This document shows, in pieces, positions 1-64,000 of a stretch of 64,000 nucleotides of DNA; position 1 is the first letter of the stretch, and every line of letters starts with the position of its first letter. The position numbers were made by a program, and so were the translations under genes. The DNA comes from Hymenobacter sp. H14-R3 (GTDB taxonomy: Bacteria > Bacteroidota > Bacteroidia > Cytophagales > Hymenobacteraceae). The notes beneath the pieces were generated by a model. The model worked only from the letters and a program-made list of their open reading frames with translations, was not told where the DNA came from and did no database searches. Location: the NCBI RefSeq assembly GCF_030063445.1, contig NZ_JASITD010000003.1:62001-126000 (forward strand). Reading direction: 5' to 3'.

Positions 1-138
1 CACGGCGTGGCCGGCTTGCACATCGCGGCCTATGCAAATAACGGTGGCCCCTTCGCGGCCCAGCCGCACGGCAGTGGCCCGGCCAATACCCGAAGTAGCG
101 CCCGTAACCAGGCAAATTTTATTCTGAAAACGAAACAT
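1..138 (-). CDS. SDR-family oxidoreductase, N-terminal fragment
   Basis: The reading frame runs from an ATG at 138 off the left edge, so only 46 residues are visible. They begin MFRFQNKICLVTGATSGIG and carry the TGxxxGIG dinucleotide-binding motif (VTGATSGIGRA, residues 11-21) on the first beta-alpha unit of a Rossmann fold, followed by a GREGATVICIGR second strand. This is the N-terminus of a short-chain dehydrogenase/reductase, an NAD(P)-dependent cytosolic oxidoreductase. The catalytic YxxxK lies outside the window, so the substrate cannot be guessed. It is divergent from the DUF421 gene with about 150 bp between the starts. Confidence 0.8.
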   Translation of the reverse strand, partial: MFRFQNKICLVTGATSGIGRATAVRLGREGATVICIGRDVQAGHAV

Positions 139-287
139 GAAAAGAGAATGTGCTAACGCTTATAACCAGATTAGCAAACGCGCTCGAAAGCCGGTTGTTT
201 GCTACGGGCCAGCGTTGGGCTAAAAAAGGGGCTGGCCGCCCGGTAGCGGCCCACCTTGCGGCATTCGTTACCGTACAGGTTAGTTCT

Positions 288-1022
288 ATGACGCTCCTGG
301 CCACCCTCCTACTCGCGCCCTACGCGCCCTTCGACTGGCAGCGGCTGTGGCTGTCGGACGAGGCTCCGCTCGGCTTTTTGCTCGAAATCGCGTTTCGGAG
401 CGTGGTTATGTTTCTGCTCACCGTGGCGGCGCTGCGGGTGTCGGGCAAGCGCGGGGTGCGGCAGCTCTCGCTCTTCGAGTTTGCCCTGATACTGGTGCTG
501 GGCTCGGCCGCCGGCGATGCCACCATCTACCACGATACGCCGCTGCTGCACGCGGCCACGGTATTCGTAGCGATTATCGCCATGTACGTGCTGTTCAACT
601 ACTTAACTGACAAGTACCCGCGCATCGAGCGAATGCTGGAGGGCGCGGCCGAGCTTATCATCGTGGAGGGCGAAATCGACCTGCCCGCCTTTGCCAAGTC
701 GAGCCTCACCGGGCAGGAGCTGTGCGGGCAGCTGCGGCAGCTGCAAGTAGAGCACCTGGGCCAGGTGCGCCGCCTCTACCTGGAGGCCACCGGCGAGATT
801 AGCGTATTCTTTTTTGAGCCCCACGCCGAGCGCCCCGGCCTGCCCATCTGGCCCGAGCTCTACCAGCACCCGCTGCAACAATTGCCCCACGCCGGGCTGT
901 ATGCCTGCCACAGTTGCGCCGCGGTGCGCGAACTGCCCACCGGCCCAGCCCCCGCCGCGTGCGGCCGGTGCGGCCCCACCCGCGGCTGGCTGCCCGCCTG
1001 CAATACCCCGCGCGTGGCGTAG
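288..1022 (+). CDS. DUF421 (YetF-like) inner-membrane protein with C-terminal Cys-pair motif
   Basis: I chose the ATG at 288 (244 aa) because it opens directly on a hydrophobic stretch; an ATG at 150 would add 46 residues of unlike composition. Three membrane segments (about residues 29-50, 62-78 and 85-105) are followed by a soluble domain. The family signature is the charged turn GKRGVRQLSLFEFALILVLG between helices 1 and 2. DUF421/YetF proteins are membrane proteins of unknown function, sometimes linked to spore or cell-envelope stress. An oddity is the C-terminus, where CHSC (207-210) and CGRC (225-228) form a zinc-ribbon-like pair. It stands alone, followed 90 bp later by an unrelated gene. 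Confidence 0.8.
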   Translation: MTLLATLLLAPYAPFDWQRLWLSDEAPLGFLLEIAFRSVVMFLLTVAALRVSGKRGVRQLSLFEFALILVLGSAAGDATIYHDTPLLHAATVFVAIIAMYVLFNYLTDKYPRIERMLEGAAELIIVEGEIDLPAFAKSSLTGQELCGQLRQLQVEHLGQVRRLYLEATGEISVFFFEPHAERPGLPIWPELYQHPLQQLPHAGLYACHSCAAVRELPTGPAPAACGRCGPTRGWLPACNTPRVA

Positions 1023-1112
1023 GAGCGCAACCCGCCGGCCCCTCCTTACGAATACTATCAGGCAGCCTGCTTACGTACTGGCGGCCCCGCACTCACTCTA
1101 GCTTCTTTTCCC

Positions 1113-1808
1113 ATGAACCCTACCCCAAATAACACGCCTGGCACCCCCAACCCCCGGTTCGACGCGCCGCTTCCTAAAACGCAGCCTGCTTCGAGCACTG
1201 AAGGCTCGACCGTGGAAGACTACAAGCAGAAAGCCAACGAGGGCATTCAGGCCATTCTCGACAGTGGCAAGCAAACCATTGACGAAGGCAAAAGCTGGCT
1301 GAAGGACAGCGACCTGGCCGAAAAAGCCAAGGAGTTGCCCCAAAAAGCCAAGGAGCTGGGCAGCCAGGCGCTCAATAGAGTGAACGGCCTGACTAATACC
1401 CAGAAGTACGTGAGCGTGGGCCTGGTAGCCGCTGGCGTTGCCTTCCTGATTATCCGGGGCAGCAAGAACAAAGACAAAGGTGAGTACCGCCTGAAGGACC
1501 GCCGCTCGCCCTTCTCCAAAAAATCGAACCGCGAAGCTGAGGACAAAGGCAGCCCCCGCGCCCAGCAGCGCCCTTGGGGCAGCAGCCGCTACGGCACCGC
1601 CGCCGCCCCCGCCAGCGCCGGCCGCGGCCGCGTAAATGCGGGCAGCAGCCCCAAGCCCGACCACCAGCGCGACCACGGCCAACGCTCCGCAGCGCCCGCC
1701 GCCGACCAGCGCCGCGACCAGGGCCCGGCTTCGGGTAGCCGCTACGACGCCACAAAGGGGGGCAGCCAAAACCCCAACAACGCCAACCAGCTCAACAGCG
1801 CTTTTTAA
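1113..1808 (+). CDS. single-pass membrane protein with amphipathic N-terminus and low-complexity tail
   Basis: This 231-aa protein is not a family I can name with confidence. Residues 35-95 are a charged amphipathic region rich in Lys, Glu and Ala (DYKQKANEGIQAILDSGKQT and repeated EKAKELPQKAKELG), resembling YtxH/DUF883-type stress proteins. Residues about 99-116 (YVSVGLVAAGVAFLIIRG) form one membrane helix. The remaining half is Arg, Ser, Pro, Gln and Asn rich and probably disordered. The family likeness suggests a membrane-tethered stress protein, but that is inference. A rho-independent terminator follows at 1905. Confidence 0.6.
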   Translation: MNPTPNNTPGTPNPRFDAPLPKTQPASSTEGSTVEDYKQKANEGIQAILDSGKQTIDEGKSWLKDSDLAEKAKELPQKAKELGSQALNRVNGLTNTQKYVSVGLVAAGVAFLIIRGSKNKDKGEYRLKDRRSPFSKKSNREAEDKGSPRAQQRPWGSSRYGTAAAPASAGRGRVNAGSSPKPDHQRDHGQRSAAPAADQRRDQGPASGSRYDATKGGSQNPNNANQLNSAF

Positions 1809-1904
1809 GGATGAGTCGTGAAGCGGGAAGGGTGAGTTGAAAATTAAGCTAACCGCACCGTTTTTCAACTCACACCCCATACTTCACACTTCACACTTAT
1901 CCCC

Positions 1905-1936
1905 AAAGGGCCGGCTGCCAGCGCAGCCGGCCCTTT
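1905..1936 (+). terminator. rho-independent terminator hairpin
   Basis: A perfect stem, AAAGGGCCGGCTGC paired with GCAGCCGGCCCTTT around a CAGC loop, lies between the membrane protein gene ending at 1808 and the acyltransferase start at 1956. The run of T is short, so termination strength is uncertain. Confidence 0.65.
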
Positions 1937-1955
1937 GTGCGTAATCTTGCCGCCT

Positions 1956-3305
1956 ATGCTCTTCTACACCGTTATGAAGCCCGTGGTGCGCCTGGGGCTG
2001 CGCGTTTTTTTTCGCCGCCTCGAAGTGCGCCACCCCGAGCGGCTGCGCCTGCCCGGCCCGCTCATGCTGTGCAGCAACCACCCCAATACCCTCATGGACC
2101 CGCTCGTGACGGCCATTCAGCGCCACGAGCCCATTGCGTTTTTGGCCAAGAGCAGTTTTTTCAAAAACCCCATCCTGGGGGCCATCATGCGCTCGGGCAA
2201 CTGCATTCCCATTTACCGGCGGCAGGATTCGGAGGGTAGCGCCAACGCGCTGAGCCCCGCGCAACTAACGGCCAGCAACGAGGCCAGCTTCGGGCGCTGC
2301 TACGACTACCTGGAGCGCGGCGGCACGGTCATGATTTTTCCGGAAGGCACCAGTGTGAGCGAGCGCCGGCTGCGGCCCCTCAAAACCGGGGCCGCCCGCA
2401 TTGCGCTGGGTACCGAGGCCCGCCACGATTTCAAGCTGGGCCTGAAACTGGTATGCGTGGGCACCAACTACTTCGACCCCAGCCACTTCCGCTCCGACGT
2501 GCTGCTCAACGTGGCCGCCCCCATTGAGGTAGCCAGCTACGCCGCCCGCTACCGCGAAGACCCCGACGCCGCCGCCGATGAGCTGACCGAGGAAATCCGG
2601 CTGCGCCTCACGCGCCGCCTCGTCATCAGCCGCGACGCCGCCGACGACCAGCTGGCCCAGCAGGTCGAGCGCACCTTCGGCGACCACCTCAACCCCGATG
2701 ACGACCCCACCACGCTCTACGACAACTTCCAGCTCAGCCGCACCCTGCTCGATGCCGTGGCCTGGTTTGAGCAGCACGACCCCAACCGCCTGGCTGACCT
2801 GCGCAGCACGCTCACCACATATCTAGCTGATTTAGAGAAATATAAGCTCGACGACGACGCCCTCGACCAGAGCCAGCGCCCCGGCACCCGCCTGGCCGAC
2901 TACCTCAACCTGGTGCTCGGCTTCCCGGTGTGGCTCTACGGGCTGATTACCAACTACGTACCCTACAAAATTCCGTCGGCAGTAGCCGACCGCGCCACCA
3001 AGGAAACCGAGTTTATCGCCGCCATTATGCTGGGCGTGGGCATCGTCACATTTCCGCTGGCCTACGCCGTGGAGGACGCCGCCGTGCAGCACTGGACCCA
3101 CGACTGGCGCCTTGCCGCGCTCTTCGTCATTAGCTTACCCCTGGCGGGCTTCTACGCCCTGGGCTACTGGCAAACCCTGAGCGCCCGCCTCAAGCGCCTG
3201 CGCGTGCGCCGGTTGCCCGCCGCCGCGCTGGCGCACCTGCAAGGCCAGCGCACCGCCATCCTGCGCCTGCTCGATGAGGCCCAGGCGGCCTACCTAAGCA
3301 AGTAG
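1956..3305 (+). CDS. PlsC-like 1-acyl-glycerol-3-phosphate acyltransferase family protein
   Basis: The ATG at 1956 gives 449 aa; an upstream in-frame start at 1935 falls in the terminator stem. Residues 40-210 hold the acyltransferase domain: a NHPNTLMDP motif (the H-x4-D catalytic pair), a GNCIPIYR block, and FPEGTS for glycerol-3-phosphate binding. The C-terminal part has two membrane segments (about 325-345 and 395-415). The family transfers acyl groups from acyl-CoA or acyl-ACP to a glycerol phosphate backbone at the inner membrane. At ~450 aa it is longer than ordinary PlsC (~240), like the large GPAT-like Bacteroidota proteins. The stop codon lies in the arm of the palindrome at 3301-3454. 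Confidence 0.8.
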   Translation: MLFYTVMKPVVRLGLRVFFRRLEVRHPERLRLPGPLMLCSNHPNTLMDPLVTAIQRHEPIAFLAKSSFFKNPILGAIMRSGNCIPIYRRQDSEGSANALSPAQLTASNEASFGRCYDYLERGGTVMIFPEGTSVSERRLRPLKTGAARIALGTEARHDFKLGLKLVCVGTNYFDPSHFRSDVLLNVAAPIEVASYAARYREDPDAAADELTEEIRLRLTRRLVISRDAADDQLAQQVERTFGDHLNPDDDPTTLYDNFQLSRTLLDAVAWFEQHDPNRLADLRSTLTTYLADLEKYKLDDDALDQSQRPGTRLADYLNLVLGFPVWLYGLITNYVPYKIPSAVADRATKETEFIAAIMLGVGIVTFPLAYAVEDAAVQHWTHDWRLAALFVISLPLAGFYALGYWQTLSARLKRLRVRRLPAAALAHLQGQRTAILRLLDEAQAAYLSK

Positions 3306-3454
3306 CAAGTAGCGCGAAGCTGCCGCTTCGTGCGCGAGCGCAGCGAGCAGCTGGCAACCGGGCCGTTCGGTAGCACCTGCAAGAGCCCAGCCGCTCGGTT
3401 CCGCCGGCTCGCTGCGCCCGCGCACGAAGCGGAGGCTTCGCGCTACTTGCTACT
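3301..3454. repeat. ~150-bp imperfect palindrome holding the stop codons of two convergent genes
   Basis: The outer ~48 bases on each side are inverted copies (beginning AGTAGCAAGTAGCGCGAAGC) with only a few mismatches, around a ~55-bp centre. The TAG in one arm ends the acyltransferase (3303-3305) and the matching TAG in the other arm ends the fused response regulator (3452-3450). The hairpin may also act as a bidirectional terminator. Confidence 0.85.
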
Positions 3455-5105
3455 CATCCAGGTACTGGTGCACGAACTTGATGGCCATGCTGCCCTCGCC
3501 CACGGCCGAGGCTACGCGGGCCATGGCCCCGGCGCGGCCGTCGCCGGCGGCGAAGAGGCCGGGCACGCAAGTCTCTAATAGATAGGGCTCCCGGTCTTTT
3601 TTCCAGGCGGCCGCGTAGCGCGGGTCGGCCACCAGGTCGCGGCCGGTGAGCAGGTAGCCCTTGGGGTCGCACAGGGCCAGGTGGCACACCCACTCGGTGC
3701 TCGGCTTGGCCCCGATGAAGATGAACAGGGCACGGGCGGGGTGCTGCTCGGGCTCCTGGCCTTCGCGCTGAATCACCACGGCTTCGAGGGCCTGCTGGCC
3801 GCAGGCTTCGCGCACCTGGGTGAAGGGAAGTATCTCGATGTTAGGCGTCTGGGCAATCTGCTCGATGAGGTACGACGACATGCTGGCCGCCAGGCCCGCG
3901 CCCCGAATCACGAGGAACACCCGCGAGGCAAACGCCGCCAAATACATGGCCGACTGCCCCGCCGAATTGCCCCCGCCGATGATGTACACTGGCTGGTCGC
4001 TGCAGCTGCGCGCCTCGGTGCGGGCGGCCCCGTAGTACACGCCGGCCCCGCTCAGGCGCGCCAGGCCCGGCGCGTCGAGCGTGCGGTAGCTCACGCCGGT
4101 AGTCAGCACCACGGCGCGGGCCTTTATCTGAGTTTTATCACTCAGCGTCAGCACTTTGTAGCCATCCTGAACGCAGAGTTCCGTCACTTCCTGCGGGGCC
4201 ATGAACTCGGCCCCGAGGCGGGTGGCCTGGCTCCAGGCGCGGTGGGTGAGCTCACTCCCGCTTACGCCGGTGGGAAAGCCCAGGTAGTTTTCGATGCGCG
4301 ACGACGAGCCAGCCTGCCCACCCAACGTTTGGCGCTCGATAATGAGGGTTTTCAGGCCTTCCGAAGCCCCGTACACGGCCGCCGCCAGCCCGGCCGGGCC
4401 GGCCCCAATCACTACTACATCATACAGTGCCTGTTGGGCCTCCACCAGCAGGCCCAGGTGCCGGGCCAGGTCGGGCTTGTTGGGCCGGGCCACGGCCTGG
4501 CCATCGGGGCAAATGACGAACGGCAGGTCGTCGGGGGTGAAGCCGTTGGCTTCCATCAGCACTTTGGCCTCGGCATCTTTCTCAAAATCAAGCCATTGGT
4601 AGCCCACCATGTAGCCACTGAGAAAGTCCTTGAGTTCGTGCGAGAGCGGCGACCACTGAAAGCCCACCAGCCGCAGGCCCGCAAACGCCGGCCGATAAGT
4701 GGCCTGCCAGCTGGCCAGCAGGTCGTGCAGCGTCGGGTAGAGCAGCTGCTCGGGCGGGTCCCAGGGCTTCAGCAAATAGTAGTCGAGCTGCGCCGAATTG
4801 ATGGCTTTAATTGCGGCCGTAGTATCGGCATACGCCGTGAGCAGCACGCGCTTGGCCTCCGGAAACAGCTCGCGGGCGCGGGTGAGCACCTCCACGCCCT
4901 CCACCTCGGGCATGCGCTGGTCGGCCAGCACCAGGGCCAGCGGCTCGGCGCGGGCGCGCAGCTCGGTGAGGGTAGCCAGGGCCTCGGGCCCCGAGTTCAC
5001 GCTCAAGATGCGGTAGTCCTGCCGAAATTCCTGGCGCAGGTCGCGGGTGATGGCCGCCAACACCTGCGCGTCGTCATCAACCGTGAGAATAATAGGCTTT
5101 TTCAT
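3450..5105 (-). CDS. fused response regulator / thioredoxin-reductase-like flavoprotein
   Basis: I start this at the ATG at 5105 (551 aa, MKKPIILTVDDD); the longer frame upstream is translated REP palindrome. Residues 1-130 are a receiver domain with acidic pocket D10-D12, phosphoacceptor D62 (VLADQRMP) and K113. Residues about 140-225 resemble a glutaredoxin/thioredoxin-like domain without CxxC. Residues about 230-551 are an FAD/NAD(P)H reductase (GAGPAGLAAAVYGA, GGGNSAGQ for NADPH, GLFAAGDGR for FAD). The usual TrxR CxxC is missing where it should lie (GVYYGAARTEARSC), so thioredoxin is probably not the acceptor. The family is normally next to a CNB-domain histidine kinase; here that kinase is at 6934-8337, beyond the inserted mobile DNA. 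Confidence 0.87.
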   Translation of the reverse strand: MKKPIILTVDDDAQVLAAITRDLRQEFRQDYRILSVNSGPEALATLTELRARAEPLALVLADQRMPEVEGVEVLTRARELFPEAKRVLLTAYADTTAAIKAINSAQLDYYLLKPWDPPEQLLYPTLHDLLASWQATYRPAFAGLRLVGFQWSPLSHELKDFLSGYMVGYQWLDFEKDAEAKVLMEANGFTPDDLPFVICPDGQAVARPNKPDLARHLGLLVEAQQALYDVVVIGAGPAGLAAAVYGASEGLKTLIIERQTLGGQAGSSSRIENYLGFPTGVSGSELTHRAWSQATRLGAEFMAPQEVTELCVQDGYKVLTLSDKTQIKARAVVLTTGVSYRTLDAPGLARLSGAGVYYGAARTEARSCSDQPVYIIGGGNSAGQSAMYLAAFASRVFLVIRGAGLAASMSSYLIEQIAQTPNIEILPFTQVREACGQQALEAVVIQREGQEPEQHPARALFIFIGAKPSTEWVCHLALCDPKGYLLTGRDLVADPRYAAAWKKDREPYLLETCVPGLFAAGDGRAGAMARVASAVGEGSMAIKFVHQYLDE

Positions 5106-5124
5106 AAGAGAATTGTAACATGTA

Positions 5125-5192
5125 GGGTAAGCTTTAGCTTGCCGCCGCTTAGCGCAGATAGCCGGCAAGCGGCGGCAAGCTAAAGCTTACCC
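5125..5192. repeat. REP palindrome 1 (left flank of the RAYT gene)
   Basis: Perfect 26-bp inverted arms (5125-5150 and 5167-5192), starting GGGTAAGCTTTAGCTTGCC, around a 16-nt loop. It lies 8 bp before the RAYT start and 19 bp upstream of the flavoprotein start, so it separates divergent genes. Translated through, one strand reads RQAKAYPT, the false N-terminal extension of the flavoprotein frame. Confidence 0.92.
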
Positions 5193-5200
5193 CCACTTCT

Positions 5201-5827
5201 ATGAAGACGCATTACCAGCGCCGGCTACCGCATGTGCTACCACCGGGCGCTGTCATTTTTTTTACGTTTCGCCTGGCCGGCTCCCTGCCAGTGGCAATGA
5301 TTCAACAACTAGCTGAATCACGAAATATTGAGTTACAAAAAGCTGCAAACGAGCCAGTTGAACATCAATTGGAAATAATTGCAAAAATCAAAAAGCTGCA
5401 ATTTGCCAGGTTTGATACCTTGCTGGGCCAAGCCAACTACGGCCCCACCTGGGTCAGCAATCCAGGCATTGCCCGCTTGGTAACGGAAGAAATACTAGCC
5501 TTGGCTGAGCTGCGCGTTGTGGTGCTTGCCTATTGCCTGATGCCCAACCACGTACACTTGGTAGTACAGCTACCCGACGAAGCTGATTTTTCGGCAAGCC
5601 GGATGATGCAGCGCCTCAAAGGCCGCACAGCGCTGGCAGCCAACAAATTACTACACTGCCAAGGGCAGCAGTTTTGGCAGCATGAAAGCTACGACCATGT
5701 GGTGCGCCATGGCAAGGAGGAAGAGCGCGTGATAGCCTATGTGCTGAACAACCCGGTAAAAGCTGGCTTGGTATCAGATTGGACAGAATGGCCTTATTCT
5801 TATTCGTGCGCCAGTGGAATAATGTAG
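5201..5827 (+). CDS. REP-associated tyrosine transposase (RAYT, Y1/HUH family)
   Basis: The 208-aa protein opens with the RAYT N-terminal signature (RRLPHVLPPGAVIFFTFRLA) and carries the HUH metal-binding motif in PNHVHLVVQ. The probable nucleophilic tyrosine is in HESYDHVVR, followed by the family motif YVLNNPVKAGLV. RAYTs are single-strand HUH enzymes derived from IS200/IS605 transposases and are thought to mobilise REP palindromes. The context fits: REP 1 ends 8 bp upstream, and REP 2 begins at the stop codon itself (TAG of TAGGG). Codon use and GC are lower than in neighbouring genes, which suggests acquisition. The frame appears intact. Confidence 0.93.
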   Translation: MKTHYQRRLPHVLPPGAVIFFTFRLAGSLPVAMIQQLAESRNIELQKAANEPVEHQLEIIAKIKKLQFARFDTLLGQANYGPTWVSNPGIARLVTEEILALAELRVVVLAYCLMPNHVHLVVQLPDEADFSASRMMQRLKGRTALAANKLLHCQGQQFWQHESYDHVVRHGKEEERVIAYVLNNPVKAGLVSDWTEWPYSYSCASGIM

Positions 5828-5912
5828 GGTAAGCTTTAGCTTGCCGCCGCCTGGGCAACAAGCACCTTGTATTGCAACAAGCGGCCCGGACGTCGGCAAG
5901 CTAAAGCTTACC
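5827..5912. repeat. REP palindrome 2 (right flank of the RAYT gene), interrupted by IS481
   Basis: The left arm GGGTAAGCTTTAGCTTGCCG (from 5827) and right arm CGGCAAGCTAAAGCTTACC (5894-5912) surround a ~45-bp centre. The last bases of the right arm (CCTAC) now lie at 6923-6927, beyond the IS481 element. The first G completes the RAYT stop codon. Confidence 0.9.
5907..5912. repeat. 6-bp target-site duplication of IS481, left copy
   Basis: CTTACC at 5907-5912 directly abuts the left inverted repeat, and the same CTTACC is found at 6918-6923 directly after the right inverted repeat. Both copies are read from the REP 2 arm. Confidence 0.85.
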
Positions 5913-6861
5913 TGTATAGTCCCGGAAAGTCATGGGCCGGGTCTCGTATAAAGATACCAGGATTTTGAACGTACTCAGCGCACACGAATTCATATGGGGT
6001 TTTGCCGCGTAGCTTTTTGAGGCGTTTACCGCCGTTGTAGGCCCGTAAAAAGGTCTGCAGGTGGGTGTTAAGTTCGGCCTCATCCCGGTAGTGATAGCGG
6101 CGAATAGTGGCTTCTTTGAGCGTGCGATTCATCCGCTCGACCTGCCCGTTGGTCCAGGGGTGAGCCACTTTGGTGCAGCGGTGTTCGATGCCGTGCGCCG
6201 CGCAGACGGCATCGAACAGGTGGGGTTCGGCCCGCTGGCGGTGAGGCAGTTGAGTGAACTGCACGCCGTTGTCGGTCAGTACTTTAGTAATGATGTAGGG
6301 CACCGCAGCCACGACGCGTTGCCAAAAGTCTGCGGCCCGGACCGCTGTCGCCTCCGGGTGCAGTTCGGCAAAGGCCAGCTTGCTGGTGCGGTCAATAGCG
6401 ACAAAGAGATACAACTTCCCTTCTTCGGTGCGCACTTCAGCAAAATCGACGTGAAAGTAGCCGAGGGGGTAGTGCTTAAACGTCTTTTTAGCTCGGCCTT
6501 CAGGGGGTTCTTCGACGGGTAACTGGCTGATGCCATGGCGCTGAAACAGCCGGTGCAGGGCAGACCGGGACAGGTGGGGGATACTTTCCTGCAAGGCGTA
6601 GAGGCAATCATCGAGCGGGAGCAGGGTCCGTTGGCGGAAGGCCACGGCGGCGGCCTCTTCCAGGGGGCTTAGCACTGTGGAAACCGGGTTTTTAGGGCCC
6701 ATCGGGGCATCTTCCGCGCTGGTGCGCCCGCGCCATTTAGCCACCGTTTTGGGGTCTAGCCCGTAGCGGGCAGCTAGTTTGGCGAGGCTGTCCGAACTGG
6801 CTTGGATGGCGCGGCGCACGGCCGGTGTTGTGCGGGCGCTGCCATGAAGTACTTGGTCCAT
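5908..6861 (-). CDS. IS481-family transposase (rve/DDE integrase fold)
   Basis: The ATG at 6861 (MDQVLHGSART) gives 317 aa. An N-terminal helix-turn-helix (LAKLAARYGLDPKTVAKWRG) is followed by the integrase catalytic core: D in YFHVDFAEV, D in LTDNGVQFT and E in NGQVERMNRTLKE. The C-terminal residues HDFPGLY are encoded by the inverted repeat, and the stop codon TAA (5910-5908) lies outside the element, in the duplicated target sequence. Thus the frame depends on the insertion site for its stop. There is no sign of frameshift. Confidence 0.92.
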   Translation of the reverse strand: MDQVLHGSARTTPAVRRAIQASSDSLAKLAARYGLDPKTVAKWRGRTSAEDAPMGPKNPVSTVLSPLEEAAAVAFRQRTLLPLDDCLYALQESIPHLSRSALHRLFQRHGISQLPVEEPPEGRAKKTFKHYPLGYFHVDFAEVRTEEGKLYLFVAIDRTSKLAFAELHPEATAVRAADFWQRVVAAVPYIITKVLTDNGVQFTQLPHRQRAEPHLFDAVCAAHGIEHRCTKVAHPWTNGQVERMNRTLKEATIRRYHYRDEAELNTHLQTFLRAYNGGKRLKKLRGKTPYEFVCAEYVQNPGIFIRDPAHDFPGLYR

Positions 6862-6917
6862 AAATTTGTACGAAAGGCAGAATCCAAAACTACACCATGA
6901 CTTTCCGGGACCATACA
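5913..6917 (-). mobile_element. IS481-family insertion sequence, 1005 bp, complete
   Basis: The terminal inverted repeats are TGTATAGTCCCGGAAAGTCA (from 5913) and, reading inward from 6917, TGTATGGTCCCGGAAAGTCA; over 22 bp there is one mismatch. They end in TG...CA. A single transposase gene on the minus strand fills the element. The flanking CTTACC duplication and near-identical ends point to a recent insertion into the arm of a REP palindrome. Confidence 0.92.
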
Positions 6918-6933
6918 CTTACCCTACAGCACC

Positions 6934-8337
6934 TCACACGCTTGGTAGCCAGACCGAAAACTCGGTTTGTCCCGGCACCGAGCGGCCTTCCAAACGCCCG
7001 CCGTGCTCCTGCACAATGCGGCGGGCGATGTCGAGGCCCAGGCCGCTGCCTTCGCCGGCTGGCTTGGTGGTGTAAAACGGCTCAAACATATGGGCCAGCA
7101 CCTCGGGCGAGATGCCGCTGCCATTGTCAGTAATGCTGACGCACACGCCGCTCACTTGCCTGGCGAGCTGCACCATGAGGGTGCCGCCGGAGTCGGGCAG
7201 AGCATCAATGGCGTTATCTATCAGGTTGGTCCACACCTGGTTGAGCTGGCCAGCCTCGGCGAGCACGGCGGGGGCATCGGGGGCGTAGGTGCGGGTGAGC
7301 TTGGCGTTTTTGTGGCGCAGGGCGTGCTCAAATAAGTTGAGCGTGCTGTCGAGGCCCGTGGTGAGGTTGAGGCGCTCGCGGCCACTGGCGCGGTCCATGT
7401 GCGAGTAGGTTTTCACGTTGCCCACGAGCGTGCTGATGCGCTGGCTGGCCTCGTGAATATCGCGGGCCAGGCGCAGGGCCGCGAGGTGGCCTTCGAGCCA
7501 GGCCAGCGCGGGCGGGCGGGCCGGGGCGGGCAGCGGGGCCATGAGCGGGGTGAGCGTGGCGGCGGTGTGGCCGGCATCGAGCAGGCTGGGGGCCAGGGCG
7601 TAGCCGTCGGAGCAGCCCTGGGTTTCGAGCCAGTCGGCCAGTTCGTCTTCGCAGTCGGCGCGGGCCAGGGCCGAGCGGGGCGGGGAGGCCGGGGCCGCGG
7701 CGAGCGCGTCGCCCGAGGCCAGCAGCGCCGCCATAGCCGCGGCGGGCGGGCAGGCCAGCAGCAGGTTTTGGAGCAGTACCGGCTTGCTCTTCAGCATATT
7801 GTTGAGCGTGTCGGCGGCGCGGGCAATGGCGGCGGCGGGGTTGTTGAGCTCGTGGGCCAGGCCGGCCGAGAGCTTGCCCAGGGCCCGCATTTTATCGTCG
7901 CGCTCTTGGCCACGCACCTCGTCGCGGGCGCGGTCGCTCATCACGCCCACCAGCCGCTGCACCAGTTCGGGGCTCACCTGCTCCAGGGCCGGAAACTCGG
8001 TGCGCGGCAGCAGGTACAGGGTCGTTTCGCCCACGGCAACACCCTGGCCCCGAATTACTTGCAAGCGCGAGTAGGGCAGCACGCCCGTGAGCTGGCCGGC
8101 CTCCACCCGAAACACGGGCTCGTGGCGGCCGTTGTCGGTGCGGTAGTACTGCATGGTGCCGCCGAGCACGCCCATCATGCGGGTGGCCGGGTCGCCGGCC
8201 TGCACCACGGTTTCGCCGTCGGCGTAACGGCACAGCTCACCGTGCGCGCTCAGCCAGCTTAGCACCTCGGCGGGCAGGTTTTGGAAAGCAGTGAGACCGC
8301 CAAGCACGGCGGGGTCGAGGGGAAGTTGCTGGGCCAT
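6934..8337 (-). CDS. cyclic-nucleotide-binding-domain sensor histidine kinase
   Basis: The ATG at 8337 (MAQQLPLDPAVLGG) gives 467 aa. Residues about 15-130 form a cNMP-binding beta-roll (GETVVQAGDPATRMMGVLGG). The dimerisation H-box is LGKLSAGLAHELNNPAAA, then N-box QVWTNLIDNAIDALPDSG, G1 ITDNGSGISPE, F-box FEPFYTTKPAGEGSGLGL and G2. There are no membrane segments, so the kinase is cytosolic. Family knowledge: this kinase type is commonly encoded with the fused response regulator/TrxR-like protein, which here lies in the same direction 1.8 kb downstream, past the IS481 and RAYT insertions. The stop codon is 7 bp from the REP remnant. Confidence 0.88.
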   Translation of the reverse strand: MAQQLPLDPAVLGGLTAFQNLPAEVLSWLSAHGELCRYADGETVVQAGDPATRMMGVLGGTMQYYRTDNGRHEPVFRVEAGQLTGVLPYSRLQVIRGQGVAVGETTLYLLPRTEFPALEQVSPELVQRLVGVMSDRARDEVRGQERDDKMRALGKLSAGLAHELNNPAAAIARAADTLNNMLKSKPVLLQNLLLACPPAAAMAALLASGDALAAAPASPPRSALARADCEDELADWLETQGCSDGYALAPSLLDAGHTAATLTPLMAPLPAPARPPALAWLEGHLAALRLARDIHEASQRISTLVGNVKTYSHMDRASGRERLNLTTGLDSTLNLFEHALRHKNAKLTRTYAPDAPAVLAEAGQLNQVWTNLIDNAIDALPDSGGTLMVQLARQVSGVCVSITDNGSGISPEVLAHMFEPFYTTKPAGEGSGLGLDIARRIVQEHGGRLEGRSVPGQTEFSVWLPSV

Positions 8338-8451
8338 AAATACACTAACCAATTGGTAGCGGTGAAGTTGGCAGCCGGGTCCGCGCGCGGCCAGGCCCGG
8401 AAACCCACCGCCCACCGCACCATCGGCCGCAAGTACGCGTTCATTTGCACC

Positions 8452-9738
8452 GTGACTACCGTTTCCCCGCTCCTACCGCCCACCCCCCTCACCCGCGAGC
8501 ACGTGCTGCGCGCTCTGCGCCTGGTAGCGCGCGAAGGCCGCCGCCTGCCGCCCAGCACCGTGTACGAGCTGCTGTACCGGGGCCGCCGCTACCCGCCCCG
8601 CGCCGTGGCCGAGCTGGCCCACCGCCTGGCCCTGGCCGACCCCCAGGCGCGCTGGCCGCACGCCGCCGGCCAGCCCACCAACGCCCTGCTCGAAGCCCTC
8701 GACTTCACCATCGTGGCTAAGCGGCCCATGCTGGCCGCCGCCGGCTCGGCCCAGGACCAGGGCCTGGCCGCCGAGCAGCAGGCCGAAGACCTGTACACCG
8801 GCTCCGAAACATCGCTCAAAAGCTCGGAGCTACTGGCCGCCGAGCCCACCGCCGCCTACGCCGCCCCGCCCGCCGCCTACACCAAAGCCGACGCCCTGGC
8901 CGAGCTGTTTACCACTGAGGCTGAGCTAGATGCCGCGCTGGCCGGCCTGCGCCGCCGCCGGGCGCTGCTGTTGCAGGGCCCGCCCGGCACCGGCAAAACC
9001 TACCTGGCGCGCCGCCTGGCCTGGCTGCTGCTGGGCGCGCGCGACGAAAGCCGCATCGAGCTGGTGCAGTTTCACCCCAGCTACGGCTACGAAGACTTTA
9101 TGCTGGGCTTCCGGCCGGGGGCCGATGGGCAGTTTCAGCTGGTGCCGGGCGTGCTGCCGCTGCTGTGCCAGCGCGCCGCCCAAGACCCCGAACGCCCTTA
9201 TTTCCTGCTGATTGATGAGCTGAACCGGGGCAACGTGGCCCGCATTTTTGGCGAGCTGTTGCTGCTACTGGAGCCCGATAAGCGCGGCCCCGCCCACGCC
9301 CTGCGCCTGCCCTACGCGCCGCCCGGCGCGCCCCGGTTTTTCGTGCCCGAAAACCTCTACGTTATCGGCACCCTCAACCTGGCCGACCGCTCGCTGGCTC
9401 CGCTCGACTACGCCCTGCGCCGACGCTTTGCGTTCGTGGCCATGCGGCCGCAGTTTGGCGAGCACTTGCGTAAATTATTATCAACTAATGAGTTACCTAA
9501 ATCGCTCATTGACTTGATAACCGAGCGCCTGGCGGCCCTCAACCACGTCATCGCCGCCGACCCCGAGCTGGGGCCCGATTTTGAAGTGGGCCACAGCTAC
9601 TTCTGCGCGCCGCCCACCGCGCCGGCCGAGACGTGGCTGCGCCTGATTTTAGAACAGGAAATCGGCCCGTTGCTGGCCGATTATTGGCGCGAGCAGCCCG
9701 ACCGCGCCGCCGCGCAGCTGCGCAAGCTGGTGTTGTAG
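8452..9738 (+). CDS. mcrB: McrB-like AAA+ restriction GTPase subunit
   Basis: I take GTG 8452 (428 aa), because upstream starts overlap the divergent kinase gene. An N-terminal ~70-residue region (LTREHVLRALRLVAREG...) is a possible DNA-recognition head unlike classical E. coli McrB. The AAA+ domain (about 145-400) has Walker A GPPGTGKTYLARRLAW, the McrB signature ELNRGNVARIFGELL covering Walker B, and the sensor NLYVIGTLNLADRSLAPLD with arginine finger YALRRRF. McrB hexamers bind and translocate modified DNA with McrC as nuclease, so this is likely modification-dependent defence. The stop TAG is the end of a REP palindrome. Confidence 0.9.
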   Translation: MTTVSPLLPPTPLTREHVLRALRLVAREGRRLPPSTVYELLYRGRRYPPRAVAELAHRLALADPQARWPHAAGQPTNALLEALDFTIVAKRPMLAAAGSAQDQGLAAEQQAEDLYTGSETSLKSSELLAAEPTAAYAAPPAAYTKADALAELFTTEAELDAALAGLRRRRALLLQGPPGTGKTYLARRLAWLLLGARDESRIELVQFHPSYGYEDFMLGFRPGADGQFQLVPGVLPLLCQRAAQDPERPYFLLIDELNRGNVARIFGELLLLLEPDKRGPAHALRLPYAPPGAPRFFVPENLYVIGTLNLADRSLAPLDYALRRRFAFVAMRPQFGEHLRKLLSTNELPKSLIDLITERLAALNHVIAADPELGPDFEVGHSYFCAPPTAPAETWLRLILEQEIGPLLADYWREQPDRAAAQLRKLVL

Positions 9739-9815
9739 GGTAAGCTTTAGCTTGCCGGCCGTCGCGCCTTGCCGCCAGTGCCGCGCAACGACCGGCAAGC
9801 TAAAGCTTACCCTAC
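9735..9815. repeat. REP palindrome 3, between mcrB and mcrC
   Basis: 24-bp perfect arms GTAGGGTAAGCTTTAGCTTG... (from 9735) and their inverse ending CTTACCCTAC (9815), around a ~33-bp centre. It provides the mcrB stop codon and occupies most of the gap before mcrC. Confidence 0.92.
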
Positions 9816-9840
9816 TTATTTACTCGTCACCCATTATCGC

Positions 9841-10875
9841 TTGATTCCGCTCGCCACGCTCTACTATCTGCTGTGCTACGCCTGGCAGCGCCTGCCCGAG
9901 CCGGCCGTGCTGCAAGCCACCGAGGCCGCGCCCTTTCACCGCCCGCTGGAGCTGCTTACGCAAATGCTATTGCACGCCGCCGGCCAGCTGCTGCGCACCG
10001 GCCTGCCGCTGGCTTTTATCAGCAACCAGCAAGAAGTGAGCGAGTTGCGCGGGCGCATTGAGCTGGCGCTTACGCTGGGCCGGGGCCTGCTGCCGCAGGG
10101 CCGCGCCGTGTGCACCTTCGACGAGCTGAGCCCCAACCAGCCGCTGCACCAGCTGCTGGCCGGCACGCTGGCGGCCCTGGCCCCGCACCCCGGCCTGCCG
10201 CTGGCCCTGCGCAGGCAGGTGAGCCAGCTGCGCCGCCGCCTGCCGGCCGCGGTGCAGCCACTGGCCCCCGCCGCGCCGGTGTTTGCCGCGCTGCGCCGCC
10301 AGCGGCTGGCGGCGAGCGGGGCGTTTTTGCTGCACATCTGCGAGCTGATTTACGAAACCGCGCTGCCCGCGCCGGCCGAGGACGGCCGTGGCCGCTTCGC
10401 CGATTTCCGGCGTGATGAGCGGCTGATGGCCCGGCTCTTCGAGCAGGCCGTGCGCAACTTCTACCGCCACGAGCAGCGCCAGTACCGCGTATTTACCGAA
10501 ACGATTACCTGGCAAGCTGAAGCGGCTAATGCGCAAGACATGAGCCTCTTGCCTACCATGCTCACCGATACCACCCTGGAGAGCCCGGCCCGCAAAATCA
10601 TCCTCGATACCAAGTACTACGCCGCCGCCCTGCGCCCGCGCTACGACCAGCCGCGCCTCATTGCGCCGCACCTCTACCAACTCTACGCGTACCTCCAAAA
10701 CCTGCGGCCCGCCCCCGGCCAGGCCCTGGAGGGCATTTTGCTCTACCCCGCCGCCACGGCCGCCGTGGATGTGCGCTACACGCTCGGCGGCCACCCGGTG
10801 CGCATCGTTACCCTCGATTTACACCAGCCCTGGCCGGGTATCGCGGCTGCTTTATTGGGCTTGGTGGCTGGTTAA
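9841..10875 (+). CDS. mcrC: McrC-like restriction endonuclease subunit
   Basis: No ATG exists between the REP and the conserved N-terminus. The best start is TTG 9841 (344 aa), which places IPLATLYYLLCYAWQRLPE at the N-terminus exactly as the McrC signature IPxxNIYYLLCYAW expects. The C-terminal PD-(D/E)xK nuclease core appears as MLTDTTLE...ARKIILDTKYY, giving D, D and K. McrC stimulates McrB GTP hydrolysis and cuts DNA. mcrC would normally follow mcrB with little gap; here 102 bp, mostly REP 3, separate them. Translation of mcrC may therefore be weak, but both frames are intact. Confidence 0.88.
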   Translation: MIPLATLYYLLCYAWQRLPEPAVLQATEAAPFHRPLELLTQMLLHAAGQLLRTGLPLAFISNQQEVSELRGRIELALTLGRGLLPQGRAVCTFDELSPNQPLHQLLAGTLAALAPHPGLPLALRRQVSQLRRRLPAAVQPLAPAAPVFAALRRQRLAASGAFLLHICELIYETALPAPAEDGRGRFADFRRDERLMARLFEQAVRNFYRHEQRQYRVFTETITWQAEAANAQDMSLLPTMLTDTTLESPARKIILDTKYYAAALRPRYDQPRLIAPHLYQLYAYLQNLRPAPGQALEGILLYPAATAAVDVRYTLGGHPVRIVTLDLHQPWPGIAAALLGLVAG

Positions 10876-11098
10876 GCTGGCCTCCAGGCTCGTAGGGGTG
10901 GGCGGCCTTATCGGCCTGCTCAGCGCTAGTCAAAGGGTAAGCTTCCGCACCAGATTTAGGCAGCCCTGCGTGCAGCTTCCGGCGCTACGCTTGCCTCTTG
11001 AGTTAGCGAAGGGTTTGGAGATACACCGCCCTACGAGCTAAAAACCAGCCGCCCAAAATTTGGTGCGGGAGCCCCAGTCTAAAAGCAGCCCCATTCCC

Positions 11099-12370
11099 GT
11101 GAAAACCTTCACCCTCAGTCACATCCCGCACATTCAGGATTTTCAATTTCTCACGGATTCGTCCGGCTTCGTGCTCGACGGCGCGGGGCACCTGCACCGG
11201 TTTGTGGGCAATACGACCGAGCTGGTGGCAACGCCGCCGGGCTTCAGGGTTGCCCATTTTCATTTTATCACGCCCCGCTACGGGGCTATTGTGGGCAATG
11301 CTACTCCCGGCGAGCCCGCGCCTCAGCAAGGTGGCCTTGGGGGCGCGGGGCTGCTGGCCACACTGCTAGTACTGCTGGCGCTGGCCCTTCGCCGGCGGCG
11401 ACGGCCGGCGGCGCGGGTAGTGGCCGGGCTGCTGGCCGGCCTGGCCGGGGCGGCTACCCTTGTGGCGTGCAGCCCCGCCTGGCACGCGTATCGCCGGGCC
11501 GATGCCAGTTCCGCGGCCACTACCCTACTCACGCGCACCCAGCTGGAGCCGGGGGCCTATCATTATTATTTGCCTAATAAAAAGCAGCAGGCCTTTATCG
11601 CCATCACGCGCAGCCAGGGCCAGGCCTGGGATACGCACCGGATTCCTACCAGCTTCTTTACTACTGCGTTAACCGCAATTGGCGATAACTTTTTGGTGGG
11701 CACCTACGCCAACGAGCAGGAAGGCCCGCTGCCCCTGCACGGCGACGGCGACATCTGGCTCTACGGTACCGATGCGACCTATGCCAGGCAGCTGGCCGGT
11801 AATACGCCGCAGCACCCCTTTCACCTGCGCGTGAGCCGGGGCATCGTCGGCTTTACCCAGGCCGATTCGCTGCTCCTGGTTTTTGGCAGCGACCGCATGC
11901 CCACGCTCCCAGCCAATGAGCTGAGCGCCACGCCGGGCAACATCTACACGCTGCCCCTGGCGCTGGGCCCCCACGCCAGGCTCATCGATGTGCCCGACAC
12001 GGTGGACGTGCGCTCGCTGGCCACCTCCGCCACCGGCGAGCTGTGGGCCACGCTCGCTGGCCGCAAGCCGCACGTGGCGCACGGCAAGCTCTTTTACGTG
12101 CCGCTGCCCACCAAGCGGCTGCTGCGCTTTGGCCGGGGCCAGTGGCAGGCAGTGGCCTTGCCTGAGGCGCGCAGCTTCGAGCAGGTGGCCTTTGTGCCAG
12201 GCACCCACGCCGGCTACCTGCTCACCGAGGCCGGCGAGCTGCTCGAAACCCGAAACGATGGCCAAGACTGGCGCAAAGCCGCGCCGACCGGCATCCGCAA
12301 AATGCACCCTTATCAGCGAGCCATTACGCTGCTGCGGGGTGAAAACCAATTACTTATCGATAAAATATAG
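11099..12370 (+). CDS. membrane-anchored beta-propeller (BNR/YCF48-like) protein
   Basis: I use GTG 11099 (423 aa, VKTFTLSHIPHIQDFQF); a TTG at 11060 is possible. The N-terminal ~70 residues already look like one propeller blade (DSSGFVLDGAGHLHRFVG). Two hydrophobic segments (about residues 75-93 and 103-118) are separated by an Arg-rich stretch, then ~300 residues of repeated strands with phrases such as GELWATLAG, GYLLTEAGELLETRNDGQDW typical of photosystem-stability/BNR blades. The function is unknown. It is followed by a strong terminator. Confidence 0.55.
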   Translation: MKTFTLSHIPHIQDFQFLTDSSGFVLDGAGHLHRFVGNTTELVATPPGFRVAHFHFITPRYGAIVGNATPGEPAPQQGGLGGAGLLATLLVLLALALRRRRRPAARVVAGLLAGLAGAATLVACSPAWHAYRRADASSAATTLLTRTQLEPGAYHYYLPNKKQQAFIAITRSQGQAWDTHRIPTSFFTTALTAIGDNFLVGTYANEQEGPLPLHGDGDIWLYGTDATYARQLAGNTPQHPFHLRVSRGIVGFTQADSLLLVFGSDRMPTLPANELSATPGNIYTLPLALGPHARLIDVPDTVDVRSLATSATGELWATLAGRKPHVAHGKLFYVPLPTKRLLRFGRGQWQAVALPEARSFEQVAFVPGTHAGYLLTEAGELLETRNDGQDWRKAAPTGIRKMHPYQRAITLLRGENQLLIDKI

Positions 12371-12388
12371 CCCACGCCCCAGACCCGA

Positions 12389-12421
12389 AAAAGGGCCCGC
12401 GCATTGCTGCGCGGGCCCTTT
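12389..12421. terminator. bidirectional intrinsic terminator
   Basis: A perfect stem, AAAGGGCCCGCGCA with TGCGCGGGCCCTTT and a short loop, lies between the propeller gene and the convergent small lipoprotein gene. Confidence 0.8.
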
Positions 12422-12457
12422 CAGCTAGAAACTACGCTGGGCTAGGCCCAGCCGTAA

Positions 12458-12754
12458 TTACTTCTTAACCTCTTCGGTCGTAGTGGTGGTGCTGCTAGCA
12501 GCAGGAGCCATTGCGCCATCAGCAGCAGGAGCCATTTTGCCATCGGTAGCAGGAGCCATTGCGCCGTCAGCAGCGGGAGCCATTGCACCATCGGCAGCAG
12601 GAGCAGCCATGGTCGAAGTCGAATCCGTAGTCGTGGTCATGGTCGACTCGGTAGCGGGCGTAGTGGTGGTGGTTTCGGTAGTAGCAGTCTTCGACTCGCA
12701 CGAAACCATGCCAACGGTCAGGAACAGGGCGGCAACTTTCAGTAGGTTGTTCAT
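12458..12754 (-). CDS. small Ala/Thr-rich lipoprotein with tandem peptide repeats
   Basis: The 98-aa product starts MNNLLKVAALFLTVGMVSCE, a lipoprotein signal with lipobox GMVSC (Cys19). The mature part is Thr-rich (TATTETTTTTPATESTMTTT), then four imperfect repeats of APAADGAM/ATDGKM, and another Thr run. It is probably a disordered envelope lipoprotein. I do not recognise a family. It is divergent from the ECF sigma factor gene. Confidence 0.7.
   Translation of the reverse strand: MNNLLKVAALFLTVGMVSCESKTATTETTTTTPATESTMTTTTDSTSTMAAPAADGAMAPAADGAMAPATDGKMAPAADGAMAPAASSTTTTTEEVKK
12523..12612 (-). repeat. in-frame tandem repeats in the lipoprotein gene
   Basis: A ~24-30-bp unit encoding (M)APAADGA is repeated about four times (GGAGCCATTGCGCCATC and variants on the plus strand). 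Copy number may vary between strains by slippage. Confidence 0.7.
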
Positions 12755-12794
12755 CTTGGGGTAAATTTGAAAAGGGATTGTCTTAAAATCTGCC

Positions 12795-12890
12795 CTTAAT
12801 GCCGGCGCTACGGATAGGTAACCCGGCGGTTACAAAGTTTTTTTTAAAAAGTTTTTCATGGGTTACTAATGCCCCTCAGCCGGCATTAAG
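12795..12890. promoter_or_regulatory. 12-bp inverted repeat between divergent genes
   Basis: CTTAATGCCGGC (12795-12806) is repeated in inverse as GCCGGCATTAAG (12879-12890), across an AT-rich spacer with runs of T. The second half-site is 11 bp from the sigma factor start. It may be a two-site operator or a remnant palindrome; no regulator is identified. Confidence 0.45.
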
Positions 12891-12901
12891 CCCCGAAGCG
12901 A

Positions 12902-13498
12902 ATGAACATGGATAGCACAACGGCGCTGGCCGCCGACGCCCAACTTATCCGAGCCATCCACAGTGGCGACGAACGGGCCCTCAGCCAGCTATACCGCCTG
13001 CACTGGCCGATGGTGTCGCACTTCGTACTGCAAAATAGCGGCTCGGAGGACGATGCCCGCGACGTGTACCAGGAGGGGGTAATGGTATTTTATGAGAAGG
13101 TGCGCGAAGGCTCGCTGGAGCTGAGCTGCCAGATTAAAACCTACCTATACGCCGTCTGCCGCCGCCTGTGGCTCAAGCGCTTAACTACCAAGAGCCGGCT
13201 GCACGGTGTGCGCCTGCTCGATGAGGAAGAGCATGGCCCCTACCTCAATACCGGGGCCGAGGACGACGTGCAGGAAGCCGAGGAGCGCGACCGGCGCTTT
13301 GCCACCATGAGCGAGGCGCTCACCCACCTGGGCGAGCCCTGCCGCTCGCTGCTCGAAGGCTTTTACCTGCTCGAAAAATCGATGCTCGACCTCACGGCGG
13401 AGCACGGCTACACCAACGCCGACACCGCCAAAACCCAGAAGTACAAGTGCTTAACGCGCTTGAAGAAGTTGTTTTTTGCCAGTTATAAAGAAGCTTAA
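12902..13498 (+). CDS. ECF-type RNA polymerase sigma factor
   Basis: 198 aa from ATG 12902. Region 2 is visible at residues 15-80 (IHSGDERALSQLYRLHWPMV, then SEDDARDVYQEGVMVFYEKV, the core-binding DAxDxxQE-like motif). Region 4 is at 130-190, ending in the recognition helix YTNADTAKTQKYKCLTRLKK, a pattern common in Bacteroidota ECF factors. It directs RNA polymerase to its own promoter set. The gene 104 bp downstream encodes a membrane serine protease with an anti-sigma-like N-terminus, so the pair may be one signalling unit. Confidence 0.9.
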   Translation: MNMDSTTALAADAQLIRAIHSGDERALSQLYRLHWPMVSHFVLQNSGSEDDARDVYQEGVMVFYEKVREGSLELSCQIKTYLYAVCRRLWLKRLTTKSRLHGVRLLDEEEHGPYLNTGAEDDVQEAEERDRRFATMSEALTHLGEPCRSLLEGFYLLEKSMLDLTAEHGYTNADTAKTQKYKCLTRLKKLFFASYKEA

Positions 13499-13500
13499 TC

Positions 13501-13596
13501 TTTAGCTGTTAGCCACTAGCTGCTAGCCGTTAGCTCTCGTTCATAGGGCTCACTGCAAAAAGCTATCAGCTACTAGCTATCGGCCAACAGCTAAAA
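13501..13596. repeat. imperfect inverted repeat between sigma factor and protease genes
   Basis: TTTAGCTGTTAGCC... (13501-13535) is matched in inverse by ...GGCCAACAGCTAAAA (13561-13596), about three quarters of positions paired. It is made of repeated TAGCT units and fills the gap between the two genes. Confidence 0.6.
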
Positions 13597-13602
13597 GCCA
13601 AC

Positions 13603-14754
13603 ATGCAAACCGAAGCCGATTACTACGCCCTTTTTGAAGCTTACCAGCGCGGTGAGTTGGCGGCCGGCGCGCGGGCCAGCCTCGAAGCCCGGCTCGGGGC
13701 CGAGCAGCGGCTGGGCCAGCTCTACGCCGAGTACCTCGACCTCACGGGTACGCTGAACGCCTACGGCGAGCGCCGCCGCACCCGCCACACTATCAGCGCG
13801 TTGCACGAGGCCATGCTGGCCGCCGAAGCCACCCCGGTAGTCGAAACCACCCTCACGCACTCGGTGAACCCGCTGCTGCGCATTTCGCGCACCGAGCGCA
13901 AGCTGCGCGAGTTCTGGAGCGGGCACCGTGCCACGGTGGGCGTGGCCGCTTCGGTGGCGGTGCTGGCCGTGTTCAGTACCCTGCTGGGCCTGGATGTGTG
14001 GCGCTCGGCCAACCTGCCGACCACGGGCCTGCGCGAGCTACGGCTAGAAGTAGCCCAGATAGTGCGCAGCCAGAAGGCCCTGAGTCGTAAGGTAGATAAC
14101 CGCATGGGCGACGTGAGCGCGCCGCCAGTGCGCGTCAATAAGTTTAGCGGCACGGGCTTCGCCCTCACGGCCGATGGCTACATCGTAACCAGCGCCCACG
14201 TTATTAAAGGGGCCGACTCCTTACTAGTAGAAGGCCGCGACCACCAGCGCTACCACGCCGAAACGGTGTACGCCGACAGGAAGCACGACCTGGCCATTTT
14301 GCGCATCAAGGACCGCGATTTCAAAACCTTTGGCCGGCTTCCCTACACCTTCAAGGCCGGGCAGGCCGACTTGGGTGAGCGCGTGTACACGCTGGGCTAT
14401 CCGCGCGAAGACGCCGTGTACGGCGAGGGCGCGCTGAGCGCCCGCTCGGGCTACGACGGCGACACGGCCTTTTACCAGGTGAGCATTCCGCTGAACCCCG
14501 GCAACTCGGGCGGCCCGCTGCTCGATGCGCAGGGCAACCTGATTGGCGTGGTAAGCAGCCGCCAAGATGACGTGCTGGGCGCGGCCTTCGCCACCAAGTC
14601 GTCGTACCTGGTGCGGCTCGTCGATTCACTCAAAAACCGGCAGCCCGAGGCGACCTACCGCCTGCCCCACACCAACCAGCTGGCCGGCGCTGGCCGCCCG
14701 CAGCAGCTGAAGCGCCTGCAAGACTTCGTGTTTGTGGTGCGGGTGTACGAATAA
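13603..14754 (+). CDS. membrane-anchored trypsin-like (S1C/HtrA-type) serine protease with anti-sigma-like N-terminus
   Basis: 383 aa. Residues 1-75 are a cytosolic acidic helical region (YYALFEAYQRGELAAGARAS) like the N-terminal domain of many anti-sigma factors. A membrane helix follows (about 106-127, TVGVAASVAVLAVFSTLLGL), then a short coiled coil. Residues 165-365 are a chymotrypsin-fold protease with catalytic H in VTSAHVIKG, D in RKHDLAILRI and S in NPGNSGGPLLD. No PDZ domain is present. It lies just after an ECF sigma factor; possibly it senses periplasmic stress and controls that factor (inference). A terminator follows. Confidence 0.82.
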   Translation: MQTEADYYALFEAYQRGELAAGARASLEARLGAEQRLGQLYAEYLDLTGTLNAYGERRRTRHTISALHEAMLAAEATPVVETTLTHSVNPLLRISRTERKLREFWSGHRATVGVAASVAVLAVFSTLLGLDVWRSANLPTTGLRELRLEVAQIVRSQKALSRKVDNRMGDVSAPPVRVNKFSGTGFALTADGYIVTSAHVIKGADSLLVEGRDHQRYHAETVYADRKHDLAILRIKDRDFKTFGRLPYTFKAGQADLGERVYTLGYPREDAVYGEGALSARSGYDGDTAFYQVSIPLNPGNSGGPLLDAQGNLIGVVSSRQDDVLGAAFATKSSYLVRLVDSLKNRQPEATYRLPHTNQLAGAGRPQQLKRLQDFVFVVRVYE

Positions 14755-14793
14755 GCTACGCTTCTTTTTTATCCCTTTTTCTGTGTGAGCTTG

Positions 14794-14822
14794 AAAGCCC
14801 TGCCGCCCGGCGGGGCTTTTTT
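14794..14822 (+). terminator. rho-independent terminator
   Basis: The stem AAAGCCCTGCCG with CGGCGGGGCTTT (one G-T pair), a CCC loop and a T run lies 40 bp after the protease stop. Confidence 0.8.
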
Positions 14823-14857
14823 GGTAGCTTGCCCACCGGCCCCTTGCGCCGTAGCCT

Positions 14858-15727
14858 ATGCACGTAGTTTACCTCGTTTTTGGCCCCAACGCCGCCAACC
14901 ACACGCAGGCGTATTTTTCCATTCTCACGTTTTTGCGGCAGCCGGCGGCGCTGAGCGGCATTACGGTGGTTACCGACCGGCCCGATTTTTATGCTCGGCT
15001 GGGCGCGCGCGTGCGGCGGCTGCCCGTGAGTGCCGCCCTGCTGCGCGAGTGGGAAGGCCCGCACCAGTTCTTTTGGCGCGTCAAGATAAAAGCCCTGGAA
15101 GCCGTGGCCGCCGCCTGCCCCGGCCAGGCCCTGCTCTACCTCGACTCCGATACCTTTTTGGGGGGCCAGGCCACCGACCTGACCCAGGCGCTGGCCGCCA
15201 ACACTGCCCTCATGCACGAGTCCGAGGGGGAGCTGGCGGCCCTGCCCAGCAAAACCGAGCGCCTGATGTGGCAGCAGCTGCGAGGCCGTCCTTGGGAAGG
15301 CATTAGCCTGGCTGGCAACACGTTGATGTGGAATGCCGGCGCGGTGGGCATTCCCGCTGGGCGCACCACGGCGGCCATCGCGCTGGCGCTGCGACTCTGC
15401 GATGCCTGGTGCGCAGCGGGCGTTACGCGGCGGCTCATCGAGCAACTGGCCCTGTCGGTGGCGCTGGCCGAAACCGGGCCACTGGCGGCGGCCAGCGCCA
15501 GCATTGGCCACTACTGGAGCGCCAAGCCCGAGTGGAACCAGCCCATCGCCGCCTTCCTGCTCGCCTCTTTTCTACAAACCCGCCCGGTGGAGGACGAAGT
15601 GGCCGCGCTGGCCGGTTTCGACTTCGGCGCGCAGCCGGTGAAGCAGCGCGTGAAGGCCACCCGCGGCCGCCTCGAAGGCCTGGCCGAGCGGCTGTTCCCC
15701 AATCAGCAGCAGGAGTTTTGGCGGTGA
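14858..15727 (+). CDS. GT-A-type glycosyltransferase-like protein
   Basis: 289 aa from ATG 14858 (MHVVYLVFGPNAANHTQAYF). The N-terminal half looks like a nucleotide-sugar GT-A fold: a start strand, a helix, ITVVTDRPDFY, and the DxD motif in LLYLDSDTFL (about residues 91-100), which binds metal and the sugar nucleotide. MWNAGAVGIP is like the acceptor-side NxGV motif of GT8-like enzymes. No membrane segment is seen, so it is probably cytosolic. The acceptor is unknown. Confidence 0.6.
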   Translation: MHVVYLVFGPNAANHTQAYFSILTFLRQPAALSGITVVTDRPDFYARLGARVRRLPVSAALLREWEGPHQFFWRVKIKALEAVAAACPGQALLYLDSDTFLGGQATDLTQALAANTALMHESEGELAALPSKTERLMWQQLRGRPWEGISLAGNTLMWNAGAVGIPAGRTTAAIALALRLCDAWCAAGVTRRLIEQLALSVALAETGPLAAASASIGHYWSAKPEWNQPIAAFLLASFLQTRPVEDEVAALAGFDFGAQPVKQRVKATRGRLEGLAERLFPNQQQEFWR

Positions 15728-15871
15728 GCCACCCCGGTTGCTCGCCCCAGCCAGCCCCCGCCAATGAGTGAAGAAGTGGTGAGTAATTTTTTAGGTAAAA
15801 TTTTGTTTATCAGCCACTAAACTTTCGCGGGCTTCGCCTATCTTTAAGCAGCACTCCTTTCGCCGCTGCCT

Positions 15872-17599
15872 ATGAACCGCCGAGCTTTCCTCCAACCCAA
15901 GCCGGTTGCGCAGCCCGCGCCCGCTTTTGCCGCCGCCGCGTGGTCTGGCCCCGTTCCGGCCGCCGACCTGCCCGAAACCCTGAGCCCCTACGCCAACCGG
16001 GCGCTGCCGGCCGGCCTGCGCACCACGGCCGCTACGCTGGCCCCGTATGCCGGGCCGTGGGGCCTGCCCCAGGCGTCGCACCTGCTGCGGCGCTGCCTGC
16101 CGGGGCCCACGCGCGGCGAAATGCAGGCCGCCGCGGGCTCCTCGCTGACGGCGGTGCTCACCGGGCTGCTGGCCGCGCCCGCCGCCCCGGCCCCACCCGT
16201 GAGCGTGAGTGCCACCGACACCACCGTGCCCCTGGGCCAAACGTGGGTGGGCCAGGCCTTCGACCAAACGCTGGAGGGCGCGCGCCGCACCTCGCTGCGC
16301 GACTGGTGGCTGGGCCAGCAGCTCACGCAGGGCCCCTCGCTGAGCGAGCAGATGACGCTGTTCTGGCACAACCACTTTGTGATGGAGTTTGGCAACATCG
16401 ACAGTGCGCAGTACGGCTACGAGTACGTGCGGCTGCTGCGCCAGCACGCCCTCGGAAACGTGCGCCAACTCGCTAAGGACGTGACTATTACCCCGGCCAT
16501 GCTGCGCTACCTCAACGGCAACGCCAGCACCGCCACCGCCCCCAACGAGAACTACGGCCGCGAGCTGCTGGAGCTGTTTACGCTAGGTAAGGGGCCGCTC
16601 ATCGGAGCCGGCAACTACACCACCTACACCGAGGCCGACGTGCAGGCCGCCGCCCGGGTGCTCACCGGCTGGCGCGACCAGGCCGCCACCGTGGCCGGCT
16701 ACTTCACGGCCAGCCGCCACGATGCCAGCACCAAGCAGTTTTCGGCCGCCTTTGGCAATGCGCGCATTGCACCCAACGGCGCCAGCGAGTACCAGGATTT
16801 GCTGAACCTCATTTTCCGGCAGCCGGCCACGGCCGCGTTTCTGGTGCGCAAGCTCTACCGCTGGTTTGTGTACTATGTGATTGATGACCAAGTAGAAAGC
16901 GATATTATTCAGCCGCTGGCTACCTTGCTCATTGCCAGCAACTACGAGGTGGTGCCGGTGCTGCGGGCGCTGTTTGGCTCCCAGCATTTTTTTGACGCGG
17001 CCAACGTGGGCTGCCTCATTAAGAGCCCGCTGGCCTTTACCGTGGGCGTGGCGCGGCAGTTTGAGCTGGCGCTGCCGCCGGCCAGCAGCCCGGTGGCGCA
17101 GTATGGCCTCTGGGACTACCTCTACGCACTGGCCAATGTGCAGCAGCAAACCCTCGGCGACCCGCCCAACGTGGCCGGCTGGGCCGCCTACTACCAAACG
17201 CCGCAGTACCACGAGCTGTGGATAAACGCCGTGACGCTGCCCCGCCGCAACCAAACCACCGACCTGCTGCTGGGCACCACCGGCTACACCCGCAACGGGG
17301 CCACCCTGCGGGCCGACCTCGTGGCCTGGGTGCAGGCCCTGCCCGCCGCCACCGCCCAGGATGCCAACCTCGTCATTGCCGAATTTGCGCAGTTGATGGT
17401 GGCCATCGACCTCACGGCGAACCAGTTGGCTTTTCTGAAAAACGCCCTCATCCCCGGCCTGCCCGACTTTGAGTGGACCAGCGAATGGAACCAGTTTTTG
17501 GCCACGCCTACCAATATGGCCAAGCGCGCGGCGGTGGCCAGCAAGCTTTCGGCCATGGCGCGGGCACTGGCCGGCCTGGCCGAGTACCAGCTGAGTTGA
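15872..17599 (+). CDS. DUF1800 domain protein
   Basis: 575 aa from ATG 15872. The family pattern is clear: LLRRCLPGPTRGEMQ, LRDWWLGQQLTQGPSLSEQM, LFWHNHFV, NENYGRELLELFTLGKG, LTGWRD, FLVRKLYRWFV, GDPPNVAGWAAY. DUF1800 proteins are nearly always encoded with a DUF1501 partner, as here (157 bp downstream), and are thought to be exported. The N-terminus MNRRAFLQPKP carries an RRxFL Tat-like motif, but the expected hydrophobic stretch does not follow, so its export route is unclear. The biochemical function of the pair is not established. Confidence 0.9.
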   Translation: MNRRAFLQPKPVAQPAPAFAAAAWSGPVPAADLPETLSPYANRALPAGLRTTAATLAPYAGPWGLPQASHLLRRCLPGPTRGEMQAAAGSSLTAVLTGLLAAPAAPAPPVSVSATDTTVPLGQTWVGQAFDQTLEGARRTSLRDWWLGQQLTQGPSLSEQMTLFWHNHFVMEFGNIDSAQYGYEYVRLLRQHALGNVRQLAKDVTITPAMLRYLNGNASTATAPNENYGRELLELFTLGKGPLIGAGNYTTYTEADVQAAARVLTGWRDQAATVAGYFTASRHDASTKQFSAAFGNARIAPNGASEYQDLLNLIFRQPATAAFLVRKLYRWFVYYVIDDQVESDIIQPLATLLIASNYEVVPVLRALFGSQHFFDAANVGCLIKSPLAFTVGVARQFELALPPASSPVAQYGLWDYLYALANVQQQTLGDPPNVAGWAAYYQTPQYHELWINAVTLPRRNQTTDLLLGTTGYTRNGATLRADLVAWVQALPAATAQDANLVIAEFAQLMVAIDLTANQLAFLKNALIPGLPDFEWTSEWNQFLATPTNMAKRAAVASKLSAMARALAGLAEYQLS

Positions 17600-17607
17600 A
17601 AAACCCG

Positions 17608-17743
17608 GTCATTGCGAGGAGGCACGACGAAGCAATCTTTCCTTGCTGGGCGCGCTAGTTGTTTGGTATCAATTTTTTAGACATTGCTTCGGGCGGCACC
17701 AACGGCAAGGAAGGATTGCTTCGTTGTGCCTCCTCGCAATGAC
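17608..17743. repeat. palindromic intergenic repeat (CATTGCGAGGAGG family)
   Basis: GTCATTGCGAGGAGGCACGA (from 17608) is inverted as TCGTTGTGCCTCCTCGCAAT...GAC (to 17743), ~30-37-bp arms around a ~60-bp centre. This repeat type is widespread in bacterial genomes. It lies between the DUF1800 and DUF1501 genes. Confidence 0.88.
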
Positions 17744-17756
17744 AACACGTACCCCT

Positions 17757-19337
17757 ATGAAACGCCGCGACTTTCTCCAAACTTCCGCCGCGGCCACTAC
17801 GGGCGTGGCTTTGCTCAGCGGCTTCCCCATTGGGGCCTACGGCTACACGGCCGAGCTGGCGGCGCTCACCAACGCTGCCACTGCTACCGATAAGGTGCTG
17901 GTAATCGTGCAGTTGCAGGGCGGAAACGACGGCCTGAACATGATTATTCCCGTGGACCAGTACGCGGCCCTGGCGGCGGCGCGGCCCAGCATCATGCTGC
18001 CCCCGGGCCAGGTGCTGCCCCTCACGGCGGCCACCGGCCTGCACCCGGCCATGGCCACGGCCCAGCAGCTGTTCAAAAACGGCCAGCTGGGCGTGGTGCA
18101 GAGCGTGGGCTACCCCAACCCCAACTTCTCGCACTTCCGGGCCACCGATATCTGGACGTCGGGCTCCAGCTCCGACGTGGTGCTGACCACCGGCTGGGGC
18201 GGGCGCTACCTCGACGGCGAGTTTCCGGGCTTCCCCACCGGCTACCCCAGCCCCCAAAACCCCGACCCGCTGGCCGTGAGCATCGGCTCGGTGGTGAGCA
18301 ACTGCGTGCAGGGGCCGGTGGTGAACATGGGCATGGCCATTGCCAGTACGTCAAGCTTTTACCAGCTACTGAGCGGCGGCGTGGATGCCGCGCCCGCCAC
18401 CCCGGCGGGGCACGAGCTCACGTTTATCCGGCAGGTGGTGAGCCAGACGCAGGTGTACACCACGGCCATTCAGGCGGCGGCGGGCAAGGCCAAAAACCTG
18501 TCGCCCCTCTACCCCGCCGCCGGCCAAAACGCGCTGGCCGACCAGTTCAAGATAGTGGCCCAACTGGTGGCCGGCGGCCTCAGCACCCGCATCTACGTGT
18601 GCCAGCTGGGGGGCTTCGACCTGCACTCGCAGCAGGTGCCCACCACGGGCACCACCACCACGGGCGCGCACGCCACGCTGCTGGGCAAAATCGCCGACGG
18701 CATCAACGCCTTTCAGGACGACCTGCGCCGCCTCGGCGTGCAGGACCGGGTTATCGGGATGACGTTTTCGGAGTTTGGCCGGCGCATCAAAGCCAATTCG
18801 GGCTACGGCACCGACCACGGCGCGGCAGCCCCGCTCATCGTGTTTGGGGCGCAGGCCAACCCGCTGGTGCACGGCCCCAACCCCCAGCTGCCCGCCAACG
18901 CCGGCGTGAATGACAACGTGGCCATGCAGGTGGATTTCCGCAGCGTGTACACGAGCATTCTCAAAGACTGGTTTCAGGTGCCGCAAGCCACGCTCAATCA
19001 GCTCTTTGGCCAGAGCTTCCCCTACGTACCGGTTATCAGGCAGGCGGTGCTGGCTACCACGCCGGGCGCGGCCCCGGTGGTGGGCTTCAGCGTGTACCCC
19101 AACCCGGCGGCGGGCCAGGCCACGGCCCTGTTTGAGAGCCAGGGCGAGGCCGTGCAGCTCAGCTTGTTTGACGGGCTGGGGCGCGAGGTGCGCCGCTACG
19201 TGGCCGGCCGCGCGCTGGGCACCGGCCCGCAGCGCGTGCCGCTCGATGTGCGCGGGCTGGCTCCCAGCACCTACCACTGCGTGGTGCGCGAGGCCAGCCG
19301 CAGCAGCGCGCTCGTGTTGGTGGTAGCGGGTGAGTAA
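17757..19337 (+). CDS. DUF1501 domain protein with Tat signal and T9SS sorting domain
   Basis: The ATG at 17757 gives 526 aa and a Tat-type signal, KRRDFLQTSAAATTGVALLS; the longer frame runs through the palindrome. The sulfatase-like DUF1501 fold shows VLVIVQLQGGNDGLNMIIP near the N-terminus, GGFDLHSQQ, GMTFSEFGRRIKAN and GTDHGAAAPLIVFG. The last ~80 residues, from GFSVYPNPAAGQ, form a type A T9SS C-terminal domain (YPNP start, YHCVV near the end), so the protein is probably surface attached or secreted. It pairs with DUF1800 upstream. Confidence 0.9.
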   Translation: MKRRDFLQTSAAATTGVALLSGFPIGAYGYTAELAALTNAATATDKVLVIVQLQGGNDGLNMIIPVDQYAALAAARPSIMLPPGQVLPLTAATGLHPAMATAQQLFKNGQLGVVQSVGYPNPNFSHFRATDIWTSGSSSDVVLTTGWGGRYLDGEFPGFPTGYPSPQNPDPLAVSIGSVVSNCVQGPVVNMGMAIASTSSFYQLLSGGVDAAPATPAGHELTFIRQVVSQTQVYTTAIQAAAGKAKNLSPLYPAAGQNALADQFKIVAQLVAGGLSTRIYVCQLGGFDLHSQQVPTTGTTTTGAHATLLGKIADGINAFQDDLRRLGVQDRVIGMTFSEFGRRIKANSGYGTDHGAAAPLIVFGAQANPLVHGPNPQLPANAGVNDNVAMQVDFRSVYTSILKDWFQVPQATLNQLFGQSFPYVPVIRQAVLATTPGAAPVVGFSVYPNPAAGQATALFESQGEAVQLSLFDGLGREVRRYVAGRALGTGPQRVPLDVRGLAPSTYHCVVREASRSSALVLVVAGE

Positions 19338-19440
19338 GCAAAATAAGCTGCGCAGGAACACCCACGGGCTTTTTGCGTAGAAGCCTTGCAACGGGCAGCT
19401 GCCCACTTCTTTTGCCAACTCACCCCAACTTGCCTTTCTC

Positions 19441-19680
19441 ATGGCTGACCAGCTTCAACAACTCGATAAAATTGATTTTCAAGACGTTATTCGCACCGTA
19501 GAGAGCGCCGTGAACGTGTTTCAGGGTAAAACCGAGCACATGGACGACCTGCTCAAAAACGGCGGCACCCTGCTGCGCAAAGCCGCCAAGAGATTCACCT
19601 CTACCCAGCTTATTTTGACCGTGGCCGCCGTGGCCGTAGTAGCTATCGTGGTGATAAACCGCGCTATGGAGGAAGAATAG
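19441..19680 (+). CDS. small single-pass membrane protein
   Basis: 79 aa, MADQLQQLDKIDFQDVIRTV at the start. Residues 1-50 are amphipathic and charged; about 55-73 (TQLILTVAAVAVVAIVVIN) is one membrane helix, and the end is acidic (RAMEEE). A strong terminator follows immediately, and GC and codon use match neighbours, so I judge it real. I do not recognise the family. Confidence 0.65.
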   Translation: MADQLQQLDKIDFQDVIRTVESAVNVFQGKTEHMDDLLKNGGTLLRKAAKRFTSTQLILTVAAVAVVAIVVINRAMEEE

Positions 19681-19698
19681 ACGACCTGACGCCACACG

Positions 19699-19733
19699 CA
19701 AAAGCGGCTCTCCCATTCGGGAGAGCCGCTTTT
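19699..19733. terminator. strong intrinsic terminator
   Basis: AAAAGCGGCTCTCCC pairs perfectly with GGGAGAGCCGCTTTT around an ATTC loop, just after the small membrane protein gene. Confidence 0.88.
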
Positions 19734-19860
19734 ATGTTTACAGACAACTACTTGCCTATCAGTATCTTATCGTAAATTCGTAGGAAGTAGGGAGAAAAGT
19801 TGCTTTCGCAGTACCCTGCCAGCGAGGGGCTGCTTTCGCTTGTGCTACCCAGCTTGCGCG

Positions 19861-20910
19861 CTACTCCTGGGCAGCAGCCAGGGCCAGGGGGACGCTGCCC
19901 ACGGGCGGGGCGGCCATTTTGTGCGCCCCCAGGGCCCCCTGCTCGGTGGGCAGCTGGCACACCAGGCCGGCAATGCCCCACAGCTGGAGGTTGCGGCGCA
20001 CGGTTTCGGCGGCCAGCCAGCTATCGAGCTGGCCCACCACCACGCGGTTGAGCGGGCGGCCCGCTACGGTCACGTTTACCACCTCGGCCGGCAGGGCCTG
20101 GTCGAGGGTCAGGATGCGGGCGAGCTGGGCCTGGGCCGTCAGCACGTCGGCAAAGGTGCCGGCCTGCACCACAAAGTGCGACGTGGCAGCGGTATCGAGC
20201 GGCCCGGCCAGCGCCATGGGGGCTAGGGCGCTGGCCGGGGTAGCGGTAGCCGCTACGGCATCGGTCGCTGCTTCGGCCGGGATGGCGGGCAGCAGGTAGG
20301 CCGTGAAGGGGGCCTGGGGGTTGGGGTCGGCTTCCTTCAGGTCAGCGAGGTTGTCGGGGGTTTCGGCGAGGCCCAGCGGCGTGGTGGCGGGCACTACTTC
20401 GGCCACTACGGTGGCGGCGCCGGCCTCGATGAGGCCCAGCGGGCGGGCGGCCACTTCGGCCAGGTCGATGATGCGCTCGTGGCGAAACGGCCCGCGGTCG
20501 CTCACGCGCACCACCACCGTAGCGCCAGTGCTGAGGTTGGTAACCCGCAGGCGGGTGCCGAAGGGCAAGGTTTTGTGCGCGCAAGTGTACTTGAAGCGGT
20601 TGAAGCGCTCGCCGCTGGTCGTTTTCATGCCCTGGAAGTACTTACCATACCACGAGGCCCGGCCCCGCAAAATGGTGGAGTAGCCCTCCTGGGCCGCCGG
20701 AATAACGGTAGGCAGCATCCGCGGAATGTGGGTGCGCCGGTGTAAGTGGCTGGTACGTTGTAGCTTATGCGTACGAGTAGTGTGGTGCAGCTTGTGGGTG
20801 CGGGTGGCACGAGCTGAGGCCGGCAGCGCCAGCCCTGCTCCCAGCGCCAGCCAGCAAAGGCAGCGCAGTAAAACAGCAGAAAAAAGAAAGGGTGGTTGCG
20901 AAAACGTCAT
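19861..20910 (-). CDS. rlpA: RlpA-like protein with DPBB and SPOR domains
   Basis: 349 aa with an N-terminal signal peptide (LLRCLCWLALGAGLALPASA). A His/Arg/Thr-rich segment with repeated THKL follows. The double-psi beta-barrel domain (about 85-170) has GRASWYGKYFQGMKTTSGER, the RlpA signature, plus THLPFGT-like TLPFGTRLRVTN and VRVSDRGPF. The C-terminal ~80 residues (SHFVVQAGTFADVLTAQAQL) are a SPOR domain, which binds denuded peptidoglycan at division sites. RlpA proteins are septal lytic transglycosylases or their relatives. It is divergent from the DUF72 gene. Confidence 0.87.
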   Translation of the reverse strand: MTFSQPPFLFSAVLLRCLCWLALGAGLALPASARATRTHKLHHTTRTHKLQRTSHLHRRTHIPRMLPTVIPAAQEGYSTILRGRASWYGKYFQGMKTTSGERFNRFKYTCAHKTLPFGTRLRVTNLSTGATVVVRVSDRGPFRHERIIDLAEVAARPLGLIEAGAATVVAEVVPATTPLGLAETPDNLADLKEADPNPQAPFTAYLLPAIPAEAATDAVAATATPASALAPMALAGPLDTAATSHFVVQAGTFADVLTAQAQLARILTLDQALPAEVVNVTVAGRPLNRVVVGQLDSWLAAETVRRNLQLWGIAGLVCQLPTEQGALGAHKMAAPPVGSVPLALAAAQE

Positions 20911-21257
20911 CCAGTTTAGTCGATGGTGAACTAACCGAATGTAACCCGGCCTCCGGCAAAAACAATTATGGGTTCTGACCAGCAGGATGAAGATTTATTT
21001 TTAATTGCACTTTTTATAGAAAGCTTGCATTTACCTTACCCAGCTACCCGGGGCTTAACCCACAATTGTGTTTCCTAAAGGCACTTTATGGGTCGTTTTT
21101 GTATTTTTCCGAGGCAGTATCCCGAATTAGATTATCCGACGGGTACAAGATTCGGGGCTGGGGCTGGGGAGGCCAGGCGGGGCCTGTTTGCGGCAGTGCG
21201 CACGCGGTTGTATATCGCGCCCGTGAGAAACGGGATGCTGGCCGTACCTTCGTAGCT
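20911..21257. other. 347-bp intergenic region between divergent rlpA and DUF72 genes
   Basis: It has an AT-rich core at 20985-21060 and no plausible gene. A candidate minus-strand promoter for rlpA is TTG (20965-20963) and TACATTCG (20943-20936) with a 19-bp spacer. On the plus strand TACCTTCG (21245-21252) resembles the -7 box, but no matching -33 box is evident. Confidence 0.45.
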
Positions 21258-22166
21258 ATGGATTTTGGCCGCCTGCCCGACCTGCGCTACGTTGATTTTC
21301 GCCTGCCCCCCGCCCACCCCGATACCGCCCGCGTGCTGGCGCGCACCCCGCCGCCGGCCGCGCCCCGGCTCTACGTAGGCTGCCCCATCTGGACGAACAA
21401 GGAGTGGCTGGGTTCCTACTTTCCGCAGGGGGCCAAGGAGCCCGACTTTCTGAAATACTACGCCCAGCAGTTCAACTCTATCGAGCTGAATACCACCCAC
21501 TACCGCATTCCCGACGCGCCCACTGGGCGGCGCTGGCGCGAGGCCGTGGGGCCGGGTTTCAAGTTTTGCCCCAAGCTGCCGCGTAGCATCAGCCACGAGC
21601 GCGAGCTTTATAATACCGACGAGCTTACCCTGAGCTTTACCCGCGCCGTGCGGGAGCTGGGCGATAACCTGGGTACCTGCTTCTTGCAGCTGCCCCCACA
21701 TTTCGGCCCCGAAAACCTACCTCGCCTCGAACGCTTCCTGCTCGACTGGCCCGCCGAGGTACCGCTGGCCGTGGAGCTGCGCCACCCGCGTTGGTTCTCC
21801 GATAAAGCCCTGGCCGACACGGTGTTCGCCACCCTGGAGGCGCTCGATAAAACCCTGGTAATCACCGATGTGGCCGGCCGGCGCGACGTGCTGCCCCAGC
21901 GCCTCACCACGCCCGTGGCCTTTTTGCGCCTCAACGGCCACGGCCTCATTCCCAGCGACTACGAGCGCGCCGACGCCTGGGCCACCCGCCTGGCCGAGTG
22001 GTACGCCCAGGGCCTGCACACGGCGTATATCTTTATCCATCAGAAAGATGTGCGCCACGCGCCCCTCTGGGCCCAGCACTTCCTGGCCCGCATGCAGGAG
22101 CTAACGGGCATTGCGGTGCCACCGCCGCGCCTGCTGCCGCAGCAGGTGCAGGGTAGCCTGTTTTAG
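21258..22166 (+). CDS. DUF72 (YecE-like) protein
   Basis: The ATG at 21258 gives 302 aa; an upstream frame from 21066 is AT-rich and lacks coding character. DUF72 hallmarks are YVGCPIWTNKEWLGSYFP at about 40, YAQQFNSIELNTTHYRIP, FKFCPKLPRSISHE, LQLPPHFGPENLPRLERFL, VELRHPRWF and TAYIFIHQKDVRHAPLWA. The family has a TIM-barrel fold and no settled function. The gene stands alone and ends in a palindromic intergenic region shared with the convergent DUF1345 gene. Confidence 0.9.
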   Translation: MDFGRLPDLRYVDFRLPPAHPDTARVLARTPPPAAPRLYVGCPIWTNKEWLGSYFPQGAKEPDFLKYYAQQFNSIELNTTHYRIPDAPTGRRWREAVGPGFKFCPKLPRSISHERELYNTDELTLSFTRAVRELGDNLGTCFLQLPPHFGPENLPRLERFLLDWPAEVPLAVELRHPRWFSDKALADTVFATLEALDKTLVITDVAGRRDVLPQRLTTPVAFLRLNGHGLIPSDYERADAWATRLAEWYAQGLHTAYIFIHQKDVRHAPLWAQHFLARMQELTGIAVPPPRLLPQQVQGSLF

Positions 22167-22176
22167 CGCCGTTTGC

Positions 22177-22260
22177 CCTTGCGAGCGTAGCGCGGCAAGC
22201 GCACCAGAACGAGCCGTTTGGGTATCGTTTTGGGGCGCTTGCCGCGCTGCGCCCGCAAGG
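22177..22260. repeat. palindrome between convergent DUF72 and DUF1345 genes
   Basis: CCTTGCGAGCGTAGCGCGGC... (22177 onward) is inverted at the other end as ...GCGCTTGCCGCGCTGCGCCC up to 22260, with two mismatches over 26 bp. It may serve as a bidirectional terminator. Confidence 0.8.
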
Positions 22261-22269
22261 ACAGCTGGC

Positions 22270-22971
22270 TTATAATATACCCGCTACTCCGTTGATAACC
22301 AGGGCTACCAGGGCCGTGTTGAAGACGAACGAGATGAGGCCGTGCAGCAGGGCCAGGCGGCGCAGGCCCCGGCTGCTGATGGCCACGTCGGCGGTTTGGG
22401 CCGTCATGCCTACCACGAAGGCAAAGTAGGCAATATCGAGGTAGTCGGGCTCTTTCTCGTCACCGGGGAAGTCGAGGCCGCCCACGTCGTTGCCATCGGG
22501 GCCGGCGTCGTAGTATATGTGGGCGTAGCGCAGCGTAAACACCGTGTGCACCAGCAGCCACGACGTAGCCACTGCCACGCCGCTCAGGGCAATGTGGCTG
22601 GCCAACTGGCCGGGCGGCAGGCTGTGGGTAGTGCTAAGCAGCAGCACCACGGCCAGTAGGCTGGCCGCCGCTGCCACCAGCACAAACACGAAGCTGAGCA
22701 GCCGGCTCAAATCTTCCTTAGCCGCAATGGCCCGGATGCGGGCGGCATCGGCCATGTTCATGCCGAGCCAGATGAGGGCGAGCGCCGTAATCGCAAAGGC
22801 ATCCCAGCTGATAATAAGGCGAATGAGGCCGGAATAATGCGCCGGGCTAAAGGCCCAGGCCGCCGCACCCACCACGCTGCCCGCCGCCAGGCGCAGCGTG
22901 GCCGGCAAGTGACCCAGGCGGTGCCACAACGAGGCCGAAGTATCAGTTTTTTTCACGCCCCAAATTACCAT
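22270..22971 (-). CDS. DUF1345 family membrane protein
   Basis: The ATG at 22971 (MVIWGVKKTDTSASLWHRL) gives 233 aa; the longer frame overlaps the divergent pncB upstream region. There are five membrane helices, a basic loop NMADAARIRAIAAKEDLSR typical of DUF1345, HTVFTLRYAHIYYD, and the signature LDFPGDEKEPDYLDIAYFAFVVGMTAQTADVAISSRGLRR (residues about 150-190, quoted here in two overlapping family blocks). The function of the family is unknown. Confidence 0.88.
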   Translation of the reverse strand: MVIWGVKKTDTSASLWHRLGHLPATLRLAAGSVVGAAAWAFSPAHYSGLIRLIISWDAFAITALALIWLGMNMADAARIRAIAAKEDLSRLLSFVFVLVAAAASLLAVVLLLSTTHSLPPGQLASHIALSGVAVATSWLLVHTVFTLRYAHIYYDAGPDGNDVGGLDFPGDEKEPDYLDIAYFAFVVGMTAQTADVAISSRGLRRLALLHGLISFVFNTALVALVINGVAGIL

Positions 22972-23080
22972 CTGAGTCGTGGGCCGGCCATGAACCCGCA
23001 CCCCGGCCGCCAACCCACCCGCCCTAACGGCGTAGGATGGAGCCGCTCCCAGTTCCATTTTTTCTGCCTTGCTTTGCCCC

Positions 23081-24577
23081 ATGAACGACGCGCCCCTCTC
23101 CGGCCTCTACCGGCCCTCCCTCGCCCTGCTCACCGACCTCTACCAGCTCACCATGGCCTACGGCTACTGGAAGCAGGGCCTGCACGAGCGCGAGGCAGTG
23201 TTTCACCTCTACTTCCGCAAGGCTCCCTTCAATGGCGGCTACGCCGTGGCGGCGGGCCTGGCGCTGGCCGTCGATTACCTCGAAACGCTGCGCTTTTCGG
23301 ATGATGATATCGCCTACCTAACTAGCCTCTCGGGCAGCAAAGGCAGCCGGCTGTTCCCCGATGAGTTTCTGGCTTATTTGAAGGACCTCAAATTTACCTG
23401 CGATGTGGATGCCGTGGCCGAGGGCACGGTAGTATTTGGCAATGAGCCCCTTGTGCGCGTGCAGGGCCCGCTGCTGCAAGCCCAGCTAGTCGAAACCGCG
23501 TTGCTCACGCTGGTCAATTTCCAGACCCTCATCGCCACTAAGGCGGCCCGCGTGCGCGACGCCGCCGGCCCCGACGACTCGGTGCTGGAATTTGGCCTGC
23601 GCCGCGCCCAGGGGCCCGATGGCGGCCTCGGAGCCAGCCGCGCCGCCTACCTCGGCGGGGCCGATGCCACCAGCAACGTACTGGCCGGCCAGCGCTACGG
23701 CATTCCGGTGCGCGGCACCCACGCCCACAGCTGGGTCATGACCTTTGCCGATGAGAAGGAGGCCTTCCGCGCCTACGCCGACGCCTTCCCCGACGACTCG
23801 GTGTTTCTGGTCGATACCTACGACACCCTCGACGGCGTGCGCCACGCCATCACGGTAGCCCTCGAAATGCGCCAGAACGGCCACGAGCTGGGCGGCATCC
23901 GCCTCGACTCGGGCGACCTCGCCTACCTCTCCAAAGAGGCGCGCAAGCTGCTCGACGCGGCCGGCTTCGATAAAGTGCGCATCGTGGCCAGCAACGACTT
24001 GGAGGAAAACCTCATCACCAGCCTCAAGCAGCAGGGCGCGCGCATCGACACCTGGGGCGTGGGCACGCAGCTCGTAACGGCCTACAACCAGGCGGCCCTC
24101 GGCGGCGTGTACAAGCTGGCCGCCCTGCGCACCGAAGACGGCCAGGGCTGGGACTTCACCATCAAGCTCTCCGAGCAGCAGGCCAAAACCAGCATCCCCG
24201 GCATCCTGCAAGTGCGCCGCTACCTGGGCGAAACCGGCCAGCCCCGCGCCGATATGATTTACAACATCGCCGCGCCCGAGCCGCTGCCCGCTGCACCCAC
24301 CCTCATCGACCCCGCCGACGCCACCCGCCGCCGCCCCGTGCACCCCGACGCACCCTATGTGGACCTACTGGCCCCGGTACTGCGCAGCGGCAAGCTGGTG
24401 CAGCCCCGGCCCACCCTGGCCGAAAGCCGCGAGTTGGCCCGCCAGCAAGTCAACAGCCTGGACCTCAGCATCCGCCGCTACCTCAACCCCCACACCTACC
24501 CCGTGGGCTTGGAGCAGTCGCTGAACGAGTTCCGAACCCAACTCATGCTGGCGAAGCGGCCGGTGCGGCCGGCGTAA
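23081..24577 (+). CDS. pncB: nicotinate phosphoribosyltransferase
   Basis: The ATG at 23081 gives 498 aa. The enzyme makes nicotinate mononucleotide from nicotinate, PRPP and ATP in NAD salvage. Visible family blocks are LTDLYQLTMAYGYWKQG, FHLYFRKAPFNGGYAVAAGL, EFGLRRAQGPDGG, GTHAHSWVMTF with the conserved His, GGIRLDSGDLAYLS, ASNDLEE and DTWGVGTQLVTA. The length fits the long bacterial form that ends with a C-terminal extension. It is divergent from DUF1345 with ~110 bp between starts. Confidence 0.93.
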   Translation: MNDAPLSGLYRPSLALLTDLYQLTMAYGYWKQGLHEREAVFHLYFRKAPFNGGYAVAAGLALAVDYLETLRFSDDDIAYLTSLSGSKGSRLFPDEFLAYLKDLKFTCDVDAVAEGTVVFGNEPLVRVQGPLLQAQLVETALLTLVNFQTLIATKAARVRDAAGPDDSVLEFGLRRAQGPDGGLGASRAAYLGGADATSNVLAGQRYGIPVRGTHAHSWVMTFADEKEAFRAYADAFPDDSVFLVDTYDTLDGVRHAITVALEMRQNGHELGGIRLDSGDLAYLSKEARKLLDAAGFDKVRIVASNDLEENLITSLKQQGARIDTWGVGTQLVTAYNQAALGGVYKLAALRTEDGQGWDFTIKLSEQQAKTSIPGILQVRRYLGETGQPRADMIYNIAAPEPLPAAPTLIDPADATRRRPVHPDAPYVDLLAPVLRSGKLVQPRPTLAESRELARQQVNSLDLSIRRYLNPHTYPVGLEQSLNEFRTQLMLAKRPVRPA

Positions 24578-24589
24578 TTACGAGTTAAT

Positions 24590-25003
24590 TCAAAACTTAT
24601 ACTCTTTGTAAAAGCTGAAACCACTGCTATTTAACGCATTTCTATCAGGTTCATCTAGGAGCATTATCACCAAGTCTTCGTGGCTGATTGTTCCCAAGAG
24701 CAAAACATCATTTTGGTAAAAGGCAGGGTCTTCTGAATCAGTGCTATCCCAACTTTGATATTCTTTACTTCGCACTTCACTGATGACTGCGTTCGTCAAT
24801 CGAAAACGCTGAGTGGCAGCATAAACCCTGTAAATATTCTCAGGCAGAGAAGTTATCGCATTTATAAAGGCTTCTGAGAAAGTGCCTTTTGAGAAACCCG
24901 TGCATACCCCCAAATGTGTCGCCTCCATTAAAACCTTCTCTAGCAGAAGTGCCCAACTCCTACTGGGAAGGTTTTCAAAGTTTTCTTGATAGTAATACCT
25001 CAC
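24590..25003 (-). CDS. AT-rich hypothetical protein
   Basis: 137 aa starting MRYYYQENFENLPSRSWALL. No signal, membrane segment or known motif is seen; the composition is acidic and aromatic. The DNA has clearly lower GC than the genes on both sides, which suggests recent acquisition. It converges with pncB (12 bp between stops) and is followed upstream by a palindromic repeat. The size and sequence are of the kind seen in orphan immunity proteins, but nothing specific supports that. Confidence 0.55.
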   Translation of the reverse strand: MRYYYQENFENLPSRSWALLLEKVLMEATHLGVCTGFSKGTFSEAFINAITSLPENIYRVYAATQRFRLTNAVISEVRSKEYQSWDSTDSEDPAFYQNDVLLLGTISHEDLVIMLLDEPDRNALNSSGFSFYKEYKF

Positions 25004-25035
25004 AGTATTCCAAAAGAGTAAGGTTAGACAAAGAG

Positions 25036-25123
25036 AACGTCACGCTGAGCTTGCCGAAGCATCTCTACCAAACGACACCCTAGCGGCGCAGTAGAGATGC
25101 TTCGGCAAACTCAGCATGACGTT
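25036..25123. repeat. palindromic repeat of the CATGCTGAGTTTG...GAAGCATCTC family
   Basis: AACGTCACGCTGAGCTTGCC... (25036-25068) pairs with ...GGCAAACTCAGCATGACGTT (25091-25123), two or three mismatches over 33 bp, around a 22-bp centre. It sits 3' of purM. The related palindrome at 61490-61602 belongs to the same broad class. Confidence 0.88.
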
Positions 25124-25148
25124 CTTTTTGTTTCTCTAAATCAACTTG

Positions 25149-26246
25149 CTACGCATACTTCAACTCCCCAGCCGCGACGCGCAGCGTCACGCCGGGCTCG
25201 GCGGTAAGATACCCCGCCAACTGTGCCGCATAGCCGCTTTGGGTGAGCTGCTGCACCAGGGCCTCAGCGGCTTCGGGGGCGGTTACGAGCAACATGCCGT
25301 TGCCCATGTTCCAGTAGAGGTAGGCAGTTTCGGGGCTGATGCCGCCGATTTCGCAGAGGCGCTGCATGGCGGGCAGCGGCGCGAAGAGGTTGTCGAGCAC
25401 CGCGCCGAGGCCGTTTTTGAGCACCCGCTTGAAGTTGTCGGCCACGCCGCCGCCCGTGATGTGGGCCGCGCCGCGCAGGGGCAGGCCCGCGTCGAGCACC
25501 GCCGTGAGGGCGGGCGCGTAGATGAGCGAGGGCGCGAGCAGCGCCTCGCCCCAGTTGGCGTACTGGTCGGCATCGGGGCCGTCGTAGGGTGCTGTGTGCC
25601 AGTTGTCGCCGAAGAGGCGCTGCAACGTTTTGCGGGCCAGCGAGTAGCCGTTGGAGCGGAACGAGGGCGAGCGCAGGGCCACCACGGCATCGCCGGCCTG
25701 GGCGTGCGCGCCGCTCAGGGGCTGCTCCAAGCTGGGGTGCAGCACGCCGATGGCCGTGGAGCACCAGTTGAAGTTCATCCGCGCGCCGGGGTGGCCGCCG
25801 ATGCGGTTGCCCAGCTCGGCAATTTCGCCGCCGGTGATGGCGATTTTCGAGAACATACAGGCATCGTGCAGGCCGCGCATCATCTCGTCAACTACATCAT
25901 AGTCAAGGGTATTGACGTCGATGATATTCGACAGGTTGGTGGGCACGAAGCCGGCGGCGATGAGGTCGTCGGCGGTCATGGCTACCAGGTCGTAGCCCAG
26001 GGTGTCGTACTTGTCGAGGCGCTCGGCCAGCTCGATTTTGGTCCCGATGCCATCCGAGCTGATGCCCAGGCGCTCTTGGCCGAAGCGGATTTCGTTGCTA
26101 AAGCCGCCGTCGAGGCCACGGGCGGGCTCGCCGGGCAGGCCGGCGCGGGTGGCGAAGGTCTTTTTCGACCAGTCGTAGGCGTTTTTCGAGGCGGCGTTGC
26201 CGAGGTCGATGGAGTAGCCGGCGTCGGGGGTTTGGGCGTTGTTCAT
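25149..26246 (-). CDS. purM: phosphoribosylformylglycinamidine cyclo-ligase (AIR synthetase)
   Basis: The ATG at 26246 gives 365 aa; the extra N-terminal residues of a longer frame are translated GC-rich repeat. It closes FGAM to AIR with ATP. Visible blocks are SKNAYDWSKKTF, RLGISSDGIGTK, TADDLIAAGFVP, AITGGEIAELG and a GGGVADNFKRVL-type nucleotide loop. It is the Bacteroidota AIR-synthase form, divergent from E. coli PurM. It is the last gene of the purine run; the 165-bp repeat at 26251-26415 ends 4 bp before its start codon. Confidence 0.88.
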   Translation of the reverse strand: MNNAQTPDAGYSIDLGNAASKNAYDWSKKTFATRAGLPGEPARGLDGGFSNEIRFGQERLGISSDGIGTKIELAERLDKYDTLGYDLVAMTADDLIAAGFVPTNLSNIIDVNTLDYDVVDEMMRGLHDACMFSKIAITGGEIAELGNRIGGHPGARMNFNWCSTAIGVLHPSLEQPLSGAHAQAGDAVVALRSPSFRSNGYSLARKTLQRLFGDNWHTAPYDGPDADQYANWGEALLAPSLIYAPALTAVLDAGLPLRGAAHITGGGVADNFKRVLKNGLGAVLDNLFAPLPAMQRLCEIGGISPETAYLYWNMGNGMLLVTAPEAAEALVQQLTQSGYAAQLAGYLTAEPGVTLRVAAGELKYA

Positions 26247-26250
26247 ATCG

Positions 26251-26415
26251 TGCAGCCCCACCCCCCGGCCCCCCTCCCCTGTGGGGGAGGGGGAGCCTAG
26301 GCAGCGTGGGCGTAATTGCAAGTAGAATTGATAGTTAGTCAACAGTAGTCCGAATCAAATCTGAATCGTCTGGCTCCCCCTCCCCGGCAGGGAAAGGGGC
26401 CGGGGGGTGGGGCCG
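26251..26415. mobile_element. 165-bp MITE-like element of the DUF559-associated repeat
   Basis: The left part TGCAGCCCCACCCCCCGGCC... (26251-26297) and right part GGCTCCCCCTCCCC... GGGGGGTGGGGCC (26372-26415) are inverted copies of the 57-bp terminal repeats at 31371-31427 and 31917-31973. The ~74-bp centre is AT-rich and codes for nothing obvious. It fills the purF-purM gap: one end is 4 bp from the purM start, the other 4 bp from the purF stop. Confidence 0.8.
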
Positions 26416-26419
26416 CCAA

Positions 26420-27919
26420 TTAGTGCTCCGTCGGCGCGGGCGCCTTGGCGCTCACCGACACCGCCTCCTTATCTACCGGGCGGTGGCTCTGGCGCTCCTC
26501 CTGAATGTGGCGCAGGTAGCGCGTCACATCGCCGGTGGGGTACTTGCCGGTGAAACACGCGAAGCACGAGCCGCCGTGGCCGCGCTCCTCGGCAAACAGG
26601 TCTTCTAAGTCGCTCAAATCCTGGTAGATAACCCTATCGGCCTCGATGTAGCGGCAGATTTCGTCCTCCGTGTAGTTGGCCGCAATCAGCTCGGTGCTCA
26701 TGGCCATGTCGATGCCATAGATGCAGGGCGACACGATGGGCGGCGCGCTCGAAATGAAGTAGACCTCGCTGGCGCCGGCCTCGCGCAGCAGGCGCACAAT
26801 GCGACGCGACGTGGTGCCGCGCACGATGCTGTCGTCCACCACGGCTACTTTTTTACCCTCCACAAACGCCTTGATGGGGTTGAGCTTCTTCTTCACCACG
26901 TCTTCGCGGCCGGCCTGGGTGGGCACGATGAACGAGCGGCCCATGTGGTTGTTCTTGACCATGGCCCGGCGGTAGGGCACGCCAATGGCTTCGGCCAGGC
27001 CCGAGGCGGCAAAGTAGCCGCTGCTGGGTACGTCAATCACCATATCGGGCTTCAGGCCGGCATCTGCCACCTTGCGGGCCAGCACTTTACCCAATCGTAC
27101 GCGCTCGCGGGCCACCAGGCGGCCGTGGATGGTGGAATCTTCGCGGGCAAAGTAAATCTGCTCGAATACGCAGAATGCTTTGGGCCGGGAGTAGGGATTT
27201 TTGTAGTGGACCTGAAAGTTATTGTCAATAAACACGGCCTGGCCGGGGCCAACATCCTTCACAAACTCAAAATCGAGGTAATCAAAGCAGGTGCTCTCCG
27301 AGGCGAAAGCGTACACCGGGCCGTCGGGCGTGTCGCGGCGACCCAGCACCAGTGGCCGAATACCCAGCGGGTCGGTGAAGGCCAGCATACCGTGCCCGGC
27401 AATGATGGTGATGGTGGCGTAAGCGCCCTTCACCAGCTCCTGGGTCGTTTCCACGGCGTCGAAAATATCGACCACCGAGAGGCTGTCCAGGTTCTTCACG
27501 CGCAGCTCTGAGGCGAAGGTGTACATGATGAGCTCCAGGTCGTTGGTCGTTTTGGGCAGCACGTGGTACTTCTCGTGCAGCAGCTTGGCCACGTCGCGGA
27601 AGTTGATGACGTTGCCGTTGTGCACCATCGCCAGCCCGAAGGGGTAGCTGGTGGTGAAGGGCTGCGCCAGGTCCGAATCGTTGGCGCCCTGCGTGGTGTA
27701 GCGCACGTGCCCGATGCCGGTGTTGCCGGTCAACTTCTTGGTATGCTTGGGTTTAAATACGTCATTGACCAGCCCTTGCCCCTTGTGCAGGTGAAAAGCA
27801 TCGCCGTCGAACGTGGCAATGCCGGCGGCGTCCTGCCCCCGGTGTTGCAGGGCGGTGAGGCCGATAATCATATCGCCCACCACGCGCTCAGGGCCGTGAA
27901 AACCTACGATGCCGCACAT
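26420..27919 (-). CDS. purF: amidophosphoribosyltransferase
   Basis: 499 aa beginning MCGIVGFHGPERVVGDMIIG, so the nucleophilic cysteine is Cys2 after Met removal. The N-terminal Ntn glutaminase domain has LQHRGQDAAGIAT and IGHVRYTTQGAND; the C-terminal PRTase has the PRPP loop VAVVDDSIVRGTTSRRIVRL. It commits PRPP and glutamine to phosphoribosylamine, the first purine step. CFACFTGKYPTGD near the C-terminus matches the region that holds Cys ligands in some PurF enzymes. It lies 48 bp after purN. Confidence 0.95.
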   Translation of the reverse strand: MCGIVGFHGPERVVGDMIIGLTALQHRGQDAAGIATFDGDAFHLHKGQGLVNDVFKPKHTKKLTGNTGIGHVRYTTQGANDSDLAQPFTTSYPFGLAMVHNGNVINFRDVAKLLHEKYHVLPKTTNDLELIMYTFASELRVKNLDSLSVVDIFDAVETTQELVKGAYATITIIAGHGMLAFTDPLGIRPLVLGRRDTPDGPVYAFASESTCFDYLDFEFVKDVGPGQAVFIDNNFQVHYKNPYSRPKAFCVFEQIYFAREDSTIHGRLVARERVRLGKVLARKVADAGLKPDMVIDVPSSGYFAASGLAEAIGVPYRRAMVKNNHMGRSFIVPTQAGREDVVKKKLNPIKAFVEGKKVAVVDDSIVRGTTSRRIVRLLREAGASEVYFISSAPPIVSPCIYGIDMAMSTELIAANYTEDEICRYIEADRVIYQDLSDLEDLFAEERGHGGSCFACFTGKYPTGDVTRYLRHIQEERQSHRPVDKEAVSVSAKAPAPTEH

Positions 27920-27967
27920 ATATTAAGGAGTAAGTAGCAATGAACAATGAGTAATTCCAGTGATTTT

Positions 27968-28567
27968 TTAACCTACTAAAAGAGCGCTCTTTAGCAAATC
28001 CGCCAGCGTTTCCGCGTACAACACGTGCTCCACGGCCAGGCCGCGGCGCTGCACTTCGGCCAGGGTATCGGCCCCTACCAAATTTACAACGCGCTGGGCC
28101 AGGATGGGGCCGGTGTCGAGGCCTTCATCCACGAGATGCACTGTTATCTTGGTTTCTGCCAAGTGGTTATCAAAGGCCCATTCGTAGGCGTGCAAGCCTT
28201 GGTGCTGGTGCGTATCGGCGGGGTGAATGTTGACGATGCGGCCCGCGAAGGCCCGCACAAAGGCAGGCGAAAGCACCCGCATGTAGCCCGCCAGCACCAC
28301 GTAATCAGGCTGATACGCTTGCAGCATCGCCACCACTTCCTGGTCAAAGCTTTCGCGCTTGCGGCCTTTCGAGGCGAGGCTGGCGGTGGGCAGGCCCAGC
28401 GCGGCGGCCGCCTCCAGGCCGTAGGCGCCGGGGTCGTTACTGAATACCACGGCTATTTCAGCCACGCTTTGCAGCACGCCCGCCCGCACCGCCTCCGCCA
28501 GCGCCAGCATGTTGGAGCCGCGGCCGGAGAGCAGGATAGCAAGGCGAGCAGGACGGTGAACAGTCAT
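27968..28567 (-). CDS. purN: phosphoribosylglycinamide formyltransferase
   Basis: 199 aa, MTVHRPARLAILLSGRGSNM. It transfers a formyl group from 10-formyl-THF to GAR. The substrate loop LLSGRGSNMLALAEAV, the active-site block VVLAGYMRVLSP, NIHPADTHQHQGLHAYEWA (the family's N-H-D set with HP in IHPA) and the conserved D in VDEGLDTGPIL are visible. Its ATG directly follows the purD stop (TAAATG), so the two are translationally coupled. Confidence 0.93.
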   Translation of the reverse strand: MTVHRPARLAILLSGRGSNMLALAEAVRAGVLQSVAEIAVVFSNDPGAYGLEAAAALGLPTASLASKGRKRESFDQEVVAMLQAYQPDYVVLAGYMRVLSPAFVRAFAGRIVNIHPADTHQHQGLHAYEWAFDNHLAETKITVHLVDEGLDTGPILAQRVVNLVGADTLAEVQRRGLAVEHVLYAETLADLLKSALLVG

Positions 28568-29854
28568 TTAGTAAGCGCCGGTTTCGAGCAAGGGCGCGGG
28601 GCGCTGGCCAATATCGGAACGCACGTATTTATCTTGAAAATAGACCTTCTCGGCCTCCGCATAAGCTAACTGGATGGCCGTGGGCAGGTCGGGGCCGTGC
28701 GAGACGAGCACCGCCACCCGGCCGCCATTAGTAAGCAGCTCGCCGGGCTTTTCACCGGGCTTCACCCCGCCTACAAATACCTGCGTATCAGCCCCTTGGT
28801 TGCCAATGCCGTGGATGGGGAAACCAGTCGGAAACTCGGCCGCCGGGTAGCCGCCCGAGGCCAGCACCAGGCCCACAAACGCGCCGGCGCGCTGCCGCGT
28901 CACGGTCCGGGCCAGGTTGCCATCGAGCGTGGCTACTATCAGCCCCAGCAGGCTGCTTTCCAGGGCGGGCAGAATCACCTCGGCTTCGGGGTCGCCGAGG
29001 CGCACGTTGTATTCGAGCAGCTTGGGGCCATCGGGCGTTAGCATTACGCCGAAGTAGAGGAAACCCACGAAGTCGAACGGCTCGGCTTGCAGGCCGCCCA
29101 GCGTGGGGTCGATGATGTCGCGGCGGATGGCGGCCAGCCAGTTATCATCCAGAAACGGCACGGGGCAGTAGGCACCCATGCCGCCCGTGTTGGGGCCTTC
29201 ATCGTTGGCTAGCAGCTGCTTATGGTCTTGGGCGGGGGCCAGCATTCGGATGCGGTTGCCGTCGGTAACGCCGATGAGGCTCACCTCGGGGCCGGTCAGC
29301 TTCTCTTCGAGCAGCACCGAAAACCAGCCTTCGTGCAGGGCACGCAGCTCGGTGAGGGCAGCTATGCCCTCGGCTACCGAGCTACACACGTACACGCCTT
29401 TGCCGGCGGCCAGGCCGTCGTACTTTACCACTACCTGGCCTTGCAGCTCCTCCACTTTAGCCTGCGCCTCCGCCAGATGGTCGCTGCGGTAGCTCCAGGC
29501 GCGGGCCGTGGCAATGCCGTGGCGGCGCATGAAGTCCTTGCTCCACACCTTCGAGCTTTCGAGCGTGGCCGCCTGCCGGCGTGGGCCAAAAACGCGGATA
29601 TCGGTATCAAGGAAGAAGTCGGCCACGCCGGCGGCGAGCGGCGCTTCCGGCCCCACCACTAGCAGCTTGACTTGCTGCGCATTGCAGAAATCTTGGATGG
29701 CCGGAAAGTCGAGAGCGCTAATGCCGGGTACGCTGCCGGGGATGCCGGCGTTGCCGGGCAGCACGTGCACAGTCGCGCCATCCTGGCGGAGCTTGATGGC
29801 CAAGGCGTGCTCGCGGGCACCGGAACCGAGGAGAACGAGAGATTGAGTGTTCAT
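28568..29854 (-). CDS. purD: phosphoribosylamine-glycine ligase
   Basis: 428 aa with an ATP-grasp fold: N-terminal [16 protein letters not shown], the [14 protein letters not shown] block, [16 protein letters not shown] in the ATP lid, and [30 protein letters not shown] for metal and phosphate binding. It joins glycine to phosphoribosylamine. It is separated from purCE by 111 bp containing a palindrome, and abuts purN. Confidence 0.95.
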
Positions 29855-29856
29855 AG

Positions 29857-29959
29857 AGCGCGAAGTTTCGCGAAGTGAAAAGCGAAGTTTTGTAAAGCCG
29901 GCTAAGCCGTTAGCGCGGCTTTACCAGCCTTCGCCTTTCACTTCGCGAAACTTCGCGCT
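29857..29959. repeat. palindrome between purCE and purD
   Basis: Perfect 24-bp arms: AGCGCGAAGTTTCGCGAAGT... (29857-29880) and its inverse (29936-29959), with further partial pairing in the centre. It begins 2 bp upstream of the purD start codon and ends 6 bp beyond the purCE stop, filling the gap. Confidence 0.9.
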
Positions 29960-29965
29960 AAAGAA

Positions 29966-31366
29966 TTACAACGCTTTCAACTCAGCATCAGCCGCTTTCA
30001 ACTTGGCTTTCGTGGCCAGAATATCGTGGCGCAGGCGCTCGCGCAGGCGTGGCGTGTTGAGGGCGCGCAACGCCGCCTGGGCCGCGTTGTCGGGGCGCAC
30101 CACCGTGAGGTTGGGCGTGCCGCTGGGCATGATAACCGACGAGTTCAGGTTCATGGCCAGCTCAGCGTAGTCCTTCCAGGGTGGGCACGAGATGACGGGC
30201 ACGTTCACGTTGGCGGCCAGGGCCCCGCCGAGGCCGTTGCTGAGGCCGGCCACGGCGATAATCACGCCGGGCTCAATCGAGCGGTTCCAGACTTCGGCCA
30301 TCGGGCCGATTTCTTCGCCGTTTTTGTGGGCCGAGCACACGCGCAGCTGCGTGAATACTCCGTAGCCCTCGAAAAACGAACGGATTTTCTGGCAGTGCTC
30401 CTTATCGGCGGGCGAGCCCATCACGATATTCACCCAGGCATCTTTCATGATACCAGCCTTTACCAGATTGCTAACCAAGCGGTTGGCGACGTTGCCGCCG
30501 GTGGCGGTTTCGTCGGCCGTGGCCAGGGGCTGGCCCACAATGCGCTGGTAGATGTCGAGGTAGCGGTTGGTAGCTTCCTGGGCTACTTCGGGGGTGAGGG
30601 CGCGGGGGTAGGCCCCGTCTACCTTATTGGCAATCAGCCACTGGCGCACGTATTCCTTGTCCATCTGCTCGGCACCCTCGGGGTTCTGGGCATAGTCGGC
30701 GGCGCTCCAGAAGCGCGACGAATCGGGCGTATGGATTTCGTCAATCAAAATCAGCTCGCCGTTCAGCAGGCCAAACTCGTACTTGGTATCAACCAGGATG
30801 ATGCCCTGCGAGGTCAGCAAGTCGGAGCCTACTTTGAACAGCTCCAGCGCCTTCTCGGCCATCTTGTCGTACAGCTCCTGGCTCACCCAGCCCTCGCTCA
30901 CGAGGTTTGCGGGGGTGATTTCGCGGTCCGATTCCTCCTTGGTGGTCGGCGTCACGATGGGCGCGGGGAACTGCTGGTGCTTGGTAAGGCCATCGGGCAC
31001 GGTCACGCCTGAGAACGTGCGCTGGCCTTTCTGGTAGCCGCGTAGCATCGAGCCGGTGATGTAGTTGCGCACAATCATCTCGACCTTAATGGGTTGCGCT
31101 TCCTTCACCAGCATGGCGTTGGCATCAATCAGCTCCTTCACGTGGTTGGGGATGATGTGCGCCGTTTTCTCAAACCAAAAGTTGGCCAACCCGTTGAGCA
31201 CCGCGCCTTTGTGGGGAATGGCGGTTTCCAAAACGCTATCGAAGGCCGAGAGGCGGTCGGACACTACAATCAGACGGGTTTCGTCGTCGATGCGGTAGCT
31301 GTCGCGGACTTTGCCGCGGTGCAGGAGCTGGAGCTGGGGGGTAGCGAAGTGCGGGAGTGTGTTCAT
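29966..31366 (-). CDS. purC: fused SAICAR synthetase (PurC) and class II-type AIR carboxylase (PurE)
   Basis: 466 aa. Residues 1-300 are SAICAR synthetase: LLHRGKVRDSYRID, SDRLSAFDSVL, IVRNYITGSMLRGYQKG, ILVDTKYEFGL, IDEIHTPDSSRFW. Residues about 305-466 are a PurE domain (VNIVMGSPADKEHCQKIRSF, VCSAHKNGEE, AVAGLSNGLGGALAANVNVPVI, SSVIMPSGTPN). Order and motifs are like animal PAICS, whose PurE uses CO2 directly, which would explain why no purK lies in this run. The terminal repeat of the DUF559 element ends 4 bp before its start codon. Confidence 0.9.
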   Translation of the reverse strand: MNTLPHFATPQLQLLHRGKVRDSYRIDDETRLIVVSDRLSAFDSVLETAIPHKGAVLNGLANFWFEKTAHIIPNHVKELIDANAMLVKEAQPIKVEMIVRNYITGSMLRGYQKGQRTFSGVTVPDGLTKHQQFPAPIVTPTTKEESDREITPANLVSEGWVSQELYDKMAEKALELFKVGSDLLTSQGIILVDTKYEFGLLNGELILIDEIHTPDSSRFWSAADYAQNPEGAEQMDKEYVRQWLIANKVDGAYPRALTPEVAQEATNRYLDIYQRIVGQPLATADETATGGNVANRLVSNLVKAGIMKDAWVNIVMGSPADKEHCQKIRSFFEGYGVFTQLRVCSAHKNGEEIGPMAEVWNRSIEPGVIIAVAGLSNGLGGALAANVNVPVISCPPWKDYAELAMNLNSSVIMPSGTPNLTVVRPDNAAQAALRALNTPRLRERLRHDILATKAKLKAADAELKAL

Positions 31367-31370
31367 ATGT

Positions 31371-31973
31371 GTAGCCCCACCCCCCGGTCCCCTCCCCTGC
31401 GGGGGAGGGGGAGCCTGACGACTCTTTGGGGGGCTTGTGGTGGGGTATTTTTTAGGTTATGGTTGAGATTATTTAGTTGGGTGCAGGTTGGCGCTTATTT
31501 CTTGCAATACCGCAGGTAAACTATTCACTACTTGCTCATTACTGAAGCGGATTACCCGGTAGCCAAGCTCGGCGAGCGCCTGGGTGCGGCCCTGGTCATA
31601 ATCTGCTTGCTCAGGGTCTTGGTGGATACCACCATCCAACTCAATAATAAGCTTATCAGCTAAGCTCACAAAATCAGCGATGTAGCCCCCGATAGCGTGC
31701 TGGCGGCGAATGGCCACCCCGAGCTTTTGCCCGCGCACAGCCTGCCACAGTTCATTGTCAGCCGGCGTTGGCTCTTTGCGCATCTGGCGGCTATACTGCT
31801 TAAGTGCATCCCATTTGCTGCCATCAGCAGTGAAAACATCATCCGCAATAGACGTAACCAAGCCTTCCTCACGCCGCGCACGCCGCTCGTAATGAGGCCG
31901 CCCCTCCTCCACCAAAAAAGAGTCGTCAGGCTCCCCCTCCCCCGCAGGGGAGGGGGCCGGGGGGTGGGGCTGC
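31371..31973 (-). mobile_element. ~600-bp inverted-repeat element carrying a DUF559 nuclease frame, inserted at the 3' end of purQ
   Basis: Near-identical inverted repeats of 57-58 bp bound the unit: GTAGCCCCACCCCCCGGTCC... (31371-31427) and its inverse ending ...GGGGGGTGGGGCTGCA (31917-31973); they share the inner tail GACGACTCTTT. Between them lies the DUF559 coding sequence with lower GC than the pur genes. One repeat is read in frame as LQPHPPAPSPAGEGEPDD and joins PurQ to the nuclease. The same repeats without the gene make the element at 26251-26415. Each repeat contains its own GC-rich hairpin. Confidence 0.75.
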
Positions 31974-32803
31974 AAATGCCGCACAATATTCCTAAAAATC
32001 GCCAGCCCCTCCCCCTCGTCTGTCAACTCCCCACGCCGCTTCCTCACCCCCCAATCGGGATGATTACACCCCGCCAGATACGCCTCCGGGTGCGGCATCA
32101 GCCCAAAAATATGCCCCGTAGGGTCACACAACCCGGCGCAATTAAGGTCCGCGCCATTCGGATTAAGGGGGTAGGTGCCGGTTTCCAAATCATCATGCCC
32201 GGCATAAGTCAGGCAGTTTAACCCCTGAGCCACAATGCGTTCACGAGTAGCCGCGTCGGGCACTACCAGGCGGCCTTCGCCGTGGCGCACGGGCACCTCA
32301 AACGACGTCAGACCTTTCAGGAAGGGCGTTTTAGCCAGCGGGTTCACCGCGAGTCGCACCCAGCGGTCTTCGTAGCGGCCCGATGCGTTGTGCGTCAGCG
32401 TCACTTCGGGCTCGAAGTTGCCGCCCAGGTTGGGCAGCAGGCCCAGCTTCACCAGCACCTGGAAGCCGTTGCAGATGCCCAGCACAAACTTGCCGGCGGC
32501 CACAAACTCGCGGATATCACTGAGCAGCGTGCGGCCCTCGGGGCCGGTCTGGCGGTAGCGCAGCTTGTTGGCCAGCACCACGCCCGAACCCAGGTCGTCG
32601 CCGAACGAAAAGCCGCCCGGAAAATTCAGAATATCAAAGTCGTGGATGCTCACCCGGCCGTGCAGCACCTCGTTGAGGTGCACGATGGTGGGCACGCCGC
32701 CCGCCAGGCGGTAGGCGGCGGCCATTTCCTCTTCGCAATTGATGCCGAAGCCGGTTAAAATCAACGCCTTGGGCGCTGCTTGCTCGTGTTCTGCCATTGC
32801 CAT
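31469..32803 (-). CDS. purQ: FGAM synthase glutaminase subunit PurQ fused to a DUF559 nuclease domain
   Basis: 444 aa. Residues 1-276 are PurQ, a class I glutaminase: ALILTGFGINCEEEM at the start, NFPGGFSFGDDLGSGVV, nucleophile Cys in FVLGICNGFQVL, and GLMPHPEAY. It feeds ammonia to PurL, encoded 31 bp upstream. Residues 277-294 are translated repeat, and 341-444 form a DUF559 domain (RKEPTPADNELWQAVRG, RRQHAIGGYIADF, IIELDGGIHQ, YRVIRFSNEQV) of the Vsr-like PD-(D/E)xK group. Normal PurQ stops near residue 276. The fused tail may be tolerated, or the nuclease may also be made from an internal start such as Met341. Confidence 0.85.
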   Translation of the reverse strand: MAMAEHEQAAPKALILTGFGINCEEEMAAAYRLAGGVPTIVHLNEVLHGRVSIHDFDILNFPGGFSFGDDLGSGVVLANKLRYRQTGPEGRTLLSDIREFVAAGKFVLGICNGFQVLVKLGLLPNLGGNFEPEVTLTHNASGRYEDRWVRLAVNPLAKTPFLKGLTSFEVPVRHGEGRLVVPDAATRERIVAQGLNCLTYAGHDDLETGTYPLNPNGADLNCAGLCDPTGHIFGLMPHPEAYLAGCNHPDWGVRKRRGELTDEGEGLAIFRNIVRHLQPHPPAPSPAGEGEPDDSFLVEEGRPHYERRARREEGLVTSIADDVFTADGSKWDALKQYSRQMRKEPTPADNELWQAVRGQKLGVAIRRQHAIGGYIADFVSLADKLIIELDGGIHQDPEQADYDQGRTQALAELGYRVIRFSNEQVVNSLPAVLQEISANLHPTK

Positions 32804-32834
32804 TTACCTTACTAACGTACTAGCTATTTGGTAC

Positions 32835-35800
32835 TTATGAATGTAGTGCAGTTGCCGGCTCCAGGCCAATCGTTTGGTTAACGGGGCCGTTGGTCCAGGC
32901 GGCGCGCAAGTCGGTGGTATTCAGGCGCAGTAGCTCGGTGGCCTGGTGGCGCACGCGCAGCTGGCCATCGGCCGTGACGCGGCCCAGGCGGGTGGCGCGG
33001 TCCTCCAGAATGCTCTCGAAGGCGACCACGTCTTCAGGCGCTACGCTTACCACAAAGCGCGAGTGCGACTCGCTGAATAACAGCGCGTTCACTGATAGCT
33101 CGGCGGGTAGAGCGCTCAGGTCGAGTTCGGCCCCGAGGCCGTCGCGGCCGAAGGTGCATTCGGCCAGCGTCACGGCGAGGCCGCCGTCGCTGAGGTCGTG
33201 GCTGCTTTGGATGAGCTCCTGGTCGTTGGCCTCGCCCACGAGGGTGTAGAGGGCCTTGGCCTTGGCAAAATCAACCTTGGGCACGTTGGCCCCCAGCTCG
33301 TTGTAAAGCTGGTAGAACTCCGAGCCACCCAGTTCATCGTAAGTTTCGCCGAGCAGGTAAATCACGTCGTCGGCCTGCTTGAAATCGGAGGTAACTACCT
33401 GACGTACATCGGCTACCTTAGCCGTCATGGAGTAGAGGACCGTGGGCGGCACCGAGATTTTTACCCCGTCGGCCTTGAAGTCGTTCTTCATCGAATCCTT
33501 GCCGCTGGTGAGCGGGATGCAGTAGGCGGCGCAGGCGTCGCGCAGGGCCTGGCACATCTGCACCAGCTTGGCGAGTTTCTGCTTGCCATCGGGGTTAATG
33601 AGGGGGTCGTAAACCGAGTCGGGCACGCAGAAATTGTCGTTCACCGACCAGAAGATATTGTCGCCCGGCGTGAGGTTGGGCAGCTTGCCGCCCACCGAAA
33701 TAATCTGCCGCACGGCCTCGTCAAACGAGCCGGCCGACATCTGGTAAGCGTCCAAATCGCCCATGCGGGGCAGAATGCCGTTGCTCACGGCCACGCCCTC
33801 CCAGCTCTCGAAATTGAAGCGCACCACGGCCGCGTCCTGCGGGGCCTGGCCGGTGGCGCCCATGAGGGGCTTCACAATGGTGCGGCCCTTCACCTCGTGG
33901 TCGTACTGCCGGATAACCGACTCGCGCGAGCAGATATTGAGCGAACCCAACAGCTTCAGCAACACGTCGTTATAATCCAGGGTAGCGGGTAGTTCAGGCT
34001 CCTGGGCAGCGGGCTTCACGTACTCGGCCAGCAGGGTTTTGCGCGGCACGCCCTCGTGCAGAAACTCCAGCGAAAGGCCGGCAATGGGCTTGCCATCATA
34101 CAGCACATCGAGCGAACCCTCGGCGTTGAAGAAGCCGATATCGGTCAATTCGACCTCCATTTCGCGACCCAGCGCCAGCAGCTCGTCGAGCTTGGCAGGC
34201 GCTACAGCGAGCGTGAAACGCTCCTGCGACTCACTCAGGAAAATCTCCCAGGGCTTGAGGCCGGGGTATTTGAGGGGCACTTTTTCGAGCTCCACCACCG
34301 CGCCGCCGGGGATGAGCGCCAACTCGCCCACGCTCGACGAGAGGCCGCCCGCGCCGTTGTCGGTGCTGCACCGGATGAGGCCGCGCCGGGTAGCAATAAT
34401 GAGGAAGTCCATCGCCAGCTTTTGGGTGATGGGCGAGCCGATTTGCACGGCCGTGGCGGGCGCGGCTTCGTCCAGCTCGATGCTGCTGAACGTCGCGCCG
34501 TGGATGCCGTCCTTGCCCACCCGGCCGCCGGCCATGATGATGCGGTCGCCGGGCAAAATGACCTTTTCCCAGCTGTCCTGGCCGTCCAGCTGCATGGGCA
34601 TTACCGCGCCGGTGCCGCAGTACACGAGTGGCTTGCCACGGTAGCGGTCGTCGAAAATGATGGCGCCGTTCACCGTGGGCACGCCCGACTTATTGCCGCC
34701 GTCCTCTATGCCCTTGCGCACGCCTTCAAATATGCGGCGCGGGTGCAGTTGGCCGGTCAGCAAAGGCCCGTCGTAGTTGGGGTTGCCGAAGCACAACACG
34801 TTGGTATTGAACAACAAGCGCGCGCCACCAATGCCAGTGGCCAGCGGGTCGCGGTTGTTGCCCAAAATGCCGGTGATGGCCCCGCCGTAGGGGTCGATGG
34901 CCGAGGGCGAGTTGTGGGTTTCGACCTTCCACACGAACAGCGACTCGGGGTTGATGCGCACCGCGCCGGCATTGTCCGAAAACACCTTGATGAGCCAGTC
35001 GTTGCCGTTGGCCCGCAGCTGCCTATCTACCTCACTGGTAGCGCCTTTGATGAAGGTTTTAAACAACCCGTCAATCTCTTCCTCGGCACCCGTTTCCAGG
35101 TTTTTATACTTGATGAGGGCGCTGAATTCCTTGTGCTTGCAGTGCTCCGACCAGGTTTGGGCCAGTATTTCCAACTCGCAGTCGGTGGGGTCGGCCGGCA
35201 GGCCCTGCCCTACCCGCTCCTCGCGCAGCGCCGCCTGGGCGTAGTGGTCGCGGATGGCCTGCATTTCGGGCAGGTTGAGGGCGTACACGTTGTCCTTGCT
35301 GAGCTGCAAAAGCTGCTCGTCGCTGAGGCCGCTGAGCACGATGGTTTCGGTACGGGCGTCGGCGCCGCCGCCGGGGCGCGGGGTGTAGTCGCGCAGGCCG
35401 TCGGCTACCGCGCCTACCTCGAAGCGGTTAATGAGCTTGTTACCAAGTAGTTCTTCAGCTATCCGGCGCAGGTCGGCGGCGGGCAGCGCCTGCTCGACCC
35501 AGTAGAGGCGCTTCGAGAAAATGTGCTGCGTGCGCGTGTCGATGGCCTCGTTGCGGAAGTCGCTGAGCGCGTTTTGGGCCGAGGTGCCTTCGTCGTCCGT
35601 CACGCCGGGGCCTTTGGCCACCAGAATGTAGCTCTGGAAGCCGGCGGGCGCGGCCAGCTCGTTGATGGCCACCGCGTGCAGCACGGGGTCTTGCAGGCAG
35701 GCGGCGGCGAAGTCGGCCACTTGCGAGGCCGTGAGGCCGGGGTAGCGCACGGCGTAGAGGGCCGCGCTGCGCACCTGGCCGGTGCGCAGGCCCAGGTGGC

Positions 35801-35888
35801 GGGCCGCGTCGGCGGCCACGCGCTGGCCGTCGCCGTCGTGGCGGCCGGGTTGCAGCGAAAGGAGGATGGAATGCTGGGTGGTTTCCAA
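32835..35888 (-). CDS. purL: phosphoribosylformylglycinamidine synthase, PurL with PurS-like N-terminus
   Basis: 1017 aa. No ATG exists upstream in frame, so TTG 35888 is the likely start. Residues 1-110 resemble PurS (SLQPGRHDGDGQRVAADAAR, KGPGVTDDEGTSAQNALSDF). The synthetase body has LAQTWSEHCKHKEF with the catalytic His, VETHNSPSAIDPYGGA, TGQLHPRRIFEGVRKGIEDG, GGRVGKDGIHGATFSS, and a second half (PLTSGKDSMKNDF, SSHDLSDGGLAVTLAEC). The glutaminase domain of the ~1300-aa type is absent and is supplied by PurQ downstream. It heads the purine run, 134 bp after pyrE. Confidence 0.9.
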   Translation of the reverse strand: METTQHSILLSLQPGRHDGDGQRVAADAARHLGLRTGQVRSAALYAVRYPGLTASQVADFAAACLQDPVLHAVAINELAAPAGFQSYILVAKGPGVTDDEGTSAQNALSDFRNEAIDTRTQHIFSKRLYWVEQALPAADLRRIAEELLGNKLINRFEVGAVADGLRDYTPRPGGGADARTETIVLSGLSDEQLLQLSKDNVYALNLPEMQAIRDHYAQAALREERVGQGLPADPTDCELEILAQTWSEHCKHKEFSALIKYKNLETGAEEEIDGLFKTFIKGATSEVDRQLRANGNDWLIKVFSDNAGAVRINPESLFVWKVETHNSPSAIDPYGGAITGILGNNRDPLATGIGGARLLFNTNVLCFGNPNYDGPLLTGQLHPRRIFEGVRKGIEDGGNKSGVPTVNGAIIFDDRYRGKPLVYCGTGAVMPMQLDGQDSWEKVILPGDRIIMAGGRVGKDGIHGATFSSIELDEAAPATAVQIGSPITQKLAMDFLIIATRRGLIRCSTDNGAGGLSSSVGELALIPGGAVVELEKVPLKYPGLKPWEIFLSESQERFTLAVAPAKLDELLALGREMEVELTDIGFFNAEGSLDVLYDGKPIAGLSLEFLHEGVPRKTLLAEYVKPAAQEPELPATLDYNDVLLKLLGSLNICSRESVIRQYDHEVKGRTIVKPLMGATGQAPQDAAVVRFNFESWEGVAVSNGILPRMGDLDAYQMSAGSFDEAVRQIISVGGKLPNLTPGDNIFWSVNDNFCVPDSVYDPLINPDGKQKLAKLVQMCQALRDACAAYCIPLTSGKDSMKNDFKADGVKISVPPTVLYSMTAKVADVRQVVTSDFKQADDVIYLLGETYDELGGSEFYQLYNELGANVPKVDFAKAKALYTLVGEANDQELIQSSHDLSDGGLAVTLAECTFGRDGLGAELDLSALPAELSVNALLFSESHSRFVVSVAPEDVVAFESILEDRATRLGRVTADGQLRVRHQATELLRLNTTDLRAAWTNGPVNQTIGLEPATALHS

Positions 35889-36022
35889 ATTAACTTTTGT
35901 CAGGCTGGCGAAGGGAGCATCTTATCACTGCTTCCTTCACCAGGTTTGCTAATCACCACGTTGCGAGTGTGATAAGGTCCTTCGCAAGCGTACGCCAGAT
36001 AAGGTTGACAGGTGGTAATGGA

Positions 36023-36649
36023 TTACTTCGAGTCCGGCCGACTGCCGGGCTTCACGGCCGGAATCCCGGCCAGGTGTTGCGGCACCGCATCGGCCGCAAA
36101 CACGGCCGCCTGCACCGGCAACAGGGCAAAGTTCGGGAACGGAAGCTCAGCTTTCCCATTGGTGCGGTCAATTAAGGACACCACTGCCAGCACTTCGACC
36201 CCCATTTTACCCAAAACCCGGGCTACTTCGAGGGTGCTTTTGCCGGTCGTAACTACGTCTTCAGCAATAACTACCCTTTCGCCAGGGGCCAACGTGAAGC
36301 CGCGCCGCAAAACCATTTCGCCAGTTGCGTCGCGCTCCGTAAAAAGCGACGGCACACCGAGCTGGCGGGCCAATTCGTAGCTCACCACCACGCCGCCCAT
36401 CGCGGGGCCAACCACTACATCAGGGTTAATGCCCGCGTCACGCAGGCGCTGAGCCAGCTCGGCCATCGCGGGCGCGGCCAGCTCGGGCTTGCGCAAAAAG
36501 CGGGCGCACTGCACGTAGGTATCGGAGTGCAGGCCCGACGACAATTTGAAGTGGCCGCTCAGGAGCGCGCCTTCGGCGCGCAGCTGCGCTTCGATGATGC
36601 TGGCGACTTCGGCGGGGGGCAGGCCGGGGGTGAGGGTGGTTGGGGTCAT
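36023..36649 (-). CDS. pyrE: orotate phosphoribosyltransferase
   Basis: 208 aa. The enzyme makes OMP from orotate and PRPP. The PRPP motif VVIAEDVVTTGKSTLEVARV is clear at about residues 118-137, and SGHFKLSSGLHSDTYVQCAR plus VVVGPAMGGVVVSYELARQL match the family N-terminal blocks. It is on the same strand as purL downstream and pyrF upstream, but a plus-strand gene intervenes before pyrF. Confidence 0.94.
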   Translation of the reverse strand: MTPTTLTPGLPPAEVASIIEAQLRAEGALLSGHFKLSSGLHSDTYVQCARFLRKPELAAPAMAELAQRLRDAGINPDVVVGPAMGGVVVSYELARQLGVPSLFTERDATGEMVLRRGFTLAPGERVVIAEDVVTTGKSTLEVARVLGKMGVEVLAVVSLIDRTNGKAELPFPNFALLPVQAAVFAADAVPQHLAGIPAVKPGSRPDSK

Positions 36650-36712
36650 TCTGTAAAGCTGTTAATCTGTCCTTTGCGAGCAAGTACTTTGCACACTCGT
36701 TAATCATCATCT

Positions 36713-37006
36713 ATGAAACTCAGTCATTCCGTCAGCGGTGCCCTTCGCACATTTTCCTACTTTATGGCCAGTGGCACACACTACTATTTGGAGGACATTG
36801 ATTACTTGAGCTTATATGGGGAGAATCCGAGTGAAGTTGAAATGGCCTACGCCATTTTTGCCAATGTGCTGGAGTTTGATGCCCAAGGGGAAGTCACAAA
36901 TGAAGACCATGCCACGCTACGCGCTACGCAGTACATCCGCCATTTTCTGGATAGGTCCTACCAGGTAGAGCCTCCATTTGCTGGTTGGGAGACAGCGCTT
37001 CATTAG
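36713..37006 (+). CDS. AT-rich small hypothetical protein
   Basis: 97 aa, MKLSHSVSGALRTFSYFMAS at the start, acidic in the middle (GENPSEVEMAYAIFANVLEF), no signal or membrane segment. The lower GC, the plus orientation inside a minus-strand pyrimidine pair, and tight fit between pyrE and pyrF starts and stops suggest an inserted gene. I cannot assign a family. TACTTTGC about 30 bp upstream is similar to a Bacteroidota -7 box. Confidence 0.5.
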   Translation: MKLSHSVSGALRTFSYFMASGTHYYLEDIDYLSLYGENPSEVEMAYAIFANVLEFDAQGEVTNEDHATLRATQYIRHFLDRSYQVEPPFAGWETALH

Positions 37007-37031
37007 TTTTTAATTCATAAATCTCTATTTA

Positions 37032-37787
37032 TCAGGTAGTTACCGGCCGGTGTTCGTTTATTTCATTCATCAATTCCCGCGCCGCGTCCGCCGCATCCTC
37101 CGCCTGCCAGATGCTGCGCGAGGCGTTAATCAGCAGCCCCGTCCCATCGGCAAATAGCCCGGCGGCCAGCACGGCCGCCAGGTCGCCGCCCTGCGCGCCG
37201 ATGCCGGGCACCAGAAACCACTGCGTGGGGCACAGCCGCCGCAGACGGCCCAGCGCTGCCGAATCGGTAGCGCCGGCCACGAGGCCAATATTGCCGTGGG
37301 TGGCGTCGAGGTCGGCCAGCATTTTAGCGGTAAAATCGCTCACGGACTCGCCGTTTTGCAGCACGGCATCCTGCACTACCGACCGGTTGGAGGTCTTCGC
37401 CAGGGCGAACACGAACTTGCCGGGGCGGGCGAAGGGCACCACCGCATCGGCCCCCATGTAGGGGTTCACAGTCACGGCATCGGCCCCCACTATGTCGTAG
37501 GCAAACTGCGCGTAGTGCATGGCCGTGTTGGCGATGTCGCCAAACTTGCCATCCAGAATAACCGGAATGCCCTCGGGCACGGCGGCCACCACCTGGCGCA
37601 GCAGCTGCGTGCCGTTGCCCCGGCTCAGAAAAAAGGCCAGGTTGGGCTTGAAGGCGGCGGCGTAGGGCGCGGTTTCGGCAATGAGCTGCGGCAGGCGGCG
37701 CGTCACTTCTTCGTCGGAGCCGGTGGGGTCGAGGCCCACGCAGAGCAGCGTATTAGCCTGGGCAACGCGATTAAGGAGCTTTTGCAT
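37032..37787 (-). CDS. pyrF: orotidine-5'-phosphate decarboxylase (type 2)
   Basis: 251 aa. It converts OMP to UMP. The catalytic block is VILDGKFGDIANTAMHYA (the D-x-K-x-x-D-I pattern), and the N-terminus NTLLCVGLDPTGSDE holds the first ligand Asp. FKPNLAFFLSRG and LVPGIGAQGGDL (phosphate loop) fit the PyrF type 2 group. Residues ASRSIWQAED near the end are also typical. It is followed by the 36713 gene and pyrE. Confidence 0.92.
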   Translation of the reverse strand: MQKLLNRVAQANTLLCVGLDPTGSDEEVTRRLPQLIAETAPYAAAFKPNLAFFLSRGNGTQLLRQVVAAVPEGIPVILDGKFGDIANTAMHYAQFAYDIVGADAVTVNPYMGADAVVPFARPGKFVFALAKTSNRSVVQDAVLQNGESVSDFTAKMLADLDATHGNIGLVAGATDSAALGRLRRLCPTQWFLVPGIGAQGGDLAAVLAAGLFADGTGLLINASRSIWQAEDAADAARELMNEINEHRPVTT

Positions 37788-37790
37788 GGC

Positions 37791-37866
37791 GTAGCGCGGA
37801 CTTTCAGTCCGCGATGGGTTGGACTAGATTGGGCTGGGTTACTCGCGGACTAAAAGTCCGCGCTAC
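37791..37866. repeat. palindrome upstream of pyrF
   Basis: GTAGCGCGGACTTTCAGTCC (37791 on) pairs with its near-inverse ending GTCCGCGCTAC (37866), 24-bp arms with one mismatch. Each arm holds a small inner palindrome GGACTTT-AGTCC. It starts 4 bp upstream of the pyrF start codon. Confidence 0.88.
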
Positions 37867-37892
37867 ATCGCGCTACGAACCGGGTAAAAACA

Positions 37893-37920
37893 AAAGCGCC
37901 CGGCGTGGGCCGGGCGCTTC
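37893..37920 (-). terminator. terminator of the AsnRS-like gene
   Basis: On the minus strand GAAGCGCCCGGC pairs with GCCGGGCGCTT around CCAC and is followed by TTTGTTTTTA. It lies 13 bp after the stop of the gene at 37933-38982. Confidence 0.85.
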
Positions 37921-37932
37921 GCAGTCAGCAGC

Positions 37933-38982
37933 TTAGATAACGTTCTCGCGGTTAATCAGGAAGGGCACGCACTCGCGGATGTCCGTCTGACCCAAGATGA
38001 ACTGGGCTACGCGGGCCATCCCGACGCCGGCACCCGAGTGCAGCTGCACGTCGTGCTCCTCGTGGAAGCTCAGGTACCACTCGAAATCTTCGAGCTTCAT
38101 GCCCTGGCGGATGAGGCCGGCCAGCATCGAACTGGTTTCCAGCTTATGGCGCAGCTTGGCCCCGTCAAACTCGCGCTCGGCCGAACCAGCCGACTCGCCG
38201 GCCAGCGGCAGCAACAGGTCAGACGAGTTTACCACGCGGGGGTCGTCGTCGTTGTTGCGCATGTTGAAGAACTTGATGTCGGCCGGGTAGTGGGTGATGA
38301 AGATGGGGCCCTCCAGCTCGGTGAGGCGGTTCTCTTCTTCAGCGCCCAGGTCATCGCCCCACTGCAGGTCGGGGAAACCGTTCGGCTTCAGCAGCTCAAC
38401 GGCGTCGGCGTAGGTCATGCGCTTGAAGGTCAGGTCGATGATGTCCTGCGCATCGCGGCCAAACAGGGCCAGCTCCTTGGCGCACTTGGTAGCCACTTCG
38501 CGGCAAGCCGTGTGCACGATGCCAGCCAGGTGGCCCAGCAGCTCGTCGAGGTCACCTACGTGCTCGATTTCAAACAGCGTGAACTGCGCCAGGCGGCGGT
38601 TGTCGGCGTTCAGCTCCTTGCGGAAGCTCTGGATTTCGCCGCACACGCGGCCGCCTTCCACGGCCTGGGTCAGCATCTCGATGTAGAGCTGGTTGCTCTG
38701 GGGCAGAAACATCTTCTTGCCATCGTACCAGTCGAGGGTAAACAGGGTATCCGTGTTTTCGCAAGCACCCGTAACACCCACAATATGAGGCATGTTGTGG
38801 ATAGTTACGAAGCCCTGCTCCTCGCAGTACTTGCGGGCACCGCGCATCATCGAATCCCACACCTTGATAACGGCCATCCGCTTGGGGTCGGTGCTCAGGT
38901 TGCGGTTGCCAGCGTGGGCAGATTTAGCGGTCGAAGACAACGTAGCGGCGGCTACTTTCGGGGAAAGCGTGTTGGTATCCAT
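37933..38982 (-). CDS. AsnRS-like class II synthetase core lacking the anticodon-binding domain; candidate asparagine synthetase
   Basis: 349 aa. It is a class II aaRS catalytic domain of the Asp/Asn group: GFVTIHNMPHIVGVTGACEN, LPQSNQLYIEMLTQAVEGGR, motif 2 SFRKELNADNRRLAQFTLFE, and motif 3 GAGVGMARVAQFILGQTDIRE. Full AsnRS has ~460 aa with an N-terminal OB-fold; here only ~30 unlike residues precede the core. AsnRS paralogs of this shape (archaeal AS-AR) make asparagine from aspartate, so I infer an amino-acid biosynthetic role, not tRNA charging. The upstream attenuator-like leader fits that idea. Misannotation as AsnRS is likely in databases. Confidence 0.65.
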   Translation of the reverse strand: MDTNTLSPKVAAATLSSTAKSAHAGNRNLSTDPKRMAVIKVWDSMMRGARKYCEEQGFVTIHNMPHIVGVTGACENTDTLFTLDWYDGKKMFLPQSNQLYIEMLTQAVEGGRVCGEIQSFRKELNADNRRLAQFTLFEIEHVGDLDELLGHLAGIVHTACREVATKCAKELALFGRDAQDIIDLTFKRMTYADAVELLKPNGFPDLQWGDDLGAEEENRLTELEGPIFITHYPADIKFFNMRNNDDDPRVVNSSDLLLPLAGESAGSAEREFDGAKLRHKLETSSMLAGLIRQGMKLEDFEWYLSFHEEHDVQLHSGAGVGMARVAQFILGQTDIRECVPFLINRENVI

Positions 38983-39064
38983 ACTAGAGTTAAGGGGGAA
39001 TTTACAGTTAGTGAAAACTTGAAAAACCTGAAAACTTGAAAAACCTTACGCGCCGGCCGGGCAC

Positions 39065-39094
39065 AAAAAAACCGCTTCAAACGAATGAAGCGGT
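39065..39094 (-). terminator. leader terminator upstream of the AsnRS-like gene (candidate attenuator)
   Basis: On the minus strand ACCGCTTCA (39094-39086) pairs with TGAAGCGGT (39079-39071) around a 6-nt loop, followed by seven T. It is 83 bp before the start codon at 38982, inside the presumed 5' leader, and 3 bp after the stop of the leader ORF. Confidence 0.85.
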
Positions 39095-39097
39095 GAA

Positions 39098-39202
39098 TCA
39101 AAAAAACGAAACGAAAAACGAATCACAGAACGAATAAAAAACGGGGCCAACGGCCTTCCGGTCTTCTCGCAGAACGGCGGTTGGGGCCGTTCCGCGCATC
39201 AT
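39098..39202 (-). CDS. possible leader peptide of the AsnRS-like gene
   Basis: A 34-codon frame starts at two adjacent ATG codons (39202 and 39199): MMRGTAPTAV, then LREDRKAVGP, and an aromatic end VFYSFCDSFFVSFF. Its TGA lies just before the terminator stem. The frame stays open upstream to a GTG at 39226 (VNALNHQW), which would add two Asn codons, but that GTG is close to the predicted transcript start. Within the frame, GAACGG...CCGTTC and AACGGCC...GGCCGTT can form alternative hairpins, and GTTTTTT follows the second. Coding status is uncertain; it may be structured RNA only. Confidence 0.45.
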   Translation of the reverse strand: MMRGTAPTAVLREDRKAVGPVFYSFCDSFFVSFF

Positions 39203-39230
39203 CCACTGGTGGTTGAGTGCGTTCACAGTG

Positions 39231-39259
39231 CAAAATTACCAGTTTCTTTTTGGGGGCAA
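39231..39259 (-). promoter_or_regulatory. Bacteroidota-type promoter for the AsnRS-like gene leader
   Basis: On the minus strand TTG (39259-39257), 18-bp spacer, TAATTTTG (39238-39231), matching TAnnTTTG exactly. Transcription would start near 39224, giving a ~245-nt leader before the ATG at 38982. Confidence 0.65.
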
Positions 39260-39386
39260 TGTTATCATTCACAAAAAGCTTTTGGGCGATTTTTTTCAGC
39301 CCATTTTTTTCGGCGCTAACGTGGTCAGGAACACGTTTTTCGGGGCTTTCTCCAGTCCAAATTATTTTGACGAATTTTTAACTGCT

Positions 39387-39418
39387 TGCGCATCAGGCAG
39401 TAGCTACCGTAACTTTGG
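39387..39418 (+). promoter_or_regulatory. Bacteroidota-type promoter for a candidate small RNA
   Basis: TTG (39387-39389), 21-bp spacer, TAACTTTG (39411-39418), an exact TAnnTTTG. It points rightward with no protein gene on that strand before the terminator at 39477-39517. Confidence 0.55.
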
Positions 39419-39424
39419 CTCTTT

Positions 39425-39517
39425 ATTCCGCTAATGTGCCGGTAATCTAGCTACTGGCAGCTACGTGATTAGCCGCAAAAAAGCCCGCCGCATCTACCTG
39501 ATGCGGCGGGCTTTTTT
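39425..39517 (+). ncRNA. candidate ~93-nt small RNA
   Basis: The unit runs from the presumed start after TAACTTTG to a strong terminator. Inside, GGTAATCTAGCT (39441-39452) pairs with AGCTACGTGATTAGCC (39459-39474), leaving an ACTGGC loop and small bulges, then a short A-rich single strand, then the terminator stem. No ORF with a start codon fits. The terminator is shared with the convergent S1/P1 nuclease gene, so the promoter match is the main evidence. Confidence 0.45.
39477..39517. terminator. bidirectional intrinsic terminator
   Basis: AAAAAAGCCCGCCGCAT and ATGCGGCGGGCTTTTTT form a perfect 17-bp inverted repeat around CTACCTG. It serves the nuclease gene (minus strand, stop at 39531) and any transcript from 39425 on the plus strand. 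Confidence 0.92.
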
Positions 39518-39530
39518 GCGGCGCGGCGGC

Positions 39531-40316
39531 CTACTTAAACGCCTCGTTGAGCACGGCAGCCAGCCGCACGCCGGCCTGCTGAATGCGCTGCTTCACCACG
39601 CTGGCGTGGGCCGGGTAGTAGCGGTAGTCGAGGTTCGCGTTTTGGGCGGCCTCGGTGTAGAGTTGGCCCGCGATGGTGTACGACTCAAACAGCCACTCGG
39701 CGGGGCTGGTCGTGGCCTGCCAGGTTTTGAGCAGGGTGGCGGGCACGGGGCTATACTGGGTACCCAGCTCGGTGTAGGTGAGGCCCTGGTAGTCGAGCAG
39801 GCCACTGTCCCAGAGGCTGTGCAGGTTGGTGTCTTTGCCGCGGTAGGTGAGCTTGATGTCGTTGCCGCCCTTGTCTTCGGCGCGGCCGGTGTGCATGGGC
39901 TGGTGAATGTCGCCCACAATGTGCACCACGAAAGTGAGGGCTTCGGCCCGCTGCTCGCGGGTTTTGGCGGGGTCTTTCATCTCCTTGATTTTCAGCAATA
40001 ATACGTTGTAGGCGTTGGGCTCTACCTGGGCCTTCACGGCGGCCAGGTAGGGGTCGTGGGCCAGGCCCAGGGCCGTGTTTACGTAGTGCCAGGGGCCGGT
40101 TTCCTTGAACTCGGGCAGGTAGCGCATCTCGTCGGGGATGGTGCTGACCATAGCCAGCGACTGCGAGCCCAGCAGGTCCATTACCATGCGGCGGGCCTTG
40201 TCGGTGAGGTGGTTTTCGGCGATAATGCCGATGGCGCGGTGGCCCTCTACGCCCCACGCCCAGCCGTGCAGCGGCAGCGCGGCCCACACGGCCAGCGCAA
40301 ACAAAAACTTCTTCAT
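39531..40316 (-). CDS. secreted S1/P1-family nuclease
   Basis: The ATG at 40316 (MKKFLFALAVWAALPLHGWA) gives 261 aa with a signal peptide ending before WGVEGHR. In this family the mature N-terminal Trp ligates zinc; here AWGVEGHRAIG fits. Other trinuclear zinc ligands are in STIPDEMRY (D), PWHYVN (H), VVHIVGDIHQPMHTG (H, D, H) and DKGGNDIKLTYRG, NLHSLWDSGL. It degrades single-stranded DNA and RNA in the periplasm or outside. The terminator at 39477 ends it. Confidence 0.92.
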   Translation of the reverse strand: MKKFLFALAVWAALPLHGWAWGVEGHRAIGIIAENHLTDKARRMVMDLLGSQSLAMVSTIPDEMRYLPEFKETGPWHYVNTALGLAHDPYLAAVKAQVEPNAYNVLLLKIKEMKDPAKTREQRAEALTFVVHIVGDIHQPMHTGRAEDKGGNDIKLTYRGKDTNLHSLWDSGLLDYQGLTYTELGTQYSPVPATLLKTWQATTSPAEWLFESYTIAGQLYTEAAQNANLDYRYYPAHASVVKQRIQQAGVRLAAVLNEAFK

Positions 40317-40330
40317 TAATGCAGAAAATA

Positions 40331-40358
40331 AAAGACCGGCAAGGACACCTTGCCGGTC
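40331..40358 (-). terminator. terminator of the Uma2 gene
   Basis: On the minus strand GACCGGCAAGG pairs with CCTTGCCGGTC around TGT, followed by TTTTATTTTC, 33 bp after the Uma2 stop. Confidence 0.85.
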
Positions 40359-40390
40359 AGGGGGCTGCAAATATAAGCGGGTGCGCCGCC

Positions 40391-40987
40391 TCAGTCTTCG
40401 GCGAAGATGTCGGCCCACTCCAGGGCCAGGCCGGGCAGGGTGGTTACGGGCAGCGCGCCGGGCTCGATGTATTCGCCCATTAGTTTATACTGCTCACCTT
40501 CAAGCACGTAGGCCGTTATTGTTTTTTGGCCGGGGTAGACTATCCAGTACTCGCGCACGCCACTTTCCTCGTAGAGGTCAAACTTGGTTTTGGTATCGCG
40601 GGCGGTGTTACCGGGCGACACAATTTCGATAATCCAGTCGGGCGCGCCCAGGCAGCCCCAGTCATCGAGCTTGCTTCGGTCGCATATCACGCAGATATCG
40701 GGCTGCACAACCGTCTGAATCTGCTGGTTGCCATTGGCGCCCCCGCTTGCCAGGCGCACGTCAAAGGGCGCGTGATAAACCTGGCAGGACTTACCCTGCA
40801 CCATCGGCAATACCTGACGCAGGATATTTATCGACAAAGCTTGGTGTCGCCGGCTGAGCCCCGCCATCGGGCGCAGCACTTTGCCTTTGATAAGCTCGAC
40901 AAACTCGTCGAATTTCCACGTCAGATAATCAGCGTAGGTGTACGTTTTGCTCAGGTCGAGCTGCGAAAACTGCGTGATGGGTTCCAT
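40391..40987 (-). CDS. Uma2 family (DUF820) putative endonuclease
   Basis: 198 aa. The PD-(D/E)xK-like fold of Uma2 proteins shows YTYADYLTWKFDEFVELIKG near the N-terminus, LRPMAGLSRRHQALSINI, FDVRLA, VVQPDICVICDRSKLDD, WIIEIVSPGNTARDTKTKFD (catalytic E and K) and EYWIVYPGQKTI. Members are numerous in Bacteroidota and cyanobacteria and their substrates are unknown. It has no membrane segment. The gene is monocistronic, with its own terminator. Confidence 0.9.
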   Translation of the reverse strand: MEPITQFSQLDLSKTYTYADYLTWKFDEFVELIKGKVLRPMAGLSRRHQALSINILRQVLPMVQGKSCQVYHAPFDVRLASGGANGNQQIQTVVQPDICVICDRSKLDDWGCLGAPDWIIEIVSPGNTARDTKTKFDLYEESGVREYWIVYPGQKTITAYVLEGEQYKLMGEYIEPGALPVTTLPGLALEWADIFAED

Positions 40988-41031
40988 AAGCGGGGCGTTT
41001 TTGATACCACGTATAAAGGTAGCCCAGCCCC

Positions 41032-42444
41032 CTAAAACTCGACGTGCACCCGCAGCGCCACCACATGCACCGGCCCCGGCAGGCGGCTGGTATTATAGCC
41101 GGGGTTGAAAATGATTTGATAATCAGGGCTTAGCGCGGCGTGGTAGCGCGGGAAGTCGATGCTATAGTACACCTCGCCGATGTATTCGAGGCCGTAGTCG
41201 AGGCGACCGTCGCCGAGGATGAAGCCCGAGCCGCCGGCCGCCAGGTAGTTCTGGTGGTCTTTGGAGAGGCCGTTGGCCACGGCGGCCACGCCGAGGCGGT
41301 CGGTGGGGCGCTTCCAGCGGGCACCGGTGCTGGTGAGGCCCACGCTCAGGCTGCGGTCGATTTCAGTGAAGGCCCAGGTTTCGTTGTGGCCATCGTTGTA
41401 GCTGAAGCGGCCGAAAAGGCCCACATTGGGCGAAATTTCCTGCTCGGCATTCACCACGAAGCCATATTTGGTGCGGCGGTCGGCGCGCACGGCCGTGACG
41501 TCGGGGCCAGCGGGGCCGGCGTTGCGCACGGCCAGCGTGTAGCTGCCCATGGCCGCCTGGTTGCGAAAGCCCAGCAGGCGCACCGTGCCGGGGTGGCCGC
41601 CCAGGGTGTAGGGTTTGGTCAGCTCCACGGTGAGGGCCTGGGCCTTGCCGTAGTGCAGGTCGAGGGTGGGGCCGTTGGCATCGGTGGGCATGGCGCCGAG
41701 GCCGGCGCGCAGGGCGTAGGTCGGCGTCACGTATTCGAGCACCGCGCCCGCGGTGTAGCCGCGCACGTTGGCCGGATAATCCCAGGAGCCGGCGCTCATC
41801 AGGCTCCAGTTGAAAAACTGGGTGCGCGGGTCGTGCGAGTAACTGTTCTGGTCGAAGTAGTCGGCCATGCTGAACTTGCCCACGTTCAGGGCCAGGTAGC
41901 GGGTCGGGCGCGCGCCGGATACCTGGTTGATATCGTCCTCAAAATTAGTAGTTTCTGAACCAAGCGCCCACAATTGGCGCAGGTAGAGGCGCGCCAAATA
42001 CACTTGCGGGGCGGGGTCGCCGATGCGGAAGGTTTCGCCGTTGGGCGCGCCGCCGATGCCAGTGGCCCCGCTCAAGCCGCTGCCCCCAGCTACTTCGGGG
42101 TTGAAGTACACGGCGGCCCCACGCCACAGCTTGCGCCCGATAAAGGCCGTGGTGGTAAGCGAGAGCTTGGCCTGCTCGCGGGCCTGCAAGCTAAACGGGC
42201 CGGCGTAGCGCGGGCTCAAGTCATTGTGCCACTGCTGAATAATGGTTTGCTGGAAGTGGACGCTCCAGTTGCTGGCCGCGTCGTGCTCGTGGTGCGTGGG
42301 CTCCTGGGCCGAGGCAGCGGCCGGCTGCTGCGCGGGCTGGGTGCCCACGGGCGAAGTAACGCCGCCCTGGGCCAGGGCGCGGCCCGCCAGCAGCAGCGCC
42401 GCCAGCGATAAGCCCAACGGGCGAAAAAAGTAGCGTGGCATCAA
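41032..42444 (-). CDS. carbohydrate porin (OprB-like)
   Basis: 470 aa with a signal peptide (LGLSLAALLLAGRALAQ). The mature protein begins with a disordered His/Gln-rich stretch, then NWSVHFQQTIIQQWH and many amphipathic strands with alternating aromatic residues, ending in the outer-membrane C-terminal Phe (VALRVHVEF). GSGLSGATGIGGAPNGETFR, LYLRQLWALG and NVGKFSMADYFDQNSYSHDPRTQFFNWSLM (split here by family blocks) are typical of OprB-like porins. It probably lets sugars or other small solutes cross the outer membrane. A terminator of the upstream M13 gene lies just before it. Confidence 0.8.
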   Translation of the reverse strand: MMPRYFFRPLGLSLAALLLAGRALAQGGVTSPVGTQPAQQPAAASAQEPTHHEHDAASNWSVHFQQTIIQQWHNDLSPRYAGPFSLQAREQAKLSLTTTAFIGRKLWRGAAVYFNPEVAGGSGLSGATGIGGAPNGETFRIGDPAPQVYLARLYLRQLWALGSETTNFEDDINQVSGARPTRYLALNVGKFSMADYFDQNSYSHDPRTQFFNWSLMSAGSWDYPANVRGYTAGAVLEYVTPTYALRAGLGAMPTDANGPTLDLHYGKAQALTVELTKPYTLGGHPGTVRLLGFRNQAAMGSYTLAVRNAGPAGPDVTAVRADRRTKYGFVVNAEQEISPNVGLFGRFSYNDGHNETWAFTEIDRSLSVGLTSTGARWKRPTDRLGVAAVANGLSKDHQNYLAAGGSGFILGDGRLDYGLEYIGEVYYSIDFPRYHAALSPDYQIIFNPGYNTSRLPGPVHVVALRVHVEF

Positions 42445-42469
42445 ACGGTAAGGTTCTCTATACTAAATA

Positions 42470-42504
42470 AGAAGGGCGGCAAAGGTAAACCTCCGCCGCC
42501 CTTC
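42470..42504 (-). terminator. terminator of the M13 peptidase gene
   Basis: On the minus strand AAGGGCGGC pairs with GCCGCCCTT around an inner hairpin AGGTTTACCT, followed by CTTATTTAG. It is 48 bp after the M13 stop. Confidence 0.75.
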
Positions 42505-42551
42505 CCTAACCAGCTTCACGCAACGTTCATGCCTGACAGTCAGACCTTCAT

Positions 42552-44597
42552 CTACCAGATTTTCACCCTCGCCGAATCCGGAATAAACAGCTTCTGGCCC
42601 GGTTTCACGCCAAAGGCTTCGTAGAAGGCGGGCACGTCGGCCATGGGGCCGTTCACGCGGTACTGGGCCGGCGAGTGCACATCGGTGAGCAACTGCGAGG
42701 CCAGCGCCTCGTCGCGCACGTGCATTTGCCAGCCCAGCGCATAGCCCAGGAAATAGCGCTGCACGGGCGTGAGGCCGGCCACTTTTTTGCCCTCCTTATA
42801 CTCCTTGGTTTTCTTGAAGGCGTCGAGGCCGATAACGATGCCGCCGAGGTCGGCGATGTTTTCGCCGGCCGTGGCCTTGCCGTTGATGTGCAGCGAATCG
42901 AGCAGTGTGTAGCTATTGAACTGCTTGACAATCACGGCCACGCGCTGGTTGAAGCGCTTGCGGTCGTCCTTGCTCCACCACTCGTGCAGGTTGCCGTGGG
43001 CGTCGTACTGGCTGCCCTCGTCGTCGAAGCCGTGGGTGAGCTCGTGGCCGATGGTGCTGGCCCCGGCGTAGCCGTACACCAGCGCGTCGTCGGCGTTGGC
43101 ATCGAGCAGCGTGGGGATGGCGAAGGCGGCGGCGGGCAGCACAATCTCGTTGTTCGAGCCGTTGTAGTAGGCGTTGTAGGTCTGGGGCGTCATGCCCCAT
43201 TCGGTGCGGTCCACGGGCTTGCCCAGCTTGTTGAGCTGGTAGTTGTACTGCCACTGGTTGGCGCGCATCACGTTGGCGGTCAGCGAGCTGCGGTCAATGG
43301 TGAGCGCCGAATAATCCTTCCACTTATTGGGGTAGCCCACCTTGGGCGCAATTTTATGGAGCTTGTCGAGGGCCACTACTTTGGTGGGCGCGCTCATCCA
43401 GTCCACGTTTTTGATGTGCTCGGCGAACGACGATACCACGTTCTTCACCAAGGTATCGTAGCGGGCTTTGGCTTCGGGCTTAAAGTACTCTTTAACAAAT
43501 AGTTGACCCAGGGCATCGCCCAGCGCATCCTCCTGCATGTCGAGCACGCGCTTCCAGCGGGGGCGCATGGCTTTGGCCCCGCGCAGCGTGGTGCCGTAGA
43601 ACTTAAAACTCTCATCCACAAATGGTTGGCTGAGCGTGGTGGCGTACTCGCGGGTCAGCTGCCAAGTGAGGTAGGCTTTCCAGTCAGCAACGGGCTTGGT
43701 TTTGAGGAGCTGGCCCACGGTTTGGTAAAACTCGGGCTGGCCCACAATCACGGTGTCCACGCTGGGCACGCCCATTTGGCCAAACCACGACTTCCAATCC
43801 ACGCCGGGCGTCAGCTTGTCGAGCTGGGCCAGGGTCATCTTGTTGTAGTTTTTGTAGGGGTCGCGCAGGGCTTCGAGCTTGCGCGACGACTTGGCCAGGC
43901 TGGTTTCGAGGGCCACTACGCGGGCCGCGTTGGCGTTGGCCGTGGTCGAGTCCTGGCCCAGCAGCTTAAACGTGTTGGCCACGTGGCGCGCGTAGGCGCG
44001 GCGGATGTTTTTGGTGCGGGTGTCGGTGTTGAAGTAGTAGTCGCGGTTGGGCAGGCCCAGGCCGCTTTGGTAGAGGTACAGCGCCATCTTGTCGCTGTTC
44101 TTGTCGTCCTGGCTCACGCGCGGGCCGATGAGGGCGCGCACGCCCAGCTTGATTTCCTGGGCGATGACGCCCGGCACATCGGCCGCCGTTTTGATGCCCG
44201 CGATGCGGGCTAGCTCGGCCTTAATGGGCGTGTAGCCCAGCTGGTTGGCCTTCACCGAGTCGATACCCACGGCCCAGAAGTCGCCGATTTTCTGCTGGTT
44301 GCTGCCGGGCGCGGCGCTGGCCTTGGCGGCCTCCACGCTGGTTTCGCGCAGGCGGTTATAAATCTCCTTCTGCACCTCAATGCCGATGCCCGAGTTGCTT
44401 TCGGAGGCCGGAATGGGATGGTTTTTAATCCAGGTGCCGTTGGCGTAGCTGAAAAAATCGTCGCCGGGGGCCACGGTCGTGTCGAGGGCGGCGCGCAGCA
44501 AATCGGGCTTGTCGCCCGCGGCCGATGAGCTGGGGGACGAGTTGCAGGCCGTGGCCAGGGCGGCCAGCAGCGGCAGCGCCAACAGGTTTTTATTCAT
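42552..44597 (-). CDS. M13-family (neprilysin-like) zinc metallopeptidase lipoprotein
   Basis: 681 aa. The N-terminus has a lipobox LATAC (Cys18), so it is likely an envelope lipoprotein. The N-terminal M13 domain has DDFFSYANGTWIKNHPIPAS; the catalytic domain has NAYYNGSNNEIVLPAA, STIGHELTHGFDDEGSQYD (HExxH zinc ligands) and GENIADLGGI (third ligand Glu). C-terminal VRVNGP-like YRVNGPMADVPAFYEAFGVK and DSARVKIW complete the family. The enzyme cleaves peptides outside the cytoplasm. Confidence 0.95.
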   Translation of the reverse strand: MNKNLLALPLLAALATACNSSPSSSAAGDKPDLLRAALDTTVAPGDDFFSYANGTWIKNHPIPASESNSGIGIEVQKEIYNRLRETSVEAAKASAAPGSNQQKIGDFWAVGIDSVKANQLGYTPIKAELARIAGIKTAADVPGVIAQEIKLGVRALIGPRVSQDDKNSDKMALYLYQSGLGLPNRDYYFNTDTRTKNIRRAYARHVANTFKLLGQDSTTANANAARVVALETSLAKSSRKLEALRDPYKNYNKMTLAQLDKLTPGVDWKSWFGQMGVPSVDTVIVGQPEFYQTVGQLLKTKPVADWKAYLTWQLTREYATTLSQPFVDESFKFYGTTLRGAKAMRPRWKRVLDMQEDALGDALGQLFVKEYFKPEAKARYDTLVKNVVSSFAEHIKNVDWMSAPTKVVALDKLHKIAPKVGYPNKWKDYSALTIDRSSLTANVMRANQWQYNYQLNKLGKPVDRTEWGMTPQTYNAYYNGSNNEIVLPAAAFAIPTLLDANADDALVYGYAGASTIGHELTHGFDDEGSQYDAHGNLHEWWSKDDRKRFNQRVAVIVKQFNSYTLLDSLHINGKATAGENIADLGGIVIGLDAFKKTKEYKEGKKVAGLTPVQRYFLGYALGWQMHVRDEALASQLLTDVHSPAQYRVNGPMADVPAFYEAFGVKPGQKLFIPDSARVKIW

Positions 44598-44607
44598 AAG
44601 AAAGATG

Positions 44608-44675
44608 TAGCATAAGCTTCAGCTTGGGTACCGCACGCGCAGCAATCAGCCAGCACGCGCAAGCTAAACCCAACC
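44608..44675. repeat. degenerate REP-like copy upstream of the M13 gene
   Basis: GTAGCATAAGCTTCAGCTTG (44608-44627) and CAAGCTAAACCC (44660-44671) resemble the REP arms GTAGGGTAAGCTTTAGCTTG and CAAGCTAAAGCTTACC with several changes. It lies 11 bp upstream of the M13 start. Confidence 0.5.
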
Positions 44676-44734
44676 GGGCCAACCCACCAACAGGCGGCCC
44701 TTTGCGTAAGACGGTTGCACCACTTTACCGCCCC

Positions 44735-45172
44735 ATGCCCCTCGCCCGCCTCCTGCTACTCAACTTCGCGCTGGCCGCCTACCTCACGGGCGTTGTCTGG
44801 GTGGTGCAGCTGGTGGTGTACCCGGCACTGGCGCTGGTGGGCAAGCCCGAGTTTGGGCGCTACCACGCGGCCCACACGCAGGGCATGGGCTGGGTGGTGG
44901 GCGCCCCCATGGTGCTGGAGCTGGCGCTGGCCGGTTGGCTAGCCTGGGCCGCCTACGCCACTTGGGGCGCGGGCCCGGCGCTGGGCCAATTGGCGCTGGT
45001 GCTGGCAGTGTGGGCCGTCACGTTTCTTATTTCGGTGCCGTTTCACAACCGGCTGGGGGCGAGCGGCTATAACTACATTGCTATCGACGGCCTCACGCGC
45101 ACCAACTGGCTGCGCACCTTGGCCTGGACGGCGCGGGCCGCCTGGCTCGGCTGGCTGTTGTGGCGGGGGTAG
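44735..45172 (+). CDS. four-helix membrane protein of unknown function
   Basis: The ATG at 44735 (MPLARLLLLNFALAAYLTGV) gives 145 aa; upstream codons in frame are REP-like DNA. There are four predicted membrane helices, the loops contain FGRYHAAHTQGMGWV and SVPFHNRLG, and the end is Trp-rich. It looks like DUF1772-type small membrane proteins, but I am not certain. The stop TAG is the first part of a REP-variant palindrome. Confidence 0.6.
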   Translation: MPLARLLLLNFALAAYLTGVVWVVQLVVYPALALVGKPEFGRYHAAHTQGMGWVVGAPMVLELALAGWLAWAAYATWGAGPALGQLALVLAVWAVTFLISVPFHNRLGASGYNYIAIDGLTRTNWLRTLAWTARAAWLGWLLWRG

Positions 45173-45251
45173 GGCAAACTTTCGCTGGCCAGGTAGGCCG
45201 CCAATTGCGTAGAAAGCCGCTTAACGCCCGGCCAGCGAAAGCTTACCCTAC
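45169..45251. repeat. REP-variant palindrome (CTTTCGCTGGCC core)
   Basis: GTAGGGCAAACTTTCGCTGG (45169 on) pairs with CCAGCGAAAGCTTACCCTAC (to 45251). The outer GTAGGGTAAGCTTT matches the RAYT-flanking REPs, but the inner stem differs on both arms together (CGCTGGCC for AGCTTGCC). It holds the stop codon of the membrane protein gene. Confidence 0.85.
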
Positions 45252-45294
45252 ACTTTCGCGCCGTAACTTGCGGCCTAAAATCCGGCTTACCTGT

Positions 45295-45552
45295 ATGATG
45301 ATGAAACGCTTCCTGCCCACGTTGCTAGCCGCCGCCGCCCTCACGCTGACGATGGCCGCGTGCAGTTCGCCCGACGGCAACCCCACTTCGACCGAAGACG
45401 ACGTAGCCACCGTGCCCCTGCCCCCCATTCCGGCGGCCGTGGACACGAGTGGCGGTAAAAAAGCCCCCACTCCCGCCGCCAACAGCGTCAACCGCGAGCT
45501 AACGGCCCCCAACGCCGTGGAAGACATCAAGAAGATGCAGCCGCAGATGTAA
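45295..45552 (+). CDS. small lipoprotein
   Basis: 85 aa from the first of three ATG codons (MMMKRFLPTLLAAAALTLTM). A lipobox TMAAC ends the signal. The mature part is Pro, Asp and Thr rich (SSPDGNPTSTEDDVATVPLP) and ends VEDIKKMQPQM. No domain is recognised. The frame upstream of this start is translated REP (the false PAKAYPT). Confidence 0.65.
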   Translation: MMMKRFLPTLLAAAALTLTMAACSSPDGNPTSTEDDVATVPLPPIPAAVDTSGGKKAPTPAANSVNRELTAPNAVEDIKKMQPQM

Positions 45553-45698
45553 ATCGCAGATTTAGACAAATTGCGCTGATTCGGACGACTTCTTTTCGGA
45601 TTTTTGAATGCGCTTTCTGGTTTTTATGGCCTGAGTTAATGAGTTGTGGTACAGCTTATTAACCCAGGCTTTTGCATACCTATTTTTTGGTTGATTTT

Positions 45699-46187
45699 AT
45701 GACGCTCTCCCCTATCCTGCGGCGCGGCCAGGAAACCGATTTGCCCCGCGTGCTGGCCCTCATTCAGGAGTTGGCCGTGTATGAGCGCGCCCCCGATGCC
45801 GTGACTAATACGCTCGAAATGATGCAGCGCGATGGCTTCGGGCCGGCGCCAATTTTCGGTTTTTTCGTGCTCGAAAGCGGGGCTGATATTATCGGCCTGG
45901 CCCTGTTTTACACCGCCTACTCGACCTGGAAGGGCCGCATGCTTTTTCTCGAAGACCTAGTGGTGACCGAGGCCGCCCGGCGCGGCGGCTACGGCCGCCT
46001 GCTCTTCGATGCCGTGGTGGGCGAGGCCCAGCGCACCGGCGCGCAGCGCATGAAGTGGCAGGTGCTCGACTGGAACGAGCCGGCCATCGCGTTCTATAAG
46101 AAACTGGGAGCCAACATTGAAAGCGAGTGGCTCAACGGCAACCTTACTGCCGAGGACCTGGCCAACTACCAGCCGGTGAAGAGTTAA
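45699..46187 (+). CDS. GNAT-family N-acetyltransferase
   Basis: The ATG at 45699 (MTLSPILRRGQETDLPRVLA) gives 162 aa. The GNAT fold is clear: LRRGQETDLPRVLALIQELA, the beta4 strand MLFLEDLVVTEAARRGGYGRL with the acetyl-CoA loop RRGGYG, and WNEPAIAFYKKLGANIESEW. Closest likeness is to diamine/thialysine-type acetyltransferases (start strand, FYTAYSTWKGRMLFLEDL). The substrate is not deducible. It converges with the metalloprotease gene. Confidence 0.88.
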   Translation: MTLSPILRRGQETDLPRVLALIQELAVYERAPDAVTNTLEMMQRDGFGPAPIFGFFVLESGADIIGLALFYTAYSTWKGRMLFLEDLVVTEAARRGGYGRLLFDAVVGEAQRTGAQRMKWQVLDWNEPAIAFYKKLGANIESEWLNGNLTAEDLANYQPVKS

Positions 46188-46202
46188 AAGCCAGCCCGGC
46201 CC

Positions 46203-46361
46203 CCGGTCCGCCGGCGCGAGCTGGCCGACCAGTTATCATGTGAATGATTCCTGCACGACCAGCCGCGGGCTCTTCAACTGGTTGGTGCGTGAACAAGTAC
46301 CTGCGCGACTGGCCAGGCGGCGCGCCCGTCAACCGGTCGGCCGGCTTCGCCGGCGGACCGG
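46203..46361. repeat. inverted repeat between convergent GNAT and metalloprotease genes
   Basis: CCGGTCCGCCGGCG (46203-46216) is perfectly inverted as CGCCGGCGGACCGG (46348-46361), with further partial inverted matches inside. It fills a ~200-bp gap that has no gene. Confidence 0.7.
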
Positions 46362-46394
46362 CGCACGAACCCTTGCTTAGCAACTACCATTCAA

Positions 46395-48491
46395 TCAGAG
46401 TTTTATCACCCGCACGCTACGGCTGCCCTGGTCGGTGGTGAGGCGCAGGATGTAGAAGCCGGGCCGCAAGCCGGTTACGTCGAGGGTGAGCAGGTTGAGG
46501 CCGGCCTGCACGCTGGTGCGCTGGCCCCGGTGGTAGCGGCCCAGCTCGTCGTAGAAGCGCAGCACCAAGTCGCCGGTTGCGGCGGCAGGATAGGCTAGCT
46601 GCAACTTATTGCCTTCCAGTGGGTTAGGGAATACCTGCGCGTCGGCAACAGCCTCGCCGGTTGCCACGGGCATGGGGGCGGCGTAGTCGAGGCTGCCATC
46701 GGGGCGGCGCAGGCCCAGGCGGTAGTAGCGCAGGCCCAGGGCCGGGCGCGGGTCGGTGAGGGTGTACTGACTGCTGTTGGCGGCCCCGGCATTGGTGGTG
46801 GCCACGGCTTGCCAGCCCGCACCGGCGGTGGTGGTGTCGAGGCCCGCGCTGCGCTCCAGCACAAAGCCGTTTACAAAGCACTCGTCGCGGGTGCTGAAGG
46901 TGGCCGCCGGCGCGGTGCCTACCGCATTGATAGCCAGCGCTGTGAGCGGGGCCGGCAGCATGGCCGGGCCGCCGCAGCCCCGGTTGCGGAAGCTGCGGGT
47001 GCGCAGCACCAGCCGCCCGCCCGCCACATCGGAGGCCGGGTCGAGCACGCGCAGGGTGGCCCCCGCCGCCACCCCAAAGTGCATGATGGCCCCCGGCCGA
47101 ATGAGGTGCGACAGCTGCTGCGCGTGGCCCAGCTCGTGCACGGCCACCGACTCCAAATCGTACTGCCCCGCCCCGGGCCGCGCCGGCCCCAGCTGAAACG
47201 GCAAGCTGGTAGTAAACTGCTGGTCGATTTCGGACACGTAGAATATCACCTCGCCCTGGGCATTGTAACAACCCGAATAATAAGAGGTTGTGCGCCCCAG
47301 CACCCGAGCCGGCAGCGTGCCATCGTCGAAGGCAACGGTATTCACCTGGTCGAGGGCCATGGTATTGGCCGGGGCATCGGGGCCCAGCTCCCAGTTGATG
47401 CCCGAGGTGCAGCGCCACTGCGCCAGCGCCCGCTGCCAGGCCGCCACGGCGGGGGCGTTGCTCCGAAAATTGGGGGCCAGCCGAAACGTGAGGCCGCCCG
47501 TGGCATTGGTAGCCACGTGGTTGGGGCGGTCGGTGAAGGTGCCGGTGGTGTTGTCGATATTGGCGAGGGCGTAGACGATGACGAGCGCTGTGGCCGTGGT
47601 GGCGGCCGTGCCATCGGCGGCGGTTACGGTAACGGGGCCGGTGCCGGCGGGGTGGCCGCCGCTGGCCAGCGAGGGCACCCGCACCAGTATCTGGGTGTCG
47701 GTCCAGCTGAGGTAGTCGCGAGCCAGGGCGCGGGTGGTGGTGGCCCCACCATCGTCGGCGTTGCGAAAATCGACGCCCCCGCTGCCTTGGCTGCTGCCAA
47801 ACCCACTGCCCCGAATGGTGAGCACCGCCCCGGTGCCCGCCGTAGTTTGGGCCGGGCTAAACCCGCTGATGGTGGGGGCCGCCGTGCGCTGGGCGAAAGG
47901 GCTGGCCAGCCGCTGGGCGGCCGCTTGCAGGCGTGGGTTGGCCCGCAGCAGCTGCGCGGGCTGGCCACTGAGCTGCGTGGTTTGCTGGGCGGCCGCGGCC
48001 CAGGTGGCGTAGGCACGGGCTGGCTCGGCGGCGGTGCCCAGGGCCAGGCTATAGGTGATAACGCCCTGGCTGGATGCGTAGGCGGCGTAGGCCGGGGCCA
48101 CGCCCGGCCACGGCGCGGGCTGCAAAAAGAAAATCCCCTGCTGGCCCACTGGCAGCGGGCGCAGGGTGTTGGTGAGCTCCTGGCGGGCCAGGCCCACCTG
48201 GCCGCCCTCTACCAGCAGCGGCAGGGCGGCGGTGTCGGGCAGCACGCCCTTGAGCACCCGAAACACGCGCAACCGCTGCCGCGTAAAAATGCGTTGGTGC
48301 GCGGCATCCCATTCACCTTGTGCATCAAGCACTTCGGCCTCCACGATAAGGTTGGCGGCCTGCACCCGCTCGGCGGGGCCCAGGGGTAGCAGTAGGCACG
48401 GCAGCGGCGTGGGCTGCGCGGCCAGCCGGCCACCGGCCAGCACCAAACACAACCCCAGCAACCACCCCCGGAAACGAATAAAAAAGCGCAT
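46395..48491 (-). CDS. secreted IPT/TIG metalloprotease-like protein with T9SS sorting domain
   Basis: The ATG at 48491 (MRFFIRFRGWLLGLCLVLAG) gives 698 aa with a signal peptide. An N-terminal ~150-residue region is followed by an IPT/TIG domain (PTISGFSPAQTTAGTGAVLTI). A zinc-protease segment, VAVHELGHAQQLSHL (HExxHxxxxxH) with the Met-turn GAIMHFG, lies about residue 445, like M10/matrixin peptidases. The last ~75 residues (VFPNPLEGNKL ... GFYILRLTTDQGSRSVRVIKL, quoted in parts) are a type A T9SS domain, so export through the type IX system is likely. Substrate unknown. Confidence 0.82.
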   Translation of the reverse strand: MRFFIRFRGWLLGLCLVLAGGRLAAQPTPLPCLLLPLGPAERVQAANLIVEAEVLDAQGEWDAAHQRIFTRQRLRVFRVLKGVLPDTAALPLLVEGGQVGLARQELTNTLRPLPVGQQGIFFLQPAPWPGVAPAYAAYASSQGVITYSLALGTAAEPARAYATWAAAAQQTTQLSGQPAQLLRANPRLQAAAQRLASPFAQRTAAPTISGFSPAQTTAGTGAVLTIRGSGFGSSQGSGGVDFRNADDGGATTTRALARDYLSWTDTQILVRVPSLASGGHPAGTGPVTVTAADGTAATTATALVIVYALANIDNTTGTFTDRPNHVATNATGGLTFRLAPNFRSNAPAVAAWQRALAQWRCTSGINWELGPDAPANTMALDQVNTVAFDDGTLPARVLGRTTSYYSGCYNAQGEVIFYVSEIDQQFTTSLPFQLGPARPGAGQYDLESVAVHELGHAQQLSHLIRPGAIMHFGVAAGATLRVLDPASDVAGGRLVLRTRSFRNRGCGGPAMLPAPLTALAINAVGTAPAATFSTRDECFVNGFVLERSAGLDTTTAGAGWQAVATTNAGAANSSQYTLTDPRPALGLRYYRLGLRRPDGSLDYAAPMPVATGEAVADAQVFPNPLEGNKLQLAYPAAATGDLVLRFYDELGRYHRGQRTSVQAGLNLLTLDVTGLRPGFYILRLTTDQGSRSVRVIKL

Positions 48492-48658
48492 GCTACGAAA
48501 GTAATCCTGGCCCGGCCCCCAGCCGCAGCCGGCCACTCGGCCTACTACCGTCGCATCCGGCACGCTTTCTGAAACAAGACTTTCAGCCATTAGTCGCTGT
48601 TTGCGTACTACCACCTTACGTTTCCCCTGTCCCGCCCATCGCTTACCCTACTCTACTT

Positions 48659-49057
48659 ATGAATTATTCACACTCTTTCTTCTGCATATTATTCACTGCC
48701 AGCACGTTACCTGCATTCAGCCAGACTACCCCGCCGGCCGCCGGGTACGACGCGGCCAGCCGGGCGTGCAACGCGTTCAGCGGCCGTGTTATGGCCGGTG
48801 GCAAGCCACTGGCCGGCGTTAGCCTGTCGGTGAAGGGAGCCATGATGATTCTCATTACCAATGAGGAAGGTTTTTTTACACTGCCTGCTACTGGCACCGG
48901 GTTCCCCACGCTCACGGTGAGTGCCGCCGGCTACGCGCCCCAGGTAGTTACGCTCGCCTCGTGCGCGCCCGCTACGGTGGAGCTGCAAATATTGCCCGGC
49001 ACGCGCATCAAAAAGCACGGCAAGCGCAAGGGCCAAATCACGAAGACGGGCGAATAG
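48659..49057 (+). CDS. secreted carboxypeptidase-regulatory-like (SusC-plug-type) domain protein
   Basis: 132 aa with a signal peptide (MNYSHSFFCILFTASTLPAF, cleavage before QTTP). Residues 40-115 are a CarboxypepD_reg-like beta sandwich: FSGRVMAGGKPLAGVSLSV, TNEEGFFTLPATG, LTVSAAGYAPQVVTL. Normally this domain opens TonB-dependent receptors; here it stands alone and ends with a basic tail (KKHGKRKGQ). It is divergent from the metalloprotease gene. Confidence 0.72.
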   Translation: MNYSHSFFCILFTASTLPAFSQTTPPAAGYDAASRACNAFSGRVMAGGKPLAGVSLSVKGAMMILITNEEGFFTLPATGTGFPTLTVSAAGYAPQVVTLASCAPATVELQILPGTRIKKHGKRKGQITKTGE

Positions 49058-49088
49058 GGCACCCGCCCAAGCTTCGCTTTTTTACCGC

Positions 49089-49391
49089 ATGATACCCGCG
49101 CCCGCCTTCGTAGTGACCAGCAGCTTTCGGGTACCGGGGCTAGGCCTGCTGGTGCTGCCCGCACCACCCGCGCCCGCCTGGCTGGGTGCCCACCCGCTGC
49201 ACACAACCCTGCTGCTACGCCTGCACCGCCCCGGCCAGCCGCCCCTGGCCCTGCCCGCCACCATTGAGGAGCTAGCCCGCGCCGATGAGCCGCCCACCCG
49301 AGCCCTGCTGCTCGATGCCGACCCCGGCGGGATACTCCCCGCGGGCACCTGGCTGCAAATAACGGACACTGAGCAAAATGGCTTGCTTTAG
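49089..49391 (+). CDS. small hypothetical protein
   Basis: 100 aa, MIPAPAFVVTSSFRVPGLGL. It contains a Leu/Arg-rich middle and ends GGILPAGTWLQITDTEQNGL. Codon use matches neighbours. It starts 31 bp after the preceding gene, so the two may share a transcript. I see no motif. Confidence 0.4.
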   Translation: MIPAPAFVVTSSFRVPGLGLLVLPAPPAPAWLGAHPLHTTLLLRLHRPGQPPLALPATIEELARADEPPTRALLLDADPGGILPAGTWLQITDTEQNGLL

Positions 49392-49407
49392 CTAGGAGAG
49401 CGCTGTA

Positions 49408-49673
49408 CTTTGGTATCAACTCCTCCCTATACCTCAAGCGATTACGCGGTCTAAGGTTGAGTATTGCCACTCTACTTTCCTTACCTGCTATGATTTCCCT
49501 ACTCTCTGCGCGGAAGCCTGCCTTCTGCGCGCCGTTCTGGCCCGGCTTTAGTTGGAATAGCTCTTTTGCCCCGGCTCAATGTTACCGTGGGCGCGCGTCC
49601 AGCCCATACTGCAACCCATTGCTGGCTAGTTACTTGGGTTAAGTACTGATAGTCCCACCTCAGTAATTAATCC
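49408..49673 (+). promoter_or_regulatory. long leader region of the LuxR-type gene
   Basis: A possible promoter TTG (49382-49384 region, in GGCTTGC), 20-bp spacer and TACTTTG ends near 49412. The next recognisable start is at 49674, leaving ~250 nt of moderately AT-rich leader. A 61-codon frame at 49457-49642 has no support from composition. No clear hairpin terminator is visible. Confidence 0.3.
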
Positions 49674-50309
49674 ATGGCAACGCTCCTTCTGGATGCGGGG
49701 CTGCTGGTGGCCGCCCCGCCCACTCTCCTCCGCCACGGCTTGCTGCTCACCCTGCGCGAAGCCTGGCCCACCTGCCCTATTCATTTTGTGGCCGACCTGG
49801 CGCAGCTGCCCCGGCTACTGCACAGCCAGGCCTACGCCCTGCTCATTATGGATGGTACTGCTCTGGCTGCCAAGGTATTGCCTACCATTCTGAGCCAGGT
49901 GCGCAGCTTGCGGCCCTGGCTCCCTACGCTGGTGCTTACGGGCCGCCGGCCGCCGGTGCTGCCCGTGGCCCTGCTTCCGGCCGCGGCCCATCGCCTGCTT
50001 TCGCACCATGCCACGCCCGCCGAAGTAGCCGGCGCGGTCACGGAGCTGCTCGCTACCGCGCCCACGCTGGCGCTGCCGCAGGCCCCGTGCTCCCCCCACC
50101 GCCCCTACCACGCCGGCTTCAGCCCCCGCGAGCTGGAAGTGCTGGCCCTGGTAGCCGCCGACCTCTGCAACGAGCAGATTGCCGACCAGCTGTGCCTCAG
50201 CGTGCGCACCGTCGAAAGCCACCGGCGGGCCCTGCTGCATAAGGCCGGCGTGCGCACCCCCGTGGGCCTCGTAATGCGGGCCCTGCGGGAAGGCTGGGTA
50301 GAAGCCTGA
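49674..50309 (+). CDS. LuxR/FixJ-type response regulator
   Basis: 211 aa. Residues 5-120 are a receiver-like domain: the first strand LLVAAPPTLLRHGLL lacks the usual paired acidic residues, but the phosphoacceptor-like Asp is kept in YALLIMDGTAL and a Thr follows in LPTLVLTG. The C-terminal HTH (about 145-205) is clear: FSPRELEVLALVAADLCNEQ, IADQLCLSVRTVESHRR, LLHKAGVRTPVGLV. It is probably a DNA-binding transcription factor that may work without phosphorylation. No kinase is adjacent. Confidence 0.8.
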   Translation: MATLLLDAGLLVAAPPTLLRHGLLLTLREAWPTCPIHFVADLAQLPRLLHSQAYALLIMDGTALAAKVLPTILSQVRSLRPWLPTLVLTGRRPPVLPVALLPAAAHRLLSHHATPAEVAGAVTELLATAPTLALPQAPCSPHRPYHAGFSPRELEVLALVAADLCNEQIADQLCLSVRTVESHRRALLHKAGVRTPVGLVMRALREGWVEA

Positions 50310-50320
50310 TTTTCGAAATG

Positions 50321-50391
50321 CCGGGTAAGCTTTAGCGTGCCAGTAGCTGGCTGACAAAGAATTAGCTACTGGCACGCTAAAGCTTACCCGG
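50321..50391. repeat. REP-variant palindrome (GCGTGCCAGTAGCT core)
   Basis: Perfect 28-bp arms: CCGGGTAAGCTTTAGCGTGC... (50321-50348) and its inverse (50364-50391), 15-nt loop. The outer GGGTAAGCTTTAGC is as in the RAYT-flanking REPs, the inner stem differs in both arms. It lies between convergent genes. Confidence 0.92.
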
Positions 50392-50404
50392 TATTCGCCC
50401 GCGC

Positions 50405-51313
50405 TCATAGCCGCAGCTCGGCCACCAGCGCCGTGCTGCCGCCCAGGTCATCATCGGTTACCAGTAGCAGCTCCAGCCAGCCGGGCCCGAGGGTGCGGCG
50501 CACGGCCAGGCCCTCGACCTTGCCCAGGTAGGCGCGGCCATCGGCCCAAGCCAGGCGGGCGAAGGTGGCCGTTTGGGTAGCCAGGTTCACCACCCCCACG
50601 AAGGAGCCCAGCACCGCGCCGTCGGCCACGGCACTGGTGGTGGCCTCCACCGAGGCCGTTACGAGTAGCTGCCCCGCCACGTGGGTAGCGCCCGAAAACC
50701 CTGCCACGTAGCCGCCCAGCGCGGGCAGCGCAAACGACAGCACCCGCGTGGGGGCCGGGGCCGGCCAGCGCGGCTCAAACAAATGCGCCAGCGTGGCATC
50801 GAGCGGCAGCGCAAACAGCAGCGCGGGCCCGCCGCCCACGGTGCGCTGCAACAGCAGCAGCTCGGTGGCGGTAGTGGCGGCGGCTTCGAGGTTGAGGGTG
50901 GCGCCAGCCGGCAGCCGGGCCCGCAGCTGGGCGTAGAGGCGGCTCAGGTCGAGGCGCTGCACAAAGCGCGGGCCGGCCGGGGCATCGGCCGCCGGCAGGC
51001 CCACGAAGTAGCCCGTTTCGCGGTTGGGCTGCGAGCCCGAGCCGCACAGCAGCAGCCCGGCCGCGCCGGTGGGGCTCACCACGGCGGCCATGCTTTCGAG
51101 GTCGGGCTTGGCCGCCTTGGGAATGCGGCCGCTGCCAAAGTCGCTGGTTTCGAAAAGCTGCACTTGGCCCACGGGGGCCAGGGTGGCCGCATCGAGCAGG
51201 TAGAGCAGCGGCGCATCGTCGCTCACGAGGTAGGCAGTGGGGCCGATAATTTCGACCCCCGAGGCGGAGGGCAACTGCGGCAGCACATTTTCGGAGAGGA
51301 TGGTAGCAGTCAT
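50405..51313 (-). CDS. beta-propeller-like protein (DUF6929-like)
   Basis: 302 aa, no signal peptide. It reads as repeated short strands: VEIIGPTAYLVSDDAPLLYL, AAVVSPTGAAGLLLCGSGSQ, FVGLPAADAPAG, LEAAATTATELLLLQRTVGG, LAWADGRAYLGKVEGLAV, LLLVTDDDLGGSTALVAELR. The order and repeated DDD/GxS turns fit a soluble propeller such as DUF6929 (tentative). A possible -7 box TATTTTTG lies at 51349-51342, about 29 bp before the start. Confidence 0.5.
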   Translation of the reverse strand: MTATILSENVLPQLPSASGVEIIGPTAYLVSDDAPLLYLLDAATLAPVGQVQLFETSDFGSGRIPKAAKPDLESMAAVVSPTGAAGLLLCGSGSQPNRETGYFVGLPAADAPAGPRFVQRLDLSRLYAQLRARLPAGATLNLEAAATTATELLLLQRTVGGGPALLFALPLDATLAHLFEPRWPAPAPTRVLSFALPALGGYVAGFSGATHVAGQLLVTASVEATTSAVADGAVLGSFVGVVNLATQTATFARLAWADGRAYLGKVEGLAVRRTLGPGWLELLLVTDDDLGGSTALVAELRL

Positions 51314-51687
51314 GGCGGGGGCAAATGGCGAAGTAGGCGACCAAAAATAGGCGCCGGTGCGGCCCGCGTAGGCAGGAACCTTAGTTTGGGTAAGCCAAGC
51401 CGTAGCAGTGGCAGTGGCCTTTTTTGCAAGCCAAAGTCAGCCTTTCCCCAAAGTCACCAAACTGGCAGCGGGACCTAGTGCGCAACCGCCACCAGTGCGC
51501 CGCGACGCAACCACAACAACTACCCACTGGCCGATAAAGCTTCTCAGGAAAAGCAATCCGAAAAAATACATTTCTAAACCACTCCCCAAACTATTAACCC
51601 ATTAGGTATCCAGGCAATGTTATTGGCAGGCTTTTGCGTTTATTGCGGCCGGTTTTTCCCTTTCCTTTCCCCTTACCAGTTCGCTGC
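51314..51687. other. 374-bp intergenic region between divergent genes
   Basis: It holds an exact -7-like TATTTTTG on the minus strand at 51342-51349 but no obvious -33 box. The right half (51530-51690) is AT-rich with no start-codon frame that looks coding. I see no repeat, tRNA or structured RNA. Confidence 0.4.
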
Positions 51688-52593
51688 ATGAGCCCTTACT
51701 ACCAGCCTTCCAATAAAATGCCCCCCACCGGCATCCTGACCCTGCTAGCCGGCGGGGTGGCGGTGGCCCTGATGCTGGCCCTGGTGTACATCTATGCCGT
51801 GTGGTACATCCCGTTCGTTTACATCAATTTTATTCTTTGCCTGGGATTTGGGCTGCTGCTGGGCGCGGCCCTGGCTATGCTGGCCCGGCTGGGTAAGCTG
51901 CGCAGCCCCGGGGCGGTGGGTGGGCTGGCGCTGGCCGTGGGCCTCGTGGCCGTGTATCTGGAATGGGCGGTGTACCTAACGCTGCTCCTCAACTCCGAAA
52001 CCACGGGCACGGGCAAGGCAGCCGATACGAGTACCTCGTTCAGCCCCAGCATTTTCACGGCCGTTCTTACCCACCCGGCGGCGATGTGGACGACCATGCG
52101 CCAGGTAAATGAAACCGGCACCTGGTCGCTGAAAAGCAGCACGCCTTCCGGCCTGTTTTTAGGAGCCATCTGGGTTATGGAGGCCCTTATGATTTTGGGC
52201 GGCGCGTACTTAATGGCCCGCGCCCAAGCCACCGAGCCCTTCTCCGAAACCAGCAACGAATGGGCTACCGAAGAAGCCCTGGCCCACCCCATTAGCTACG
52301 CACCAGATGCCGCTGCCACCCGCGCAGCCCTCGAAAGCGGCCAGTTTCACCACCTCACGCCCCACACGAGCGCGGTGGCCGAAGGCCCGTTTGCCCGCCT
52401 CAGCCTCCACAGCGCCCCCAACGACCCCAACTGCCGCTACCTCACGCTGCACAACGTGACCACCACGCTCGACAAAAAGGGCAAAGCCACCCAAAGCACC
52501 GCCACCGTGGTGCAGCACCTCGCCATCTCACCCGCTGCGTTCCAGGAGCTGCACCGGCGCTTTGGCACACTGCCAGCCACTGGGCCGGGGTAA
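51688..52593 (+). CDS. integral membrane protein of unknown function
   Basis: The ATG at 51688 (MSPYYQPSNKMPPTGILTLL) gives 301 aa. Four membrane segments are visible in the first 190 residues (AGGVAVALMLALVYIYAVWY, FILCLGFGLLLGAALAMLA, ALAVGLVAVYLEWAVYLTLL, FLGAIWVMEALMILGGAYLM). The C-terminal ~110 residues are cytosolic, with strands HHLTPHTSAVAEG and RYLTLHNVTTTLDKKGKATQ. I do not recognise a family. A strong hairpin follows. Confidence 0.6.
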   Translation: MSPYYQPSNKMPPTGILTLLAGGVAVALMLALVYIYAVWYIPFVYINFILCLGFGLLLGAALAMLARLGKLRSPGAVGGLALAVGLVAVYLEWAVYLTLLLNSETTGTGKAADTSTSFSPSIFTAVLTHPAAMWTTMRQVNETGTWSLKSSTPSGLFLGAIWVMEALMILGGAYLMARAQATEPFSETSNEWATEEALAHPISYAPDAAATRAALESGQFHHLTPHTSAVAEGPFARLSLHSAPNDPNCRYLTLHNVTTTLDKKGKATQSTATVVQHLAISPAAFQELHRRFGTLPATGPG

Positions 52594-52639
52594 ATACCTA
52601 CCCGCTATCTTTTAAAACAAGCTGATTGTCAACACTATA

Positions 52640-52697
52640 AAACAAGTATCCCCGGCGGTGCCAGCTACAAAGCTGGCACCGCCGGGGATACTTGTTT
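52640..52697. terminator. bidirectional 26-bp-stem terminator
   Basis: AAACAAGTATCCCCGGCGGT... pairs over 26 bp with its exact inverse (to 52697), tiny loop. It separates convergent genes (membrane protein and ettA), and A or T runs flank both sides. Confidence 0.88.
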
Positions 52698-52711
52698 ATG
52701 CAGCGTACCGC

Positions 52712-54379
<1,668 letters not shown>

Positions 54380-54676
54380 GGGGCTCGGGAATAGGTGAAA
54401 AAGCGGAACACTGCAAAGCTACCTTGCGCCGCTAGGTTTGCGGGCCGCCCGGCTGCCAGAAAAAATGCGGGCCTTCGCATAAAAAAGCGCCAATTATAAG
54501 CCAAATCTGTTGGCAGCTTCGTAGTTGAGCAAAATCTCCACCTGGCACCCACCTGCCTACTGTGCGGCCACAACCAATTTTCCGCGTAAACTTGTAATTC
54601 CTTCCCCCGACTATGTTGGGAGCCAACTGCCGGGCTTACCGGCGTTTTTGCCTCACTCTATCTTTCCCATTCCCCA

Positions 54677-55996
54677 ATGGAACTCCCCGACCACCCGCTC
54701 ACGGAAGCCCGCCGCTATGGCTACGTGGAAGACGGGGGCGTGTGGCTACGCCCAACGCTGGGCCAGCCGGCCCGCCGCATCGGCCAGGTAAAAGACACCG
54801 ACGACGACGCCCTGCGCTACTTTGGCCAGCGCTACGAGGCGTTCCGGGTTAAAATCGAAGAACTTCTGGACCGCCTGCAAGCCGCTGATAACCAAGGGTC
54901 TTTTCTGATGAAGCTCCTGCACTTGCAGGAACAGTGCAAGCAGCACGACGGCCTCGGCGACTACGAAACGCTGCACCGCCGCCTCAAGGAGGCCGAGGAG
55001 CAGCTCAACGTGTCGGTGGCCCGCAACCGCGAAAAAAACCTGGCCACCAAAGCCAGCCTCATTGGCCAGGCTCAAGCCCTGCGCGATACCGAGGAGTGGA
55101 TTGCTGCCAGCGAAACCGTGAAGGAGCTGCGTCAGGCCTGGCTCAAAACCGGGCCCGTGGACAAAGGCATAACCGAGGAGCTGGAAGGCCGCTTTCACGG
55201 CGCGGTGCAGGAGTTTTTCGACCGCCGCAAAGCTTTCCAGACCGACCGCAAGGCCCTGGCCCGCCGCACCGTGGAGCGCTACCGCGAGCTGGTGAACCAG
55301 GCCGAGGTACTCAAAAACTCCGACCAGTTCGAAACCACTTCGCGCCAGCTCAAGCAGCTGCAAAATGCGTGGCGCGAAATCAACGGTACCTTGCCCAAGA
55401 AGCAGGCCGCCGAGTTGTGGACCAAGTTTCGGGCCGCCAACAACCATTTTTTCGAGCGCCTCAAAAAGCATATCGAAACCCAGCGCCCTGCCGAGGTGCG
55501 CCCCGGCGCCACCCCCGGCTCGCCCGAGGAGAGCCTGTTGCGCAAGCGCGAGCTGGCCAAGCGCGCCGAAGCCCTCATTGCCCTGCCGCCCAACCAAGGC
55601 GTGACCCAGGCCAAAAACCTGCAAGCCGAATGGAAGCAAAGCGGTGCGGTGCGCGGCCCCGAAAGCGACCAGCTGTGGCAGCGCTTTATGCTGGCCTGCG
55701 ATAAAGTGTTCGAAATGAGCGCTTTAGACTACTACCTGCGCAAGCGCCAAGCCGAGGGCGCCCCGCCCCTGCCCCCCGCCGAGCGTGCCCAAACCGCCAC
55801 GGTGGCCCTACGCAAATTTATCGAGAGCGACCGCCAGGAGCTGGCCGGGCTGCAAGACAACCTGGGTACGCTCAACTCTTCGGCCGCCAACGACCAGATG
55901 CGGCAGCTGTTGCAGGGAAAAATTCGCACCTTCGAGCGGAAAATCCAAACCAAAACGGAGCTCATCGCGCTTTTCCAGCTGCCTACTTCAGGCTAA
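54677..55996 (+). CDS. DUF349 domain protein
   Basis: 439 aa, strongly helical, with three or four repeats of the ~75-residue DUF349 unit (typical phrases VKELRQAWLKTGPVDKGITE, ELWTKFRAANNHFFERLKKH, LQAEWKQSGAVRGPESDQLW). These are thought to form a coiled rod. The function of the family is unknown. The starting residues MELPDHPLTEARRYGYVEDG are the usual Bacteroidota N-terminus. Confidence 0.88.
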   Translation: MELPDHPLTEARRYGYVEDGGVWLRPTLGQPARRIGQVKDTDDDALRYFGQRYEAFRVKIEELLDRLQAADNQGSFLMKLLHLQEQCKQHDGLGDYETLHRRLKEAEEQLNVSVARNREKNLATKASLIGQAQALRDTEEWIAASETVKELRQAWLKTGPVDKGITEELEGRFHGAVQEFFDRRKAFQTDRKALARRTVERYRELVNQAEVLKNSDQFETTSRQLKQLQNAWREINGTLPKKQAAELWTKFRAANNHFFERLKKHIETQRPAEVRPGATPGSPEESLLRKRELAKRAEALIALPPNQGVTQAKNLQAEWKQSGAVRGPESDQLWQRFMLACDKVFEMSALDYYLRKRQAEGAPPLPPAERAQTATVALRKFIESDRQELAGLQDNLGTLNSSAANDQMRQLLQGKIRTFERKIQTKTELIALFQLPTSG

Positions 55997-56076
55997 CCTT
56001 TGCTTCGGGGTTTACGTTGCGCCCGTGAAGCTTACATTTAGCAACCTTTTTCAAGCATCTTTTTTTCTTTCTGACC

Positions 56077-56298
56077 ATGTACTGGACTCTCGAACTTGCT
56101 TCCTATTTGGAAGATGCGCCCTGGCCCGCCACCAAAGACGAACTCATTGACTTCTCCATCCGCTCGGGTGCCCCGATGGAAGTAGTTGAAAACCTACAGG
56201 GCCTGGAAGACGATGGCCAGCCCTACGAAAGCATCGAAGAGGTGTGGCCCGACTACCCGACCAAGGAGGACTTCATGTTCAACGAGGACGAGTACTAA
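56077..56298 (+). CDS. DUF2795 domain protein
   Basis: 73 aa, complete: MYWTLELASYLEDAPWPATK, ELIDFSIRSGAPMEVVENLQ and ESIEEVWPDYPTKEDFMFNE. DUF2795 is a small helical family common in Bacteroidota, function unknown. It is followed by a strong terminator at 56410. A second reading (shadow genes on the minus strand) has no family support. Confidence 0.85.
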   Translation: MYWTLELASYLEDAPWPATKDELIDFSIRSGAPMEVVENLQGLEDDGQPYESIEEVWPDYPTKEDFMFNEDEY

Positions 56299-56409
56299 AG
56301 TTGACTAGCAGCTAGGAGTGATTACTTAACAAGTGTTCTTCAGGTACTTGCAGTAGACAACTACTTCAAACCCTTTTCCTGAAACTCCTACTTGCTCACC
56401 AGTGAGCTA

Positions 56410-56452
56410 ATCGCGGGGCACCCCAGCCGGGTGTTGCCCCGCGATTTTTTTT
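56410..56452 (+). terminator. rho-independent terminator
   Basis: ATCGCGGGGCA pairs with TGCCCCGCGAT across a GC-rich loop, followed by eight T. It lies ~110 bp after the DUF2795 gene. Confidence 0.85.
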
Positions 56453-56575
56453 ACAACCCCCATCGGCAACCCAGTTGCAGCGGCGGCCTTAAACGCGGGC
56501 CGGCCGGCGGGCGCAAGGGCAGTAGTGGCTTTATCTTTAGGGCGTTGGGGTGGCCCACCAAGGGGCGCCTCAGTT

Positions 56576-58036
56576 ATGCGTATGCCTATTGCTTTGCCGC
56601 CCGCCCCGCAGTCGGAGCTTTGGGCGCGGCTCGTTGCCCTCGACCTCGATGGGCAGGCGTCCCTTTCGTTTTCGCACCGGCTGGCCCGCGACAATGGCTG
56701 GCCCCTGGCTTTTGCCCGGCGCGTGGTGCTCGAATACAAGAAGTTTGTGTACCTGGCCGCTACCTGCGGGCACCCCGTTACGCCCTCCGATGAGGTAGAC
56801 CAGGCCTGGCACCTGCACCTCGTGTACACGCGCTCGTATTGGGAGGAGCTGTGCGGGCAGGTGCTGGGCTTTGCCCTGCACCACGGCCCCACCAAGGGCG
56901 GCGCGGCCGAGGGCCACAAGTTTCGGGAGTGGTACACCGCCACCAAGCAGGCCTACCAGGCAGCTTTTGGCGAGATGCCCCCGGCCGATATTTGGCCGGC
57001 GGCGGCCGTGCGCTTTGGTGAGGCGCCCCACTTTCGGCGCGTCAACCTGCGGCGGCACTGGCTGCTGCCGCGCCCGGCTATGCCCAGGCTGCGCGGGCGG
57101 CTGGCGCTGCCCAACCGGCGCTGGGGGCTGGCGCTGGCGGCGGCCCTGGTGCTGGTAGGCTGCACGGCGCGCACCCCGCTCAACCCATTTGACTGGTACG
57201 GGACCGAGTTTTTGAGGCTATTCTGGGGAGTGTATGCGCTTTCCCTGGCGCTGGCGCTGTGGCTGCGCGCCCGGGGTGCCGGCCCGCAGCAATCTTATGA
57301 AGGGCCCCTGCTTAGCACGTATGAGGTGGTGCGCCTGGCAAACCGAGGCAGCCGCCTGGCCGACAGCGCATTGGCTGCCCTGGCCCACTCGCAGCAAATA
57401 GAGCTGCTGCCCGACCAAAAAATCAGGCGCGCTACTGACACCCCGCCCACCGTGCCCTACGAGCGGGCCGTGTGGAACCTGATTGTGCAGCCGGGTAGCT
57501 CGAAGGTGGAAACGGTGCGCGACCAAGCCAACCGCCAGATTAAGGTGGCCGTGCGCGACCTCGACCAGTCGCTCCAGGCCAAGGGCCTGTTGCTTGGGGC
57601 TGCCGCCCGCCGCCGGCTCGATTACTACCCGCCGGCGGCTACCCTCGCCGTTGTGCTTTTTGGGTTGATAAAGCTGGTGGTGGGCTTGGTGCGTGGCCGG
57701 CCAGTTGGTTTTTTAATTCTCTCTTTACTAGCTATTTCCCTTATAGGCGGCGTTGCGTACCTGCATGGCGCCTGGGCTACCGGCCGGGGCAAGTATGTGC
57801 TGCGGGAGCTGGCCCGGCGCACCAAGCAAGGCCCGGCCGACGGGGCGCTTACCACCCAATCCGTTGCGTTTGCAGTGGCCTTTTTTGGTCTTAACGAGCT
57901 GAATAACCTGGGCTTAGCCAGCCTGGCTACGCACCTGGCCCCGCCCGCTACTACTAGCGGCGGCGACAGCAGCGGCGGTGATGGCGGAGGCGACGGGGGC
58001 GGCTCGGGCTGCGGGGGCTGCGGGGGCGGCGACTAG
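56576..58036 (+). CDS. TIGR04222 domain membrane protein
   Basis: I use ATG 56576 (486 aa; ATG 56582 is also possible). Residues 30-145 are the glycine-rich-family cytosolic domain: DNGWPLAFARRVVLEYKKFV, AATCGHPVTPSDEVDQAWHL and HLVYTRSYWEELCGQVLG. Then come membrane helices (about 185-205 and others), TIGR04222 blocks (YEVVRLANRGSRLADSALAA, GRGKYVLRELARRTK) and a C-terminal tail of Gly, Asp, Ser and Cys (SGCGGCGGGD). Such Gly/Cys tails are normal for this family. Function unknown. Confidence 0.82.
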   Translation: MRMPIALPPAPQSELWARLVALDLDGQASLSFSHRLARDNGWPLAFARRVVLEYKKFVYLAATCGHPVTPSDEVDQAWHLHLVYTRSYWEELCGQVLGFALHHGPTKGGAAEGHKFREWYTATKQAYQAAFGEMPPADIWPAAAVRFGEAPHFRRVNLRRHWLLPRPAMPRLRGRLALPNRRWGLALAAALVLVGCTARTPLNPFDWYGTEFLRLFWGVYALSLALALWLRARGAGPQQSYEGPLLSTYEVVRLANRGSRLADSALAALAHSQQIELLPDQKIRRATDTPPTVPYERAVWNLIVQPGSSKVETVRDQANRQIKVAVRDLDQSLQAKGLLLGAAARRRLDYYPPAATLAVVLFGLIKLVVGLVRGRPVGFLILSLLAISLIGGVAYLHGAWATGRGKYVLRELARRTKQGPADGALTTQSVAFAVAFFGLNELNNLGLASLATHLAPPATTSGGDSSGGDGGGDGGGSGCGGCGGGD

Positions 58037-58057
58037 CTACTGGTACCCCAAAGGCCG

Positions 58058-59257
58058 CTACGCGCGCCGGCCCGGCCGGCCGCGCAGCACCTGCCCAATG
58101 GAGCGCATAAAAGGCCCGGGTGCTACCGAGTTCATCACCCGCAGGTTGTCGGCCCAGCTGGTTTTCTCATCCAGAAACCGGAAGATGCGCCCTACCGGGT
58201 TGCGCTCGAACAGCTGCGCGAAGATGTCGCGGGTCGTTTCGCCCCGGCGCTGCATAATATCGAGCAGCAGCGTGTCGAAGAGCCGGAACTGCCAGCGGTC
58301 GCCGGTGGCGTTGGCGGGCGGCTGGCCCGTGGCAGCCAGCGCCGCCACCAGCCGCGCCGACTGCGCCTGAATGCGCCGAAACGCGTAGCCCGTGCTAGGC
58401 TTGGCCCGCCCGGCGCGGGTGCCCAGATTAACGATGTGCGCCCCGGCGCGGGTGGGCAGCGGGTGGTCCGTCATCGGGATGGCCCCAACTTCCTCGGCCG
58501 TAACGCGGTACTGCGCGGCCGTCAGCTTGAGGTTATCTTGCAGGTAATCAAGTATATGTGCTTCGTACTCGGCCTTGGCCAGCGGCTGGCCCGAAAACAG
58601 CGTGTACTCGACCAGCGCCCGGCGCGGGCCGAAGGGCAGCACGTACATGAAGCGCGCCTCGTGGTACTGCGGCCCCCGAAAATCCATGAACTCCACCACC
58701 GCGGGGTCGAATACGTCGTGGTCGGTTTCGATTTCCCAGCCCACAAAGTGCTGGAGCTGGTAGCGGTGCTTGGCGGGCCGGGGCTCGATGGCGGGCGGGC
58801 GGCTATCGAAGGCGTAGCGCGCCGTAAACTCCTCCCCCGCCTCGGTGCGCACCCGCACCCCGGCGGGCGTGTTTTCGAGCGCCGCCACCCGGCCGCGCAC
58901 CACGGTAAATTGCGCCGGCCGCGCCGCCAGCGCCTGGTGCACAAATTGGTAAAAATCGAGGCCCCGAATGGTACGATAGCGGTAGTCCCCGAGGTCGAAA
59001 ACGTGCTCGAAACCGGGGCTGCGGAAGGCGATTTTCGACCATTCGCCCACCGCCAGCGCGTCGAATAGCGTGGGCTCGTCGGCCCAGAACGACCAGGTGC
59101 GGTCGTTCTGGTCTTTGGCCTCGGGCTCGATGAGCAGCACCCGCCGGGCCGCCAGGCGGGGTTCCTGGGCCAGGTGGTAGGCTAGGCTGAGGCCGGCGGC
59201 ACCGCCCCCCACCAGCACGTAGTCGTAGGCGGGCGCGGCAGGGAGGAGCTGAGACAT
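58058..59257 (-). CDS. crtY: lycopene cyclase (CrtY/CrtL-type flavoprotein)
   Basis: 399 aa. An N-terminal FAD-binding Rossmann motif YDYVLVGGGAAGLSLAYHLA is followed by VLLIEPEAKDQNDRTWSFWA, the lycopene-cyclase NDRTWSFW signature. Later blocks are FVGWEIETDHDVFDP, RFMYVLPFGPRRALVEYTLF and AGRAKPSTGYAFRRIQAQSA. It makes beta-ionone rings on lycopene, consistent with a pink or orange Bacteroidota. No other carotenoid gene is in the window. It converges with the TIGR04222 gene with only 21 bp between stops. Confidence 0.92.
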   Translation of the reverse strand: MSQLLPAAPAYDYVLVGGGAAGLSLAYHLAQEPRLAARRVLLIEPEAKDQNDRTWSFWADEPTLFDALAVGEWSKIAFRSPGFEHVFDLGDYRYRTIRGLDFYQFVHQALAARPAQFTVVRGRVAALENTPAGVRVRTEAGEEFTARYAFDSRPPAIEPRPAKHRYQLQHFVGWEIETDHDVFDPAVVEFMDFRGPQYHEARFMYVLPFGPRRALVEYTLFSGQPLAKAEYEAHILDYLQDNLKLTAAQYRVTAEEVGAIPMTDHPLPTRAGAHIVNLGTRAGRAKPSTGYAFRRIQAQSARLVAALAATGQPPANATGDRWQFRLFDTLLLDIMQRRGETTRDIFAQLFERNPVGRIFRFLDEKTSWADNLRVMNSVAPGPFMRSIGQVLRGRPGRRA

Positions 59258-59391
59258 AGGGCAAAGATGCGGCGGCCGGCCGCTTTGGCAATTTGGTATT
59301 AGGTTCGTAGTAGCAAGCCCATGCCCTAGGCTGGGGTGGCATTTTTTTAGTATTTTCCGGTGCTTTTCTGCGACTGGCTTTCGTTTACGCT

Positions 59392-61485
59392 ATGAACCTG
59401 AATTCGGCGCTGTTTTTTATGCCGGCCCTCGCGGCTGGTTTGTTGGTTGCTTCCGCCGCCCACGGCCAATCAGTGCTGTGGGGCAGCAAGATAGAGGAGG
59501 TTTCTTCCCAAAAAGCCAAGCTCAAGGAGCCCTACGCCCCCGATAAAGCGCTGGGCGAGCCCAACGCCCAGCCCCTGGGCCAACTCAGCAACGAGGCCTG
59601 GAGCCCGGGCAAAGACGGCTCGAACGAGTTTATTGAGGTGCGCTTTATCAAAAGCATTCTGGCACAGCAAGTTACGGTTATTGAGAACTTTAACCCCGGG
59701 GCAATTACCAAGATTGAGCTGATTGACATCAAAGGCGAGCGCCACCAGGTGTACAGCAACCCCAACCCGGGGCCCATTCCGGACCCCTACCGCACGCTGC
59801 AAGTCAAGTTTAAGCCCGAAAAGTACCGCACCGTGGGCGTGCGCGTGACCCTGAACGCGGCCAAGGTAGACGGCGTTAACCAGCTGGATGCCATTGGCGT
59901 AGCCAACGTGGACGTGCAGATTGTGAAGCAGGATTTTAAGAACCCGACCTCCACGGGCGTGGAAACGGTGCAGATGGACTCGACCCTCAAAAACCTGGGC
60001 CCTAACATCAACAGCCGCTACGTGGACACGCACCCCGTGATTTCGCCCGACGGCCGCACCATGTTCTTCGCCCGGCAGTTTCACCCCGGCAACCGGGGCG
60101 GCGGCCGCGACCCGCAGGACATCTGGTACTCGAAGCTGACGAGCGGCAAAAACCAGACCTGGAGCCTGGCCAAAAACCTGGGTACCCCGCCCAACGGCCC
60201 CGAAGACCCCAACGGCCTGGCCTCGGTATCGGCCAACGGGCAGGTGGCGCTGCTCACCGGCATATACGTCGATGGCTTTATGGAGCCTAAGGGCTTTAGC
60301 ACGAGTCGGCACTCGCCGGGCGGCTGGAGCGTACCGCTTAAAGTGCAGATTGACAACTTTATAAACAAAGACCCCGAGCACGTCGATGGCTACCTGGCTA
60401 CCTCGGGCAAGGCCCTGCTCATGGCCGTGGAGCGCCCCGAGGGCCAGGGCGGCCAGGATATTTTTGTGAGCTTCCCGAAGCCCATTCCGGTGGGCGAGCA
60501 GCCCGACCCCAAGCGCGTCACCGAGTGGGGCAAGCCCATTAGCCTGGGGCCGAACATCAACACGCCGGGCGCCGACTTTGCGCCCTTCCTGGCTTCCGAT
60601 AACAAGACGCTGTACTTTGCCTCCGACGGGCACGGCGGCTACGGCAAGAGCGATATTTTTTACGCGAAGCGCCTCGATAGCACCTGGACCAAGTGGAGCG
60701 CCCCGCGCAACCTGGGCCCGGTGGTGAACTCGCCCGATTTTGATGCCTACTACACGGTGTCGGCGGCCGGCGACAACGCCTACCTGGTGTCGTCGCGCAA
60801 TGGCACCGACGGCTCGAAGGACATCTTCCGCATCGCGCTGGCCCCGGCCTTCAAGCCCGAGGTGGTGACGCTGGTGCAGGGCAAGGTGCTAGACGCCGTG
60901 ACCAAGAAGCCCGTTCGGGCCATCATTCACTACGAAAACCTGATTACGGGCGAGGAAATCGGCGTTACCGAATCGTCGCCCGTCGATGGCTCCTACACCA
61001 TTGTGCTGCCCGCGGGCGTGCAGTACGGCTACCGCGCCGAGTCGCCGGACTACATCGCCGAAAACGCCAGCCTCGACGCCACCACCGCCGACAAGTACTC
61101 GGAGAAAAACCAGGACCTGTTTATGGTGCCCTTTAAGGTGGGCCAGAAGGTGAAGCTCAACAACATCTTCTTCCCCCAGAGCAAGTTCTACCTGCAGCCC
61201 AGCTCGTTTCCCGAGCTGCTGCGCCTGGTGAAAATACTGCGCGACTACCCCACCGTGGAAATCCTCATTGGCGGCCACACCGACAACCAGGGCGACCCCG
61301 CCCTCAACGTGAAGCTGAGCGAAGACCGGGTAGAGGCCGTGAAGAAGTACCTGGTTAGCAAGGGGATAGATGCCAAGCGCCTCAGTACAAAGGGCCTGGG
61401 CGGCGCCGAGCCCATCGCCAGCAACGAGCAGGAAGAAACCCGCCGCTTCAACCGCCGGGTGGAATTCACGATTACGAAGAAGTAA
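59392..61485 (+). CDS. OmpA-family protein with PD40 repeats (PorE-like)
   Basis: 697 aa with a signal peptide (cleavage about GLLVASAAHGQ). Residues 30-180 are a beta-sandwich-like N-terminal domain, 205-470 are PD40/WD40-like repeats (THPVISPDGRTMFFARQFHP, APFLASDNKTLYFASDGHGG, DIFYAKRLDSTW), 490-560 a CarboxypepD_reg-like domain (VQGKVLDAVTKKPVRAIIHY), and 570-697 an OmpA peptidoglycan-binding domain (IGGHTDNQGDPALNVKLSED, LSTKGLGGAEPIASN). The order resembles PorE, which links the T9SS to peptidoglycan. PorP and gldJ follow. Confidence 0.85.
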   Translation: MNLNSALFFMPALAAGLLVASAAHGQSVLWGSKIEEVSSQKAKLKEPYAPDKALGEPNAQPLGQLSNEAWSPGKDGSNEFIEVRFIKSILAQQVTVIENFNPGAITKIELIDIKGERHQVYSNPNPGPIPDPYRTLQVKFKPEKYRTVGVRVTLNAAKVDGVNQLDAIGVANVDVQIVKQDFKNPTSTGVETVQMDSTLKNLGPNINSRYVDTHPVISPDGRTMFFARQFHPGNRGGGRDPQDIWYSKLTSGKNQTWSLAKNLGTPPNGPEDPNGLASVSANGQVALLTGIYVDGFMEPKGFSTSRHSPGGWSVPLKVQIDNFINKDPEHVDGYLATSGKALLMAVERPEGQGGQDIFVSFPKPIPVGEQPDPKRVTEWGKPISLGPNINTPGADFAPFLASDNKTLYFASDGHGGYGKSDIFYAKRLDSTWTKWSAPRNLGPVVNSPDFDAYYTVSAAGDNAYLVSSRNGTDGSKDIFRIALAPAFKPEVVTLVQGKVLDAVTKKPVRAIIHYENLITGEEIGVTESSPVDGSYTIVLPAGVQYGYRAESPDYIAENASLDATTADKYSEKNQDLFMVPFKVGQKVKLNNIFFPQSKFYLQPSSFPELLRLVKILRDYPTVEILIGGHTDNQGDPALNVKLSEDRVEAVKKYLVSKGIDAKRLSTKGLGGAEPIASNEQEETRRFNRRVEFTITKK

Positions 61486-61489
61486 TTCC

Positions 61490-61602
61490 CGTCTGTCATA
61501 CTGAGTTCACGAAGTATCTTGTTAGGTTCGCATCGCTAGCATTTTTCATCTCACGCTTCGTCAACCCTGTCAGAATGCTTCGCAAACTCAGCATGACAGA
61601 CG
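61490..61602. repeat. palindrome upstream of and overlapping the PorP start
   Basis: CGTCTGTCATACTGAGTTCACG... (61490 on) and its near-inverse ending AACTCAGCATGACAGACG (61602) pair over ~29 bp with about five mismatches, around a ~54-bp centre. Both possible ATG codons of the PorP gene (61575 and 61593) lie in the right arm. Confidence 0.8.
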
Positions 61603-62651
61603 TTTCTGTGCCGCTCACTTCGCCCACTATCTGGCTGAGAAGCAGCTTACTTGGCCTGGCGCTGCTGGCCGCCATGGCCGCGCGCGCGCAGGACGTGTAC
61701 TACTCGCAGGCCTTTGCCAACCGCCAGGCCGACAACCCCGCCTGGGCCGGCATTATGGACGACTACAGCGCCACGCTCAGCTACCGCAACCAGTTTCCGC
61801 AACTCGCGGGCACTTTCCAAACCGTGCAGCTGGCCGCCGACTGGCGCATTCCGAAGCCCGGATTGCATCACGCTCTTGGAATAGTGATAAACCAGGACCG
61901 CACCGGGGCCGTGGGTTACACCCGCCTGGGGGCCACGGCGCAGTATGCCTACCACACCCGCCTCACCCGCACGCTGGCCCTGAGTGGCGGGGCGCAGCTG
62001 GGCTACGGCCGCCAGCGCGTGGGCTACGATAACTACACCTTCGGCGACCAGTACGGGGCCGATGGCACCTACACCGGTACCTCGGCCGAGAGCCTGGCCG
62101 GCTTCCCGCCCGTGAACTACCTCACGGTGGGCGTGGGCGGCGTGCTCTACGCCGAGCAGTTCTGGCTCAGCGCCTCGGGCCAGCATCTCAACCGCCCCGA
62201 TTTGGGCTTTACCACCCAAACCAGCCTGCCCCTGCGCCTGAGCGCCAATGCCGGCTACAAGCTCTTTATTCAGAAGCCGGCGGGCTACGGCGCGGGCGAG
62301 CAGCGCGAAATCAGCCTCACGCCCACCGTGGGCTACACGCGGCAGGGCGGCTCGCAGCGCTCGGAGGCCGGCGCGTATCTGCTGGCCGACCCCGTGACGC
62401 TGGGCGTGCTTTACCGCAACCTCGCCAGCCCCGATTTAGGAACTCAACACGTGGTGGCCGTGGTAGCCGGCATTGCGGTGGGCGACTTGCGCCTGGGCTA
62501 CAGCTACGATGTGGGCGTGAGCCAATTAGCCAGCGACTTGGGCGGGGCGCACGAAATAACTTTCACCCTGCGTGCGTTTGACAAGCTGGAAAGCGCCTTT
62601 CGTCGCCTCAAACGCCGCGATTATCCAATTTCTCCTTGTCCCAGCTTCTGA
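61593..62651 (+). CDS. PorP/SprF-family T9SS outer-membrane protein
   Basis: 352 aa from ATG 61593; ATG 61575 and GTG 61608 are also in frame and all lie in or next to the palindrome. A signal peptide (LLGLALLAAMAARAQ) precedes DVYYSQAFANRQADNPAWAG, the family start (QFYLNPAxxG-like), and YRNQFPQLAGTFQTVQLAAD. Later strands LGIVINQDRTGAVGYTRLGA, YNLATGVAG-type LTVGVGGVLYAEQFWLSASG, and SYDVGVSQLASDLGGAHEIT, match PorP. It is a ~15-strand barrel that pairs with T9SS/gliding partners. Confidence 0.85.
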   Translation: MTDVSVPLTSPTIWLRSSLLGLALLAAMAARAQDVYYSQAFANRQADNPAWAGIMDDYSATLSYRNQFPQLAGTFQTVQLAADWRIPKPGLHHALGIVINQDRTGAVGYTRLGATAQYAYHTRLTRTLALSGGAQLGYGRQRVGYDNYTFGDQYGADGTYTGTSAESLAGFPPVNYLTVGVGGVLYAEQFWLSASGQHLNRPDLGFTTQTSLPLRLSANAGYKLFIQKPAGYGAGEQREISLTPTVGYTRQGGSQRSEAGAYLLADPVTLGVLYRNLASPDLGTQHVVAVVAGIAVGDLRLGYSYDVGVSQLASDLGGAHEITFTLRAFDKLESAFRRLKRRDYPISPCPSF

Positions 62652-62666
62652 TTGTTTGTAATATTG
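62636..62666 (+). promoter_or_regulatory. candidate promoter for gldJ
   Basis: TTG (62636-62638), 20-bp spacer, TAATATTG (62659-62666), one mismatch to TAnnTTTG. It overlaps the end of the PorP gene (stop 62651) and would give a ~45-nt leader. Confidence 0.5.
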
Positions 62667-62718
62667 CAACCAAATTGCTCGTCATAATCTATTAGCGCCA
62701 TCGGCAAATTCCTCTGTT

Positions 62719-63993
62719 ATGAAATTCCCTAACTATTTGGGCCTGCTCGCGGCGGGCAGCCTGGCGCTGGCCAGCTGCAACAAAGGCGGCACCCCCACGG
62801 CTACCAGCCCCGGCAAGGCGTCGTCAACGACTGGTATCGAGTACAATACCGACGAGGGCATGAAGGTGTCGGATTTCAAGAAAATCCCCACTGGCCCGGG
62901 CCTCGTGTACATCGAGGGTGGCCGCACGGTGCTGGGCTCGCAGGAGGAAGACGTGACTAACACGCACGACAACATCGAGCGCACCGTTACCATCGCCTCG
63001 TTTTACATGGATGAGGCCGAGGTGGCCAACATTCACTGGCTGGAGTACCTGCACTACATGCGCAAAGACTCGTCGGAGGAAAAGTACAAGGCGGCCCTGC
63101 CCGACACCACGGTGTGGTCACGCGACCTGTCGTTCAACGACCCTTACGTGACTTACTACCTACGCTACCCTGGTTTCCGCTACTTCCCGGTAGTGGGCGT
63201 AAACTGGCTGCAGGCCGATGGCTTCTGCGCCTGGCGCACGGCCAAGGTAAACGAGAACCTGGCCAAAGGCGGCAGCAGCAAAAGCAGCGGCGGTGGCTTG
63301 TTCAAGAAGAAAAAGAAGAAGGGTGACACTGGCACCGCCGAAGGTGGTGCTGCTGCCGCCAACGCGGGCGCCCTGGCTGATGGCAAGGGTGGCGCGTCCA
63401 TCGAAAACGGCAACTCGCTGCCCAACTACCGCCTCCCCACCGAGGCTGAGTGGGAATACGCCGCCCAGGCCCTCGTTGGCACCCAGGAAGTGGGCAACGA
63501 GAACCAGGAAGAAAAGCGCATTTACCCGTGGGATGGCCGCTCGACCCGGAACCCCTACGGCAAAGAGCAGGGCAAATTCCTGGCTAACTTCAAGCGCGGC
63601 CGCGGCGACTACGCCGGCATCGCGGGTAGCCTGAACGATGGCGCCATGATTACCTCGGGCGTATACGACTACGCTCCCAACGATTACGGCCTCTACAACA
63701 TGGCCGGCAACGTAAACGAGTGGGTGCAGGACGTGTACCGGCCCCTCTCGTACCAGGACGTGGAAGACCTGAACCCCTTCCGCCGCAACGGCGTGGGTGA
63801 CGATGCCAGCAAATACGACAAAAAAGGCTACCAGAGCCTGATTGACGACCACGTGCGCGTGTACAAAGGCGGCTCGTGGCGCGATGTAGCCTACTACCTC
63901 TCGCCCGGCACCCGCCGCTTTATGGCCGAGGATTCCGCTACGTCTACCATCGGCTTCCGCTGCGCGATGATTAACGCCGGCACGAACAAATAA
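62719..63993 (+). CDS. gldJ: gliding motility/T9SS lipoprotein GldJ
   Basis: 424 aa, lipobox LALASC (Cys17). The whole protein is a formylglycine-enzyme-like (SUMF1) fold. GldJ rather than GldK is supported by GPGLVYIEGGRTVLGSQEED, ASFYMDEAEVANIHWLEYLH, DTTVWSRDLSFNDPYVTYY, RGRGDYAGIAGSLNDGAMIT, LYNMAGNVNEWVQDVYRPLS and VYKGGSWRDVAYYLSPGTRR. GldJ stabilises other gliding/T9SS components in the envelope. An insertion of ~50 residues (about 185-235) rich in Ser, Lys, Gly and Ala interrupts the domain. It is the last complete gene. Confidence 0.9.
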   Translation: MKFPNYLGLLAAGSLALASCNKGGTPTATSPGKASSTTGIEYNTDEGMKVSDFKKIPTGPGLVYIEGGRTVLGSQEEDVTNTHDNIERTVTIASFYMDEAEVANIHWLEYLHYMRKDSSEEKYKAALPDTTVWSRDLSFNDPYVTYYLRYPGFRYFPVVGVNWLQADGFCAWRTAKVNENLAKGGSSKSSGGGLFKKKKKKGDTGTAEGGAAAANAGALADGKGGASIENGNSLPNYRLPTEAEWEYAAQALVGTQEVGNENQEEKRIYPWDGRSTRNPYGKEQGKFLANFKRGRGDYAGIAGSLNDGAMITSGVYDYAPNDYGLYNMAGNVNEWVQDVYRPLSYQDVEDLNPFRRNGVGDDASKYDKKGYQSLIDDHVRVYKGGSWRDVAYYLSPGTRRFMAEDSATSTIGFRCAMINAGTNK

Positions 63994-64000
63994 TAATCGC

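Follow-up and report, generated by a model that had tools for sequence, protein, structure and literature searches.

A DUF559 nuclease gene between its own inverted, potentially triplex-forming palindromes is a recurrent unit across bacterial phyla and suggests an undescribed selfish DNA element

The window, a 64,000-nucleotide stretch of the genome of Hymenobacter sp. H14-R3, contains a purQ gene whose end is joined in frame to a nuclease of the DUF559 family. The nuclease part lies between two inverted repeats, here called arms, and the whole element fills the junction between purQ and purC. The features of the locus are as follows.

31469–32803, minus strand: single open frame of 444 aa encoding PurQ, an arm-encoded linker, and DUF559 (open reading frame and Pfam)
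31978–32803, minus strand: purQ host-gene part, in which the native tail of about 14 aa present in sister species is missing
31917–31977, plus strand: purQ-side terminal arm (inverted-repeat search), with a hairpin at 31933–31942/31947–31956 and a third-strand mirror on its outer side at 31959–31969
31936–31953, no strand: core palindrome of the purQ-side arm (genome pattern matches)
31484–31804, minus strand: DUF559 nuclease domain, PD-(D/E)XK and Vsr/homing-endonuclease-like (PF04480, predicted fold, dN/dS)
31367–31427, minus strand: purC-side terminal arm, the inverted copy, abutting the purC start codon, with a hairpin at 31402–31411/31388–31397 and a third strand at 31375–31385
31391–31408, no strand: core palindrome of the purC-side arm (genome pattern matches with at most two mismatches)
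29966–31366, minus strand: purC, the next gene, whose start codon adjoins the element; this junction is empty in sisters
26253–26419, no strand: short non-coding paired-arm element of the same family, with no gene and one arm decayed (core matches)

The two arms are 61 nt long, 95% complementary, and 489 nt apart, and their identity extends into the inner GACGACTCTTT. Pfam assigned residues 11–275 of the fusion to GATase_5 (E = 1.2e-73) and residues 334–440 to DUF559 (PF04480, E = 1.6e-30, 105.6 bits against a cut-off of 20.6); beside these two domains, the other match, MTES_1575, was sub-threshold, and neither a Y1_Tnp (HUH) nor a DDE transposase domain was found in the fusion frame. Within the fusion, one arm is translated in frame as LQPHPPAPSPAGEGEPDD. 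The GC content is 0.705 in the arm, 0.621 in purQ, and 0.540 in the element interior. These data bear out most of an earlier note on this DNA, which had placed a DUF559 gene between near-identical inverted repeats at the purQ end and fused to it, had described one repeat as the translated joiner of PurQ and nuclease and repeat identity as reaching the inner sequence, and had called the nuclease part lower in GC than purQ. Its repeat length of about 57 bp was slightly short.

Four residues of catalytic type, D52, E63, D65, and H69 (D, E-x-D, H), are invariant in an alignment of 41 sequences and present in the window DUF559, and a comparison of the window fusion with the matching fusion in G046 gave a dN/dS of 0.097; taken together, this indicates that the nuclease is under purifying selection. 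Using the AlphaFold (AF2) model of the domain (pLDDT 87.9), Foldseek returned as nearest fold NGO0050, itself a DUF559 protein (3hrl, E = 1.7e-6), followed by the homing endonuclease I-Bth0305I (3r3p, TM 0.63, E = 1.5e-4) and, more weakly, Vsr (1cw0, TM 0.58). The window protein belongs to DUF559/PF04480 by its profile score above the cut-off, its PD-(D/E)XK-type active-site residues, and its fold, and the match to 3r3p shows that its catalytic domain has the fold of EDxHD-type homing endonucleases. The second DUF559 copy in this genome (L002/L019, C44:113021–113215) is a truncated pseudogene with an internal stop.

Each arm consists of a hairpin, with a pyrimidine stem and a purine stem, plus a mirror third strand, a layout that can be read directly in the window arms. 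The consensus, CCCTCTCCC-loop-GGGAGAGGG-NNN-GGGTGAGGG, is that of the published PIT/TM_ECO potential intrastrand-triplex motif. Among DUF559 arms, including arm families unlike that of E. coli, 186 of 497 hairpin readings had a complete third-strand mirror, whereas shuffled sequences gave a mean of 6.6 and a maximum of 13; with every hairpin read on both strands, a complete third strand can be expected in no more than about half of the readings. Rfam gave no match at gathering level. Potential intrastrand triplex (PIT) elements were reportedly described by Hoyne et al. In E. coli, the motif TM_ECO, CCCTCNCCC-N3-6-GGGNGAGGG-N3-GGGNGAGGG, has 23 copies in K-12, with five inverted pairs, and is present in 262 genomes; the copy number differs by strain (29 in 55989, one in IHE3034), no function was known for TM_ECO, and a link to mobile elements was not found (Holder et al. 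2015, PMC4666352). Triplex formation by the E. coli motif was shown in vitro (PMC4666352), and that of the window arm is a potential read from its sequence. The earlier note was not aware of the arrangement having been described as a mobile element, and our search of one literature library found no paper linking DUF559 or ycjD with triplex repeats; the arms themselves are a known motif, which the note had missed.

DUF559 is found in 51 of the 61 genomes of the genus. Of the 87 DUF559 genes with enough flank, 76 have strong inverted arms on their two sides (at least 40 bits, median 74), compared with 0 of 176 control positions at the same loci and 0 of 30 purQ genes, which is the enrichment between repeat copies that the earlier note had proposed to look for in relatives. 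Remote relatives, collected by a consensus query (80 loci), come from Pseudomonadota, Thermodesulfobacteriota, Chloroflexota, Myxococcota, Acidobacteriota, Elusimicrobiota, Bacteroidota, and others. Arms scoring at least 30 bits flank the nuclease gene at 48 of 72 usable loci in these other bacteria; among control positions the count is 0 of 233. About one-third of the DUF559 genes outside the genus are without clear arms. The arms are 90–100% identical over 40–80 nt, the commonest among the remote loci being CCCTCTCCC-loop-GGGAGAGGG-YTGGGGTGAGGGG, and on a Sphingomonas plasmid sufB and sufC are separated by a DUF559 unit with nearly the same arm as in the window. The more alike two nucleases are, the more alike are their arms (Mantel r = 0.65, at most 0.12 in permutations), also within the A-type nucleases (r = 0.26 vs 0.14). 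At least four B-type arms are present in 15 of 15 genomes with a B-type DUF559 and in 8 of 46 others (p = 7e-9), a genome-level correlation that is confounded by descent. The nuclease and the palindromes at its two ends recur together as a unit across many phyla.

One could regard DUF559 as an ordinary Vsr-like repair or defence gene and the arms as terminators or neutral palindromes at gene ends. Caulobacter VsrA, a DUF559 protein, acts with a solitary methyltransferase (PMC12907096), and E. coli ycjD is stably inherited (PMC12817139). Palindromes of that kind sit poorly with the absence of comparable arms from the control positions of these loci (0 of 409), and with arms that are so nearly identical, carry a third strand, and match the gene lineage at several loci per lineage; we consider this explanation quite improbable.

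DUF559 genes occupy a limited set of housekeeping junctions, namely purQ/purC, metH/metF, the position before recQ, sialidase/glycosidase, gltB/gltD, and others, and several of these are occupied by unrelated nuclease lineages. In-frame fusions are frequent and involve PurQ, RecQ, MetH, and an AddB-like protein. At two loci (L081 and L104, in G009 and G002), the unit lies in frame inside the AddB-like nuclease, which continues on both sides.

At the purQ end, DUF559 is present in about 15 of the 61 genomes and belongs to at least four separate nuclease lineages; the state of this site changes at least 11 times on the PurQ tree. Because at least four nuclease clades are found there, a single origin of the PurQ fusion was rejected. 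The empty purQ 3' end that the earlier note had asked about exists in eight closest relatives (G034, G050, G040, G021, G033, G057, G005, and G020), where a tail of about 14 aa is followed by a stop and purC, with no arms. Between G016 and G030, the flanks of the purQ site are about 93% identical and the nuclease lineages differ. These sequences support an apparent replacement between nuclease lineages at purQ. Within one locus and lineage, most copies have a divergence rate close to that of purQ, and much of the pattern thus reflects long residence rather than recent jumps. Recent cross-species horizontal transfer of DUF559 at purQ is not supported, since within a lineage the nuclease DNA has diverged to a similar degree as that of purQ, and no recent transposition was caught among the genomes compared, which represent one genome per species.

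The fusion might alternatively be a selected bifunctional protein and no by-product of insertion, given that it is carried by about 15 genomes and that its frame stays open under the low dN/dS reported above. Several unrelated DUF559 lineages and several junction points are involved, however, equivalent fusions exist with RecQ, MetH, and AddB, and close sisters have PurQ without DUF559. On this evidence, a bifunctional role is very doubtful.

Arms also occur without a gene. The arm core was found, with at most two mismatches, at 43 places in the 5.26-Mb genome of this strain and the reversed control pattern at none. Most core copies stand head to head, 50–150 bp apart, and there are about 20 short paired elements, the interiors of which are AT-rich and differ from copy to copy. 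A gene-less element of 141 bp has a clean empty site in five relatives (CCATTAGTTCAAATA-type). The gltB/gltD junction holds a 679-bp element in this genome and, among close relatives, a 148-bp element in G034, a DUF559 element in G020, and nothing in G014. The 679-bp paired-arm element (L009, 3628–4307) has no recognisable DUF559 and is possibly a decayed copy; G020 and G057 carry a DUF559 unit at that place.

Reading the outer ends of the elements in this genome, including the window element, and comparing them with empty sites revealed no clear target duplication, so that the duplications the earlier note had suggested looking for did not materialise. The lack of a visible duplication is expected for homing or REPIN-like copying, unlike for a DDE transposon. 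A DDE-type insertion was rejected based on the missing transposase domain, the lack of clear flanking direct repeats, and the clean empty site.

In the view of the earlier note, repeats that are common without DUF559 nearby would speak against mobility by the nuclease. Taken literally, the short paired elements are such repeats, but a REPIN-like non-autonomous population would look alike. Two genomes in which DUF559 is absent even by a dedicated profile search, G024 and G033, have 111 and 82 arms, respectively, which indicates that arms can persist, and perhaps spread, without DUF559. These arms may be relics after loss of DUF559, or else another driver is at work.

Arms in those two genomes, together with the gene-less state of the majority of arms, a homing endonuclease among the nearest solved folds, and nuclease lineages replacing each other at one site, would also fit DUF559 being a homing-type parasite of pre-existing triplex palindromes, which it does not move and which spread otherwise, by replication slippage or an unknown transposase. 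Against this stand the empty purQ and leuC/leuD-like junctions, which are without any arms and show that the nuclease does not simply insert into arm pairs already present at these sites, as well as the fact that arm sequence follows nuclease lineage. We regard this explanation as rather unlikely. For purQ, entry of DUF559 into pre-existing short elements was rejected on the grounds that empty purQ ends carry no arms.

The earlier note had compared the unit to RAYT and its REPs, aptly so. As in the REP/REPIN-RAYT (TnpA_REP) system, a single nuclease gene lies between inverted palindromes that are also dispersed genome-wide as gene-less pairs, and target duplication is not found. Unlike RAYT, which is an HUH (Y1_Tnp) enzyme, the nuclease of the DUF559 unit is of the PD-(D/E)XK type, its repeats are the triplex motif, and the two systems coexist with separate repeats. 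That RAYT mobilises the palindromes as ordinary REPs/REPINs, with DUF559 as a passenger, could be argued from the presence of RAYT-like genes in 43 of 61 genomes, including this one with three weak candidates, and from the resemblance of the short head-to-head pairs to REPINs. Yet the repeats that bracket 16 of 30 RAYT loci are different ones, in no case of the DUF559 type, and many arms occur in genomes without detectable RAYT (72 in G018, 44 in G055, and 32 in G032). The bracketed RAYT loci are a positive control for the bracketing analysis and set the two systems apart. With PF01797 searched in 61 genomes, other repeats at RAYT loci, and arms persisting without RAYT, we rejected RAYT as a general mobiliser, and a driving role for it seems highly implausible. 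Six of the 15 genomes with a B-type DUF559 have no RAYT match at all. The window itself has a RAYT-like gene with a weak Y1_Tnp match (208 aa, 5201–5827, plus strand; L165), whose locus is enclosed by an inverted repeat of another kind (24 nt, GCGGCGGCAAGCTAAAGCTTACCC) and next to which lies a 336-aa frame (5908–6918, minus strand) that resembles an IS transposase with an integrase-type core.

Other known systems share part of these features. The free-standing EDxHD/Vsr-like homing endonucleases of the I-Bth0305I group resemble the unit in catalytic-domain fold, conserved host-gene sites, and lineage replacement, whereas the DUF559 unit has no intron or intein and does have its own terminal palindromes and gene-less relatives. 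The very-short-patch repair endonuclease Vsr has a related fold; DUF559 loci differ in being repeat-bracketed, and no methyltransferase was noted among the neighbours read there. Rickettsia palindromic elements and MITEs are short palindromic units translated in frame as internal or terminal parts of host proteins. DUF559 arms are likewise read in frame in host proteins, but here a nuclease-bearing version exists, and neither a DDE transposase nor a target duplication was seen. PIT/TM_ECO elements have the same motif, with paired inverted copies also in E. coli (PMC4666352); here, the motif is linked to a nuclease gene, and further sequence variants and phyla are added to its range. The unit resembles both REP/RAYT and a free-standing homing endonuclease in the way it works; its enzyme is not that of the former, and it carries repeats that the latter lacks.

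E. coli itself has a DUF559 protein, YcjD (167 bits). The end of ycjD is one copy of the motif and another copy follows, such that arms are present on the 3' side only. The ycjD region was found in about 3,360 of 5,426 genomes; where the site is taken up by an efflux operon, ycjD is missing (also PMC12817139). Further motif places, counted by BLAST in sampled genomes that represent few independent events, number 9–23 in genomes with ycjD and 1–16 in genomes without, the lowest values (1–3) being found in strains such as UTI89. These counts are consistent with a nuclease–repeat link. In a sample of 149 Enterobacterales genomes, with DUF559 counted if full or nearly full, at least two motifs were present in 7 of 16 genomes with DUF559 vs 4 of 133 without (Fisher p = 1e-5), a correlation confounded by descent, and only 6 of 14 Enterobacterales DUF559 genes have arms. 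Genomes picked solely by their DUF559 hold 95, 12, 110, and 7 TM motifs. In Superficieibacter electus (L228, 2361–3317), a tandem array of units of about 179 bp, each with a triplex motif pair, lies directly 3' of the DUF559 gene. The control of the PF04480 family search lists only Caulobacter and Corynebacterium despite the score of K-12 YcjD; if the E. coli control genome is K-12, this search misses some true members.

The explanation that we consider probable is a homing-endonuclease-like selfish gene, DUF559, with its own REP-like, triplex-capable repeats, forming a minimal selfish unit. The unit comprises one small DUF559 gene between two inverted C/G-rich palindromes, each potentially foldable into a hairpin plus third strand, and the short gene-less elements with the same paired arms form a genome-wide population. 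DUF559 would nick or cut at a folded arm or at the junction, and repair of the break might then copy in the unit or, in trans, a pair of arms. Because the arms have no stops, read-through at tight gene junctions can lead to fusions such as PurQ–DUF559. As for the small mobile unit expected by the earlier note, its recurrence, the empty purQ of sisters, and the lineage-matched arms stand, and that the nuclease moves the arms is what we infer. There is about an even chance that DUF559 (YcjD-type) nucleases are more generally the enzymes behind PIT/TM_ECO repeats, that is, that these are widespread selfish REP-like elements with a PD-(D/E)XK homing-type nuclease recognising a DNA triplex or hairpin.

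The pairing of gene and palindromes across phyla suggests a selfish DNA element of a kind not described so far, in which the long-unexplained triplex repeats of bacteria, E. coli among them, may find their explanation. For about 25 years, intrastrand-triplex repeats have been on record from E. coli and hundreds of further bacteria without a known source or function; a link to one nuclease family opens the question to direct tests in E. coli K-12. If true, this reading would give the REP/RAYT style of genome parasite a second enzyme family, unrelated to the first, account for the PHPPAPSPAGEGE-type tails of predicted proteins, and provide a function for a large uncharacterised nuclease family.
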